From NCBI GenBank assembly GCA_024680915.1, contig JAILBN010000064.1:1-51316 (forward strand): DNA of 51,316 nt, written 5' to 3'. Made by a program: the position numbers and the translations under genes. The notes beneath the pieces were generated by a model. That model was not told the origin of the DNA. It did no database searches and was given only the letters and a program-made list of their open reading frames with translations. This stretch comes from Treponemataceae bacterium. Its GTDB lineage: Bacteria; Spirochaetota; Spirochaetia; Treponematales; Treponemataceae. This document shows positions 1-51,316 of the stretch, piece after piece (position 1 is the first letter of the stretch; the number at the start of each line of letters is the position of its first letter).

Positions 1-690
1 AACGAGGCCGTCATCAATCTGGAGAACGGTGCGAAGGGAATCAGGCTGGACGTCTACGTCAAGGACACCGGACGCCTCTTCGACATAGAGCTCCAGGTCA
101 CAGACACAGGCGAGCTGCCGGAGAGAGCCCGCTACTACGCCAGCCTCATGGCCCAGGACTCACTAAAATCCGGGGAAAAGTACAGCGAATTACGAGACTC
201 CCACGTGATTTTCATCTGTATGGAGGACATCTTCGAGAAAGGACTTCCCGTATACTCCTTCGAGAACATCTGCCGGGAGGATGGAAAGACAATGCTTAAT
301 GACAGGGACTACAAGCACTTTTTTATTGCTCCCACCTGTGCTAGAATCATAGAGGATGAGGAAGTCAAAAAATTCTTTCAGTTCCTCATCTCCAACCGCA
401 CGGGGGACACTTTCACAGAGAGACTTGAGAATTATGTGACCGATGCCAAGCGGAATATGCAATACAGGAGGCAGTTCATGGAATGGGAGCGACAGAGAGT
501 CTATGATTTTGACGCCGGCAAGAAGGAAGGCATAAGAGAAGGTGTCTTACAAGGAACCCAAGCAAAAGCTGAGGAAGATGCCCTAGAATTACTCAAAGAG
601 AACATTACTGTTGAAACCATTGCAAAGTGTGTCAAGCTTCCTTTGGAAAAAGTTCTTGAGCTTAAAAAGCAGATAATGGCAGAGGCCTAG
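1..690 (+). CDS. Rpn-family PD-(D/E)XK nuclease, C-terminal part (cut by window edge)
   Basis: The frame is open from the first base, so the gene starts outside the window; the 229 residues seen are the C-terminal part of a protein usually near 300 residues. The start shows the nuclease core: an Asp in RLDVYVKD, then FDIELQV with the Glu-x-Gln of the PD-(D/E)XK_2 motif, followed by RARYYASL. The Rpn (recombination-promoting nuclease / putative transposase) family is known for RecA-independent recombination in E. coli; the role in spirochetes is unproven. The tail is charged and helical (KKEGIREG, LPLEKVLELKKQ). A broken paralogue lies at 15699-16100 and matches this tail closely. The downstream neighbour is convergent. 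Confidence 0.85.
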   Translation, partial: NEAVINLENGAKGIRLDVYVKDTGRLFDIELQVTDTGELPERARYYASLMAQDSLKSGEKYSELRDSHVIFICMEDIFEKGLPVYSFENICREDGKTMLNDRDYKHFFIAPTCARIIEDEEVKKFFQFLISNRTGDTFTERLENYVTDAKRNMQYRRQFMEWERQRVYDFDAGKKEGIREGVLQGTQAKAEEDALELLKENITVETIAKCVKLPLEKVLELKKQIMAEA

Positions 691-735
691 GACACCCATA
701 TAATTCACCAGAATTGCCCCATGGCTACCCCAAAT

Positions 736-780
736 AAGCCGGACAGAGCCTTATTGAAAAACAGCTGTTTACTCCGGCTT
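736..780. terminator. Inverted repeat between convergent genes
   Basis: AAGCCGGA at 736-743 pairs with TCCGGCTT at 773-780, with a 12-base palindrome AAACAGCTGTTT (759-770) in the loop. It lies between the Rpn gene and the convergent HAD gene, so it may serve as a terminator for either; there is no long T tract directly after the stem. Confidence 0.4.
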
Positions 781-1438
781 ACAGAAAAGTCTTTAATTCC
801 AGCAAATTCCCGCAAAGCTTGAAAAGCAGAGCCTTTATCTCTTCCGTGGGCTGAACTTTATCCGGTACCATGACCGCGAACATTCCGGCTGCAGCAGTGC
901 TACGAACTCCGTTCAGGCTGTCTTCCACTCCGGCACACGTTTGAGACGGTACACCAAGCTTACTGCAGGCTGTAAGGTAGATTTCCGGGTCGGGCTTGCT
1001 TTTGTAAACCATGTCACCGGTAATAATCACATCAAAAAAATCTATAAGTCCCGCATTCTTCATCTGCCTCTTTACAGCCTCTCCCCTCGTAGAGGAAGCA
1101 AGAGCCAAAGGATATCCCTTTTCCTTTAGGTAAACAAGAATTTCCTGGGCTCCCTTCATCAGAGGAATTCCTTCAGTAACTTCAAGCTCGTGGAAAAGCT
1201 CCCCGGTGCGCTGCAAAAACTTCGCTCCGGTAAAGCCCGGAACAGTACCGAAACGTCTGTTAAGCTCCTCCTCGATATGGCGGCTGTTGCTGCCGCGACA
1301 AGCTTCCAAGGCAGCCCCAATATCATTCTTAGAAATCCCCATTTCTGTAGCGGCTTGGTACCAGTTTCGGTCGCTCATGGACTCAGTGTCCAGCAGAACT
1401 CCGTCCATATCAAAAACAACTGCTTTAATCTTTGGCAT
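779..1438 (-). CDS. HAD-family phosphatase (beta-phosphoglucomutase-like)
   Basis: A 219-residue haloacid-dehalogenase hydrolase with all four motifs: DMDGVLLDTE near the N-terminus (nucleophile Asp10 and Asp12), ASST (Ser115-116), Lys148 in SKPDPEIY, and the acidic pair in GVEDSLNGV (about 172-173). The helical cap between motifs I and II places it in the group with beta-phosphoglucomutase and sugar-phosphate phosphatases; the substrate cannot be read from sequence. I chose the ATG at 1438 because GAGAGG stands 9 bases upstream; an in-frame TTG lies 9 bases earlier. The FAD oxidoreductase gene ends just upstream, so the two are probably cotranscribed. Confidence 0.85.
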   Translation of the reverse strand: MPKIKAVVFDMDGVLLDTESMSDRNWYQAATEMGISKNDIGAALEACRGSNSRHIEEELNRRFGTVPGFTGAKFLQRTGELFHELEVTEGIPLMKGAQEILVYLKEKGYPLALASSTRGEAVKRQMKNAGLIDFFDVIITGDMVYKSKPDPEIYLTACSKLGVPSQTCAGVEDSLNGVRSTAAAGMFAVMVPDKVQPTEEIKALLFKLCGNLLELKTFL

Positions 1439-1451
1439 TTCGCACAACCTC

Positions 1452-3188
1452 TCATTTGCCAGCTTTTTGCACCGCGCTGATTATAGCTTTCGCACTGTTC
1501 TCGCCGTCCATCGCGGATGAAACTATTCCTCCGGCGTAGCCTGAACCTTCGCCCGCCGGAAAAAGCCCTTTGATAGAGGGGCTTTCAAGTGTTTTTGCAT
1601 CGCGGAGTATGCGAACCGGCGTTGATGTTCGTGTTTCCGGCGCAATAAGCAATGCCTCGCCACAAACAAAGCCTTTCATGCGCTGATCAAAAGCGTGGAA
1701 GCCCTCTTTCAGTCGCTTGGAAATATGTTCCGGCAAAACTTCGTCCAAGTTTACGGAGGAGATTCCCGGTGTATATGATGTTTTTGGCAGGGTCTCAGAA
1801 ACCTTACCTGCAAGGAAATCCGTGAGCTTTTGCGCCGGTGCCGTCTGGGGATTGATCGGCTTTCCATCCCTCATCGGGGTGTCCAATGCCCCTTGCCTAT
1901 CAAGTGCGGCTTGTGTTGCGGCCTTTTTTGCCGCCTGCTCTATCTGTGTCCTGAAGTTAAGTCCTGCAAGGGGATCACTAGGAAAGTCACCCCAAGAAAC
2001 GTAATCTTCAGGGCGGCACTCCACGACAATCGCCGCGTTCGACCAATAGGCATTACGGCTGGAGGGTGACATTCCGTTCACCACGACTCCGTCTGGGGAT
2101 GATGCTGACGGCACAACCAGTCCGCCAGGGCACATGCAGAAGGAATAGACACCTCGCCCGTCCACTTGGGTAGTAAGCCGGTATTCTGCAGCTGGCAGGA
2201 CTTCTCCCCGCTCCCTTCCGTGGTACTGTATCTTGTCTATCACTTCACGAGGATGCTCAACACGGACGCCTACCGCAAAGGTCTTTGCCTCCAAGGCTTT
2301 CTTATCCACGGCCTCTAGCATCTTGTATATATCAGGAGCAGAGTGACCACAGGCAAGAATCAGCTTGTCACCCTTTATTACACGCTCCTCACCGGTATGA
2401 GTATCCACTACCTTAACGCCGCAAATTACCTGAATTACACACGTCTCAACAGGCTTATCTCCGGCGGCCGCAGCTGCCAAAACTCCAGATTTTTTCTCAG
2501 TCAATATTTCTGTACATCGGCTGTTGAAATAAATCTCTCCACCGTAGCTGACTATGGTTTTCTTTATATTGTCTATTATAACAGGCAGCTTGTCTGTACC
2601 TATGTGGGGATGAGCATCCGTAAGGATTTTCCCATCGGCACCGTGGAAGGCAAGGATCTGGAGGACACGGCCTATATTTCCCCTTTTGGCAGAACGGGAG
2701 AATAGCTTGCCGTCAGAGAAGGTTCCGGCTCCTCCTTCCCCAAAGCAATAGTTAGAATCAATATTAAGCACTCCAGTCCGGCTTATATCAGCTATGTCAC
2801 GCTTTCGCTGTGACGTCTCAGGCCCGCGCTCTACAATGATGGGCTTGATACCTGCCTCAAGGAGGGTCAGTGCCGCGAAAAGCCCGGCTGGTCCCGCACC
2901 TATGATAAGGACCCTCTTTTCCCCCCTGACATTTTTCCAGTGAGGCAGGAACTCAGCGTCCTGGTCGTCCTCAGGCTTATCTCCATCGGTGTAAACATCG
3001 TAGCGCAAAAAAAGCTTAATGTCCCTTTTACGGGCATCTATTGATTTTTTCTTGAAAACGAAGGAGGAAATCTGCTTTTCGCCTATGGAGATACCTTGCT
3101 TTCGTAATGCCTTTACAGCCTTACTTCTAAGCAAAGCATCATTTTTTTCTTCTTCCGGCAAGCAATTAAAACTGATTGAGTATTTCAT
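1452..3188 (-). CDS. FAD-dependent dehydrogenase-like oxidoreductase (COG2509 type)
   Basis: A 578-residue protein. An N-terminal region of about 90 residues precedes a dinucleotide-binding motif GAGPAGLFAALTLL (97-110), followed by VERG at the end of the second strand. Further on are SGVVS-like FAD contacts and a C-terminal GEGSGYAGGIVSSAMDG that closes the FAD site. This is the architecture of the uncharacterised FAD-dependent dehydrogenase family COG2509. The physiological substrate is unknown. The phosphoesterase gene ends 5 bases upstream of its ATG, which argues for one operon. Confidence 0.85.
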   Translation of the reverse strand: MKYSISFNCLPEEEKNDALLRSKAVKALRKQGISIGEKQISSFVFKKKSIDARKRDIKLFLRYDVYTDGDKPEDDQDAEFLPHWKNVRGEKRVLIIGAGPAGLFAALTLLEAGIKPIIVERGPETSQRKRDIADISRTGVLNIDSNYCFGEGGAGTFSDGKLFSRSAKRGNIGRVLQILAFHGADGKILTDAHPHIGTDKLPVIIDNIKKTIVSYGGEIYFNSRCTEILTEKKSGVLAAAAAGDKPVETCVIQVICGVKVVDTHTGEERVIKGDKLILACGHSAPDIYKMLEAVDKKALEAKTFAVGVRVEHPREVIDKIQYHGRERGEVLPAAEYRLTTQVDGRGVYSFCMCPGGLVVPSASSPDGVVVNGMSPSSRNAYWSNAAIVVECRPEDYVSWGDFPSDPLAGLNFRTQIEQAAKKAATQAALDRQGALDTPMRDGKPINPQTAPAQKLTDFLAGKVSETLPKTSYTPGISSVNLDEVLPEHISKRLKEGFHAFDQRMKGFVCGEALLIAPETRTSTPVRILRDAKTLESPSIKGLFPAGEGSGYAGGIVSSAMDGENSAKAIISAVQKAGK

Positions 3189-3193
3189 GAATC

Positions 3194-3844
3194 TTAAATC
3201 GATATTAGAGAGAACTGATAATGTCCGAAGGGAACTTCCTTGATAGCAAAGAAATCCACGTCAAACTTCTCCCTTATTCCAGGGTAGGAGACAACTGCGA
3301 AGGAAGGCAGGGAACCGTTCCTAGGCCGGGTCATACTGCCGGGATTCAGAACTACCACGTTATCCTGAATACTTTTGTAGGGATAATGGGTATGTCCGTA
3401 GAAAATGAGATTAGCCTTGAAGGAAGATGCAAAGGAGGATATATGCTCCACTCCGAATTCCACGCCCAATTTGTGACCATGGGCGGCAAATACGGTACGA
3501 CCTGCGGCCTTGAAGGTAAGGAAATCCGGAGAATCCAAAAGAGAGGAGCCGAAACCGTCGCAGTTCCCCTTTACGACTGCCAGAACCGGAGGAATGGTAT
3601 TCTGCAAGGCTTCATCCCGTGAAGCCTCAGAAAGTAAACGCTCTATGTCACGGATTCCGTCACCACAGTAAATCATGGCATCTGCGTCACTTCCGAACTG
3701 TCTCATAACCTCAAGGAAAAGCACGTAGTTATCACAATGCATGTCAGAAAGAACAAGCAGTGTGGCTTTTTTCGCAGAAGCAAGCTTCTCTATGTCCTGG
3801 GCAGATCCTATAAGACCGGAACGGGTCTGCGTCAAAGTGTTCAT
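3194..3844 (-). CDS. YfcE-like metallophosphoesterase
   Basis: A 216-residue calcineurin-fold phosphoesterase. Metal-ligand motifs appear in order: D-x-H in LVLSDMH (Asp34, His36), GD (Asp62), GNCD (Asn94), HGH (His122), GHTH (His151, His153), then NPGSMTRPR, typical of the YfcE/MJ0936 group of small phosphodiesterases. The in vivo substrate is unknown. Its ATG overlaps the stop of the upstream lipoprotein gene as ATGA, so translation is likely coupled. Confidence 0.88.
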   Translation of the reverse strand: MNTLTQTRSGLIGSAQDIEKLASAKKATLLVLSDMHCDNYVLFLEVMRQFGSDADAMIYCGDGIRDIERLLSEASRDEALQNTIPPVLAVVKGNCDGFGSSLLDSPDFLTFKAAGRTVFAAHGHKLGVEFGVEHISSFASSFKANLIFYGHTHYPYKSIQDNVVVLNPGSMTRPRNGSLPSFAVVSYPGIREKFDVDFFAIKEVPFGHYQFSLISI

Positions 3845-4713
3845 TTATTTAACCTCAGCACATAATGGTTCAAAGAAGGAAGCCTCGACTCAGGCTCCAC
3901 GAATCTTGTAAGACTAAAATCGTCAAAAATATTTTCATATTCTGCCTTGAGATACTCTACCGCATCCGCCGGGCTATAGGGATCGTTCGAACCATCACTT
4001 GTTTTTTTTATATAACGGATAATGGGAGTCATTACATCACTGATATCCCCCGAATATCTTTTCACACCCTTGTCCATCACATCAATAAGAGCAGAATCAG
4101 AACTGGAATCAGTATTCTCTCCGTTATCCTTGTAATCCATAACAAAAAAAGAGCCGCACTCCGTCCCAAGAATCTCATCGGTAGTATAGGTCACAGGGAA
4201 AATCGACCAAACAGGATAGGATATACTACTTTCTACAAGGTCCATAAGGGCGTAATAAGCCCTGTCCGGCGAACCTAACAGCACCAGTCCGCAGATATCC
4301 TTATTCTTCAACGCTTCTGAAAGGAATGAGACATTTATTCTTTTCCCATTCATATACTCAGGGGGAAAAACGAGAGGCTCTATAAGACCACCATTCTCCG
4401 CCATTCCAAATTCCTCGGATAAATAAGAAATTACTGGAGCACGAAGCTCCTCCGTCTCATAACCTACACCAAAAACAAAGGCGACATGGGCATAATCACC
4501 AGGAAGCCACTTAGGAATTCCCAGCTCCGGTCTTTCCATAATGATATCCGGATCAGGCTCATCAATTATTGCTGCAGCTTCTTTTTTCTTACAGCCTGAG
4601 AACATTACTGCAATGACAAGAATAATCATGAAGGGCAAGAATCCATACCCCTCGAAAAAAGCGGCTTTTCTTTTTCTCCGGAAGGGTTTACCGGAAAGAC
4701 TATTATTAAACAT
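3841..4713 (-). CDS. Lipoprotein with periplasmic-binding-like domain, unknown function
   Basis: A 290-residue protein with a basic N-terminus (FRRKRK), a hydrophobic stretch and a lipobox-like VMFSGC followed by KKKE, so probably a lipoprotein exported to the periplasm or membrane. The rest reads like alternating alpha/beta (VAFVFGVGYETEEL, GLVLLGSPDRAYYALMDLV, YPVWSIFPV), resembling periplasmic binding folds of the DUF3798 kind; that link is a guess. I prefer the ATG at 4713 because GGAG lies 9 bases upstream; an ATG at 4728 is also in frame. It overlaps the upstream hydrolase gene by a few bases and the downstream phosphoesterase by ATGA. Confidence 0.7.
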   Translation of the reverse strand: MFNNSLSGKPFRRKRKAAFFEGYGFLPFMIILVIAVMFSGCKKKEAAAIIDEPDPDIIMERPELGIPKWLPGDYAHVAFVFGVGYETEELRAPVISYLSEEFGMAENGGLIEPLVFPPEYMNGKRINVSFLSEALKNKDICGLVLLGSPDRAYYALMDLVESSISYPVWSIFPVTYTTDEILGTECGSFFVMDYKDNGENTDSSSDSALIDVMDKGVKRYSGDISDVMTPIIRYIKKTSDGSNDPYSPADAVEYLKAEYENIFDDFSLTRFVEPESRLPSLNHYVLRLNK

Positions 4714-5365
4714 AAGTATAATCTCCATGACCAGGCAGAACTTTTGTTCCAGGAGGAAGTTTCCTCAATCTGGCAAGACTTTGCATTATTTGGGTATAGC
4801 TGCCCCCTCTCAAATCTGTCCGTCCGAATGAAGAGGCAAAAAGAGTATCACCAGAAATAAGAGTCTGCATACTTTCATTGTAAAGGCATATAGAACCTGG
4901 ACTATGACCAGGAGTATGCAGAACCTTCCATTCCGGTGCAAAGGGAAGCACATCGCCTTCTTTGAGAAGGAGGGTCGCTTCAGGAAGCTGGCCTTCCTCC
5001 TCGAAAAATCTTTTCACATACTGAGAAAGTCCCAGGGCGGAAAAATCCTCCATGTCCAGCTCGTAAGCTCCTTCACCCAGATAAGAGGCATCCGATTCAT
5101 GGATTGCAATGGGAGCATCTGGAAAAAGCCCGTGAAGGAAGGGTAAAGCACCCGTATGATCGAAATGTCCATGGGTAAAGACAAAAGCGTCACAGCGTTT
5201 CAGGAGCTTCCTGTATTGTTCCGCGTCCTTACGGTCGCCTCCCGGATCAACTACAAAGACACAGTCAGGAGTATCCATCTCTTTCGAGGATTCAGACGGA
5301 TACCGACTTACTATATAAGTATTTGTGCCCATAAAAGCTGTACTGAAACACTGTATGGAATACAT
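4706..5365 (-). CDS. MBL-fold metallo-hydrolase (glyoxalase II-like)
   Basis: A 219-residue metallo-beta-lactamase-fold hydrolase. The signature THGHFDH (His65, His67, Asp69, His70) is followed by HTPGHSPGS (His154), SGDTLF (Asp173) and PGHG (His213), giving a complete dinuclear metal site. The short form without the glyoxalase II C-terminal domain is common and its substrate is usually unknown. No strong ribosome binding site precedes the ATG; the upstream RNA-binding-protein gene ends 11 bases before it, so coupling is plausible. Confidence 0.88.
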   Translation of the reverse strand: MYSIQCFSTAFMGTNTYIVSRYPSESSKEMDTPDCVFVVDPGGDRKDAEQYRKLLKRCDAFVFTHGHFDHTGALPFLHGLFPDAPIAIHESDASYLGEGAYELDMEDFSALGLSQYVKRFFEEEGQLPEATLLLKEGDVLPFAPEWKVLHTPGHSPGSICLYNESMQTLISGDTLFASSFGRTDLRGGSYTQIMQSLARLRKLPPGTKVLPGHGDYTYV

Positions 5366-5376
5366 GCGGCAACCAG

Positions 5377-6048
5377 TCAGACCAAGAATTCTCCGTTTCC
5401 GACCTTGGTATCAGAAGTCTCCGCGGAGTCCGAGTCAGAAATGCTGTCTTCCGCATCCCGCTGAGAAGAAGTCATCTCATAACCGTCATCGTTATCCGTC
5501 TTCTTTTTTGAGAAACTGACGTTTAATTTACGACCTCTATAGGTATATCCATCAAGGGCTTTTATAACAGAATCACAATCCTCCGTATAAAACTGGACAA
5601 AGGAATAATTATCAAGTACACGAATCTCACCTATGCGGTTTCTTTCCAATCCGGTATTCTGTGTGATAAGCCCTATAAGATCCCTAGGGAATACATGCCT
5701 GTTACGCCCTATGCTGATAAAGAGAGTGGAAGCCAACGCTTCATCAATCACATTATGAGCTGAAGGCTGCGACTCAAAGTCATTTTTCGGCTCTTTTGTA
5801 AAACGACTTCCTTCGTGGCGGTATTCTTTATTATATCTTTTATAAGAATCACGACGGGAAGTACCTTCAGCATTCTTTGTGAGATAAGCCGCCACATAAT
5901 TACGAAGTGCAAAAGGCACATTTTTTTTGAACAGTTTTCTGTAATTGTTCAGTTCTACAGGGTCCTCTTCATTCCGGACCTTTTCGACCGCATTCTGCAG
6001 TATCTCTATAAATTTCTCCTCGGTCACTGCATTTCTCCTGTATTTCAT
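5377..6048 (-). CDS. DbpA-type RNA-binding domain protein without a helicase
   Basis: A 223-residue protein. Residues about 108-181 (TLFISIGRNRHVFPRDLIGLI through RGRKLNVSFSKKK, discontinuous) match the DbpA RNA-binding domain that normally follows DEAD-box helicases and binds 23S rRNA. There is no helicase domain here. The N-terminal 100 residues are basic and helical; the C-terminus is acidic and serine-rich. Probably an RNA-binding factor for ribosome or mRNA work; the target is unknown. Its start overlaps the stop of the upstream GNAT gene by ATGA. Confidence 0.75.
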   Translation of the reverse strand: MKYRRNAVTEEKFIEILQNAVEKVRNEEDPVELNNYRKLFKKNVPFALRNYVAAYLTKNAEGTSRRDSYKRYNKEYRHEGSRFTKEPKNDFESQPSAHNVIDEALASTLFISIGRNRHVFPRDLIGLITQNTGLERNRIGEIRVLDNYSFVQFYTEDCDSVIKALDGYTYRGRKLNVSFSKKKTDNDDGYEMTSSQRDAEDSISDSDSAETSDTKVGNGEFLV

Positions 6049-6938
6049 ATTTTTGCGATAAAGCCTGTTCCCATCGGTTCAAAACCACAATTCCGAAGCA
6101 TGGTTGCCGCATATCCAGAAACAATGAGATTTGCAACCATAACCCAGTGGATGCCTTTTTCTTTTAACTTTTCAAGGCACTGTAACGTCAGTTCACGGCC
6201 AACGCCTAACCCCCTGTATCGGGGTGTGACAAAAATCATGGAAAGCACAACAGCGTGCGGTGCACTTTCCAAAACAGATGAAACTGAAATGCATCCGGCA
6301 AAATCGCCATCTACCGTCTCTGCAATCAAATTATACTCATTACAATCTTCAGAATAATCCCTTTGACGCTGTAAAAATTCAGCGACAACAAGACCTACTT
6401 CGCCTTCATAAGACTGCTCAACTTCCCTAAGAAGAGAATCAGCACTCATAAATACATTCTCGAAATCATGCTCGTCTTCAATTTCCCTGAAAATGAAATC
6501 ATCCCTCAGAATGTCCGTGTTCTCCTCAGGCTCATTACCGAGTGCCTCTAACCCCCATGATTCACACAGGACATTGTACCATTCAACGATAACCCGGTTC
6601 ATCCGGTTTTCTTTGAACGCATACCAGAGTCTTTCAACTTCAGGATATTCTCGAAGAACTTTTTTGAAATTGCGAAAAACACCTCGACCGGAAAAAAGCA
6701 CCGAACGTAAGGATTCACGAGCCAGAGGGTTTCTAAGCAGGACAACAAAACGCTCCATCAAATGAAACCCGTCCATAGAATCCCATGCAGGAATCTTATA
6801 ATAACGGTCGCTGTCTAATTCAACTTCAGATAATGGAACTGTCTTCAGTTCCTCTGAATCAAATACGTATGATTTACCCTGATCTTCCATTGAGAAAATA
6901 ATCTGATTACGAATTTCATCCGTTAAATCAAATTTCAT
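6045..6938 (-). CDS. GNAT-family N-acetyltransferase
   Basis: A 297-residue protein whose C-terminal half carries a GNAT fold. Motif A is seen as SMIFVTPRYRGLGVGREL (the RGLGVG loop binds the acetyl-CoA pyrophosphate), followed by a helix and WVMVANLIVSGYAATMLRNCGF, the motif B region. The first 150 residues show no domain I recognise. Acceptor unknown. It is the first gene of the tight minus-strand run down to the HAD gene at 779; the AT-rich 150 bases upstream should hold the promoter. Confidence 0.8.
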   Translation of the reverse strand: MKFDLTDEIRNQIIFSMEDQGKSYVFDSEELKTVPLSEVELDSDRYYKIPAWDSMDGFHLMERFVVLLRNPLARESLRSVLFSGRGVFRNFKKVLREYPEVERLWYAFKENRMNRVIVEWYNVLCESWGLEALGNEPEENTDILRDDFIFREIEDEHDFENVFMSADSLLREVEQSYEGEVGLVVAEFLQRQRDYSEDCNEYNLIAETVDGDFAGCISVSSVLESAPHAVVLSMIFVTPRYRGLGVGRELTLQCLEKLKEKGIHWVMVANLIVSGYAATMLRNCGFEPMGTGFIAKI

Positions 6939-7050
6939 ACGTAATGATTATATCATATTTATCGAAATGAATAAATAAGAAAGACAAGGAAAAGAGCAGG
7001 CTTATTATATTGACGGATCAATCAGAAAGAGGGAAAAGGTGAGAAGAATA

Positions 7051-7082
7051 TGCCTGCGGCTTGAAAGAATTTACCGCAGGCA
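7051..7082 (-). terminator. Probable terminator of the FGE-domain lipoprotein gene
   Basis: TGCCTGCGG (7051-7059) pairs perfectly with CCGCAGGCA (7074-7082), a 9-bp stem with a 14-base loop, just beyond the stop codon at 7090. The following bases on the minus strand are T-rich but interrupted. Confidence 0.6.
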
Positions 7083-7089
7083 AGCTCTC

Positions 7090-8832
7090 TTATTCCACAC
7101 CGGCAGTCCGTACAAGGCGGAAACCATAGCGGGTACTACGATAAGACTCATATTCAACAAGGCGGGAAGGAATATCACAGCAAGTGGCGTCTATACCCCA
7201 GCTTCCACCACGAAGAGCACGGCAAGAGTCCTCAGGTATTCCTTCAAGAGGATCTATGGCAAAGGTACTGTTGTCATCTGTCGTATCACAGCTGTCCCAG
7301 CACCATTCCCATACGTTTCCGCACATATCGTAGATAGAAAGGCTGTTAGGCTCTTTAAGCCCGACCTCATGAGTTCCGTAGCCGGCACCAAAAGCCGGTT
7401 CTGTCTCGGATGAAACTCCGCCTGCACAAATATTGTAGCGATACCAACCTACACTATCCAGATCAGCATTCACGGCCTCCCTTGCTTCTGAAGCCTTACC
7501 GCTGAATGTATATTCCCAATCGGCGGCCTCAGGGTTGGCTCCCCGGGCAGCGAACTCCCATTCACGCTCCGTAGGAAGGCGGAAACCGTTCCTGGTGAAA
7601 TCACAAGAAGCATCTGACCAGTCTGCGTTATACTCAACAGGAATATCCTCGTAAATCAAAGCATTCCAATCATCCACGCCGTTAACCGTGTAGCAGGGCT
7701 CATATTCAAAGAGCAGGCTGAGTTTATTACAGAAGGCTATCGCATCATACCAAGATATCTTGTCACAAGGCTTAAGCTTGGTGACTTCTCCTTCTGCCGT
7801 TATATAAAGAGTACTGGAATCAACGCACTTACTGGGATTTACGCCCATAACAGCCTGGAAAAGCTCCTGAGTAACAGGGTATTTTCCCATACGATATGCG
7901 GACATCAGTGTTTTCTCTCCGTTAAGCTCCACAGCGGAAGCCTTGGCAAGAACACTTACTTCCGAAGTTTTATCAAACACTGTCTCAAAATCACTAGCTA
8001 TATTACCGTCCGCGCTCCTTATAAACTGGATGGCAGGGGCCGGGTTTTCCTTTTCAAGAGGCTCCAGAACAGGTTCCGGCTCCTCCACCAAGGCAGTATC
8101 AACCGGCTCAAGATCAGTGGCAGGAGCTGGCTCCGGGGACTCCGTAATCTCCACAGGCTCCGGGATAATCTCTGCCACGACTTCTTCCTCGACCACAGGT
8201 TCAGGGGACTCCGTAACCTTCACAGGCTCCGGCTCAGGAGCTGGAGCGGGAACAGGGGCAGGAGTCTCGACAGGGGCTGGCGCAGGCAGCTCAGCTACCT
8301 TCACAGGCTCTTCTTTTACAGGAGGAAGCTCTACGATTTTTGCGGGTTCGGGGTTCTCAGGGACAGATGAAATCTGGATGCCTTCACTTACGTTACCAGC
8401 TCTGTCGACAGACATCACCGTAAAGGTGTACTCAGTGCCGTTCCTTAAATCAGTTATAAACTGCTTGCTTGTTCCCGAAGGATTCCCACGGACGGAAACG
8501 ACACCATCCACACCGTATGTAATCACGACTTTGGAGAAGTCCTCCTCAGAAGGATTCGTCCAACTAAGGATAACAGAACGGTCTCCAGAGGATGCTATAA
8601 GGTTACGGACCTCAGCAGGAGCTGTGACATCGACCACAGGAGGCGCCTCAGGAGCTGTCTCCTGAGCTTCTTCCATAGTCTCCACCTCATCCGGAGCATC
8701 AGAAATCGATCCACTTTCTTCAGCAGCCTTAAAGCTTATCACTTCTTCAAGCTCAGCTTCCTTTTTGGAGCAGGCAAAAAACAATGACAGCACAATCATC
8801 ACCACAACTACTGAAAAAAACTTTTGTTTCAT
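7090..8832 (-). CDS. Lipoprotein with FN3 domain, Pro/Glu-rich linker and FGE (SUMF1) domain
   Basis: A 580-residue secreted protein. A signal peptide ends in a lipobox (LSLFFAC, then SKKE). Residues about 70-160 form a fibronectin type III domain (TAPAEVRNLIAS, VILSWTNPS, TEYTFTVMSVDRAGN). Residues about 160-265 are a Pro/Glu/Val-rich repeat such as PEPVKVTESPEPV, a spacer. Residues about 285-575 are a formylglycine-generating-enzyme-fold domain (MGKYPVTQELFQAVMG, LPTEREWEFAARG, NVWEWCWDSC, LRGGSWG, GFRLVRT). Such domains in spirochetes are mostly not sulfatase activators; binding or surface display is more likely. A good ribosome binding site (AAGGAG, 8 bases from ATG) supports the start. 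Confidence 0.87.
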   Translation of the reverse strand: MKQKFFSVVVVMIVLSLFFACSKKEAELEEVISFKAAEESGSISDAPDEVETMEEAQETAPEAPPVVDVTAPAEVRNLIASSGDRSVILSWTNPSEEDFSKVVITYGVDGVVSVRGNPSGTSKQFITDLRNGTEYTFTVMSVDRAGNVSEGIQISSVPENPEPAKIVELPPVKEEPVKVAELPAPAPVETPAPVPAPAPEPEPVKVTESPEPVVEEEVVAEIIPEPVEITESPEPAPATDLEPVDTALVEEPEPVLEPLEKENPAPAIQFIRSADGNIASDFETVFDKTSEVSVLAKASAVELNGEKTLMSAYRMGKYPVTQELFQAVMGVNPSKCVDSSTLYITAEGEVTKLKPCDKISWYDAIAFCNKLSLLFEYEPCYTVNGVDDWNALIYEDIPVEYNADWSDASCDFTRNGFRLPTEREWEFAARGANPEAADWEYTFSGKASEAREAVNADLDSVGWYRYNICAGGVSSETEPAFGAGYGTHEVGLKEPNSLSIYDMCGNVWEWCWDSCDTTDDNSTFAIDPLEGIPEDSCRALRGGSWGIDATCCDIPSRLVEYESYRSTRYGFRLVRTAGVE

Positions 8833-8963
8833 AACAACTTCTCCTTATGAAGTGTCCGAAAAATCAGCTTCGGATCCTGAAAAACATTCTGCCTATTTTG
8901 TGAAGATATTTTATTCATCCTCACAAGAACACCACCTTTAATTGAGCAGAGGGGGATTCTTGT

Positions 8964-9557
8964 CTATTCTATATCTTTACGGACATTGATGATTTTTCCA
9001 ACCAGCCCGTATTTTTCAGCTTCCTCAGCGTTGAGCCAATAATCACGGTCTGTATCCTTTGCAACCTGGGCTTCATCTTTACCGGTTTCCTCAGCGATAA
9101 GCTTGTTGATTCCGGCGCGGGTCTTCTCGATCTCACGGGCATTGATCTCAAGTTCGGTGGCAGTTCCCTTCCATTCGCAGAGAGGCTGATGGATAAGATA
9201 CTGGCTATGGGCAAAGGCAAGTCTTCTTTCTTTGGGTGCCGCAAGGTAGATAAGAGCGCCGGCACTGGCCACAAGCCCCATTCCTATTGTGTAGACAGGA
9301 GCCTTCACAAAACGGATCATATCGAAAATAGCATAGCCGGAGTTGACGTCTCCTCCAGGAGAATCGATATATACATAGATAGGATCATCAGAATCGGCCT
9401 CAAGAATAAGAAGCTGGCGTACTATTTTCTCTGCAAGAGCTTTATTAACTTCCCCGCTCAGAAGAATCTGGCGAGTCTTGAGGAATTTCATTGAGAGAGC
9501 ATCACCATTCTGTGCGCCGTCTTTTTCATCATCGTTTTTTTCTTCAAATCTTTTCAT
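8964..9557 (-). CDS. clpP: ATP-dependent Clp protease proteolytic subunit
   Basis: A 197-residue ClpP. The catalytic triad is visible: Ser98 in VASAGA, His123 in LIHQPL and Asp172 in DTDRDYW. IDSPGGDVNSG is the conserved loop before the serine. The family forms a tetradecameric barrel that degrades proteins delivered by ClpX or ClpA; no Clp ATPase gene is beside it here. The motif ASAGA, in place of the more common ASMGA, and the acidic N-terminus suggest a second-type spirochete ClpP paralogue. Confidence 0.9.
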   Translation of the reverse strand: MKRFEEKNDDEKDGAQNGDALSMKFLKTRQILLSGEVNKALAEKIVRQLLILEADSDDPIYVYIDSPGGDVNSGYAIFDMIRFVKAPVYTIGMGLVASAGALIYLAAPKERRLAFAHSQYLIHQPLCEWKGTATELEINAREIEKTRAGINKLIAEETGKDEAQVAKDTDRDYWLNAEEAEKYGLVGKIINVRKDIE

Positions 9558-9938
9558 AAAAACACCTTACTTCTCTAAAAACATTGTTACGTCGTCCGTA
9601 TGAAAAAAACACGAACCCGAAGGAAAAAAAAACATCAAAGGTTTAAAATTCCCTGTATATAAATATATTTCAAAACTTACGGTCATTCAAGCTATTTTAA
9701 AAAGAAAAGGAGGGGAAAGGATTTCCCAGAAGCTTATATACATCCTTTATATTCATGGCGATTTTTATAGGCATCCCATCAAGAAGCTCATTATTTACGA
9801 ATTGTGTAATATCCGTGGACTTTCTGCTCTACGTCTGGTTTCTCCTTGATTTCCGCAGAGAATGTGCTTCCACCCGAAAAAAAGATCTTTCACATCACCG
9901 AATTCCTGGAATATTTTGCCAGCAGATTCCAAGCAGCA
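9558..9938. other. 381-base gap between mazG and clpP
   Basis: The half next to clpP is AT-rich with A tracts (9605-9680) and is likely the clpP promoter region. On the minus strand between about 9720 and 9935 two short open stretches in different frames read like protein (one containing FFSGGSTFSAEIKEKPDVE, one containing FVNNELLDGMPIKIAMNIK), but neither has a start codon with a ribosome binding site. They may be relics of a decayed gene; I cannot identify it. Confidence 0.35.
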
Positions 9939-10856
9939 CTATTCTTTTTCCAGTTTTTTTGCTTCCTTCCAGAGCTTATCCTCGACCTCTGTCCACTGGC
10001 CCTTTTTGAATTCCCGGCCCAGCTCGGCCATTTTCGCCTCAACATAGCCGAATCTATTCCTGAACTTGGTGTTGGCGCGCTCCATAGCCACAACAGGATC
10101 CACTCCCAGATGGCGGGCAAGGTTCACCAGGCAGAAAAGCACATCGCCGAACTCTTCCTCAACATGGGAAGAGGCTTTTCCATTCTCGTCCTTCTCAGGA
10201 TTCTCCTCGTAAGCCTGGATGAGCTCAGCTTTTTCCTCATCGATTTTACCCCAAAGCCCCTTCATATCATCATCTTTCCAGTCAAAACCCTTTTTCGCGG
10301 CTTTTTTCCCCAGCTTGTAGGCCTGCATCAGAGGCGGAAGTCCCTTTGAGACTTCATCCAGAACGCTTTTTCCTGCCCGGCCCTCAACACCTCTTTTTAT
10401 GGCATCCCACTGGGTAAGAACCTGGTCTGCTGTTTTGGCACCACCTTCCAAAGCGTTGGCCTTTCCTTCTGACTCCGGCCATACATGGGGATGACGACGG
10501 ATAATCTTATCTGAGACCTCGTTCAATGACTTGGCCAGGGTAAAATCTCCCTTCTGCTCATACATATAGGAAATCATGGAAGCATTTAGGAAGACGTCCC
10601 CCAATTCCTCGCAGACGTGATCGCTTTTTTTCTCGTTTATGGCATCAACAGCTTCAAAGGCTTCTTCCACCAGGTCCGTGCGCATTGTCTCAGGAGTCTG
10701 AGCCCTGTCCCAAGGACAGCCGCCGGGAGCACGGAGAGTTTTCACTATATCGTAAAGTCGGCCGAAAGCCTTTTCTGTCTCAGCCCTCTCCTGGGGATCA
10801 CAGACAGAGGGATTCAATCCCGCTGGAATCGGATTTTCTGTATTATTTTCCTTCAT
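9939..10856 (-). CDS. mazG: Nucleoside triphosphate pyrophosphohydrolase MazG
   Basis: A 305-residue two-domain MazG. The first domain carries GCPWDRAQTPETMRTDLVEE and EELGDVFLN; the second carries EEKAELIQA and EEEFGDVLFCLVNLARHLG. These paired EExxE and ExxD motifs bind Mg for hydrolysis of NTPs to NMP and pyrophosphate (house-cleaning and (p)ppGpp control in E. coli). I set the start at 10856 because AAGGAG stands 6 bases before this ATG; an ATG 21 bases upstream lacks one. It lies downstream of pth on the same strand. Confidence 0.9.
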   Translation of the reverse strand: MKENNTENPIPAGLNPSVCDPQERAETEKAFGRLYDIVKTLRAPGGCPWDRAQTPETMRTDLVEEAFEAVDAINEKKSDHVCEELGDVFLNASMISYMYEQKGDFTLAKSLNEVSDKIIRRHPHVWPESEGKANALEGGAKTADQVLTQWDAIKRGVEGRAGKSVLDEVSKGLPPLMQAYKLGKKAAKKGFDWKDDDMKGLWGKIDEEKAELIQAYEENPEKDENGKASSHVEEEFGDVLFCLVNLARHLGVDPVVAMERANTKFRNRFGYVEAKMAELGREFKKGQWTEVEDKLWKEAKKLEKE

Positions 10857-11009
10857 TGACTTCTCCTTGTTTTTCATCTAATTCCCAAGCCGTACCCGAA
10901 AAGGGAGGCATGTCAGCTTGCCGCAGGCATGTATTTTGCCACACCAAAAGGGAGGACTGCCGGTCCAGACATCTCCCATGTCTCCGAGCCCACGCCAGAG
11001 GCAGAATCG

Positions 11010-11609
11010 CTAATTTACGGACGGGGCAAGGTTCTTTTTCTTCCAGGCATCAAGCTGGGATTCAGGTCCCTTCACAAAAACCTTGTCCAACAACTCCGCT
11101 GTCTGGGGAAAAATCTGAGAAAGGATAATCCTCTCATCGGCAGTAAAATCGGAAAGAACGTAGCCCGCTATATCCTTGTGCTCCGGGCGGCCTATACCAA
11201 AGCGTAGCCGCCAGAAATCAGCAGTTCCCAGCATCTCTTTTGTGGAGCGCAGTCCGTTGTGACCGCCAAGACCGCCGGACCATTTAAGGCTGACAGTTCC
11301 GCAGGGGAGCTCCAGCTCGTCATGGACCACCAGTATTGATTCCGGCTTTATTTTATAAAAGGCCGCCAGGGCCTGTATGCTCTCTCCGGAAAGGTTCATA
11401 AAGGTATCTGGCTTAAGGAAAAAGACCTGTTCCTTCTCGCCATAACGGTCGTATTCGTGGACGGCATAGTGACCCTTGAATTTCTCATGCCAGACAAGGC
11501 TTCCCGCATAGGGAAGAGAATCACAGAAAAGCCAGGCTGAATTATGACGGTTGTTACGGTACTTATCACCCACATTCCCAAGAAAAGCGACTAAAGATAT
11601 TTTCTGCAT
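11010..11609 (-). CDS. pth: Peptidyl-tRNA hydrolase
   Basis: A 199-residue Pth that releases peptides from peptidyl-tRNA dropped by ribosomes. Motifs: FLGNVGDKYRNNRHNSAW with catalytic His22 (usual form GNPG..Y..TRHN), KPDTFMNLSG, VVHDELELPCG and GGLGGHNGLRS. The Pro of GNPG is Val here, a small deviation. It directly follows proC (gap 4 bases), so it is probably expressed with the proline cluster. Confidence 0.92.
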   Translation of the reverse strand: MQKISLVAFLGNVGDKYRNNRHNSAWLFCDSLPYAGSLVWHEKFKGHYAVHEYDRYGEKEQVFFLKPDTFMNLSGESIQALAAFYKIKPESILVVHDELELPCGTVSLKWSGGLGGHNGLRSTKEMLGTADFWRLRFGIGRPEHKDIAGYVLSDFTADERIILSQIFPQTAELLDKVFVKGPESQLDAWKKKNLAPSVN

Positions 11610-11613
11610 AAAG

Positions 11614-12426
11614 CTATTTTTTCCCCAGTTCGACAGAGCGTTCCGTGGCAGCGACTGCAGCCTCTATGACCGCATGGCGGAAGCCCAGCTCCTCCAGAGC
11701 AGCCACACCAGCGATGGTTGTACCACCGGGAGAGCATACATCGTCCTTAAGGACTGCAGGATGTCTGCCTGTCTCAAGCACCATAGCCGCAGCTCCCTTC
11801 AGAGTCTGAGCGGCATATATGTAAGCCTGTTTTCTTGGCATTCCAAGCTTTACGGCGGCATCGGCAAGGGCTTCTACAAAAACGAAGCCGTAGGCCGGCC
11901 CAGAGCCGGAAATACCTGTAACACAGTCCATAAGATTCTCGGGCACGCTTTCAACAGAGCCTGCCTTTGAGAGCAATTCCTTCACATCCGCAACTTCATC
12001 GGCAGTAACATCACTTCCATTAGTGAGGGCTATCATGGCCTCGCCCACGAGAGCGGGGATATTGGGCATAAGCCTTATGAAACGGGATTTGGTCAAGGCG
12101 GCTTTCCTAAGCTTCTCCAGCTTTACTCCGGCCGCAATGGAGACGAACAAGGGCAACTTATCCTGAGGGACCACGGCGGTAATGTCAGAAAGCACAGACT
12201 CAATATAGGCCGGCTTAACCGCAAGAATCAGGTAATCTGCATTCTCAGCAGCAGCACTGCTGGAGTCCAAGGCAACTGCGCCCAGCTCCTTCGCCACAGA
12301 ATCTCGTTTGCCAGTGTCGGTATCATAAAGATAAATATCAGCAGCCGGGATAACCTTAGCTACAGCACGGATAAGGGCACCACCCATAACACCACAACCA
12401 ATACAAGCAACTTTACTTTTTTTCAT
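11614..12426 (-). CDS. proC: Pyrroline-5-carboxylate reductase
   Basis: A 270-residue ProC: last step of proline synthesis, P5C plus NAD(P)H to proline. It shows the Rossmann motif GCGVMGGAL near the N-terminus, AVKP, LIRLMPNIPALVGE, and the C-terminal signature GSGPAYGFVFVEALADAAVKLGM with SPGGTTIAG. The start at 12426 has AGGAAGG 3-4 bases upstream; a longer in-frame version starting 33 bases earlier is less likely. It follows proB by 69 bases, so proA, proB and proC lie together in pathway order. Confidence 0.93.
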   Translation of the reverse strand: MKKSKVACIGCGVMGGALIRAVAKVIPAADIYLYDTDTGKRDSVAKELGAVALDSSSAAAENADYLILAVKPAYIESVLSDITAVVPQDKLPLFVSIAAGVKLEKLRKAALTKSRFIRLMPNIPALVGEAMIALTNGSDVTADEVADVKELLSKAGSVESVPENLMDCVTGISGSGPAYGFVFVEALADAAVKLGMPRKQAYIYAAQTLKGAAAMVLETGRHPAVLKDDVCSPGGTTIAGVAALEELGFRHAVIEAAVAATERSVELGKK

Positions 12427-12495
12427 ATACCTTCCTATTCCGCGCAAGAATCGCACCAATAATTTATTTTATAAAAATTGAATTAAGCATTATTA

Positions 12496-13290
12496 TCACT
12501 CTGCCACAAAAAGAGTACCGGAATACTCCCCAAGAGCTAGTCCCTCAAGAGCCTTGTCGTAGCTACCATTGGCAAGTATCATGGGAATACCGTAAGCCAC
12601 TACCCTTTCAGCAGCCTCCAGCTTTGTTCCCATTCCGCCTGTTCCGAAGGAATTAGTAGATCCGATGGAAATCTCAGAGTAAAGCTGCTTTATATCCTCA
12701 ACCACATCTATACGTTTCGCATCAGGATCATCCTTAGGATTCTTGGTGTAAACACCATCTATGTCGCTGAAAAGCACCAGAACATCCGCATTCCAAAGAA
12801 TAGCGGTAAGAGCGGACAGATTGTCGTTATCACCTATGCGGATCTCATCAAAGGCGACTGAGTCATTCTCATTTATAATAGGAACGACTCCTTCATCCAC
12901 CAGAGTGAAAAGAGTATTACGCATATTGAGGGTACGATGATCATCCTCAAAGTCCTCTTTTGTGAGCAGAAGCTGTCCTATATGGATACCGAACTCTGCG
13001 AAAGCACAACGCCACTTATCCATAAGCTCCACCTGACCGATGGAACAGAGGGCCTGCCTGTAATGGATATCACGCTTACGGGACCATCTGTCTATGGTGG
13101 ACACTCCCGCCACCTGAGCCCCGGAAGAAACAAGGGCTATCTGCTTTCCTTGTTTTATAAGCCCCGCACACTGAGTCGCAAAGCTGTTCATGAAGTCGAT
13201 GTTTATTGTGCCATCGGCTTTAGCCAGGGTATTAGACCCGATTTTTATAACAATCTTGCGTGCCTTAGAAATAGTTTCTGTTATTGTCAC
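12496..13290 (-). CDS. proB: Glutamate 5-kinase, short form without PUA domain
   Basis: A 264-residue amino-acid kinase catalysing ATP-dependent phosphorylation of glutamate. Motifs: KIGSNTL, LVSSGAQVAG, NENDSVA, GDNDNLSA, LFSDIDGVYTKNP and TGGMGTKLEAA. The C-terminal PUA domain found in the about 370-residue E. coli enzyme is absent, a natural variant. The start is GTG overlapping the proA stop as GTGA, so the two are translationally coupled. Proline feedback inhibition is expected from the family but not shown here. Confidence 0.93.
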   Translation of the reverse strand: MTITETISKARKIVIKIGSNTLAKADGTINIDFMNSFATQCAGLIKQGKQIALVSSGAQVAGVSTIDRWSRKRDIHYRQALCSIGQVELMDKWRCAFAEFGIHIGQLLLTKEDFEDDHRTLNMRNTLFTLVDEGVVPIINENDSVAFDEIRIGDNDNLSALTAILWNADVLVLFSDIDGVYTKNPKDDPDAKRIDVVEDIKQLYSEISIGSTNSFGTGGMGTKLEAAERVVAYGIPMILANGSYDKALEGLALGEYSGTLFVAE

Positions 13291-14585
13291 CTTATTTGTC
13301 CTTCACCTTCGATAATGAATTTCGTCGTCGTCAACGCAGAAAGCCCCATAGGTCCACGGACATGGAACTTCTGGGTGCTTATTCCCAGTTCTGCGCCATA
13401 TCCGAACACCTGTCCGTCGGTGAAACGTGTGGACGCGTTCACGTAAACGCAGGCCGCATCTATGTTTGTCTTGAAGTAGGCGGCGTTCTTTACGTCGGTA
13501 GTCAATATTGATTCAGAATGCTTGGTATTGTGGCTGTTTATATGGGAGACCGCTTCCTCGACGGAATCCACCACCTTTATGGCAAGGATATTGTCCAGGA
13601 ATTCCGTATCGAAATCATCCTTACCGGCAGCAAGGATTTTCTCGGAAAGCTTGTCGCCATCATAGCCTGAAGCCTTTTCTGCAGCGGCCTTCACTATGGG
13701 CAAGGCCCGCTGGTCACAACGGAACTGGGCACGGCCGGCAAATTTCTCCACAAGCTTAGGCAGGAAGTCCTTAGCCACTGAGCTATGGACGAGAAGCACC
13801 TCTATGGCGTTGCAGACACCGGGACGCTGCAGCTTAGCGTTCTCTGCGATAAGCACTGCCCTGTCCAAATCAGCAGAAGCATCCACAAAGAGATGACAAA
13901 TGCCGCTTCCTGTCTCAATAACAGGGACAGAGGCCTTCTCCACGACCATCTTTATAAGGTCGGCACCACCCCGGGGCAGAACCACATCTATATAGCCCCG
14001 GGCGTTAAGAATCTCATCCACCTCATCACGCTTGCCAGAAGAAGCAAGCTCCACAGCGCCGGGAATCCCCTCTCCATTGTCAGATAGGGCTGCCAAGCCT
14101 TTTTTTATAGCGGCGACAATCTCCCTGTTCGTCTCAAGAGCAGTGGAGCTACCCCTGAGAAGTATGGCATTGCCGCTTTTGTAAGCGATAGCGAAGGCAT
14201 CTACCGTAACATTGGGGCGAGACTCGTAAATAATTGCAGCGACACCGATGGGCACACGGACCTGCTTTATGGCAAGCCCATTCTCATTGGTCCAGCCGGA
14301 GACAACCTGACCTATAGGATCCGTCTGGGCGATAATCTCATCTATCCCAGAGAGTATACCCTCTATGCGAGCTTCATTAAGACTGAGCCTGTCAATAAGG
14401 CTTTCTTTGATGCCTTTTTCTCTCGCACGGGAGACATCCAGATCATTGGCTGATAAAATGGAAGGGATAGAAGTCCTTATGGCCTCTTTCACGCTGGCAA
14501 GTGCCCTGTTTTTCTGTCCCGGGGACAAACGAGCCAGTTCTTTTGAGCTTTCACGAAGGGATTCAAAAATAGTTTGCAAATTCAT
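13287..14585 (-). CDS. proA: Gamma-glutamyl phosphate reductase
   Basis: A 432-residue aldehyde-dehydrogenase-fold enzyme reducing glutamyl-5-phosphate to the semialdehyde. Motifs include VPIGVAAIIYESRPNVTVDA, GNAILLRGSSTA, VLPRGGADLI, and the catalytic-cysteine region LQRPGVCNAIEVLLVH. FGYGAELGISTQK closes the fold. The ATG at 14585 has AAAGGCGGT just upstream; an ATG 24 bases earlier is less likely. First gene of the proABC-pth group. Confidence 0.93.
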   Translation of the reverse strand: MNLQTIFESLRESSKELARLSPGQKNRALASVKEAIRTSIPSILSANDLDVSRAREKGIKESLIDRLSLNEARIEGILSGIDEIIAQTDPIGQVVSGWTNENGLAIKQVRVPIGVAAIIYESRPNVTVDAFAIAYKSGNAILLRGSSTALETNREIVAAIKKGLAALSDNGEGIPGAVELASSGKRDEVDEILNARGYIDVVLPRGGADLIKMVVEKASVPVIETGSGICHLFVDASADLDRAVLIAENAKLQRPGVCNAIEVLLVHSSVAKDFLPKLVEKFAGRAQFRCDQRALPIVKAAAEKASGYDGDKLSEKILAAGKDDFDTEFLDNILAIKVVDSVEEAVSHINSHNTKHSESILTTDVKNAAYFKTNIDAACVYVNASTRFTDGQVFGYGAELGISTQKFHVRGPMGLSALTTTKFIIEGEGQIR

Positions 14586-14704
14586 AATACCGCCTTTTTT
14601 CTCCGGCATTTCTTATCAGATATCCGGTCAGCATTCTACTGCCTGACACGGGCGGCAGAATGTATTGGAAAAACAAACCTTAGAAAGGAAAGAACCGTTC
14701 GGTC

Positions 14705-14745
14705 AAAAAAAGGCAGCTCCGGCTGAACGGAAAGAAGGCAGCCGG
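14705..14745 (-). terminator. Probable terminator after the 186-residue unknown gene
   Basis: CCGGCTG (14719-14725) and CAGCCGG (14739-14745) form a 7-bp stem directly after the stop codon; on the minus strand a run of seven T follows 7 bases beyond the stem (14705-14711). Confidence 0.55.
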
Positions 14746-14746
14746 A

Positions 14747-15307
14747 TTAGTAATTTGATAGGAAAATCATACTGAGAAGCAAATAAACCTTGGCAACTTC
14801 TTCAGCAGCAGGTCTTTCAGCAGGAAGACTTTCCACATACCACCAGAAAATACCGAATCCCGGATCAATACGGAATGCGTATTCAAGGAATTCATCACTG
14901 TTAGTCTGTGCACCGAACATAAGATAGACCACATCACGAAGAAGCTGCACAAGAACATTGTATGAATTCCCATAGTTATCATTCTCGAACTCTTTGCAAA
15001 GTCCCTGAAGCTTATAAATAACCTGCTCCTTAAGAGCCTCGTCATCCTTCTCAACCCAGGTCTTCTTCACAAGAAGATTCAAATTGCTATTAAAACTGCT
15101 GATAAGTTTTCTCTCTGCTGCAGTAACTTCAGAAGCTTCAAGAACAGATTTAAAAGAAGGATCTGCACCGAACTGCTCTGCTATTACCATTGCTTCTTCA
15201 ACAGGAACCTTGTCCTGACCGTCCTTAAAAACTGCTTTCATGGCAGCCACAACGGCTTCATCCACAAACTGAGAAACAATATTATTTTCAGGCTTAAAAT
15301 TCTGCAT
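14747..15307 (-). CDS. Unknown 186-residue protein
   Basis: I do not recognise this protein. It has no signal peptide or membrane segment and appears all-helical with acidic character. Readable segments are VSQFVDEAVVAAMKAVF, LISSFNSNLNLLVKK, and a C-terminal aromatic patch FGIFWWYVESLP followed by a hydrophobic helix. Regular codon use and length suggest a real gene. It is transcribed alone; a hairpin follows the stop, and the palindrome array (15437-15685) lies upstream. The ATG has only a weak AGGT upstream. Confidence 0.7.
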   Translation of the reverse strand: MQNFKPENNIVSQFVDEAVVAAMKAVFKDGQDKVPVEEAMVIAEQFGADPSFKSVLEASEVTAAERKLISSFNSNLNLLVKKTWVEKDDEALKEQVIYKLQGLCKEFENDNYGNSYNVLVQLLRDVVYLMFGAQTNSDEFLEYAFRIDPGFGIFWWYVESLPAERPAAEEVAKVYLLLSMIFLSNY

Positions 15308-15436
15308 ACCTATAAATAAACTTTTTTCGCCTTTCCGTCAAGGTGAACAAGGTCCTTGAAGCAGTGAGATGTTCCTAAAAGAACACCTCTGCATCCGTAA
15401 GGGACAAGGGGAATCGTAACGGAATTACTGTAAAAG

Positions 15437-15685
15437 TTCCCGACTAAGTTCGCTTTTTCGGGATATTAGTCGGGAAAACCAAGAAATATACATCTTAAAA
15501 CTCCTAAATTTCCCGACTAAATTGGCGTTTTTGAGGATTTAATCGGGAATCGTAGCTGCCCCTCAGGAGTTTTTCCCGACTGAACTCAGGTTTTCACGCT
15601 TTCAGTCGGGAACCCAGCGCCAGAAACAGTCTTTTGGGGTCCACTTTCCCGACTAAACCAGCGTTTTCGGGGCTTTAGTCGGGAA
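15437..15685. repeat. Array of four 40-nt palindromic repeats
   Basis: Four units of exactly 40 bases: 15437-15476, 15510-15549, 15573-15612, 15646-15685. Each has 12-base arms (consensus TTCCCGACTAAA and TTTAGTCGGGAA) and a 16-base loop with a central TTTT. Unit 3 reads CTGAA/TTCAG where units 1 and 4 read CTAA/TTAG, a compensated pair; unit 2 has one mismatch that would be a G-U pair in a minus-strand RNA; unit 1 loses only the innermost pair. Unit starts are 73, 63 and 73 bases apart. The last unit ends 13 bases before the broken Rpn gene. Confidence 0.9.
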
Positions 15686-15698
15686 AACCAGGCTGAAG

Positions 15699-16100
15699 GA
15701 CAGGGGTTACAAGTATTTTTTCCCAAGCCAACTGTCCTAGAATCCCAGAGGACGAGAAAGCCAGAAAGTTTTTCCCATTTCTCAGCTCCAACCGCACTGG
15801 GGCACATTTACAGAGAGATTGGAGAATTATGTGACCGACGCCAAGCGGAATATGCAGTACATGAGGCAGTTCATGGAATGGGAGCGGCAAAGAGTCTATG
15901 ATTTCGACACCAGCAAGCAGGAAAGTATAAAAAAGGCTGCAGGAAGGCATAAGAGAAGGAGTCTTACAAGGAATCCAAGCAAAAGCCCAGGAAACTGCCA
16001 TAGAGTTACTCAAAGAAAACCTTGCTGCCGAAACCATCGCAAAATGCGTTAAGCTGCCTCTTGAGAAAGTCCTTGAAGCCAAAGATCAGATAATAAGACG
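15699..16100 (+). pseudogene. Broken Rpn-family nuclease remnant
   Basis: This stretch aligns base by base with the C-terminal part of the Rpn gene at 1-690 (about positions 300-680). Three lesions break the frame: 2 bases missing near 15720-15730, 1 base missing near 15803, and a 22-base imperfect duplication (CAGGAAAGTATA / CAGGAAGGCATA) near 15921-15942. The N-terminal nuclease core is absent; homology begins right after the last palindrome. The final part has lost the normal stop and runs open to the start of arsR. It cannot make a working nuclease. Confidence 0.85.
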
Positions 16101-16188
16101 GAAGCAGATTGTTCCATATAACCAAGCTGGAATCACTTTAAATCAGCTTTTGGATAAGCGCAAAAAAGCAATCGTATATAACTACATA

Positions 16189-16220
16189 TTGACAATTATC
16201 GATATTTCATTTATATCTAT
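16189..16220 (+). promoter_or_regulatory. arsR promoter with overlapping operator-like sequence
   Basis: TTGACA (16189-16194), 17-base spacer, TATATC (16212-16217). The spacer and -10 contain ATCGATATTTC..TTATATCT (16198-16218), which resembles the 25-base boxes at 16604 and 17656, the latter half in inverted orientation. Autorepression by the ArsR protein is the natural reading. Confidence 0.6.
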
Positions 16221-16246
16221 CACCATCAATATGATGAGAGGCTGGA

Positions 16247-16561
16247 ATGACTGAACGAGAAATAACCAGAATATGCAAGGCCCTTAGCGATGAAAACCGA
16301 GTAAAAATAATTCACTTTCTTACAAATTCAGAGCTTTGTGCCTGTAAACTCTTGGAGGAATTTAATATAGGACAGTCGACCCTTTCCCACCATATGAAAA
16401 TTCTAACTGATTGTGATTTGGTTAATTTCCGTAAGGATGGAAAATGGGTTTATTATTCAATAAACTGTCAGAAGTTTTCTGAATTCAAAACCTTTATTGA
16501 AGATATAAGCAGCAAAAAAAATTATCTTTCCTCCAGTAATTGTGAATGCAATTCAAGATAA
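16247..16561 (+). CDS. ArsR-family metal(loid)-responsive repressor
   Basis: A 104-residue winged-helix regulator. RICKALSDENRVKIIHFL begins the fold, ELCACKLLEEF carries the Cys-x-Cys of the classic As(III)/Sb(III) sensor site, and GQSTLSHHMKILTDCDLV is the DNA-recognition helix. Additional cysteines sit near the C-terminus (NCECN). Family members leave DNA when metalloid binds. GAGAGG lies about 5 bases before the ATG. Downstream are a permease and a thioredoxin-like gene with related boxes upstream of each. Confidence 0.92.
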   Translation: MTEREITRICKALSDENRVKIIHFLTNSELCACKLLEEFNIGQSTLSHHMKILTDCDLVNFRKDGKWVYYSINCQKFSEFKTFIEDISSKKNYLSSSNCECNSR

Positions 16562-16562
16562 A

Positions 16563-16593
16563 AAAAGCGGAGCCTTGGGTTTCGCTTTTATTT
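16563..16593 (+). terminator. Terminator after arsR
   Basis: AAAAGCG (16563-16569) pairs with CGCTTTT (16583-16589), followed by ATTT; directly after the arsR stop codon. It separates arsR from the permease, which would need its own promoter or read-through. Confidence 0.6.
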
Positions 16594-16603
16594 AGAATTA
16601 TAC

Positions 16604-16628
16604 ATCGATACTTTTAGATATATAAATA
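16604..16628. promoter_or_regulatory. ArsR-box candidate upstream of the permease
   Basis: A 25-base box: ATCGA, 7 bases, then AGATATATAAATA. The same two half-elements with the same 7-base spacing occur at 17656-17680 before the thioredoxin-like gene; only the 7-base centre differs. Confidence 0.6.
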
Positions 16629-16651
16629 CGATATAAAGAGGTAAATATGAT

Positions 16652-17652
16652 TTGGACTTTATTCAAACTCAGCTTATTGGCATGAAGTGGTTGAATCTAC
16701 TTATTAGCAACTTTTTTTCACTTTGTGGACTTGATATCACTTCAAGGCTTGGAAGCAGCATCACTTTTTTTATCTATGATGTTATCAAAATAACAATCCT
16801 TCTCTTTTTTTTAATATTTCTTATCTCTTATGTTCAGTCTTATTTTCCTCCAGAGCGGAGTAAAAAATCACTGGCCACTTCAAGGGGCTGGGAGCCAGAA
16901 TCATCGCCGCTCTACTTGGAACTGTAACATCCATCTTCAGCTGCTCCTCAATCCCTCTCTTTATGGGCTTCACCACTGCAGATCTTCCCTTAGGAGTAAC
17001 ATTCAGTTTTCTGATATCCTCTCCAATGGTCGCTCTTGGCTCCCTTCTGCTTTTAATGAGCATTTTCGGTTGGAAGATTGCTGTCGGTTATGTCCTTTTA
17101 GGACTTATAATTGCAGTCCTTGGGGGAACAATTATCGAAAAACTCCACATGGAAAATCAAGTTGCGGATTTTATTCGCAATGGAAAGGCAATAAATACCC
17201 TCTTGCCTGAAAAGGAAATAAAGCCAAAGGATCAATTAAAATCTGCTTTTGAAGCAGTACTTGAAACCCTGAAAAAGGTATTTCCACATATTTTGATTGG
17301 AGTCGGGATAGGAGCCTTGGTCCATAACTGGATTCCAGAAGACTGGATTCAAAAGATTCTGGGGGAGAAGTATCCTTTCGGAGTAATTCTTGCCACCATA
17401 GGCGGGCTTCCTATGTATGCAGATATTTTCGGATGCATTCTCATTGCAGAAAGCTTATTGGAAAAAGGGGCTCTGCTGGGCCTTGTCTTAAGCTTCATGA
17501 TGGCAGTGACCACATTAAGTCTTCCAAGCATGATCATGCTGAGCAAGGCAATCAAAGCAAAGCTTCTGGCTCTTTTTATCGCAATATGTACTATAGGAAT
17601 AATAACAGTGGGATACGTATTCAATCTTGTCCAGGGATTTTTAGCTGTCTAA
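16652..17652 (+). pseudogene. ArsP/UPF0718-type permease, interrupted by a frameshift
   Basis: Two open stretches together make one permease of about 333 residues: 16652 (TTG start, AGAGG upstream) to about 16870 with PPERSKK, then from about 16868 in the next frame with GHFKGLGARIIAALLGTV, PLGVTFSFLISSPMV and six or more membrane helices. The break falls in AAAAAA at 16862-16867; one more A restores the frame. The family exports metals or organoarsenicals, and its usual FCSCSS motif reads IFSCSS here (first Cys is Phe), with DLGS as ALGS. A deletion, a sequencing error or slippage on the A run could each explain the break. Confidence 0.75.
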
Positions 17653-17655
17653 TAT

Positions 17656-17680
17656 ATCGACAGTTGAAGATATATAAATA
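17656..17680. promoter_or_regulatory. ArsR-box candidate upstream of the thioredoxin-like gene
   Basis: ATCGA, 7 bases, AGATATATAAATA, matching 16604-16628 at all 18 outer positions. It lies between the permease stop and the GGAGG of the thioredoxin-like gene. Confidence 0.6.
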
Positions 17681-17700
17681 TTTTAATCAGGAGGCTTTAA

Positions 17701-17886
17701 ATGAGCGATTGTTCTTGTAAAGGAAGCTATGATCCAGCTTCTGTCTTAGAAAAGGAAAAGGTCGAAAGTGTAATAGTACTTGGAAGCGGCTTCAAAAACT
17801 GCCAAAAATTTCATCAGAATGTGATTGATGCTTTGACAGAAATGAAGCTTGAACTTGAGCCGGAATATGTAAGGGATATGCAGTGA
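17701..17886 (+). pseudogene. Truncated thioredoxin-like (small disulfide) protein
   Basis: A 61-residue protein starting MSDCSCKG with CAGGAGGC 6 bases upstream. VIVLGSGFKNCQKFHQNVIDAL matches the first half of the small redox-active thioredoxin-like proteins that accompany UPF0718 permeases, where the motif is GSGCKNC; here the first active-site Cys is Phe (codon TTC). Relatives run to about 110 residues with a second beta-beta-alpha half containing a cis-Pro; here a stop follows EYVRDMQ. With one Cys and half a fold, a normal redox role is unlikely. Confidence 0.65.
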
Positions 17887-17892
17887 CCGGCG

Positions 17893-17934
17893 CTTGGTAT
17901 CAACCAAGGGCGGATCTGCATATTCTTTATCCGC
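17893..17934. terminator. Two adjacent hairpins between convergent genes
   Basis: CTTGGT-ATCA-ACCAAG (17893-17908) and GCGGAT..ATCCGC (17910-17934) lie between the thioredoxin-like remnant and the convergent aminotransferase gene; probably terminators. Confidence 0.45.
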
Positions 17935-17946
17935 ACAGGGCTTCGT

Positions 17947-19146
17947 TCATTTCGTGTACTCGTCCACCATATCTTTTATACGGCTCAGAGCAGTCTTTAT
18001 CTTGGCTATGTCCGTGGCATAACAGCAGCGGATAAAGCCTTCTCCGCCCGCACCGAATACGTTTCCGGGCACAACTGCCACCTGATGATTCTCTATAAGC
18101 TTGGTGGCGAATTCCTCGGAGGAAAGCCCTGTCTTGCGGATATCCGGGAACATGTAGAAGGCTCCCTCCGGCTCTGCGCAGGGCAGCCCCATCTCCAGGA
18201 AGGCCTTGTACATCAGGTTACGCCTCTGCTGATAGGATATACGCATTTTCTCCACTTCCGCGCTGCCGGTGCGGAGACCTTCCAAAGCCCCGTACTGAGA
18301 CATAATCGGCGCACAGATAGAAGAATACTGGTGAAGCTTGTGAATCTGGGTCATAAGCTCCTCAGGAGCGCAGACATAACCGATACGCCAGCCCGTCATG
18401 GCAAAGGCCTTTGAAAAACCGTTCAGCACGATTGTATAAGGCTTCATTCCAGGGAAGGAGCCTATGGAGACATGCTTGTGGTCATCGTAAACGAGCTCGC
18501 AGTAGACCTCATCACTTAAAACCCAGATCTGATGTTTTTTCACTACCTCGGCAATTTTTTCCAGCTCGGAGGCGGGAATCATACGGCCTGTGGGATTACT
18601 TGGGGAACAAAGCATAAGGGCCTTAGTTCTTGGAGTAATAGCCGCCTCAACCTGCTCAGCTGTTGGGTAAAAGCCATTCTTGGAAGTGTCCATATGAACC
18701 AGCTTGGCATCGCATAGAGCCGCCAGGGGCTGATAGGACACGTAGCAAGGCTCGCAGATAAGAATCTCATCCCCGGGGTTCAAAATAGAACGGAGAACAG
18801 CGTCCACAGCCTCTGAGACACCGATAGTTACGAGGATTTCCTTTTTGGGGTTGTAATCAAGTCCATACTTGGCCTCGTATTCCGCAATGGCCTCCCTCAG
18901 TTCCGTAAGGCCCCAGTTGGAGGTATAGGAGGTGTGTCCCTGCTCCAGGTGGTAATAGGCTTCTTCCCTTATGGCCCAAGGGGTCGCGAAATCAGGCTCG
19001 CCCACACCAAGGGAAATAATGTCATCCCGGCCTATTATAAGGTCAAAGAATTTTCGGATTCCTGACGGTGGAATATCGAGCATTTTGCGCGAAAAACGGT
19101 CTTCACGCGTGTTCAGCTCATCTTTCGTGTTTTTGTCGCAGTTCAT
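17947..19146 (-). CDS. PLP-dependent aminotransferase (class I/II)
   Basis: A 399-residue fold-type I aminotransferase. SLGVGEPDF is the N-terminal substrate loop, SNPTG carries Asn184, SDEVY carries Asp212 and Tyr215, the PLP lysine is Lys246 in NGFSKAFAMTGWR, and GFIRCCYA holds the carboxylate-binding Arg. It resembles the aspartate/aromatic aminotransferases of the AspC/PatA group; the amino acid used is not clear. It overlaps the Lrp-type regulator by ATGA, so the regulator probably controls this gene and senses a related amino acid. Confidence 0.9.
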   Translation of the reverse strand: MNCDKNTKDELNTREDRFSRKMLDIPPSGIRKFFDLIIGRDDIISLGVGEPDFATPWAIREEAYYHLEQGHTSYTSNWGLTELREAIAEYEAKYGLDYNPKKEILVTIGVSEAVDAVLRSILNPGDEILICEPCYVSYQPLAALCDAKLVHMDTSKNGFYPTAEQVEAAITPRTKALMLCSPSNPTGRMIPASELEKIAEVVKKHQIWVLSDEVYCELVYDDHKHVSIGSFPGMKPYTIVLNGFSKAFAMTGWRIGYVCAPEELMTQIHKLHQYSSICAPIMSQYGALEGLRTGSAEVEKMRISYQQRRNLMYKAFLEMGLPCAEPEGAFYMFPDIRKTGLSSEEFATKLIENHQVAVVPGNVFGAGGEGFIRCCYATDIAKIKTALSRIKDMVDEYTK

Positions 19147-19628
19147 GCTGTCACTCCTTCACGGGAGTCTTTCTTCTCATCCACATAGACAATCTCATTC
19201 TCTTTATAAGTCTTAAGCACAAAATGTGTTTTTGTGGAGCGGACTCCGTTAAGGGTGGAAAGCTTTCTTGCCACAAAGAAGGCTACTTCCTGCAAAGACT
19301 CGCCCTCGATGATTACCTGAAGATCATATCCCCCTGACATAAGGTAAAGCGACTTTACCTGGGGGAAGCGGTAGATGCGCTCTGCAATGGCATCGAAACC
19401 ATGCTCCCTCTCCGGGGCGACTTGTATTTCTATAACTGCCTGGACAGCTTTGTTTGTCTGCGTTACTTTTTCCGGGTTCACAATGGCGGAGTATTTAAGG
19501 ATAACCCCGTCCTTTTCGAGTTTATCTATTATGGCCTGAACTTCGGCTTCTGTCTTTTTTGTCATTGCGGCAATGTCTTTAACTGAAAGACGGGCGTTTT
19601 CCTGCAATAAATTAAGAATTTCTTCCAT
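19143..19628 (-). CDS. Lrp/AsnC-family transcriptional regulator
   Basis: A 161-residue regulator. Residues 1-60 form the helix-turn-helix (LLQENARLSVKDIAAMTKK, VQAIIDKLEKDGVI), and the rest is the RAM ligand-binding domain (VEIQVAPEREHGFDAIAERI, LYLMSGGYDLQVIIEG, RSTKTHFVLKTYK). Family members form octamers that respond to amino acids. The start at 19628 has AGGAGG 8 bases upstream; the frame stays open 81 bases further but without a ribosome binding site. First gene of a two-gene operon with the aminotransferase. Confidence 0.9.
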   Translation of the reverse strand: MEEILNLLQENARLSVKDIAAMTKKTEAEVQAIIDKLEKDGVILKYSAIVNPEKVTQTNKAVQAVIEIQVAPEREHGFDAIAERIYRFPQVKSLYLMSGGYDLQVIIEGESLQEVAFFVARKLSTLNGVRSTKTHFVLKTYKENEIVYVDEKKDSREGVTA

Positions 19629-19813
19629 ATGGATTTCCTCCTGATGGCGCACAAGTTGAAACGGCTCGCATAAGGGCGTGTTTGACAAATGGTGCGTATA
19701 TGCGTACATGAGGTGCGCTTTCAGAAAGAGTAGCCTTTTTCATTTGTTTAGGCAAGTGAAACTTCAGCAGGATGGGCACAAACAGGGGGCTCAGACAAAA
19801 AGCAGAAGCGCAA

Positions 19814-19851
19814 TAAAAAAACGCCTCACCAAAACTGATGCAAGGCGTTTT
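19814..19851 (-). terminator. Rho-independent terminator of the chemoreceptor gene
   Basis: On the minus strand AAAACGCCT, a 16-base loop and AGGCGTTTT form a 9-bp stem that runs into a T tract (A run at 19814-19820 on the plus strand). Confidence 0.8.
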
Positions 19852-19905
19852 CATCCTCTGCTTGCACCTTAAAAGGCACAGGCAGGAATCCACATCAAAG
19901 AACTG

Positions 19906-22035
19906 CTAAACCTTGAATCTTCCGATAAGCTGATCCATACCACGGATGTTGGTACGAGTCTCATTGGCCATATCAGAAACCTCCTGGGCGGAACGGTTGA
20001 TCTGCACAGCGCCGGCACTCATCTCGTCCATGCTGCCAAGAACAGTCTCTGCCGTGGCGGTTACGCTCCGCATCTGTAGATTGACTTTATCCACGGCTTC
20101 ATTCATATCCTTTGCGGTGGACTGAACCTGACTTGTGGAGTTGTTGACATCACGAAGAGCCTCAAGGACCTGTTTGGAAGCGGCGTCCTGCTCAGACATG
20201 GCCTGGTCTATCTCGCGGACAAGGTTGCCCGTATCAGAAAGCTTGGAGGTTATGGTACGGAAGGCCTCCCTGGACTGCTGAGAAGAGGAGACTACCTCAC
20301 TTATCGTCTTGGTAATATTCTTCAACTCCTGACCAATATTATGAGACTGCTTGCTTGAGTTCTCGGCAAGGGTCCTTATCTCATCAGCGACGACGGAGAA
20401 ACCAGCGCCCGCCTCACCAGCATGGGCTGCCTCTATAGCCGCGTTCATGGCCAGCAGGTTTGTCTGGGATGCAATGCGGGTAATCACAGAGTTGGCCTCC
20501 ATCAAAAGCTTGGACTGAGAGGCCATCTCCGTCACCTTAGTGTCGACCTCTGCCTGCCGCCCCTGACCTACCTCAGTGACGCTGGTAAGCTCATCAAATT
20601 CATCGTTCATCTTTTTGACGGAATTCGAAACAGAAGCAATGTTTCCCACCATCTGCTCTATAGCTGATGAAGATTCGATTATTCCCGCGCTCTGATTCTC
20701 TATCAGCCCATCAAGAGCCTTGACTTGCCGTACAGAATTCTCCAGCTCCTCATTGGCAGAATTTACAGCTGACATCTGGTGCTCGGTCTGCTTCTTCACT
20801 CCCTCTATATTGGCCATAATCTCAGATATAGCCCCCGCAGTCTCCTGAGAAGACGTACCAAGACTATTACCTATGAGATCCAAAGACTCCTCGGCCACCT
20901 TCAATTCCTGAATAAGGGACTGCTGCCGGCTCAGGAATATATCCACATCCTTGGCAAGATTACAAATCTCATCATTACCCTTTATCCCTATACGGTAGGT
21001 CAAATCTGCTTCATCAGAATCATCCGCAAGATGATGAATAGCCACAGCAACCTTATCCAGGGGCTTAAGTATGAGCCGCCTCAACAAAAGAATCGTCACT
21101 ACGACGATGAAAACACAAAACACAACAATAACTGGAATAACGAGATTCAAGATAGAATTCTGAGTATGGGAGATGATAGTAACGGGAAGACCTATAAAGA
21201 AAAGAGCTCTCTCTTCCTTGTTCTCATTTACTGCTGGTATATAGGCCGTAACATAGTTCTCATCGTTTATTATATTCTGGCCATAGTAAACTTCATTCTC
21301 CTCGTACACGACCTTGTAAATCGTGTCATTATTGAGCTTTGTTCCTGTGATTCTCTCTCCGGCAGCATTCATTATGGATGTAGCGATGCGGACATCATCA
21401 TTGAAAACAGTGAACTCCGCACCAAGCAAAGACTTGTAGTAATCCACGGCTTTATTCGTAGAAAGGTCATCCTCAAGCACTATATATCCATGAAAACCCA
21501 TATCATATACATCCAGGTTATTTATGGCCACGTAGGCGACATTATCACCCACTGTACAGATTTTATATATAGGGCAGGAGACTTTGGCAGAGTAGAAAAC
21601 AGAGGAATACTTAAACTTTGTGCTTCCTTCCATAGATTGATCGGTTGAATAAAGGACTGTTCCTTCTTTGTCTATAATATGAACGGACGTGACAGAAGAA
21701 GCCTGTGCGAACTTACTGAGGTAATTGGAAATACGCATTTTGTTACCATCACGAATCAAGCCAGCGAAATCACCTGATTCATTCACCAAAGTAAGAAAGC
21801 TGAAAAGCTTAGCACCTCTTTCAGTATAATCCGCCTGAAAGGATAATACTTTCTCCGCAATAGATTCCTCAAAATAAGCATCAAGGGAGTTAGACACGGA
21901 AAAAACATTAACGATTATCAGGCAAGTGCCGAAAACCACTAACAAGCCGATTATGGCCCAAATAAAGTTTGTTTTTACTGATCGCTTTTTCTGTATTTTT
22001 AGCTCTGATGAATTGATAACGTCTGCATCAACCAT
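19906..22035 (-). CDS. Methyl-accepting chemotaxis protein
   Basis: A 709-residue chemoreceptor. A first membrane helix (about 25-48, [18 protein letters not shown]) is followed by a periplasmic Cache-type sensor of about 240 residues, a second helix (about 296-320, [19 protein letters not shown]), a HAMP domain, and a cytoplasmic coiled coil. The conserved tip reads [20 protein letters not shown], where CheA and CheW bind. Ligand unknown. The ATG at 22035 has GGAG 7 bases upstream. A sigma-28-like promoter precedes it. Confidence 0.93.
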
Positions 22036-22110
22036 ATACAATCTCCATTAAATTATCTTTAGTCTGATTTCAGTCTTGCAATAGCAAAACTAAAGGAAAC
22101 CCTTTTTTAC

Positions 22111-22138
22111 TTATCGGAGTCTTCTTCAATGCTCGTTA
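22111..22138 (-). promoter_or_regulatory. Sigma-28-like promoter of the chemoreceptor gene
   Basis: On the minus strand TAAC, 16 bases, TCCGATAA; the flagellar sigma-28 consensus is TAAA-N15-GCCGATAA. Seven of eight -10 bases match; the spacing is one longer. Confidence 0.45.
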
Positions 22139-22220
22139 TAATATAGCAAGAAAAACTATAATTTTATATAATCAAAACACTCTATAATTTGTAATATAAC
22201 GACTTTACATACAGCATCTT

Positions 22221-24347
22221 ATGAAAATATTGAAAGCAGATTCTATATCATATTCTTATCCCGATTCCCCACACAAGGCAGTAAGGAACATATCCTTCTC
22301 CATAGAAAAAGGCTCTTATACAGCTATATTGGGAGCAAACGGCTCCGGGAAAAGCACCCTGGCCAGGCTTATCTGCGGCTTTCTTAAGCCTGATTCAGGA
22401 AAGCTTATAATGGAAGAAGAAGGGAAAAAAAGGAAAACCGCCTCCACAGGCATAGTCTTCCAAGAACCAAAGCCACAGATTATCGCAGGTATCGTAAAAA
22501 AAGATACGGAGCTGGGGCCAAAAAACCTTGAGAATACAGATAAAGAAGCATCCTTTGCTGCAGACCAAGTCCTTGAGCTGACAAAGCTCAGTGAGAAAAA
22601 AGAAGATTCAGTGCTTACTCTTTCCCTGGGACAGACTCAAAAGCTTGCTCTTTCAGGAATACTGGCCATGTCCCCGGAATTTCTGGTCCTTGATGAAGCG
22701 GTATCTATGGTGGACCCGGAGACACGGAAGGAAATACTACAATTCATAAAGGACTGCAACGAAAAGGGGCAGACAGTAATTTCCATAACCCATGACATTT
22801 CAGAAGCCCTTATGGCTGACCATATACTGACCATGGACGACGGCAAACTGATTTTCGACGGAGGCAAGAAGGAATTCCAAGAAAGCCCCGTCATGGAAAG
22901 CTTGTTCGGGGATCCGGCAAAAAAAAGAGCCGGTAAAAAAACAGAGGATAAAAGAATCCAGTCCTCTCTCATCTTAGAGAACATCTCTTTTGCCTACAAG
23001 GACAATAAGGTCCTGGATGACATAAATATCTCCTTCCAGGCAGGAAGCCTGACTGCCCTGACAGGTATGTCCGGATCAGGAAAATCAACACTGTTCGAAA
23101 TAGCGGCGGGGCTTCTGTCTCCACAGACAGGAAAGGTCCTTGCAAAAAACCGCCCGGCCTTGCTGCTGCAGGACAGCAGTGCGGCACTCTTTGAGGAATT
23201 CGCCGCCGATGACGTGGCCTACGGACCTATAAACAAGGGGATGTCCGGTGCAGAGCTCAAAAGCTGTGTGAAGTCGGCAATGAACATGGCAGGATTGCCC
23301 TTTGAGGACTTCTCTGAAAAAAGAAGCGGAGAGCTTTCCGGCGGACAAAAAAGAAAGCTTTCCGTGGCCGGTATTATAGCCCTGGACTCTGAAGTGATGC
23401 TTTTTGATGAGCCCTGCGCCGGGCTGGATCCTGCCGGCAGAAAGCACATGCTGGAAACCTTCATGAAGCTCCGGGACGCAGGCAAGACCATAATATTCTC
23501 TACCCACAGGTCGGAGGAGGCAGAAATAGCGGACAGGCACCTTATCATTAAAGATGGCAAACTGACAGAGGCTGGAGTTGAAACTCAGCTTTGCCAAAAT
23601 CCGACAGGCAAGGAAGAGGAGAATCCTTCAGCTCTTAAAGTCAGCCCCCCTCTGGACACAGGATTTCTCCTCAACAGACTCAGAAAAACTACGGACGGTA
23701 TATACCAAAAGGGAAATTCTCCCGTCCACAGACTGCCAGCGCCAGTAAAATATCTGGTTTTTCTTCTTTGCTTCATTCCTGGAACGATTTTCTCCAACCT
23801 ATATCTTTCTGCGGCTATGGTCCCTTTGGCAATCATTTACGCCGCGCTGACAGGTCTGAATCTGATAAAGGCCGCGAAAAACGTATTCCGCCTTATTCCC
23901 TGGCTGCTTATCTTCTCTCTTCTACAGCTTATTTTGATCCCCCCTGCGGCGGATGAAGAAATAATCCTGAAGCTGGGCTTTATCATGATCTCATCCGGTA
24001 AAATATTGCTTTTCGTGAACACACTGCTCCATCTTATCTGCGGTATTTTCTGCCTATACGGCTTTCTTCACTCAATCTCAGAGACAGAGGCCGCGGAGGG
24101 CTTCAAAAAGCTGATTCCATCAAAAACGGCCTATCTTGTGATAATAGTACTCTTCCGCTTTATCCCCCTTCTGGCGGACGAGGCCGCTCTTATAATAAAG
24201 GTACAGCTGATAAGGGGCGGTCTTAAGTCAAAGAAGGGCTTCTTCAAGAACCTTAAGGCCCTTCTTCCTCTTTTTGTCCCGCTCATAGTGAGAACGATAC
24301 AGAGGGCAGAGAACATGGCGGACGCATTGACCGCACGCTATTTTTAG
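22221..24347 (+). CDS. ECF transporter energy-coupling module: two ATPases and EcfT fused
   Basis: A 708-residue fusion. ATPase 1 (about 4-235): Walker A GANGSGKST, Q-loop FQEPKPQIIAGIVKKD, signature LSLGQ, Walker B LVLDEA. ATPase 2 (about 247-460): [23 protein letters not shown]. EcfT-like membrane part (about 490-708) with several helices, RGG and a terminal TARYF that match the two Ala-Arg-Gly coupling motifs only loosely. ECF modules power vitamin or metal uptake with separate S components; none is seen nearby, so the substrate is open. There is no clear ribosome binding site before the ATG. A1, A2 and T are usually three genes. Confidence 0.87.
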   Translation: MKILKADSISYSYPDSPHKAVRNISFSIEKGSYTAILGANGSGKSTLARLICGFLKPDSGKLIMEEEGKKRKTASTGIVFQEPKPQIIAGIVKKDTELGPKNLENTDKEASFAADQVLELTKLSEKKEDSVLTLSLGQTQKLALSGILAMSPEFLVLDEAVSMVDPETRKEILQFIKDCNEKGQTVISITHDISEALMADHILTMDDGKLIFDGGKKEFQESPVMESLFGDPAKKRAGKKTEDKRIQSSLILENISFAYKDNKVLDDINISFQAGSLTALTGMSGSGKSTLFEIAAGLLSPQTGKVLAKNRPALLLQDSSAALFEEFAADDVAYGPINKGMSGAELKSCVKSAMNMAGLPFEDFSEKRSGELSGGQKRKLSVAGIIALDSEVMLFDEPCAGLDPAGRKHMLETFMKLRDAGKTIIFSTHRSEEAEIADRHLIIKDGKLTEAGVETQLCQNPTGKEEENPSALKVSPPLDTGFLLNRLRKTTDGIYQKGNSPVHRLPAPVKYLVFLLCFIPGTIFSNLYLSAAMVPLAIIYAALTGLNLIKAAKNVFRLIPWLLIFSLLQLILIPPAADEEIILKLGFIMISSGKILLFVNTLLHLICGIFCLYGFLHSISETEAAEGFKKLIPSKTAYLVIIVLFRFIPLLADEAALIIKVQLIRGGLKSKKGFFKNLKALLPLFVPLIVRTIQRAENMADALTARYF

Positions 24348-24471
24348 GCTTTGTGCCTTTTAACCTTTCAGGGCGTGTGACCGGGGCAGGACTTCCTCTA
24401 ACAGATACAGGCCCTAAAGGGAATATAGAATTTCAGAGGGACGGTCATAGCCCCAAACTGACGGAGGATTT

Positions 24472-25029
24472 ATGGAAAGAGAACTTAAAATATGTCCTTG
24501 CTGCGGCAAAGAAAAGCTTGAATATAAAAACCGGCGGCATTGGGTCTGCCCTGACTGCGGCTTCGACCTATACAACAATGTGGCGGCGGCAGCTGGTATT
24601 ATTTTTTACCTTGACGAGGAAAGTGTCATTTTTGCAAAGCGGGCAAAAGAACCGAAGAAGGGGATGCTGGATCTGCCCGGCGGCTTCACCGACCCTGACG
24701 AAACTATGGAAGAAACCTGCATCCGTGAGTGTATGGAAGAAACAGGAATCACCATATCCCCTGAAAAATTGGAGTATGTGGCTAACTTTCCTAACACCTA
24801 CAATTACAAAGGCATAGAATACAAAACCTGTGATTTCTTCTTTGCCTATCATCTTGATAGAAGGGTTTTTGAAGAATTCATGGCTCAAAAAGAAGAGGTG
24901 TCGGACTTTGTTGAGATGAAGGTCTCTACCGAAGAGGATGTGGATAAGCTTCCTTTGGCCTTCGTATCCGGCAGGGCTGCTCTTAAAGCCTATGTCAAAA
25001 AGAGAAATGCCGCCCGCAATGCAAGATAA
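24472..25029 (+). CDS. Nudix hydrolase with N-terminal zinc ribbon
   Basis: A 185-residue protein. CPCC and CPDC in the first 35 residues form a zinc ribbon as in NADH pyrophosphatase-like Nudix proteins. The Nudix box is complete: GGFTDPDETMEETCIRECMEETGI read in pieces as G-x5-E-x7-RE-x2-EE-x-G. It probably hydrolyses a nucleoside diphosphate derivative; the exact one is unknown. GGAGG lies 4 bases before the ATG. The helicase start overlaps its 3' end. Confidence 0.9.
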   Translation: MERELKICPCCGKEKLEYKNRRHWVCPDCGFDLYNNVAAAAGIIFYLDEESVIFAKRAKEPKKGMLDLPGGFTDPDETMEETCIRECMEETGITISPEKLEYVANFPNTYNYKGIEYKTCDFFFAYHLDRRVFEEFMAQKEEVSDFVEMKVSTEEDVDKLPLAFVSGRAALKAYVKKRNAARNAR

Positions 25030-27691
25030 TTCCGCAAACTCCTCCCCAGGCACCAAAAAGCCCGCGGATACAGCACAGCTCCCCATAAGTCCCCACCTGC
25101 CTGAGATTGTGGACAACCTGAAAAGATCAGAGTCAAGGTTTCTCATACTGACGGCGGAGACTGCTGCCGGAAAATCCACAGCGGTGCCGCCTGCACTTTT
25201 AGATGCCTTCCCCGGGAAAATCCTTATGCTGGAGCCAAGAAGGCTTGCGGCCGTAGCGGTGGCTTCGCGGGTGGCGGAGCTTCTGGGAGAGGAATGCGGA
25301 GAAACTGCCGGTTACAGGCTTCACCTGGACTCCTTCATCTCAAAAAAAACACGCTTTGAGGTTATGACGGAGGCTATCCTTGTACGCATGCTGCAGGAGG
25401 ATGCTTCCCTTGAAGGCGTTTCTGTCGTGATCCTTGACGAATTCCATGAACGTTCCCTCTGGACCGATCTTTCCCTGGCCTTCCTTAAGGATACCATGCA
25501 GCTCAGGGATGACCTTTATGTTCTTATAATGTCCGCCACCATAGACACAGAAAAGCTTTCTGCCTTTCTGGGATGTCCCCACCTTCACATAGCAGGCAGG
25601 CAATATCCAGTGGAGATAGAATACCGGGCACCTGAACACAAGGATATCTGCGAAGATGTGACAGAAGCCGTGAAAGCAATTCCAGAGGACCAGAACATAC
25701 TGGCTTTTCTGCCTGGCATCAAGGAGCTTAGAAGAACGGAGGAGCTGCTCACGACCTTTGCAAAAAAAACAGACTCGGAGCTTTTCATCCTGCACAGTTC
25801 TGTTCCCGTTCAAGAGCAGAGGAAGGTGCTTTCTCCGGCGCGGCCCGGGAAACGCCGCATAATACTTTCCTCAGCCGTGGCAGAAACTTCAGTAACAGTG
25901 CCTGGAATAACATACGTGGTGGATTCCGGCCTATCACGCATAAACCGCCTGAATACAGCCACAGGCATGAACCATCTTGTGACAGAGAGTGAAAGCCTTT
26001 TTTCCGCAGAGCAGAGGGCGGGCCGCGCCGGCCGAACCGCCAAGGGAAACTGCATCCGTCTTTGGAGAGAGCAGGATATCCGGGTCAGGAATGCCCCCCT
26101 GCAGATTATGTGCACAGAGCTGATTCAGCTTGTGCTGGAATGTGCCCTTTGGGGAGTACATTCCCCGGAAGGACTTTCCTGGCTTGATCCGCCTCCTCTT
26201 TCAGCCTGGAAGGCCGCAGCCTCTTTTTTACAGCTTACAGGCTGCATAGACAAGGGCGGCCTTATAACAGTCAAAGGAAAGCTTGTTCTGAAAGCCGGAG
26301 TCCATCCCCGCATTGCCTGTATTGCTCTTGAAAGCTTGAAGGGCAATGACCAGGCTATAAAATATGCGGCAAAATACGGGCTTTCCCTTCCCAAGGGAGC
26401 CCCAGAGGATTTACAAAGACGGGAAAGGCAGCGTCTTGAAAATGAGCTGGCAAGGCGGATTCAGACCTATAGACAAGCAAATGCGGCCGAGAAAGTGACA
26501 GGCCAAGGAAAAAGTCCGCTGCCAGTAGCAGAAGGGGAGGCCGGGCTGCCTGGAATCCTATGCCTGCTGGCAGGTTTCCCTGACAGAGCGGCCTACTCCC
26601 TGGGAGAGGGGAAATATATCTTTCCATCGGGCAGACAAGCCTCTCTTTTGGACAGCGACAAAAAGCTCTTAAGCCCCAGCTTTCCCCAGTGGATAATAGC
26701 CATAGAGGCCGATGCAGGCGACAGAGAAGGCAGAATCTACAGCTTTGAGATTATTCCCCAGGAGCCTTCTTCAAGCCCCTGGAAGGAGAAGAGCCAGCAA
26801 AAGCAGACAGAGCTGACGGAAGCCTTCTCAGTCTGGCTGGAGGCAAGGACAGAGGCACGGGTATCTGTCGCCTTCGTAGACAAGCAGCACTCAAAGCTGA
26901 AAAAAATGGAAACAGTTTTTTTTGGTAAGATTCCTTTGAAGACGAAAGTTTTACCGGCATCGGCAGAAGACGCTACGGCCGCTTGGTGCAGTCTTGCCTT
27001 AGAAGAGGGCATAAGAGCCCTGCCCTGGAATGATGCCTGCAGTCGCTTTCTTGCCCGCGCTGACTTTTTCCGTCGTCACAGCAAGGGCTCAGGCGGACCA
27101 AAGGCGGAAAGCCGGCCAGAAACTGAAGAAAGCTGGGCAGAAACTGAAGAAATCCGGCCTGAAACTGAAGAAAGCCGTCCAGATAGTGAAGAAAGCTGGG
27201 CAGAAACCGAAAGAAGCACTGTTGGATCGACCAAGACCTACAAAAGTCCACAAAACCTAGAGGAAAGCCTTGCCCTTTCTGTAAAAGAATGGCTGCCACC
27301 CTTTATCAGTGCGGGCACAAGGCTGACCCCAGAAGACCTGCTTTCTGCCCTGCGCTGGAAGCTGGATGGTGACACCGTGGACAAGAATGTACCGGAGAGG
27401 CTTAAGCTTTCCAACGGCCGAAACTGCAAGGTCACCTACGAGACAAGAGACAGCCGTAAAGGCGCATCCCCTGTGATCGAGATAATAATCCAGCAGCTGT
27501 TCGGCTGCTTTACAACTCCGAAAATAATGGGAGAGCCAGTTCTTTTGAAGCTGCTCTCCCCTGCCCGCCGCCCCCTGCAGGTCACCAGCGACCTGGAGAA
27601 CTTCTGGAAAAACACCTGGCCGGAAATCTGCAAGGAAATGAAGGGCCGTTACCCAAAGCACAACTGGGACTACACAAAAGTCCAAGACTAG
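25007..27691 (+). CDS. hrpB: ATP-dependent helicase HrpB-like (DEAH family)
   Basis: About 894 residues. Motif I is TAETAAGKST (about 49-58), motif II DEFHERS (144-150), motif III SATID, motif VI QRAGRAGRTAKG. A long C-terminal HrpB-specific region follows. HrpB homologues are nucleic-acid helicases of unclear role. The linker near residues 702-736 is a seven-residue repeat encoded by a 21-bp minisatellite (27111-27215). The start overlaps the Nudix gene by 23 bases; ATG at 25007 or 25019 are both possible and the frame is open further upstream. Confidence 0.87.
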   Translation: MPPAMQDNSANSSPGTKKPADTAQLPISPHLPEIVDNLKRSESRFLILTAETAAGKSTAVPPALLDAFPGKILMLEPRRLAAVAVASRVAELLGEECGETAGYRLHLDSFISKKTRFEVMTEAILVRMLQEDASLEGVSVVILDEFHERSLWTDLSLAFLKDTMQLRDDLYVLIMSATIDTEKLSAFLGCPHLHIAGRQYPVEIEYRAPEHKDICEDVTEAVKAIPEDQNILAFLPGIKELRRTEELLTTFAKKTDSELFILHSSVPVQEQRKVLSPARPGKRRIILSSAVAETSVTVPGITYVVDSGLSRINRLNTATGMNHLVTESESLFSAEQRAGRAGRTAKGNCIRLWREQDIRVRNAPLQIMCTELIQLVLECALWGVHSPEGLSWLDPPPLSAWKAAASFLQLTGCIDKGGLITVKGKLVLKAGVHPRIACIALESLKGNDQAIKYAAKYGLSLPKGAPEDLQRRERQRLENELARRIQTYRQANAAEKVTGQGKSPLPVAEGEAGLPGILCLLAGFPDRAAYSLGEGKYIFPSGRQASLLDSDKKLLSPSFPQWIIAIEADAGDREGRIYSFEIIPQEPSSSPWKEKSQQKQTELTEAFSVWLEARTEARVSVAFVDKQHSKLKKMETVFFGKIPLKTKVLPASAEDATAAWCSLALEEGIRALPWNDACSRFLARADFFRRHSKGSGGPKAESRPETEESWAETEEIRPETEESRPDSEESWAETERSTVGSTKTYKSPQNLEESLALSVKEWLPPFISAGTRLTPEDLLSALRWKLDGDTVDKNVPERLKLSNGRNCKVTYETRDSRKGASPVIEIIIQQLFGCFTTPKIMGEPVLLKLLSPARRPLQVTSDLENFWKNTWPEICKEMKGRYPKHNWDYTKVQD
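27111..27215 (+). repeat. Coding minisatellite: five 21-bp units
   Basis: Units at 27111-27131, 27132-27152, 27153-27173, 27174-27194 and 27195-27215, consensus ending CAGAAACTGAAGAAA. Each adds seven residues of the type (S/I)(R/W)(P/A)ETEE, so copy-number change would keep the frame. Units 2 and 5 share GCTGGGCAGAAAC. Confidence 0.9.
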
Positions 27692-27856
27692 AAGGCCTTA
27701 AGAAAAGGCTGCAAGCAAATTCAACAATAAAAGCAGGCACCGGGCTGGAGCACCTTCAGTTCCCTGCGACAGCGGGGAATGAGGCGGATGAGCCGAAGTG
27801 CGCAAGACCGGGAAAGACCACAAGCTATGCCCATCAAATTTTTTCTAAAAATTTAC
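27692..27856. other. Non-coding stretch with strong small hairpins
   Basis: Between hrpB and the GntR operon. TTCCC-(9 bases)-GGGGAA at 27760-27779 and GGC-GGATGA-GCC at 27783-27794 could pair. It is GC-rich against an AT-rich surrounding. I recognise no riboswitch or known RNA; it may hold the hrpB terminator. Confidence 0.35.
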
Positions 27857-27900
27857 TTGACAATTACAACGCACTAGTGTACTATCAAACTATAACACTA
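27857..27900 (+). promoter_or_regulatory. Promoter and probable GntR operator
   Basis: TTGACA (27857-27862), 17-base spacer, TACTAT (27880-27885). TAGTGT (27875-27880) and ACACTA (27895-27900) form an inverted repeat spanning the -10 and the expected start point; CACTAGTG (27873-27879 region) is also palindromic. This is a good seat for autorepression by the YtrA-type regulator. Confidence 0.65.
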
Positions 27901-27916
27901 ACAAAGAGGAGTGCGT

Positions 27917-28282
27917 ATGGAATTTGATAAGAATGTACCCATATACATTCAAATCATGGACGAGATAAAACACCGAATTATCGCAGGAGCACTCAAAGCT
28001 GGGGATAAGGTGCCGTCCGTCAGGGATCTCGCCGAAGAACTGAAAGTCAACCCGAATACTATCGTTCGTGCCTACCAGGAGCTGGAAAGGGAAAGACTTA
28101 CAGAAACAAAAAGGGGTATGGGAACATTTATCAGAGGAGAAAAGGAATTGCAGGGAGACAAGCTGAAGGAAGAAATAGGCCTTTCTGTAGCAAAGGCCTT
28201 TATACAGAAAATGCATGATGCAGGAATAAAGGATGACGAAATCGTCTTGTTCATAAAAAAAGCAATTGATGAGGAGAATTAA
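27917..28282 (+). CDS. GntR-family regulator, YtrA type
   Basis: A 121-residue protein: winged helix with IYIQIMDEIKHRIIAGAL, KVPSVRDLAEELKVNPNTI and VRAYQELERERL, then GMGTFI and a short helical tail of about 45 residues instead of a large ligand domain, as in YtrA regulators that control ABC exporters. ATG at 27917 has AGAGGAG 5 bases upstream; an in-frame GTG lies 6 bases earlier. The ABC ATPase gene starts directly after its stop. Confidence 0.9.
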   Translation: MEFDKNVPIYIQIMDEIKHRIIAGALKAGDKVPSVRDLAEELKVNPNTIVRAYQELERERLTETKRGMGTFIRGEKELQGDKLKEEIGLSVAKAFIQKMHDAGIKDDEIVLFIKKAIDEEN

Positions 28283-28984
28283 ATGTCAACAATACTGAGA
28301 GCCGAGAATATCTCGAAAAGCTATCTGACGAAAAAAGCTCTTACAAATATATCTTTCCAGCTTGATTCAGGCCGGATTCTTGGACTGATGGGTCCCAACG
28401 GAAGCGGAAAGACGACCCTGCTGAAGATTCTGGCAGGTCTTTTACAGCCAAGCGGAGGGCAGGCCTTCGTATGCGACAGGCCCATAGGAACAGAATCAAA
28501 AAAAATAGTGTCCTTCCTCCCGGACAGGAACGTCATGTACCCCTCCATGAGGGCAAAGGATGCCATAGGCTTTTATGCCGACTTCTTTGAAGACTTTGAC
28601 AAGGACAAAGCATACAACATGCTCAAGGACATGAAGCTGGAGGCTAATGAGACTGTAAAAAGCATGTCCAAGGGAATGGTGGAGAAGCTCAACCTTATAC
28701 TGACTTTCTCACGCAACTCAAAGCTCTATATCCTTGATGAGCCGTTGGGCGGGGTGGATCCTGTAGCCAGGGAGAGAATCATCTCCACTATAATCAAGAC
28801 ATACAGCGAGGATTCTTCCATCATAATCAGCACCCACCTGGTTAACGATGTGGAATCTATTTTCGATGACGTTTGTTTCATAGGAAATGGTGAGATTATC
28901 CTGCAGGGAAGCGCGGATGAGCTTAGAAGCAGCCGCGGAAAATCAATCGACCAGATTTACGTTCAATTGTTCGCAAATGAATAA
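28283..28984 (+). CDS. ABC transporter ATP-binding protein (ABC-2 exporter)
   Basis: A 233-residue ATPase: Walker A GPNGSGKTT, signature MSKGMVEKLN, Walker B LYILDEPLGGVDP and switch His in STHLV. The weak signature (SKGM rather than SGGQ) is common in YtrB/BcrA-like exporters. It belongs to the regulator-ATPase-permease operon; cargo unknown (antibiotics, lipids or cell-wall agents in relatives). Confidence 0.9.
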   Translation: MSTILRAENISKSYLTKKALTNISFQLDSGRILGLMGPNGSGKTTLLKILAGLLQPSGGQAFVCDRPIGTESKKIVSFLPDRNVMYPSMRAKDAIGFYADFFEDFDKDKAYNMLKDMKLEANETVKSMSKGMVEKLNLILTFSRNSKLYILDEPLGGVDPVARERIISTIIKTYSEDSSIIISTHLVNDVESIFDDVCFIGNGEIILQGSADELRSSRGKSIDQIYVQLFANE

Positions 28985-29006
28985 GTGAGTTTTACAGGAG
29001 TTTCAG

Positions 29007-29795
29007 ATGAAAGCGATCATAAAACAGGATTTTTTAAGGAGAAGGAGCGGAGCTCTGATTTCCAGCCTTGTACTTCTTTTGATTAATGCCTTGGTTATAA
29101 TAGCCAATATCATCGCAAAGAATAACCCGGGCATCATAATATACAATGAATCAGGAGCAACACATTATTCCAGCAGCGGCTTCTGGGCCTTTCTGGATTT
29201 TATAACGCCGGTGGTAATGATGATAGACACGTTGGGTGTGTTTTTCTGGACCCTGGAGCAGGGAGCCTCCAACATAGGGAAAGACCTTAAAAGTGACGTG
29301 GGCTACCTCTATAAGATGGTCCCTAAATCCGGCTGGAACATTTTAGGAGGCAAACTGATCCTAGGGCTTGCGGAGTTTACCTTCTACGCCATTCAGGCTT
29401 GGATTTACCTTGTGATTATAACAAACGTAACGAAAAGCACAGGCTTTATGATAAACGGAGAACCTCTATACGGTATAGAAAGCTTTCTTCCACCCTTTAT
29501 TCTTGTGGTGGGAGCTCTGGTCCAGTTCATAACGGGAGCCACTCTTCTGGGATTCGTATCCATAGCGGCAACAGCCTTTTTGAAGAACAGAAGGTTCCGC
29601 GGTGTTCTTGTCACAATCGCCATATTCGCTCTGGCAATTTTTATTGGAAGAGTAATAGCAGGCTCCATATCAGGAATGAATCCAGAGACAATAAAAGACT
29701 CAGCCGGTTGGATAACATACGGAATAGAAATGGGCTTCTCCTGCGTCTTCTTCGTCCTTTCCTGCATCCTCTGGGAAAAGAAAGTCTCCGTCTGA
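29007..29795 (+). CDS. ABC-2 type permease
   Basis: A 262-residue membrane protein with about six hydrophobic segments (SSLVLLLINALVIIANII, FLDFITPVVMMIDTLGVFFW, PFILVVGALVQFITGATLL, GVLVTIAIFALAIFIG, among others). It follows the ATPase gene by 22 bases with AGGAGTTT before the ATG. With no signal for cargo, its partner in transport is the upstream ATPase. Confidence 0.85.
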   Translation: MKAIIKQDFLRRRSGALISSLVLLLINALVIIANIIAKNNPGIIIYNESGATHYSSSGFWAFLDFITPVVMMIDTLGVFFWTLEQGASNIGKDLKSDVGYLYKMVPKSGWNILGGKLILGLAEFTFYAIQAWIYLVIITNVTKSTGFMINGEPLYGIESFLPPFILVVGALVQFITGATLLGFVSIAATAFLKNRRFRGVLVTIAIFALAIFIGRVIAGSISGMNPETIKDSAGWITYGIEMGFSCVFFVLSCILWEKKVSV

Positions 29796-29808
29796 CGGAG
29801 CGAAAGCC

Positions 29809-29927
29809 CGACGAGCTGCGCTGGCGAACATTAATTTCGAGCTGCGCGGCTCTTTCGCATTGTGCAGCCGTCAGGTCGCCTGAGTGCTATGCCTTGACGA
29901 GCGCAGCTCTTTCGCGTTGCACAGCGC
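29809..29927. repeat. GC-rich degenerate repeats between convergent operons
   Basis: GAGCTGCGCGGCTCTTTCGC..TGTGCAGC (29839-29868) and GAGCGCAGCTCTTTCGC..TGCACAGC (29899-29927) are similar direct repeats with short stems inside; a third partial copy, GACGAGCTGCGCTGGCGA, starts near 29810. No gene is present. Confidence 0.6.
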
Positions 29928-29934
29928 ACCCCGC

Positions 29935-30657
29935 TTACAGCACACTCTGCAAAAACTGTTTTGTGCGCTCGTTCTCCGGATTCTCGAAAATCTTATCCGG
30001 ACTTCCTTCCTCAAGAATGATACCATCGTACATAAAAAGAATACGGTCAGCCACCTCACGGGCAAAGCCCATCTCATGGGTGACGCAGATCATGGTCATA
30101 CCCTCATCAGCAAGGTCCTTCATTACATTAAGAACCTCGCCCACCATCTCCGGATCCAGGGCAGATGTAGGCTCGTCAAAAAGCATAACATCCGGGTTCA
30201 TGGCAAGAGCCCTGACAATGGCGATACGCTGCTTCTGACCGCCGGAAAGGGTGGAAGGATATACATTGGCTTTCTCCGGCAGCCCGATACGCTCCAAAAG
30301 CTCCATGGCTCTTTTCTCTGCCTCTTCTTTTGTGGCAAGCTTAAGGGTCACAGGCGCAAGAGTTATGTTCTGCATAACCGTCAGATGGGGGAAAAGGTTG
30401 AAGTGCTGGAAAACCATACCCATTTTCTGCCGGTACTTGTCTATATCAGCCTTTTTGTCAGTTATGTCGGAGCCTTCAAAAAGGATGGTTCCAGCGGTGG
30501 GCTTCTCCAGAAGGTTGAGACAGCGGAGGAAAGTACTCTTCCCTGAGCCGGAAGGACCTATGATTACGACCTTCTCACCTTTTTGTATGGTGGTCGTTAT
30601 ATTCTCTAAAACAACAAAATCTTTGAAAGATTTTTTCAGATTTTTAACTTCTATCAC
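29935..30657 (-). CDS. Amino-acid ABC transporter ATP-binding protein (GlnQ-like)
   Basis: A 240-residue ATPase of the polar amino-acid type: Walker [11 protein letters not shown]-loop [13 protein letters not shown], signature LSGGQKQR, Walker [15 protein letters not shown] and His in VTHEMGFA. The start is GTG and overlaps the permease gene by 14 bases. Third gene of the operon with the permease and the permuted binding protein. Confidence 0.92.
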
Positions 30658-31312
30658 TTTTTGCCATCCTCTTCTCTAACATACCGAAAAGCTTTGTGAG
30701 CCCAACAGTAAGGATAAGATATATAATCGCGCAGGTAAGAAGCGGAATCCATGCGTTATAGGTAGCATTACGTATCATGTCGCCGGCTTTGGTAAGGTCG
30801 GTCACGGCGATAAAGCTGGCCACGGAGGTCTCTTTTATAAGGACTATGAACTCACTGGCATAGGTGGGCAGTACAGCTTTTATAGCCTGGGGAAGGATTA
30901 TCTTGCGCAGGGTCTGCCAACGGCTCAAGCCCAAGGAACGGCCTGCCTCCATCTGCCCAATATCCACGCCCTGGATACCAGCCCTGAGGATTTCAGTACA
31001 ATAGGCACCGGAGTTTATTCCATATGCAAGAATGGCCACCAGAAGCCGGTCCATTCCCAATGGGGCAAAAACGACGAAATAGAAAATCATCAGCTGAGTG
31101 GCCAGGGGAATACCACGGATAACTGTGGTATAAAGCTCGGAAATGCCCCGTAGTATCTTTTTTGTGGAGATTTTCATCAGGGCGAAAAGACAGCCCAGAA
31201 CGGTTCCTATGAGGAGGGCACATACGGCTATAAGGACAGTGACTCCCAAGCCCTGGAAAATCAAATGCCAGCGTCCGCCGGCTATCATTGTATCGTAAAT
31301 AGATTGAAACAT
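30644..31312 (-). CDS. Amino-acid ABC transporter permease
   Basis: A 222-residue HisM/GlnP-type permease. The hydrophobic segment [25 protein letters not shown] leads, and [17 protein letters not shown] plus [23 protein letters not shown] (read in pieces) are the EAA loop that docks the ATPase. [18 protein letters not shown] follows. It lies between the binding protein and the ATPase on the minus strand. Confidence 0.92.
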
Positions 31313-31436
31313 TGCTTTTAAATTAAAAAAGGGGCAGACGAAGTCCGTGCGTCAGTCCTCAAAGGCACGCGCACTATTGAAACCGGCGCACATACAAGCA
31401 GGCCGGCAGGAACCCGTTACCCCTTACTATTTATAG

Positions 31437-32210
31437 TTATTTGCGTACTATGACAACCTGCTTGGAAGCATAATAAGCATCTGAGAAATCAACATTCTTC
31501 TTGCGCTCTTCTGTCACTGACATACCAGCAGCGATAAAATCAATGGCGCCGGAAGCAAGAGCAGGAATAAGGCTGTCGAACTCCATGTTCACAACCTCAA
31601 GCTTTTTGCCGTAGTCAGCTGCGATTCTCTGGCCCATGGTGATGTCGAAGCCTACGATATCAGCACCCTCAACATACTCAAAGGGAGGGAAGGCGGCATT
31701 TGTACCCAGCTTAACGATTTCTGTACCAGAAGAGGCGATAGCGGCAGGAATGGTGATGTTGCCGTCAACAGGCATAAAGGCGTTCACAAGCTTCTCGTAA
31801 TCACCATTGGCTTTCATATCGGCAATGGTTTTGTTTATTGAATCCAAGAGCTCTTTGTTCCCCTTTTTGATTGCTATGGCATATTCCTCAATTGCCAGGT
31901 CAAGATCAACTATCATCAGGTCAGAGTTGCGCTTTACGATCTCCTTTGCAGGAAGCTCATCAAGAACGATAAGATCAATGGCACCGTTCTTCAGGTCAAG
32001 GGCGGCATCCATACCAGTCTTGAAGCCTACGACCTTGGCATCCTTTATCTCTTCGGTAGCGAACAGCTCACCTGTGGTACCTGTCTGAACACCAATCTTA
32101 CGGCCTTCAAGATCAGCTGCCGTACTTATCACGACTTTCTCTTTTTTTCCACCTGCAAAAAGTGCACCGGCAACAAGAAGCAGACATACAACTGATAGTA
32201 TTTTTTTCAT
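31437..32210 (-). CDS. Circularly permuted amino-acid solute-binding protein (SBP_bac_3)
   Basis: A 257-residue periplasmic binding protein with a cleavable signal peptide (about 1-19; no lipobox Cys before GGKKEK). The domain halves are in swapped order. Residues 30-146 (STAADLEGRKIGVQTGTTG, LDLKNGAIDLIVLDE, EEYAIAIKKGNKELLDSIN, DYEKLVNAFM) are what normally forms the C-terminal half; residues 164-257 (EIVKLGTNAAFPPFEYVEG, GFDITMGQRIA, FDSLIPALASGAIDFIAAG, MSVTEERKKNVDFSD, KQVVIVRK) are what normally comes first. A linker (147-163) joins the old C- and N-termini. GGAGG is 5 bases before the ATG. The operon context says amino-acid uptake. Confidence 0.9.
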   Translation of the reverse strand: MKKILSVVCLLLVAGALFAGGKKEKVVISTAADLEGRKIGVQTGTTGELFATEEIKDAKVVGFKTGMDAALDLKNGAIDLIVLDELPAKEIVKRNSDLMIVDLDLAIEEYAIAIKKGNKELLDSINKTIADMKANGDYEKLVNAFMPVDGNITIPAAIASSGTEIVKLGTNAAFPPFEYVEGADIVGFDITMGQRIAADYGKKLEVVNMEFDSLIPALASGAIDFIAAGMSVTEERKKNVDFSDAYYASKQVVIVRK

Positions 32211-32271
32211 AATTTCCTCCATCCCTTTCGAAAATCACGTATAAGTCATGAAAGGGAAACTCTCTTAGATA

Positions 32272-32301
32272 AATCTACCATAACACGATATTTAACGTCA
32301 A
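32272..32301 (-). promoter_or_regulatory. Promoter candidate of the amino-acid transporter operon
   Basis: On the minus strand TTGACG, 18 bases, TAGATT, about 60 bases upstream of the binding-protein start. Confidence 0.45.
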
Positions 32302-32414
32302 TTAAAAACCGCAAATTTATGCACGTTTCAGAGGATTTGTGTATAAAAATACCACGGACTGCCATTCCCCTTGGGATAACAGCTCACAGACAGCTTGCCA
32401 GTCCTGTCTTTTCC

Positions 32415-33302
32415 TTATTTTTTCCGGCGGAAAAAGGAAAGCTTGGTTTCGCTTATCACGACGGCTATGAACATGAGGACACAGCCCACGATTCCCCGGG
32501 GCGGTATAATTTCCCCTAGGAAAATCACGCCCGAAAGGGCACCGAAAACAGCCTCAAAGGACATGAGGATGGCCGCCAGAGAGGGAGCAAGATATTTCTG
32601 GCAGACAGTCTGCAGGGCAAAAGCAACCATTGTGCTGAGGAGCCCCAGATAAAGCATTCCTGAAACCACATCCCAGCGTCCCAGAACGCTCCACTTCATT
32701 TTCCCGTCAATAAAGGGAGCCGTTATCCAGGACAGAATGGCGGCCACTATAATCTGAAGGAGAGCCAATAGCACAGGATCATCGTCCTGAGACCAACGGG
32801 CTATGAAAATTATCTGAAGGGCATAGCAGAAGCCACAGATAAGAGTAAGAACATCGCCTTTATTCATGGACAGGTCTCCTTCAAGGGACAGAAGGCCTAT
32901 GCCTGTGACAGAAAGCACAGCCGCCACCAGGCTGAAAACATCGGGGCGGCGTTTTATAAGGATCCAGTTCAAAAAGGGTACCAGTATGACGTAAACGGTG
33001 GTAAGGAAGGCATTCTTGCCAGCGGTGGTATAGTTGCAGCCTATGGTCTGGAAGGCGTAGGCCAGGAAAAGGAAGACTCCTATCCCCACACCGTGGATAA
33101 GCTCTTCTTTTTTCATGCGGATAAGCTTTTTTATGAACACAAGGGACATAACAAGCCCCGCAATAGTAAAACGGAAAGCCATCATGTGGATGGGAGGCAC
33201 ATAATCCAGGGAGTTCTTGACCACGGCAAAAGCCGCTCCCCATATAACAGTGACCAGAAGAAGCCCGGCGGATGCGGAAAAGGTTACGAGTTTTTTGTTC
33301 AT
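32415..33302 (-). CDS. EamA/DMT-family transporter
   Basis: A 295-residue protein with about ten hydrophobic helices arranged as two EamA repeats (LLLVTVIWGAAFAVVKNSLDYV with PPIHMMAFRFTIAGL, then GDVLTLICGFCYALQIIF with SFEAVFGALSGVIFLGE). Family members export metabolites or amino acids; the substrate cannot be read. It ends in a basic FFRRKK tail. There is no clear ribosome binding site before the ATG. Confidence 0.88.
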   Translation of the reverse strand: MNKKLVTFSASAGLLLVTVIWGAAFAVVKNSLDYVPPIHMMAFRFTIAGLVMSLVFIKKLIRMKKEELIHGVGIGVFLFLAYAFQTIGCNYTTAGKNAFLTTVYVILVPFLNWILIKRRPDVFSLVAAVLSVTGIGLLSLEGDLSMNKGDVLTLICGFCYALQIIFIARWSQDDDPVLLALLQIIVAAILSWITAPFIDGKMKWSVLGRWDVVSGMLYLGLLSTMVAFALQTVCQKYLAPSLAAILMSFEAVFGALSGVIFLGEIIPPRGIVGCVLMFIAVVISETKLSFFRRKK

Positions 33303-33361
33303 AGGCGAATGCTACTGAATTATCGCAGACATTTCAAGCAGTAAAGGATTATCCGCCAGCC

Positions 33362-33390
33362 TTGACAAGTAAGTTAGCTTAGGGTAATGA
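33362..33390 (+). promoter_or_regulatory. Promoter of the ATC-hydrolase-family gene
   Basis: TTGACA (33362-33367), 17-base spacer, TAATGA (33385-33390), about 50 bases before the ATG. Confidence 0.55.
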
Positions 33391-33441
33391 TATTATTACA
33401 GCACCACATCCCTGAAGAGCAGCAAAAGCCAGGAGGTTTGT

Positions 33442-34077
33442 ATGAATAAATATGTACCAGATAAAATGGTAGCGATCAGTCGTTATCAAAACTATTTCCC
33501 CACTCTTCCACAGGATATAAAAAATGAGATATACCAGCGGATGGAGGAACTGCTCAAGGAAGAGAAGAAATACTGCGACAAGGGAAACTATGAGCACATG
33601 GCCCAGATACTGACTTCCATCGCTATGTATGAGGTCCTTCAGAAGCATGGGAAAAGTGAGGAGGAAGCCTACAAGATTGTTTCTGAGGAAATGTGGAAAT
33701 TCCTTGATCCATCAGGGATGCAGAAGCTGGCAAAAAAATCCTTTTTCATGCCACTTATGAAGAAGGTGGTACCATTCGGTTTCAAGCATAAATCGGGATA
33801 CGGCTGGAGATACACCTGGCATCAGGATACAGACCCCAAGGATCAGTTTCATTTCGAATGCAACGAATGTATATATGAGAAGATACTGAAGCCAAGAAAG
33901 CTGATGAAGCTTGGCTCCATGTGCTGTCATGCGGACATAATCAATTACGGGGCCCTTCCCTACACAGACTTTATCCGCACAAAGACCCTTTGCCAGGGAG
34001 GAGATTACTGTGACTTTCACTTCGTCAGGCATGACACCGATGCGGGAGATGGCTGGGACAGGACAAAAAGCATCTGA
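33442..34077 (+). CDS. L-2-amino-thiazoline-4-carboxylate hydrolase-family protein
   Basis: A 211-residue soluble protein. The second half carries the cysteine-rich family pattern: HFECNECIYEKIL, MCCHADIINYGALPY and KTLCQGGDYCDFHFVR. The named enzyme opens the thiazoline ring in L-cysteine formation in Pseudomonas, but most family members in anaerobes are uncharacterised, so the reaction is uncertain. AGGAGG stands 5 bases before the ATG and a good promoter is close, so it is probably transcribed alone. Confidence 0.8.
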   Translation: MNKYVPDKMVAISRYQNYFPTLPQDIKNEIYQRMEELLKEEKKYCDKGNYEHMAQILTSIAMYEVLQKHGKSEEEAYKIVSEEMWKFLDPSGMQKLAKKSFFMPLMKKVVPFGFKHKSGYGWRYTWHQDTDPKDQFHFECNECIYEKILKPRKLMKLGSMCCHADIINYGALPYTDFIRTKTLCQGGDYCDFHFVRHDTDAGDGWDRTKSI

Positions 34078-34119
34078 GGGATGACCAGAGAGGACATATA
34101 AGCTGACATATATATGTTA

Positions 34120-34146
34120 TTGACGTAAAAGGTTCTATCCTATACT
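34120..34146 (+). promoter_or_regulatory. Promoter candidate for def-fmt
   Basis: TTGACG (34120-34125), 15-base spacer, TATACT (34141-34146), 12 bases before the def ATG; the short leader would leave little room for a ribosome binding site. Confidence 0.4.
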
Positions 34147-34157
34147 TTAAAAGCCGT

Positions 34158-34712
34158 ATGAAAGTATTGACACTAGGTGATGAATTACTCAGGCAGAAAA
34201 GTCTGCCCATCGAGGAAGTAAACCAGGAAATAAAAGACCTTGCGGAAGAAATGTTCGAAACCATGATAAAAGAACAGGGAGTAGGACTGGCAGCTCCCCA
34301 GGTGGGCCTTCTTAAACGTATGTTCGTCATAATAGCTGATGATGACGTAAGGCGTGTTTTTATCAATCCGCAGATAATCTCCACATCAACGGAGCTTTGC
34401 GATTACGAGGAAGGCTGTCTTTCTATTCCCAAAGTTTATGAGAAAATAACCCGCCCGGCCAAGGTCACGGTGCAGGCCCTCAACGAGAACGGCAAACCTT
34501 TCACAATAGAGGCGGATGGACTTCTTGCAAGAATAATACAGCACGAATATGACCATCTGGAAGGTATCCTTTACATTGATAAGGGCGACCCCCTCTTTAA
34601 ATTCAAGACGGAAGAGAGCTTCAAGAAGAAGGCTGAGAAAAAAAAGCTGAAGGAAGCACAGAAAGCCGCAAAGAATGCGAAAATACAGGCTAAGAAGGCG
34701 GCTAAAAAATGA
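34158..34712 (+). CDS. def: Peptide deformylase
   Basis: A 184-residue metalloenzyme removing formyl from new proteins. All three motifs are present: GVGLAAPQVG (41-50), EGCLSIP (85-91, metal-ligand Cys87) and QHEYDH (128-133, His129, Glu130, His133). A lysine/alanine-rich tail (about 150-184) extends past the catalytic domain and may bind the ribosome or RNA; that is inference. Its stop overlaps the fmt ATG by 4 bases. Confidence 0.95.
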   Translation: MKVLTLGDELLRQKSLPIEEVNQEIKDLAEEMFETMIKEQGVGLAAPQVGLLKRMFVIIADDDVRRVFINPQIISTSTELCDYEEGCLSIPKVYEKITRPAKVTVQALNENGKPFTIEADGLLARIIQHEYDHLEGILYIDKGDPLFKFKTEESFKKKAEKKKLKEAQKAAKNAKIQAKKAAKK

Positions 34713-35746
34713 GAATTCTTTACGCAGGCAGCCCAGACTGCGCTGCAGAGCTGCTCAAGGAGCTTCACAAGCTTCTTGAGGGCAGTGGAAACGAGATTGT
34801 GGCAGTCCTCACCAATCCTCCCACGGCTAAGGGAAGGCATCATGACCTTACCCCCACGCCCACCGGGCTTGTCGCCCAGGAGCTGAAGCTTCCTCTTCTC
34901 ACACCGGAAAAGCTGGACAGCTCTGCAAGAGAAGCCGTAGAAGCCTTTGCTCCGGACCTGCTGGTATGCTTCGCTTACGGCAGGATATTCGGTCCCAAAT
35001 TCATGGGCCTCTTCCCCAAGGGCGGCATAAATTTCCACCCTTCCCTACTGCCCTTTTACAGAGGTTGCGCTCCTGTTCCGGCAGCAATATGGAACATGGA
35101 AAAAGAAACAGGCTTTACCGTCCAGCGCATAGCCCAGAAAATGGACTCCGGGGATATCCTGCTGCAGAAGAAATACACGATGACCGGGACAGAAAACGCC
35201 GACTCCCTGCTTCATACAGCAGCAAAAGAAGGGGCTCCCATGCTGAGGGATGTTATTCTCTCCATTCAAAAGGGCTGCGACAAGGGTATCGTCCAGGATG
35301 ATGACAAGGCTACTTACAGCAAGATGCTTACAAAAGAAGACGGTGAAATAGACTGGAATAAAAGCGCGGCAGAAATAGACGCCACCATAAGAGCCTGTAC
35401 ACCCTGGCCCGGTGCCTATACCACAATCAAGGGAAATGTCCTCAAAATAATAGAAGCCTCCGTCTATAACGGAACCACGGCGGACTTCTGCCCTGACGTG
35501 AATACCTCCCAGGCTGCCCCTTATTCGGCCAGGACTGAGGCTTCAGGCAGGAAAACGCCCTGCCCCGGAAAAGTAATTGGGGTTGATAAGAAAGAAGGCA
35601 TCCTTTTCCAGACGGGGAAAGGACTTCTTGTCGCGAAAACACTTCAGTGGCAGGCTAAGAAAGCCATGGCATTCAAGGATTTCCTCAATGGCTGCCGTGA
35701 TTTCACGGACTGTGTGTGTGAACCGAAAAAAAGCACGTCATGCTGA
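34709..35746 (+). CDS. fmt: Methionyl-tRNA formyltransferase
   Basis: A 345-residue enzyme adding formyl to initiator Met-tRNA. Catalytic residues are Asn108 and His110 in INFHPSLLP and Asp146 in KMDSGDI. The C-terminal OB-like domain carries an extra stretch (about 255-285, CPDVNTSQAAPYSARTEASG) that makes it longer than the usual 310-320 residues. Paired with def, it completes the formyl cycle. Confidence 0.95.
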   Translation: MRILYAGSPDCAAELLKELHKLLEGSGNEIVAVLTNPPTAKGRHHDLTPTPTGLVAQELKLPLLTPEKLDSSAREAVEAFAPDLLVCFAYGRIFGPKFMGLFPKGGINFHPSLLPFYRGCAPVPAAIWNMEKETGFTVQRIAQKMDSGDILLQKKYTMTGTENADSLLHTAAKEGAPMLRDVILSIQKGCDKGIVQDDDKATYSKMLTKEDGEIDWNKSAAEIDATIRACTPWPGAYTTIKGNVLKIIEASVYNGTTADFCPDVNTSQAAPYSARTEASGRKTPCPGKVIGVDKKEGILFQTGKGLLVAKTLQWQAKKAMAFKDFLNGCRDFTDCVCEPKKSTSC

Positions 35747-35820
35747 TACATGTTGTTGAAGTTTTCTGAAAGAAAGACTATTTTGAAACTGTTTGAAATA
35801 TTAAGTTTATAGGATGAAAA

Positions 35821-36840
35821 ATGAAAAAACTTCCTGACCCAAGAATCAACTTCCATAGATTTATGGAATCTCTCCAGCTCAGCTGGAAAGCTCTTCTCTT
35901 TACATCTTTGCTCACTATACTCATAATGGGCATAGCAGTAGTAGCAGTATTCTTTGTCGTCGTACAAAGCGAGGAACAGGTCATGGTTCCGAACGTAATA
36001 GGTGAACAACTGGAAGACGCTCTGCTTGAGATGCAGGCAAAGGAACTATATCCTAAGCTGCAGCTCCGCTACTCAAACAGCATAAATGAGAAAGGAACCA
36101 TCCTTGAGCAGGACCCTCCCTTCGGAACCATCGTAAACGCAGGAAGACGTATCGATCTTATCGTAAGCAAAGGTATTGTGGTTGACAGTGTAGGCAACTA
36201 CATAGGACAGAAGATAGATGATGTAAGGATATCCCTTGCTTCTCTGTTCTCAGGTTATTCCATTCCTCTTATCACATTGTCGGATGATCCTATATACCAA
36301 GCCGACGAGTCTGAGCCCGGCACAATCATAGAACAGAGCCCCATGCCGGAGACAGCAATCACCTCACCAGTGACAGTCTCCCTCGTGGTGAGCAGCGGTC
36401 CTGGGAATGAGACGGCAAAACTTCCTTGGCTCGTAGGAAAATCCATTGATGAGACGCTGCTCCTTATGAGCCGCACTAAGCTTGTTTTTGATTTTAACAC
36501 TAGGGAACTCAAGGAAAACGAAAAGCCGGGCACAGTGGTGGCCCAGAAGGACTTCACGGAAGAACCTCTACCCGTATACTCCAGGTCAGAAGTAACACTG
36601 GCAATGCCAGACACACCTATAGAAAACGAAGTATACGGTATATTCTCGACTAAGCTGGGAAAATATCCTTATGCACTGAAGGTTCAGATAGATATCATAC
36701 CCCAGGAAGGAGACAGCTATACCCTCATCTCCTTCAAGCATCCTGGGGAAAACCTCACGATCCCCTATCATGTCCCGAGGTTCAGTGTCCTTGTACTTTC
36801 CGTACAGGATAAAGAAATAAGCCGGACAATGATACAATAA
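35821..36840 (+). CDS. Membrane-anchored protein with three PASTA domains
   Basis: A 339-residue protein with a short cytoplasmic N-terminus, one membrane helix (about 25-48, LLFTSLLTILIMGIAVVAVF) and an outer part with three PASTA-like repeats (about 53-120, 121-195, 196-263), each with the pattern VP.VIG..LEDA and EQ.P..GT. A C-terminal domain of about 75 residues is unfamiliar. PASTA domains bind peptidoglycan fragments in PrkC-type kinases; no kinase domain is here. It follows def-fmt, where many bacteria keep prkC. Confidence 0.87.
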   Translation: MKKLPDPRINFHRFMESLQLSWKALLFTSLLTILIMGIAVVAVFFVVVQSEEQVMVPNVIGEQLEDALLEMQAKELYPKLQLRYSNSINEKGTILEQDPPFGTIVNAGRRIDLIVSKGIVVDSVGNYIGQKIDDVRISLASLFSGYSIPLITLSDDPIYQADESEPGTIIEQSPMPETAITSPVTVSLVVSSGPGNETAKLPWLVGKSIDETLLLMSRTKLVFDFNTRELKENEKPGTVVAQKDFTEEPLPVYSRSEVTLAMPDTPIENEVYGIFSTKLGKYPYALKVQIDIIPQEGDSYTLISFKHPGENLTIPYHVPRFSVLVLSVQDKEISRTMIQ

Positions 36841-36850
36841 AGCGGGATAT

Positions 36851-37570
36851 TTACGGGCGCTCCGTTACGGAGCCGTCCCCGTGAGATATAAAGACTATCG
36901 GGTGGTTTTTCGTAAAAAAGCCGTTCTCAACCACACCTGTTATCTTATTGATAGCATTCTCCATTTCAGCCGCATCCACGGGCTTTTCCCAAAGACAGTC
37001 AAGAACTATATTGCCGTTGTCAGTTATTACAGGGCCTGCTTTTTTCACTCCCTCCCGGACCTTACAGGAAGCTCCCAGCTTCTCCAAGGCAGCGGCTACC
37101 GGCACACGGGCTTCCGCGAATACTTCCACAGGCAGGGGAAACTTTGTTCCAAGACTGGACACATCCTTAGTCTCGTCTGCGATGATAACAAGCTGACCAG
37201 CGTTGTACTCCACGAGTTTCTCTTTAAGATGAGCCGCTCCTCCCCCTTTTATAAGATGGTTCTCAGGGCTTATCTCATCAGCCCCGTCAATGGCTATATC
37301 CAATTTGCCGCCTATCTCACGGCTGGAAAGGGAATAAACAGGGATCCCCAGCTCCTCACAGGCAATAGTCGTCTGGTAGCTCGTAGCCACAGCCTTTATG
37401 CCGGAAAGCTTACCTTCCGTAATAAGCTCCGCAAGTCTGTACACAGCGGGCATTGCCGTTGAACCTGTACCAAGACCTATTTTACTTCCATTCTTTATAA
37501 GACCTCTTTCAAAAAGACGGTTTATAGCAGTTTCACCAACAAGCTTTTTTTGTTCTGTCTGTGAAAGCAT
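36851..37570 (-). CDS. rpiA: Ribose-5-phosphate isomerase A
   Basis: A 239-residue isomerase of the pentose phosphate pathway. GLGTGSTA, AIDGADEI, KGGGAAHLKEKLVEY and FPLPVEV are conserved; the Glu in LKEK is the catalytic base region. AGGAGG lies 5 bases before the ATG. It is convergent with the PASTA gene, 10 bases away. Confidence 0.94.
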   Translation of the reverse strand: MLSQTEQKKLVGETAINRLFERGLIKNGSKIGLGTGSTAMPAVYRLAELITEGKLSGIKAVATSYQTTIACEELGIPVYSLSSREIGGKLDIAIDGADEISPENHLIKGGGAAHLKEKLVEYNAGQLVIIADETKDVSSLGTKFPLPVEVFAEARVPVAAALEKLGASCKVREGVKKAGPVITDNGNIVLDCLWEKPVDAAEMENAINKITGVVENGFFTKNHPIVFISHGDGSVTERP

Positions 37571-37596
37571 TTTATCCTCCTGTTATCCACTGATTC

Positions 37597-39186
37597 TCAT
37601 CTTTCTAGTTTTCTATGAAGCCACTGCTGAACTTCCTTTGTCTTTCCCGTATAGAGCTCGAATTGCCTTACAGCTTGGAATTCAAGCAAGGTATAACCAT
37701 TCGCTACACGGCAGCCTGCATTCTCAGCCCTTTCCAGCAAAGGAGTTTTTGAAGGATTGTAAATCACATCATATACAGCTTCATGGCCCCTGAACTTGTA
37801 AAAATATATGGGATCATTTTCCGGATTATTTCTTATCTCTTGATAGTCATAGGGCTGATAGCTTTCGGCCTGTTTCCCTGCCTGCAAGTCTTTTTTATAG
37901 TTCTGTCCTACAGAGGTTGTCTGTATTATAAGGTCAGAATAAAGCTCCAGCAAATCGATGGCCCCTGGCTCAAGAGCGGCATATTTAAATCCATACTGCT
38001 CCGCTATTCTTTTAGCCTTGGAAAGTGTCCTGTTGAAAACACATGCCTTACCACGCAGCTGCTTCACAGCCAGGGCGGCTGCCCGGGCAACGCTACCCCC
38101 ACCTATTATCGAAACCCGCCTATGGGCAAGATTTTTTGCCGCTAAGAATTCGCAAAGAGCCTTCTGCAAACCCTCCGGTTCCGTATTGTAGCCGATCCAG
38201 TCATTTCCCCGGTTCACAGCTATACTGCATACACCTGTATCACCCACTTTCTCGGAAATCTGCCTTAGATTAGGCACTATCTCTTTCTTGAAAGGATTTG
38301 TCACAGAAAAGCCCCTGATATTCGTCTCCTCAGCGAATTCCATAGCCTCTTCTATTGTTTTGGACCGGAAGGGAATATATACGGCATTCATTCCAAACTC
38401 TTTGTATATGCGATTATGTACAACTGAACTGTCTGAATTATCCAGAGGGAATCCGGTTATCCCATAAATCTCCGTATTCTTGTCGATTGAATTGAAGTCG
38501 TATATCTCATCCAGCGTTCTTGGGTCAATGTTATTACAAGCCGGATTATCATTCCCCACAGCAGTGTCGCAAGTATAGGCTATGCAGGAATTAGTCCTTG
38601 AGGCCAGAATGGTAGCAGGAATCCCGAAAGGTCCCAATACTGACAGAATATGATTAGTATCCCTTAACTCTTTAGCCTCTTTCATCACTTTGGTCAGCTC
38701 TGAAAGAGAATGGGGCATACATGTGATCTTAGGTATCTCATAGCCTGTAAAACGCAGCTCGTTAAATTTTGAGACCAGATTTTTTACAGGGGCATTCAGA
38801 CTGTGATAAGTCCGTATCACCGATGTTCCGAAGGCAAGGGCAGCATCATGCAGGCTGGGTACGGAAAAATCGCTCTCAAGATCGATGTAGGCAAAATTCT
38901 TAGTAACATCCTGCTCGGCGAATGCCAAAGCTCTTGCAAACAGCGTGGTCCTGGAAGCTTCCCCCTCCAGAAACTGACCTCCGTCAATCCTCCGCCTTAT
39001 GGTAAGTATACAGGGAAGCCCCGCCTTTTCAGGAAACCTGCGGACATAAAGACGTTCGTCTTTTGTCAGATAATCTACACGCAACTCCGCTATATCAATC
39101 CAGTTCCGAAATTTGTTCAGGATCTCCAAATCTTCTGCAATAGTTTTGCCAGTAAGGCTAAGACAGATTTTTGGACGCTGTGCCAT
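37597..39186 (-). CDS. aroDE: Bifunctional 3-dehydroquinate dehydratase / shikimate dehydrogenase
   Basis: A 529-residue fusion. Residues about 1-225 are type I dehydroquinase (CLSLTGKTIAEDLE, IAELRVDYL, the His of RTYHSL and the Schiff-base Lys of IPKITCMP). Residues about 240-529 are shikimate dehydrogenase (GITGFPLDNSDSSVVHN, GFSVTNPFKKEI with the catalytic Lys, NTEPEGL, and the NADP motif IIGGGSVARAA). The two catalyse consecutive steps. The fusion is common in plants and known in some bacteria. It follows rpiA with a 26-base gap. Confidence 0.93.
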   Translation of the reverse strand: MAQRPKICLSLTGKTIAEDLEILNKFRNWIDIAELRVDYLTKDERLYVRRFPEKAGLPCILTIRRRIDGGQFLEGEASRTTLFARALAFAEQDVTKNFAYIDLESDFSVPSLHDAALAFGTSVIRTYHSLNAPVKNLVSKFNELRFTGYEIPKITCMPHSLSELTKVMKEAKELRDTNHILSVLGPFGIPATILASRTNSCIAYTCDTAVGNDNPACNNIDPRTLDEIYDFNSIDKNTEIYGITGFPLDNSDSSVVHNRIYKEFGMNAVYIPFRSKTIEEAMEFAEETNIRGFSVTNPFKKEIVPNLRQISEKVGDTGVCSIAVNRGNDWIGYNTEPEGLQKALCEFLAAKNLAHRRVSIIGGGSVARAAALAVKQLRGKACVFNRTLSKAKRIAEQYGFKYAALEPGAIDLLELYSDLIIQTTSVGQNYKKDLQAGKQAESYQPYDYQEIRNNPENDPIYFYKFRGHEAVYDVIYNPSKTPLLERAENAGCRVANGYTLLEFQAVRQFELYTGKTKEVQQWLHRKLER

Positions 39187-39246
39187 ATTCCCCCGCTATA
39201 AAACATATTCTTGCAAAAAAAATGAATAAATTTGCAATTAACATCT

Positions 39247-39268
39247 ACACGGTCAGTATAAACCGTGT
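39247..39268. promoter_or_regulatory. Inverted repeat upstream of the antiporter operon
   Basis: ACACGGT (39247-39253), 8 bases, ACCGTGT (39262-39268): a perfect 7-bp operator-like palindrome lying in the likely promoter region between aroDE and the 54-residue gene. Confidence 0.5.
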
Positions 39269-39353
39269 TAATATTACTACATATAAGTACTTTATGAAAG
39301 TACGGGAATATATAGTGTCGCTGCTGCGAAAATATTATAGGAGGATATCTTTT

Positions 39354-39518
39354 ATGACAAATGAAAAAGTGATTGAAGCCTTGCTACAGATACGTACATA
39401 CTGCACAGCTTCTCAGCTGAACAGCTTGGACTACGTAATCGAAGTAATGAAAAAGCTCGACAAAGAAGGCGTAGAAAAACCGCTTGAAGCAGATTTCTCA
39501 AAACTGAAAAACAATTAA
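39354..39518 (+). CDS. 54-residue unknown protein before nhaC
   Basis: MTNEKVIEALLQIRTYCTAS, then QLNSLDYVIEVMKKLDKEG and a short tail. Two predicted helices, no membrane segment. AGGAGG lies 9 bases before the ATG, and the antiporter gene follows 29 bases later with its own AAAGGTGG, so they form an operon. Possibly a regulatory partner of the antiporter; I know no family for it. The frame is open upstream but without a ribosome binding site. Confidence 0.75.
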   Translation: MTNEKVIEALLQIRTYCTASQLNSLDYVIEVMKKLDKEGVEKPLEADFSKLKNN

Positions 39519-39547
39519 TTCTCATATTATTTAAAGGTGGCTAAAAA

Positions 39548-41065
39548 ATGGTCGGTACATTCTGGTCTTTGGTGCCTGCAATAGTAGCTATTGCCCTGGC
39601 ACTATTTACTAAAGAAGTCTATTCTTCCCTTTTCGTAGGAATTATCATAGGAGGCTTGTTCTTTGCCATAGATCAGGCCTCAGGCTTCTCTGGTTTCTTC
39701 AACCATATTTTCGGAGAAGGAATGATTGCCCAGCTTTCTGACAGCTGGAACGTAGGTATTTTAATATTCCTTGTAGTTCTTGGAATTATGGTTGCCTTGA
39801 TGAATAAAGCCGGAGGTTCAGCAGCTTTCGGAAAATGGGCAAAAAAACATATAAAGACAAAAGTCGGAGCACAGCTGGCAACTATTCTCCTCGGCATCTT
39901 CATTTTCATCGATGATTATTTCAACTGTCTTACAGTTGGCTCCGTCATGAGGCCTGTCACAGACAAATACGGAATATCAAGAGAAAAGCTTGCATACCTT
40001 ATAGATGCGACTGCGGCTCCAGTCTGTATCATCGCGCCTATAAGCTCATGGGCTGCGGCAGTAGCGGGTTTCGCCGGTGATGGAGAGAACGGAATAAAGC
40101 TCTTTATCGACGCGATTCCTTTCAACTTCTACGCCATCTTCACCATAATAATGATGATCGCCATGGTTCTTATGAAGTTTGAGTACGGCAAAATGGCAAG
40201 CTTTGAGAAGGCTGTGGCCGTCGTTGAGGAAAAAGCGGAGGAGGCAGAGGTTGAAGGAAAGGGTAAGGTCATCGACCTTGTGTTCCCTGTCGTCACCCTC
40301 ATCATTTTCTGTGTATTGGGTATGATTTACACCGGCGGTTTCTTTGCTTCCGGCGAGGACAAAGCTAATTTCGTGGACGCCTTCGCCAATAGCGATGCCT
40401 CCACAGGTCTTGTCCTTGGATCCTTCGCAGCTCTCATAATCACCATTGTCTTCTACTGCATCCGCAGGGTCCTCCCATTCAAGAAATGCATGGACTGTGT
40501 TCCTGACGGCTTCAAGGCCATGGTTCCTGCAATCCTCATCCTTACTCTGGCCTGGACACTGAAATCAATGACAGACAGCCTTGGTGCAAAAGAGTACGTT
40601 GCAGGACTTGTCGAAGGAAGTGCGGCCGGTCTCAAACTCTTCCTGCCTGCAATAATCTTCGCCATTGCCTACGGTCTCGCCTTCGCCACAGGAACATCCT
40701 GGGGAACCTTCGGTATTCTTATTCCTATCTGTATAGCGGCTTTCCCGTCAACAGCAGATCCTATCCGAATAATATCGATCTCAGCCTGTATGGCAGGTGC
40801 AGTCTGCGGTGACCACTGCTCACCTATATCAGATACAACGATCATGGCGTCTGCAGGAGCTCAGTGCGACCACGTCAACCACGTGTCCACCCAGCTGCCA
40901 TATGCAATATCTGCCGCGATAGTATCCTTCATAACCTACATAATCGCAGGTCTTACATCCGGCTTGGGAACCGTCGTTAGCGCCATAATCTCCCTTATAC
41001 TGGGAGCAGGCTTACTTATCGGCTTCCTCTTCATAATGAAGAAGCGGACAGCAAAGGCTAAATAA
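39548..41065 (+). CDS. NhaC-family Na+/H+ antiporter
   Basis: A 505-residue membrane protein with about a dozen hydrophobic segments. Conserved loops FIDDYFNCLTVGSVMRPVTDKY, SREKLAYLIDATAAPVCIIAPISSWAA (read in parts), FATGTSWGTFGILIP and CGDHCSPISDTTIMASAGA are typical of the NhaC/Na+ antiporter family (COG1757). Some homologues exchange malate/lactate or amino acids, so the exact pair of ions is uncertain. A strong terminator follows. Confidence 0.9.
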   Translation: MVGTFWSLVPAIVAIALALFTKEVYSSLFVGIIIGGLFFAIDQASGFSGFFNHIFGEGMIAQLSDSWNVGILIFLVVLGIMVALMNKAGGSAAFGKWAKKHIKTKVGAQLATILLGIFIFIDDYFNCLTVGSVMRPVTDKYGISREKLAYLIDATAAPVCIIAPISSWAAAVAGFAGDGENGIKLFIDAIPFNFYAIFTIIMMIAMVLMKFEYGKMASFEKAVAVVEEKAEEAEVEGKGKVIDLVFPVVTLIIFCVLGMIYTGGFFASGEDKANFVDAFANSDASTGLVLGSFAALIITIVFYCIRRVLPFKKCMDCVPDGFKAMVPAILILTLAWTLKSMTDSLGAKEYVAGLVEGSAAGLKLFLPAIIFAIAYGLAFATGTSWGTFGILIPICIAAFPSTADPIRIISISACMAGAVCGDHCSPISDTTIMASAGAQCDHVNHVSTQLPYAISAAIVSFITYIIAGLTSGLGTVVSAIISLILGAGLLIGFLFIMKKRTAKAK

Positions 41066-41091
41066 TCTAAGCAGCACTGCTAAGAAAACAC

Positions 41092-41148
41092 AAAAAAAGT
41101 GCATCCCTTGAGAGTGATACTCAGCCCAAGGGGTGCACTTCTTTTTTC
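41092..41148. terminator. Bidirectional terminator between nhaC and era
   Basis: AAGTGCATCCCTT (41098-41110) pairs with AAGGGGTGCACTT (41128-41140) with one mismatch or wobble, flanked by A7 on the left and a T-rich run on the right. Confidence 0.85.
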
Positions 41149-41161
41149 TGCAAGCTTCCTT

Positions 41162-42070
41162 TTAATGGATAAGCTTGGCCAGGACAGGATCCTTCTGACG
41201 CCAGTTTTTATTAACCTTGACCTGAAGATCCAAATCTATTCTGTAATCAAAAATCTCACGCATGGTTTTAAGAGCTTCAAGCCTTATAGACTTTATCATT
41301 GAAGCTCCCTTTCCTATGACAATGCCCTTCTGGCTGTCACGCTCCACCACAAGAAAGGCCCGGACCCAAAGCTCACGGCCATCCTTCCTCCTCTCCATAT
41401 CAGCCACATCAACATAAATGGCATGGGGAATCTCGTCATGCAGCTTGTTTATTGCCTTCTCACGGATTATCTCAGCTATACGGAAATCCACCTCCTGATC
41501 GGTATAAAACTCCTCCGGATACAGGGGCTCCGCCACAGGGGCAAGCTCGTACAAGGCTTTAAGCACATCGTTTACATTCTGGTCCTTCTCCGCGGACATA
41601 CGGATCACGTGCTTATCAGGGATTCCAGGCAAGACTTTTTTTACAAAGGCCTCGGCAACTTCAGGGGCAGACTCCGGCAAATCTGTCTTGTTTATGGCAA
41701 CGACAGTTTTCTCCATCACCGGAGCCACAAGAGCCGCCGTCTTCTCTTCCTCTTCCCCAGGCTGCCGGGTAGAATCGATTATATAAAGAACGGCATCCGC
41801 ATCTTTAAGCTGGTCTGAAGTAATCCCCTTCAGACGGATATTCAGTTTTTTTTCCGAATCATGAAATCCCGGGGTATCAATAAAAACAAGCTGACCGTAA
41901 GAGGTATTGACTATTCCCCTTACGGCATTACGGGTCGTCTGGGGAATGGGCGATACAATGGAGATTTTTTCCCCACTGGCGATATTGAGGAAAGTCGACT
42001 TTCCTACAGATGGTCTTCCTACTATCGTTACAAAGGCAGCCTTCAAATCTTGTTTTTCTGAGTTCTTTTC
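41162..42070 (-). CDS. era: GTPase Era
   Basis: A 302-residue ribosome-assembly GTPase. G1 GRPSVGKST, G2 TTRNAVRG, G3 DTPGFH, G4 NKTDLP, then a KH RNA-binding domain near the C-terminus (GIVIGKGASMIKSI). It binds the 3' end of 16S rRNA. GAAGG sits 4 bases before ATG 42070; the frame is open to 42133, but the shorter protein has the usual Era length. Confidence 0.93.
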   Translation of the reverse strand, partial: EKNSEKQDLKAAFVTIVGRPSVGKSTFLNIASGEKISIVSPIPQTTRNAVRGIVNTSYGQLVFIDTPGFHDSEKKLNIRLKGITSDQLKDADAVLYIIDSTRQPGEEEEKTAALVAPVMEKTVVAINKTDLPESAPEVAEAFVKKVLPGIPDKHVIRMSAEKDQNVNDVLKALYELAPVAEPLYPEEFYTDQEVDFRIAEIIREKAINKLHDEIPHAIYVDVADMERRKDGRELWVRAFLVVERDSQKGIVIGKGASMIKSIRLEALKTMREIFDYRIDLDLQVKVNKNWRQKDPVLAKLIH

Positions 42071-42235
42071 CATAAAACCTTCCATATCTAGGGGAGTATA
42101 ACCTCCGTCAAAAGAAAAGTCCATCGTGTCCACGATCGGATTATCTAAAGAAATTTTTTAAGAGAAAGCGGAATATCTTACTTGCGACCTTCTTTTTCCC
42201 ATGTTACCATAAACAAAATGGAGGAGAAGGTAATA

Positions 42236-42742
42236 ATGAGCAGCCAGTTTCTTACATTCATGCTTGATGATTCGCAATATGCCGTAGAAGTCTACAACGT
42301 ACAGGAAGTAATGGAGTATACCCGTATAACGAAAATGCCTTGCGCCGACCCGTGGATGGAAGGTCTTATAAGCTCCAGGGGAAAGGGAATCTCAGTCATC
42401 AACCTGCGGAAAAAATTCGCCCTCCCAGACAAAGAACCGGATAAAGAAACCCGTATAATAGTGATGGAGATGAAGCCCTCCGACGATAGCCTTATCACGT
42501 TCGGAGCCATAGCGGATTCCGTCCAGGAAGTAATAGACATAGACAAATCGGAGATTGAGCCACCACCGAAATTCGGAAACAACATCTCCGGAAAATTCAT
42601 ACACGGAATCGGCAAAAAGGATGGTAACTTCATAATCATACTGAACATAAACCAAATATTCTCAGCCGATGAGATAATCAATCTGAGTGAGGTAACGAAA
42701 AAACTGAACGCAGAAGCAGGAAAAGGAGAAGAAGACAATTAA
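42236..42742 (+). CDS. cheW: CheW-like chemotaxis coupling protein
   Basis: A 168-residue single-domain CheW. FLTFMLDDSQYAVEVYNVQEVM, MEGLISSRGKGISVINLRKKF and GAIADSVQEVIDI are the classic CheW pattern that links receptors to CheA; the loop has SSRG where most have NLRG. AAGGT lies 4 bases before the ATG. No other che gene is close; the chemoreceptor at 19906 could be a partner. Confidence 0.88.
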   Translation: MSSQFLTFMLDDSQYAVEVYNVQEVMEYTRITKMPCADPWMEGLISSRGKGISVINLRKKFALPDKEPDKETRIIVMEMKPSDDSLITFGAIADSVQEVIDIDKSEIEPPPKFGNNISGKFIHGIGKKDGNFIIILNINQIFSADEIINLSEVTKKLNAEAGKGEEDN

Positions 42743-42826
42743 AGCAAACGAAAAAAAAGCCTCACCAAATACGTGAGTATATAATTGTTCTGAACTGAAA
42801 AATATGCTAGCATTAGGGCATTATTT

Positions 42827-44971
42827 ATGGACTCTGCTTTACGTATAACACAAGGAAAACCTTTACCCTTCGGGGCTTCATCGACAGAAAAAGGTGTTAA
42901 TTTCAGTCTTTTCTCACGCCATGCCAGCAGTATTATCCTCTCAATATTCAAAAATCAGGACGATTCTGAACCATATTTCACATATACTTTTGATCCGGAA
43001 AAAGACAGGACAGGGGATATATGGCACATCTTCATAGAAGGTCTTCAAGCAGGTGCCCTTTATCTCTACCGGGCCGACGGACCCTTCGCTCCAGAAAAAG
43101 GACATCGCTTCAATAAAAACATTTACCTTCTTGATCCCTACGCTAAGGCCCTAACGGCAACATCCCTCTTCAGGAACCTGCCGGCAGACTACGTCACTCC
43201 CGCAGACAGCTTAGACATAAAGCTTGGAAAAACAAGCGATGCCAGATGGTTCCCCAAGTGCGTCGTCATAGATGACAGCTTTGACTGGCAGGGGGACAGG
43301 CCTCTTAACTATCCTCTCAGGAAAAGCATCCTTTACGAAATGCATTTGAAGGGAGCCACTGCAAATCCCAATTCTGACGTCCATAATCCAGGCACCTACA
43401 GAGGTTTGATGGAGAAGATTCCCTATTTCAAGGATTTGGGAATCACAAGCATAGAGCTTCTTCCCCTGCAGGAATTCGATGAATATGAGAATACCAACAC
43501 TAACCCGAAAAACGGGGAAAGGCTGAAAAACTTCTGGGGCTACAGCACAATGGCCTTCTTCGCCCCTAAGGCATCCTACGCCGCGGACAAAAAGCCAGGG
43601 AAATGCGTTACAGAATTCAAAGAGATGATCCGTGAAATGCATCGCGCCGGAATAGAGATAATCCTTGACATTGTTTTTAACCATACGGCAGAAGGCAACG
43701 AACACGGAATAACCATGAACTTCAGGGGACTTGACAACAGCATCTACTACATACTCGAAAAAAGCAACAAATCCTACTATTCGAATTATTCAGGATGCGG
43801 GAATACCCTTAACTGCAACCATCCTGTTGTGCGTGACTTCATAATAGACTGTCTGCGCTACTGGGTATGTGAGATGCATGTTGACGGCTTCCGCTTCGAT
43901 CTGGGTTCTATCCTGGGACGGGACAGCTCAGGCAACCTGCTGGAAGACCCCCCTGTTCTCCGTAGAATTGCAGAAGACCCGGTACTGCGCAACACAAAAA
44001 TAATAGCTGAGGCTTGGGATGCAGGAGGAGCTTACCAAGTGGGAAGCTTTCCTGGCGGCCGCTGGGCGGAATGGAACGACAGGTTCCGGGATGATGTGAG
44101 AAAATTCTGGAGAGGGGACGATGGCATGAGCAATGCGCTTGCCACAAGGCTGGCGGGTTCATCCGATCTATACCTAAGGGACGGCAGGAAGCCTTTCCAC
44201 TCCGTGAACTTCCTTACCAGCCACGATGGTTTCACCCTCAACGACCTTGTATCATATAACGGAAAGCACAACGAGGAGAACGGAGAGGACAACAGAGACG
44301 GCTCAGACAACAACAGCAGCTACAACTACGGCTATGAAGGACCCTCAACCAACCCTGCCATTGAGAAAATAAGGTCCAGACAGGTCAAGAACTTCATATT
44401 CACCATGCTGCTTTCCCAGGGGACCCCCATGCTGCTTGCCGGCGATGAATTCAGAAGGACCCAGAACGGCAACAACAACGCATATTGCCAGGACAACGAA
44501 TCCACCTGGATAGACTGGAACCTCAGGAACAAGTATCAAGAGATATTCCGCTTCACGAAAAGACTAATCCTCTTCCGCCGCAAGCATCATGCATTCATGC
44601 GTCCCGAATTCTTCCAGGGTAAGGACATCTCCTTCAACAGTCTGCCGGACATAACCTGGTTCGATGAAGCAGGAGTACCCCCGGACTGGAACCGTATAAA
44701 TCATTTTCTTGCATACCGGCTGGACGGCAGTCATGCGGAAATTTTCGCGGACACTGACGACAATGATTTTTTTATAATGTTCAACTCCTCACTGAAGGAT
44801 AAGACTGTGAGGATTCCTCTACCACCCAGCGGGAAAATGTGGTACAGATGCATAGACACTTCGGCAGAAGCCCCGGATGATTTCATGTCACCTGGAGAAG
44901 AGGAGATCCTGCCGGTCCAGAACAGGTACATCCTTCCTGCAAGAAGCTGTGCCCTGTTGATGAGTAAATAA
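42827..44971 (+). CDS. glgX: Glycogen debranching enzyme (isoamylase type)
   Basis: A 714-residue GH13 enzyme that cuts alpha-1,6 branches. An N-terminal CBM48-like domain (PFGASSTEKGVNFSLFSRHA) precedes the barrel. Conserved regions: DIVFNHTAEGN, the nucleophile Asp in GFRFDLGS, the acid Glu in IIAEAWDAGG, and SHDGFTLNDLVSYN. Works with the phosphorylase gene 87 bases downstream. The start is supported by conserved N-terminal length; the ribosome binding site is weak. Confidence 0.9.
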   Translation: MDSALRITQGKPLPFGASSTEKGVNFSLFSRHASSIILSIFKNQDDSEPYFTYTFDPEKDRTGDIWHIFIEGLQAGALYLYRADGPFAPEKGHRFNKNIYLLDPYAKALTATSLFRNLPADYVTPADSLDIKLGKTSDARWFPKCVVIDDSFDWQGDRPLNYPLRKSILYEMHLKGATANPNSDVHNPGTYRGLMEKIPYFKDLGITSIELLPLQEFDEYENTNTNPKNGERLKNFWGYSTMAFFAPKASYAADKKPGKCVTEFKEMIREMHRAGIEIILDIVFNHTAEGNEHGITMNFRGLDNSIYYILEKSNKSYYSNYSGCGNTLNCNHPVVRDFIIDCLRYWVCEMHVDGFRFDLGSILGRDSSGNLLEDPPVLRRIAEDPVLRNTKIIAEAWDAGGAYQVGSFPGGRWAEWNDRFRDDVRKFWRGDDGMSNALATRLAGSSDLYLRDGRKPFHSVNFLTSHDGFTLNDLVSYNGKHNEENGEDNRDGSDNNSSYNYGYEGPSTNPAIEKIRSRQVKNFIFTMLLSQGTPMLLAGDEFRRTQNGNNNAYCQDNESTWIDWNLRNKYQEIFRFTKRLILFRRKHHAFMRPEFFQGKDISFNSLPDITWFDEAGVPPDWNRINHFLAYRLDGSHAEIFADTDDNDFFIMFNSSLKDKTVRIPLPPSGKMWYRCIDTSAEAPDDFMSPGEEEILPVQNRYILPARSCALLMSK

Positions 44972-44981
44972 GACACCGTTA

Positions 44982-45019
44982 GTAAAACGGTTTACACACA
45001 ATATATCTTATGATAATGT
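44982..45019 (+). promoter_or_regulatory. glgP promoter with LacI-type operator-like palindrome
   Basis: TTTACA (44991-44996), 17-base spacer, TAATGT (45014-45019). GTAAAACGGTTTAC (44982-44995), a near-palindrome centred on CG as in LacI/GalR operators, overlaps the -35. Confidence 0.55.
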
Positions 45020-45058
45020 GTTTATAAAATGGCAGAAAAACTGCCAAGGAGAGCTAAG

Positions 45059-47506
45059 ATGCAATTCGATACAAAATCTTTCAAAGCCAGTCTTTCAGCC
45101 AGGCTGAAACGTCAGTATGGTAAGGACATCAGCCAAGCGACAAAACACGACCTTTTCGATGCTGTCTCTGCATCTGCCATGGAAATTGTCCTTGAGAACT
45201 GGATGAAAACACGTAATGCATATTACAAACATCAGGGAAGAAGGGTTTATTATCTTTCCGCTGAATTTCTTATGGGACGTGCGCTCAGCAACAACCTCAT
45301 AAACGCGGGAATAATGGATGGAGTAAAAGAAGTCCTTAAAGAACTTAACATAGACTACAACATAGTTGAAGACGAAGAACCGGATGCAGGTCTTGGAAAC
45401 GGAGGTCTGGGAAGGCTTGCGGCATGTTTTCTGGATTCCCTGGCCACTCTGGACTATCCTGGCCACGGATACGGAATCCGCTATCAATACGGTATGTTCG
45501 AGCAGCATATCGAAGACGGCTATCAGGTTGAGTATCCTGACAACTGGCTCAAACACAGAGACCCTTGGGAAATAAAACGGAGTGACCTTGCTGTTACCGT
45601 AAAGTTCGGAGGAAATGTCGTCAGCCACAGGGGACCTAATGGAACAAGTCGCTTCGTCGTGGAGAATGCCGAGGAAGTTCTTGCGACTCCCTACGACATG
45701 CCTATTGTCGGCTACGGAACGAACACAGTGAACACACTCCGGCTTTGGCAGGCTTCCAGCCAGGATGGCTTTGACCTTCAGCTTTTCAACCAGATGGAAT
45801 ACCTCCGGGCGGTGGAGAAACAGAATTCCGCCGAGAACATCAGCCGGGTACTATACCCTAATGATAACGGTCCTTCCGGAAAAACTCTCAGGCTGAAGCA
45901 GCAGTATTTCTTCTCCTCAGCCAGTCTTCAGGATCTTATGAACCACTTTATAAGCGACCATGGAACAGATTTCCAGAAATTCCCGGACTATCAGGTCATA
46001 CAGCTGAACGACACACATCCTGTAGTAGCAATTCCTGAGTTGATGAGACTGCTTATGGACGAGCATGGACTAGGATGGGAAGAAGCCTGGTCTATCGTAA
46101 AGAGAACCTTCGCTTATACGAACCACACAATTCTTTCAGAAGCCCTTGAGAAATGGCCTATAAATATTTTCCAGACCCTGCTTCCCCGTATTTACCAGAT
46201 TGTCGAGGAAATCAACCGCCGCTTCTTAATAGAGCTTCGCGAGAAATACCCGGATGATTACGCAAAGCAGAACCGCATGTCAATCATACAGAACGGAATG
46301 ATTCACATGGCCTGGCTGGCCATCCACGGTTCCTACAGCGTCAACGGAGTAGCCGCCCTTCATACAGAGATACTTAAGACTCAGGAGCTGGCAGACTGGT
46401 ACGGTCTTTACCCTGAGAAATTCAACAACAAGACCAATGGTATAACCCAGCGCCGCTGGCTTTTGTGCGCCAACCCGAAACTCTCAGCTTTCATAACCAA
46501 GAGAATAGGACATGGATGGGAAAAGGATCTTTCTCTTCTTAAGAGCTTGGAAAAATACGTGGATGATGATGAATCCCTTGAGGAATTCCTGAGAATCAAG
46601 CAGGAAAACAAGGAAAGTCTTGCTAAGTACCTGAAGATCACCCAAAACGAATTCCTTGACCCGGAATCAATCTTTGACGTACAGATAAAGAGGCTTCATG
46701 AATACAAAAGGCAGCTTCTCAATGTCCTGCACATAATGTACCTCTACAACAGACTTCTTGAAGATCCATCTTTCAATCCTCCTGCAAGAACCTTTATATT
46801 CGGAGCAAAAGCAGCTTCTGGTTACAGACGGGCTAAAGCTATCATAAAGCTTATAAACAGCGTGGCCGACAGAATCAACAATGACCGCCGGGTAAGAGGC
46901 AAGCTCCGCATTGTATTCATCGAGAACTACAGGGTTTCCGTAGCAGAGAAGATCTTCCCGGCATCCGATGTTTCCGAGCAGATTTCCACAGCTGGAAAAG
47001 AGGCTTCCGGTACAGGCAACATGAAATTCATGGTGAACGGAGCAATAACTCTGGGAACTCTTGATGGAGCGAACATCGAGATTGTGGAAGAAGCCGGCAA
47101 AGAAAATGCATTCATATTCGGACTCACAAAAGATGAGATAATTGCCATAGAAAGCGAGCACAGCTATAATCCCCAGAAATATCTTGACCGCAATCCACGA
47201 CTCGCGAAAATCATGAACCAGCTTATCGACGGGACCTACGATCCTGACACACAGCTTTTCAGGGAGCTTTACGATTCTCTTATTTACGGTGTTGAAGGAC
47301 AAAGACCTGACGTTTACTACGTCCTTGCAGACTTTGACTCCTACGTAAAGGCACAGGAAGAAGTGGCAGAAGTCTATGCAGACAGGAAACGCTGGGCGAA
47401 AATGGCTTTGCTTAACATTGCCAGAAGCGGAAAGTTCTCTTCCGACAGGACTATCGAAGATTATGTCCGCGACATCTGGAAGCTTGAAAAGCTCAAGGTA
47501 GAATAG
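45059..47506 (+). CDS. glgP: Glycogen/alpha-glucan phosphorylase
   Basis: An 815-residue GT35 enzyme releasing glucose-1-phosphate. DAGLGNGGLGRLAACF, GYGIRYQYGMF and the PLP-lysine region GTGNMKFMVNGA with GTLDGANIEI are all intact, as is KRLHEYKRQLLN. AAGGAG lies 7 bases before ATG 45059; an ATG 30 bases earlier is also in frame. It pairs with glgX for glycogen use; a terminator follows. Confidence 0.95.
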   Translation: MQFDTKSFKASLSARLKRQYGKDISQATKHDLFDAVSASAMEIVLENWMKTRNAYYKHQGRRVYYLSAEFLMGRALSNNLINAGIMDGVKEVLKELNIDYNIVEDEEPDAGLGNGGLGRLAACFLDSLATLDYPGHGYGIRYQYGMFEQHIEDGYQVEYPDNWLKHRDPWEIKRSDLAVTVKFGGNVVSHRGPNGTSRFVVENAEEVLATPYDMPIVGYGTNTVNTLRLWQASSQDGFDLQLFNQMEYLRAVEKQNSAENISRVLYPNDNGPSGKTLRLKQQYFFSSASLQDLMNHFISDHGTDFQKFPDYQVIQLNDTHPVVAIPELMRLLMDEHGLGWEEAWSIVKRTFAYTNHTILSEALEKWPINIFQTLLPRIYQIVEEINRRFLIELREKYPDDYAKQNRMSIIQNGMIHMAWLAIHGSYSVNGVAALHTEILKTQELADWYGLYPEKFNNKTNGITQRRWLLCANPKLSAFITKRIGHGWEKDLSLLKSLEKYVDDDESLEEFLRIKQENKESLAKYLKITQNEFLDPESIFDVQIKRLHEYKRQLLNVLHIMYLYNRLLEDPSFNPPARTFIFGAKAASGYRRAKAIIKLINSVADRINNDRRVRGKLRIVFIENYRVSVAEKIFPASDVSEQISTAGKEASGTGNMKFMVNGAITLGTLDGANIEIVEEAGKENAFIFGLTKDEIIAIESEHSYNPQKYLDRNPRLAKIMNQLIDGTYDPDTQLFRELYDSLIYGVEGQRPDVYYVLADFDSYVKAQEEVAEVYADRKRWAKMALLNIARSGKFSSDRTIEDYVRDIWKLEKLKVE

Positions 47507-47526
47507 GCAGGAAAATGCCTGAGCAG

Positions 47527-47561
47527 GCCCGGAATACGAAAAACCGTTTCCGGGCTTTTTT
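47527..47561 (+). terminator. Rho-independent terminator after glgP
   Basis: GCCCGGAA (47527-47534) and TTCCGGGC (47548-47555) followed by TTTTTT. Confidence 0.9.
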
Positions 47562-47579
47562 AAGCACAAAGGAGATATC

Positions 47580-48584
47580 ATGGGAAAAATAGTCACTCTC
47601 TGCCTGAGCGCGGGCATACAAAAGACAATTCGTTTCGACAATTTCACTCAAGGAGAAGTGAACCGCTCCAAGAGCTACCGCTACGATGCCTCTGGAAAAG
47701 CCATAAACTCCGCCAGAGTCCTGACCCAGCTCCTTCAGCTTGCCCCCGGCCCGGATGATGGCAGCAAACAGAAGGAAGAGGCTTCCACTGAAAATTATGA
47801 CGTGAGTGTAGTCTGTCCTTTGGGAGAGCGCAACATGGATTTTTTTCTACAAATGGCGGAATCTGATGGGCTTTGCGTAAGACCAGTGGCCATTCCAGGC
47901 TTTACAAGGGAATGCTGCACCCTTATAGATGAGGCAAAAGGTCAGACCACAGAGCTTGTGGTTGAAGAGCCTGTACCCGTAGAAGATTCTGCCGCCTATG
48001 AAGAAAGGCTTATGGAAGTTCTGAAAAAGGAACTGGGGCTAAGTGGGGACGGTCTTTCGAAAGGGGCAGAAAAAGCCGATGCCCTGCTTTTCTCAGGCAG
48101 CAGGCCAAAGTTCTGGAAGCCCGGCCTGATAAAAAGAATAGCGACCCTGGCCAAAGAAAAGGGCATACTTTTTATGGCGGACTTCAGGGGAGACGATTTG
48201 CTTTCAATATTGGACCAAGGCTGCCCGGACATAATAAAAATAAACGAGGATGAGTTCTGGGCCACTTTCAGCAAGGTGGAAGGCGGAGAGAAAGGAGAGG
48301 AAGCCCTTCTCAATGCGATAGCAGAAAGGAGCCGCAATCTGGGCAACATAATAGTGGTCACCAGTGGCTCAAAAGAAACCCTGGCTGCGGCATACGGAAA
48401 TAAGTTCAAAATGCAGTCAGAGCTGATAAAAGCCGTAAACACCATAGGCTGCGGAGACGCTTACAACGCAGGCTTTCTTTACGAATATCTGGCTACAAAA
48501 GATATGAGTAAATCGCTGGAAAAAGGAAAATGGTGCGCGTCGCGAAACGCTGAGTGCCTGCGTCCCGGTGTACTCCACGACTAA
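47580..48584 (+). CDS. PfkB-family sugar kinase
   Basis: A 334-residue ribokinase-fold kinase resembling 1-phosphofructokinase/tagatose-6-phosphate kinase: GKAINSARVLTQL, LLFSGSRP, DIIKINEDEF and the C-terminal catalytic motif TIGCGDAYNAGFLYEYL, where the usual GAGD is GCGD (Asp base kept). The substrate is uncertain. AAAGGAG lies 5 bases before the ATG. It follows the glgP terminator, so expression may be partly separate. Confidence 0.85.
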   Translation: MGKIVTLCLSAGIQKTIRFDNFTQGEVNRSKSYRYDASGKAINSARVLTQLLQLAPGPDDGSKQKEEASTENYDVSVVCPLGERNMDFFLQMAESDGLCVRPVAIPGFTRECCTLIDEAKGQTTELVVEEPVPVEDSAAYEERLMEVLKKELGLSGDGLSKGAEKADALLFSGSRPKFWKPGLIKRIATLAKEKGILFMADFRGDDLLSILDQGCPDIIKINEDEFWATFSKVEGGEKGEEALLNAIAERSRNLGNIIVVTSGSKETLAAAYGNKFKMQSELIKAVNTIGCGDAYNAGFLYEYLATKDMSKSLEKGKWCASRNAECLRPGVLHD

Positions 48585-48663
48585 AAATCAACAAAGCGAA
48601 AAACACCTAACTGGAAACTGAGGCTATTCATATAAATTATGCATACAAATAGTAACGATGAAA

Positions 48664-48975
48664 TCAATTAGATAAATCATGCTCGACAATTTCAGCGACA
48701 TTGTTTTGTATGTGTGCGATTAGTGATTTTCTTAATTCGTATGGAACTTCAACTTTATTCAAATCATCTTCTGTCATAAAAAGTTTGTACGGAGCCACAT
48801 CAAGCGCAGAAGCAATCCTTTGAATTAGTTCTATAGATGGGAACTTCTTTCCAATTTCAATTTCACCAATATAGTTCGTAGATGTATTACATAACTCCGC
48901 GAGCCTCATTTGAGAAAATCCGTTTGACTTACGGTATTTCTTTAGGTTCGTTACGAACACAAATTTTAACTCCAT
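48664..48975 (-). CDS. XRE-family helix-turn-helix regulator
   Basis: A 103-residue regulator: NLKKYRKSNGFSQMRLAEL, TSTNYIGEIEIGKKFPS and IELIQRIASALDV form the Cro/C1 helix-turn-helix; a short C-terminal helix follows. The ATG at 48975 has no ribosome binding site and sits 6 bases from an operator; a GTG at 48960 has GGAG 9 bases upstream and may be the true start. Three operator-like sites lie between it and the divergent secreted-protein gene. Confidence 0.85.
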   Translation of the reverse strand: MELKFVFVTNLKKYRKSNGFSQMRLAELCNTSTNYIGEIEIGKKFPSIELIQRIASALDVAPYKLFMTEDDLNKVEVPYELRKSLIAHIQNNVAEIVEHDLSN

Positions 48976-48981
48976 AATAAC

Positions 48982-49067
48982 ATGCTATTAGCATATAAAA
49001 CCTATTTACAGCACGCTTATAGCATGTTAATATTACTTTTATCATAAGCATTATACGCTTATAGCGC
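48982..49067. promoter_or_regulatory. Three operator-like palindromes in the divergent intergenic region
   Basis: Sites of 13 bases at 48982-48994 (ATGCTATTAGCAT, perfect), 49013-49025 (ACGCTTATAGCAT) and 49055-49067 (ACGCTTATAGCGC). Start-to-start distances are 31 and 42 bases, three and four helical turns, so all face the same side of DNA. Binding by the neighbouring XRE protein is the simple reading. Confidence 0.75.
49005..49033 (+). promoter_or_regulatory. Promoter of the secreted-protein gene
   Basis: TTTACA (49005-49010), 17-base spacer, TAATAT (49028-49033). The middle operator (49013-49025) fills the spacer, so a bound repressor would exclude polymerase. Confidence 0.6.
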
Positions 49068-49089
49068 ATAATCATAAACGGGAGTTTTT

Positions 49090-49803
49090 ATGAAAAAAAT
49101 TACGGTTTTCATTGCCATTATTTTTTCCATGGTGGCAGTATTTGCTCAAACTAAACAATTGGACGAAAAGAGTGCTTTTTACATCTATATGAAAGGAAGC
49201 AACACTGTTCTGTCTGCTGATGATGAATTGGATTATGCCAAATCATTTGAAACAGCTACATACCAAAAGTATAGGAACGATGAATTTGAATGGGATGAAC
49301 AATTCTCAAATATTAAGCAATCGTTGAAAACAAAAATTGCTGAAGCAGATTTGACTTCTACATACACAATCGTCACAACCCTTGAATTCGGAGATTATGA
49401 TTTTACGAACGAAGGCTTTCCTATCACAATTAATGCAGGAACCTTTTTCCCTTTTAATTATTTCAATAATTCCTATGATTTTAAACGATCTTCACTTCTT
49501 TATAAAAAGATGGCCCTTAAATTGGATTCGTTTGATAAATATAATTTCTTTGCCATGCCAAAAGATGAGGCAAAGGGGTTCCTTCAAGGACGTAAAAATA
49601 GCTATGGTACTGTGAATAGAAAAGTGACGCTCCAAATAAACTACAAAATTGCCGCCTTTGATTCAGATGAGTACAACAACTTCAAGGATCTTGCACTATC
49701 AAACAACTATTTGCCTATAGTAGGCATAATAGAAAATATTGATGTATACGACACATCAAACACAAAAAATATAAAGAAAATAGGTGAACTTGTTCAAAAG
49801 TAA
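49090..49803 (+). CDS. Secreted protein of unknown function
   Basis: A 237-residue protein with a clear signal peptide (MKKITVFIAIIFSMVAVFA, cleavage before QTKQ) and no lipobox or membrane helix afterwards. Beta-rich segments such as STYTIVTTLEFGDYDF and RKVTLQINYKIAAF; no domain I know. GGGAG lies 8 bases before the ATG. It is AT-rich compared with the glycogen genes, and is divergent from the XRE regulator. A perfect terminator ends it, so it is a single-gene unit. Confidence 0.75.
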   Translation: MKKITVFIAIIFSMVAVFAQTKQLDEKSAFYIYMKGSNTVLSADDELDYAKSFETATYQKYRNDEFEWDEQFSNIKQSLKTKIAEADLTSTYTIVTTLEFGDYDFTNEGFPITINAGTFFPFNYFNNSYDFKRSSLLYKKMALKLDSFDKYNFFAMPKDEAKGFLQGRKNSYGTVNRKVTLQINYKIAAFDSDEYNNFKDLALSNNYLPIVGIIENIDVYDTSNTKNIKKIGELVQK

Positions 49804-49822
49804 TCTTATAAAAATAAGCCTG

Positions 49823-49855
49823 AAAAAACTCCAGTCATCTTGACTGGAGTTTTTT
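49823..49855. terminator. Strong terminator after the secreted-protein gene
   Basis: AAAAAACTCCAGTCA, TCT, TGACTGGAGTTTTTT: an uninterrupted stem of more than 10 bp with A and T runs on each side, able to end transcription both ways. Confidence 0.93.
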
Positions 49856-49910
49856 ATAAGCTGCCCCAGCGTGCTACACGACTAGACAAAAAACACAAAC
49901 AGCGCGATGC

Positions 49911-50984
49911 TTAATACCAGCCTAAATAAAAGGCGATTGAGGATTCTGGAATGTAATACTTTGGACCACCTCGCTCCGCACTTAAATAGAATCCGTCTAT
50001 CCAGCCTGTTTTACCGTCAAAAGTGATTCTCGCCCACCGTTTATTCCCATTTTCCGTGTCTACTTCTTCCGTTATTGCCTCAATCTCAACATTAATCTGA
50101 CTGTTTCCTTTTCTATAACTGGCGGGAACGTAACCAATCACTTTTGTTCCTGTTTCTCCAGGATTATCAAAAAACTCAATTTCATCCTTAGTAAAACCAA
50201 AATCTGTTCCAAAAACACTCAATCCCTGCGCCATTTTTCTTACAGTCCACTTTTTTCCACCGGATTCAATTGTCTCTAGTATTTCCCACTTGTTATTTTC
50301 ATAAGGATCACTCATACTGTTTTTATATCCGTTGTAATACTTTAAATATACAGGCTCAGAATAGCACAAAAATCCTGAAAATCCGTTTGACTTAACTTTG
50401 AACCAGCAATAAAACAAGCCATCATCTTTTCTTGTAATTGTCCAAATTTCAGAAATTTCAAGCTCATCATCGTCCTTGAGCTCATAAATCTTTTCAGATT
50501 TTTCCATATCTGAATAGATTATTCTCTCCTCTCCTCGTGCATTATCACCGATTATTACCGTTTGGATATGCTTTCGTCCAATTGTTTTATAAACATCATC
50601 CTCTGATTCCGAGATTATCGTTCCGTTTCCGTCTGCATAATTTGGCGTATGCGGTATTTGAGTTATTTCCGTCAGATACCCGGCAAAGCACTTGCCCACA
50701 AGGCCATATTTCAGAGGATTACCATCTTTGTCGGTCGCACTATCCTGAACTTCCACAAGCACCCAATTACTCGTAATTCCATCGATAGTTTCTTCTTTAT
50801 CAATTTCAATTATTTTCACACGAGTGCCCGCATTCAGCACGGTTTCAATAAAACTGTTATGATACGGATTCCTAAGTCGGAGATTTTCAGTCACGACCAT
50901 ATCCTGATAAAGCTGGATTTTACTTTCTGCGGATAGAATGACAGCAAAGACTAAAAAGAAGATTAGTAAAAATTTTTTTTTCAT
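49911..50984 (-). CDS. Secreted protein with bacterial SH3 domains
   Basis: A 357-residue protein with a signal peptide (MKKKFLLIFFLVFAVILSAES). An SH3b-like domain follows (about 30-110, VTENLRLRNPYH, GTRVKIIEID, NWVLVEVQD), and a second near the C-terminus (about 265-345, GTKVIGYVPAS, RWARITFDGKTGWIDGFYL). SH3b domains usually bind cell-wall or protein ligands; no enzyme domain is present. The middle is unfamiliar. It is transcribed alone and AT-rich like the neighbouring secreted protein. Confidence 0.8.
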   Translation of the reverse strand: MKKKFLLIFFLVFAVILSAESKIQLYQDMVVTENLRLRNPYHNSFIETVLNAGTRVKIIEIDKEETIDGITSNWVLVEVQDSATDKDGNPLKYGLVGKCFAGYLTEITQIPHTPNYADGNGTIISESEDDVYKTIGRKHIQTVIIGDNARGEERIIYSDMEKSEKIYELKDDDELEISEIWTITRKDDGLFYCWFKVKSNGFSGFLCYSEPVYLKYYNGYKNSMSDPYENNKWEILETIESGGKKWTVRKMAQGLSVFGTDFGFTKDEIEFFDNPGETGTKVIGYVPASYRKGNSQINVEIEAITEEVDTENGNKRWARITFDGKTGWIDGFYLSAERGGPKYYIPESSIAFYLGWY

Positions 50985-51057
50985 AATGCTTTTTCCTTTT
51001 TATACAGGGGTTACCTGCTTTTAAAATAATTATTTGCTTTTTGGACGGCAAATTTAC

Positions 51058-51316
51058 TCAGGACTTTTTTCCTGCCATAACCTTTATCTTACAACGGCAA
51101 ACCTCAGGTGTCTTTACAAAAAGCCTGTGACTGGCAGGCTCCTCCCTGAATCTTCCCCGGCCCTCTATAAACTCGGCATGCCAGCCATAAGGGAACCAAA
51201 CATCAGGGATAAAGAACTCAGTATCAGTCTCATCAGAATCAGCGGGACAGGCGGCACAATCCCATTCGAATTCCATCATCGGTATGCCGTCAGTGTGAAA
51301 AACCAAGGAAACAGGC
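51058..51316 (-). CDS. C-terminal end of an unidentified protein (cut by window edge)
   Basis: The frame is open to the last bases, so the gene continues beyond the window. The visible 86 residues include MEFEWDCAACPADSDETDTEF, broken at FFIPDVWFPYGWHAEFIEG, and a basic end KTPEVCRCKIKVMAGKKS. The aromatic, acidic make-up resembles the ends of some carbohydrate-active or FGE-linked proteins, but I cannot name it. Confidence 0.5.
   Translation of the reverse strand, partial: PVSLVFHTDGIPMMEFEWDCAACPADSDETDTEFFIPDVWFPYGWHAEFIEGRGRFREEPASHRLFVKTPEVCRCKIKVMAGKKS

Follow-up and report, generated by a model that had tools for sequence, protein, structure and literature searches.

A circularly permuted amino-acid-binding protein of Treponemataceae and the likely return of some relatives to the normal order

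An amino-acid substrate-binding protein (SBP) gene with its two halves in swapped order was examined in a 51,316-nucleotide stretch of Treponemataceae DNA (the whole analysed sequence, hereafter the window). We consider it very likely that its product is a permuted SBP of a type I ABC importer, which originated by duplication, probably in Clostridia, spread to Treponema and was followed there by one or two later reversions; binding and transport data are lacking. Also likely, but less so, is the more general proposition that hinge 1 of SBP_bac_3 proteins has been a site of recurrent permutation, with more than one origin and mostly through tandem SBP arrays, and that in Treponema it is reversible in place, leaving a linker relic. 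If true, nature would here have undone a circular permutation, in a case resolved at the sequence level. Natural circular permutants are usually known from distant relatives, in which history and function have diverged. Here, orthologs that share the same transporter partners, and once the same locus, differ in chain order, and permuted, reverted and tandem-intermediate forms are all extant today.

Organisation and predicted fold of the permuted protein

A first-pass annotation made from the sequence alone had located the gene correctly but left its strand unstated; it lies on the minus strand, starting with an ATG at position 32210. The permease and ATPase genes of an ABC importer sit immediately downstream (Pfam) and an EamA-family transporter gene precedes it. 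The features referred to below are the following:

31437..32210, minus strand: permuted amino-acid substrate-binding protein gene, 257 aa plus stop codon
32215..32220, minus strand: Shine-Dalgarno-like GGAGGA ahead of the ATG
32154..32210, minus strand: signal peptide MKKILSVVCLLLVAGALFA, residues 1-19, from the sequence, with the cleavage site inferred
31764..32129, minus strand: residues 28-149, the normal C-terminal part (lobe 2 and the C-terminal helices of lobe 1), based on Pfam, phmmer and the match to TmArgBP domain 2
31722..31763, minus strand: residues 150-163, 14-residue linker GNITIPAAIASSGT from the old C-terminus to the old N-terminus
31440..31721, minus strand: residues 164-257, the normal N-terminal part (lobe 1), ending in the hinge strand ASKQVVIVRK
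30644..31312, minus strand: partner permease (BPD_transp_1), 222 aa, PF00528, E 1.7e-27
29935..30657, minus strand: partner ATPase (ABC_tran), 240 aa, PF00005, E 2.7e-40
32415..33302, minus strand: EamA-family transporter (Pfam), used as a synteny marker

The protein conforms to SBP_bac_3 in its homology over both halves and in the adjacency of an importer permease and ATPase, and departs from it in the canonical N-to-C order. Pfam reports the SBP_bac_3 match (PF00497) in two stretches (122 bits, E 1.8e-35), and phmmer searches against PDB chains, which matched many amino-acid SBPs, assign residues 163-257 to the N-terminal half and residues 27-149 to the C-terminal half of the same single-domain proteins. 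For AncQR (4zv1), residues 166-257 align with chain positions 12-104 (87 bits) and residues 27-143 with positions 108-228 (70 bits), and TmArgBP (6svf) is matched in the same swapped order (84 and 68 bits). By these alignment scores the swapped-order match is far beyond chance. The top phmmer match, which spans the junction, is the GlnPQ SBD1-SBD2 tandem, as expected because the window protein is a permutant. No NCBIfam family scored above cut-off for the protein. Pfam and phmmer hence agree with the first-pass annotation that the halves are swapped after one signal peptide, and the linker it quoted is present in the sequence, with a motif, G-x-[IV]-x-[IV]-P, that is conserved across permuted proteins.

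The signal peptide lacks the lipobox cysteine, a lipobox pattern being found in 109 of 140 distinct permuted relatives, and the permuted SBPs of the genus relatives (L006-L009) are likewise without the cysteine of most orthologs. In this genus the permuted SBP may accordingly be soluble in the periplasm and not a lipoprotein.

Structure prediction, proposed as a check in the first-pass annotation, gave a confident AlphaFold2 model of the permuted protein (81 permuted homologs as input; pLDDT 96.6, pTM 0.90), including the linker blocks (pLDDT 94-96). Model residues 3-87 match TmArgBP domain 2 (6gpm; Z 12.8, 37% identity) and residues 142-232 match domain 1 (6gpc; Z 11.4, 45% identity), so that the halves correspond to two domains of one protein in swapped order. 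A model of the canonical-order Treponema ortholog L116 (pLDDT 93.5) aligned sequentially to solved amino-acid SBPs with Z up to 32.6 over 217 residues, compared with at most 12.9 for the permuted model; a difference in topology thus separates proteins whose lobes are approximately 65% identical. For the permuted model the top sequential alignment is to OpuAC (Z 12.9 over 201 residues, rmsd 4.8), the cut sites not having been compared residue by residue. The Z scores of approximately 10-11 that this model gave against canonical SBPs were not read as whole-fold similarity, since they partly reflect lobe pseudo-symmetry and both aligners used, Foldseek and VIA-align, are sequential. A two-lobed type II fold is predicted on the strength of the AlphaFold confidence and the half-by-half matches, without a permutation-aware superposition. 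Sequence and structure-model evidence also agree with the earlier placement of the cut near the interlobe hinge; from topology and secondary structure we infer that it falls in the first interlobe connection, leaving one covalent crossover instead of two.

Arg236 in lobe 1 and Asp84 and Thr45 in lobe 2 are invariant or near-invariant among permuted homologs, and presumably bind the alpha-carboxylate and alpha-amino groups of the ligand as in GlnH-type proteins. We propose that the window protein serves as periplasmic SBP to a type I ABC importer whose substrate is a polar amino acid, the exact ligand being unidentified, and that circular permutation has opened its SBP_bac_3 (type II) chain at the first interlobe hinge. 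Once mature, the chain would start in lobe 2, make a single crossing at the second hinge to reach the C-terminal helices of lobe 1, pass through the conserved linker joining the old termini into the rest of lobe 1, and end at the cut hinge strand, so that both new termini would lie at the hinge. The lobes would close on the ligand with the usual alpha-amino-acid clamp formed by these three residues, and the loaded SBP would dock on the adjacent permease and ATPase.

Selection and distribution

Estimates of dN/dS for the permuted gene against two congeners were 0.033 and 0.043, with 0.01-0.04 for the separate halves and 0.16-0.21 for the linker, all of them rough as dS is near saturation. Together with the operon partners these values indicate a working importer component, in the absence of binding or transport data. 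The earlier suggestion that the gene is probably functional, with an ordinary permease and ATPase next to it, is thus upheld to that extent by the Pfam assignments (PF00528, PF00005), the intact reading frame and operon and purifying selection. A broken or non-functional remnant, be it pseudogene or decoy, is highly improbable: apart from the unusual order of its halves nothing favours it, and it conflicts with an intact reading frame preceded by a Shine-Dalgarno-like site, the intact operon, dN/dS of 0.03-0.04, conservation in more than 100 species, the invariant ligand-clamp residues and the confident fold. We rejected it on purifying selection and on the number of orthologs in the family.

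Near-full-length permuted orthologs occur in all seven genus genomes. For the family, the match table gives a count of about 126 among 274 genomes, including single-contig genomes and isolates (Treponema bryantii and T. lecithinolyticum). We give practically no credence to an assembly artefact fusing halves of two genes; the genome of the window is indeed fragmented (134 contigs), but the same order recurs throughout the genus, in isolates and in single-contig genomes, and these independent assemblies rule misassembly out.

The distribution extends beyond the treponemes. Permuted relatives are carried by other spirochaete families, 47 of 248 genomes of a Clostridial family match at E up to 1e-32, and among 30 Clostridial loci fetched all those with both lobes in one frame are permuted. 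Among 150 genomes from a gammaproteobacterial family, 17 have more divergent permuted forms. In the trees the permuted Clostridial forms are basal with the Treponema forms nested among them, suggesting, by inference, horizontal transfer into Treponema. The permuted form is therefore widespread, in Treponema and in Clostridia of the gut, not a treponemal curiosity, and probably of Clostridial descent; an origin confined to Treponema was rejected given the relatives in Clostridia, Gammaproteobacteria and other spirochaetes. The first-pass annotation had supposed that other treponemes might share the order and recommended searching spirochete genomes for it; the family counts confirm the supposition, which falls far short of the actual range.

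Origin of the permutation and return to the normal order

Fusions of the form (lobe 2-lobe 1)n-permease, with n = 1 to 4, were found in Gammaproteobacteria and Treponema, and triple-SBP fusions in Clostridia. The following are located by locus:

L107:1333-4434: Clostridial triple-SBP permease fusion, 1034 aa
L108:3883-6927: Clostridial triple-SBP permease fusion, 1015 aa
L303:1266-2894 (G000:C43, about 5.7-7.4 kb): divergent permuted SBP-permease fusion

L107 and L108 each encode three lobe 2-lobe 1 units and then the permease. Between units 2 and 3 the joint reads VIIV-FDDE-IDSVDDLIGKTIGVQ, which has the canonical length for a lobe 1-lobe 2 connection, and the two units show 85-87% amino-acid identity, with 85% nucleotide identity in L107. 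Read from the sequences, this is a living duplication intermediate formed by recent tandem duplication of the permuted unit. The duplication model (PMC3320104) predicts a chain holding both permuted and canonical protein, as these chains do. Duplication followed by loss of both outer halves, the route put forward in the first-pass annotation, is supported by the Clostridial polyproteins. These contain the tandem intermediate for which it had also advised looking; among the Treponema loci inspected, none showed such an intermediate consisting of this gene alone.

The window's own genome encodes a second, divergent permuted SBP (27% identity) at L303, arranged as lobe 2-lobe 1-TMD (n = 1) in a 554-aa open frame. 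Four tandem permuted units with one permease are present in a gammaproteobacterium (1246 aa; L298:680-4417, minus strand) and in a Treponema (at least 1109 aa, running off the contig; L299:2-3328, plus strand); if the permease dimerises, such fusions would provide eight binding domains per transporter. Permuted forms are spread over several clades of the trees, and a test of one common origin, with permuted plus revertant rows in a single clade, speaks weakly against it (AU p 0.012, with long branches present).

Reversion was not raised in the first-pass annotation, and some treponemes nevertheless appear to be back in normal order. A normal-order version of the same protein, 60-68% identical per half, is encoded in 16 Treponema genomes, in operons that keep the same partners (permease 68-76%, ATPase 72-76% identical). 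The single-unit permuted gene was not found in these 16 genomes, several of which are incomplete. A tree of the lobes places the canonical Treponema group inside a group of nine permuted and six canonical rows (support 99/93), and forcing all permuted rows together is 36.5 log units worse (AU p 0.0086, in a test with long outgroup branches). The same grouping is recovered from the permease and ATPase, neither of which is permuted (SH-aLRT 99, AU p 0.00046).

The canonical-order Treponema proteins end in C-terminal tails of 11-13 residues, such as GEIKVLSVEDL and EGEIRIPVIEGLE, which resemble permuted linkers (e.g. GKIKIPAIEAKSGN and the consensus G-x-I-x-[IV]-P); in the canonical relatives from Clostridia the tail is 0-6 residues long, usually 0-3. 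It is conceivable that the tail is ancestral and not a linker relic, a possibility disfavoured by the tail-less outgroups and by both trees. The EamA gene neighbours the permuted gene in many treponemes and the canonical-order gene at L130, and L130 shares with the permuted locus L231 the same upstream order of EamA (54% identical), glycogen phosphorylase (84%) and a glycogen-debranching-like gene (69%), the last two names being our own reading of the sequence. This shared locus was established for L130 only, the remaining canonical-order operons lying elsewhere. Permutation followed by in-place reversion is the best reading of these data, and rearrangement at the L130 locus the simplest account. 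The permuted L177 clusters with the canonical L130 at 96/96, and the number of reversions is therefore not fixed; besides one reversion, either another reversion or another permutation may be involved. A canonical-order relative in another spirochaete family (L170:4363-5130), which has an EamA gene close by in opposite orientation, is a possible outgroup for the reversion question.

Canonical order could instead be ancestral in the Treponema/Clostridial clade, with many parallel permutations and no reversion in the canonical Treponema clade. Cuts evidently tend to fall at the hinge, and permuted forms occur with canonical relatives in more than one clade, but we regard this history as unlikely, as on both trees many parallel permutations would have to share the cut residue and the G-x-I-x-[IV]-P linker, where the alternative needs one gain and one or two reversals, and the canonical tail looks like half of that linker. 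Still less probable is that a canonical paralog was brought into the operon by recombination or horizontal transfer in place of a rearranged permuted gene. Treponemes do possess other canonical SBPs (L003, L040); those seen in these genomes, however, are only approximately 30% identical, and the SBP in question nests in the permuted clade at the identity given above and shares the motif MTAT[DE]ERR. Under the preferred history of permutation and reversion, a tandem duplication that lost its outer halves, probably within the Clostridia, would have given rise to the order, and the operon would then have spread to Treponema, where one or two lineages returned to normal order, in one case without a change of locus. 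The C-terminal tail would be the half of the linker that survived.

Comparison with known permuted and canonical binding proteins

Permuted SBPs as such are already known, and no report of permuted SBP_bac_3 proteins or of the reversal of a permutation was found in the open-access literature, subscription papers being outside the scope. The absence of a known description noted in the first-pass annotation accordingly holds for SBP_bac_3, within that literature, and not for other SBP families (TpMglB-2, OpuAC/ProX). Such proteins escape notice in automated annotation, since a domain model can match one half or the other. The effect of hinge-located chain ends on lobe closure, folding and export is directly testable now, as are a benefit for tethering to lipid or permease and the reversibility of changes in fold topology.

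TmArgBP, GlnH and other SBP_bac_3 proteins (6svf, 4zv1, 1wdn) are homologous to the window protein half by half (approximately 37-45% to the TmArgBP domains), with the same clamp residues and operon type, and differ in that the window protein has swapped halves, joined old termini and new termini at the hinge. GlnPQ-type SBD-SBD-TMD fusions (6h30), in which tandem SBDs are joined to a permease, provide context for a phase shift; their SBDs are in canonical phase, whereas in the present fusions the phase is shifted, so that lobe 2 comes first and lobe 1 last, and the window protein itself is unfused. Potato type II inhibitors and saposin/swaposin likewise illustrate permutation by tandem duplication and phase shift (PMC2259423, PMC3320104), but are eukaryotic, small disulfide-rich or helical domains, and in the parts of those papers available no in-place reversion between orthologs is described.

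TpMglB-2 (Tp0684) of Treponema pallidum is a glucose-binding 'Type Ic' protein with a natural circular permutation, and is similarly a permuted ABC importer SBP present in Treponema and Gram-positive gut bacteria (PMC4990184). It has a type I fold, a sugar ligand and an unrelated sequence, in contrast to the type II window protein; its permutation moves the first three N-lobe strands and adds a crossover, whereas the window protein is cut at the hinge, and the available part of that paper reports no reversion. Membership of Type Ic was rejected, as the family matches are to SBP_bac_3 and type II structures and not to Type I (Cluster B)/MglB.

OpuAC and ProX are glycine-betaine-binding type II proteins related by circular permutation (CPSARST, PMC2395249), and OpuAC aligns with nearly the whole window protein. 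OpuAC-family membership was rejected on sequence, with no OpuAC-family Pfam match at E up to 1 and 13% identity in the structural alignment. These proteins belong to another family with another ligand, and their relation is by structure only, at <24% identity (PMC2395249), whereas the Treponema orthologs, at 60-68% identity, differ in order within one bacterial family, and one pair of them shares a locus.
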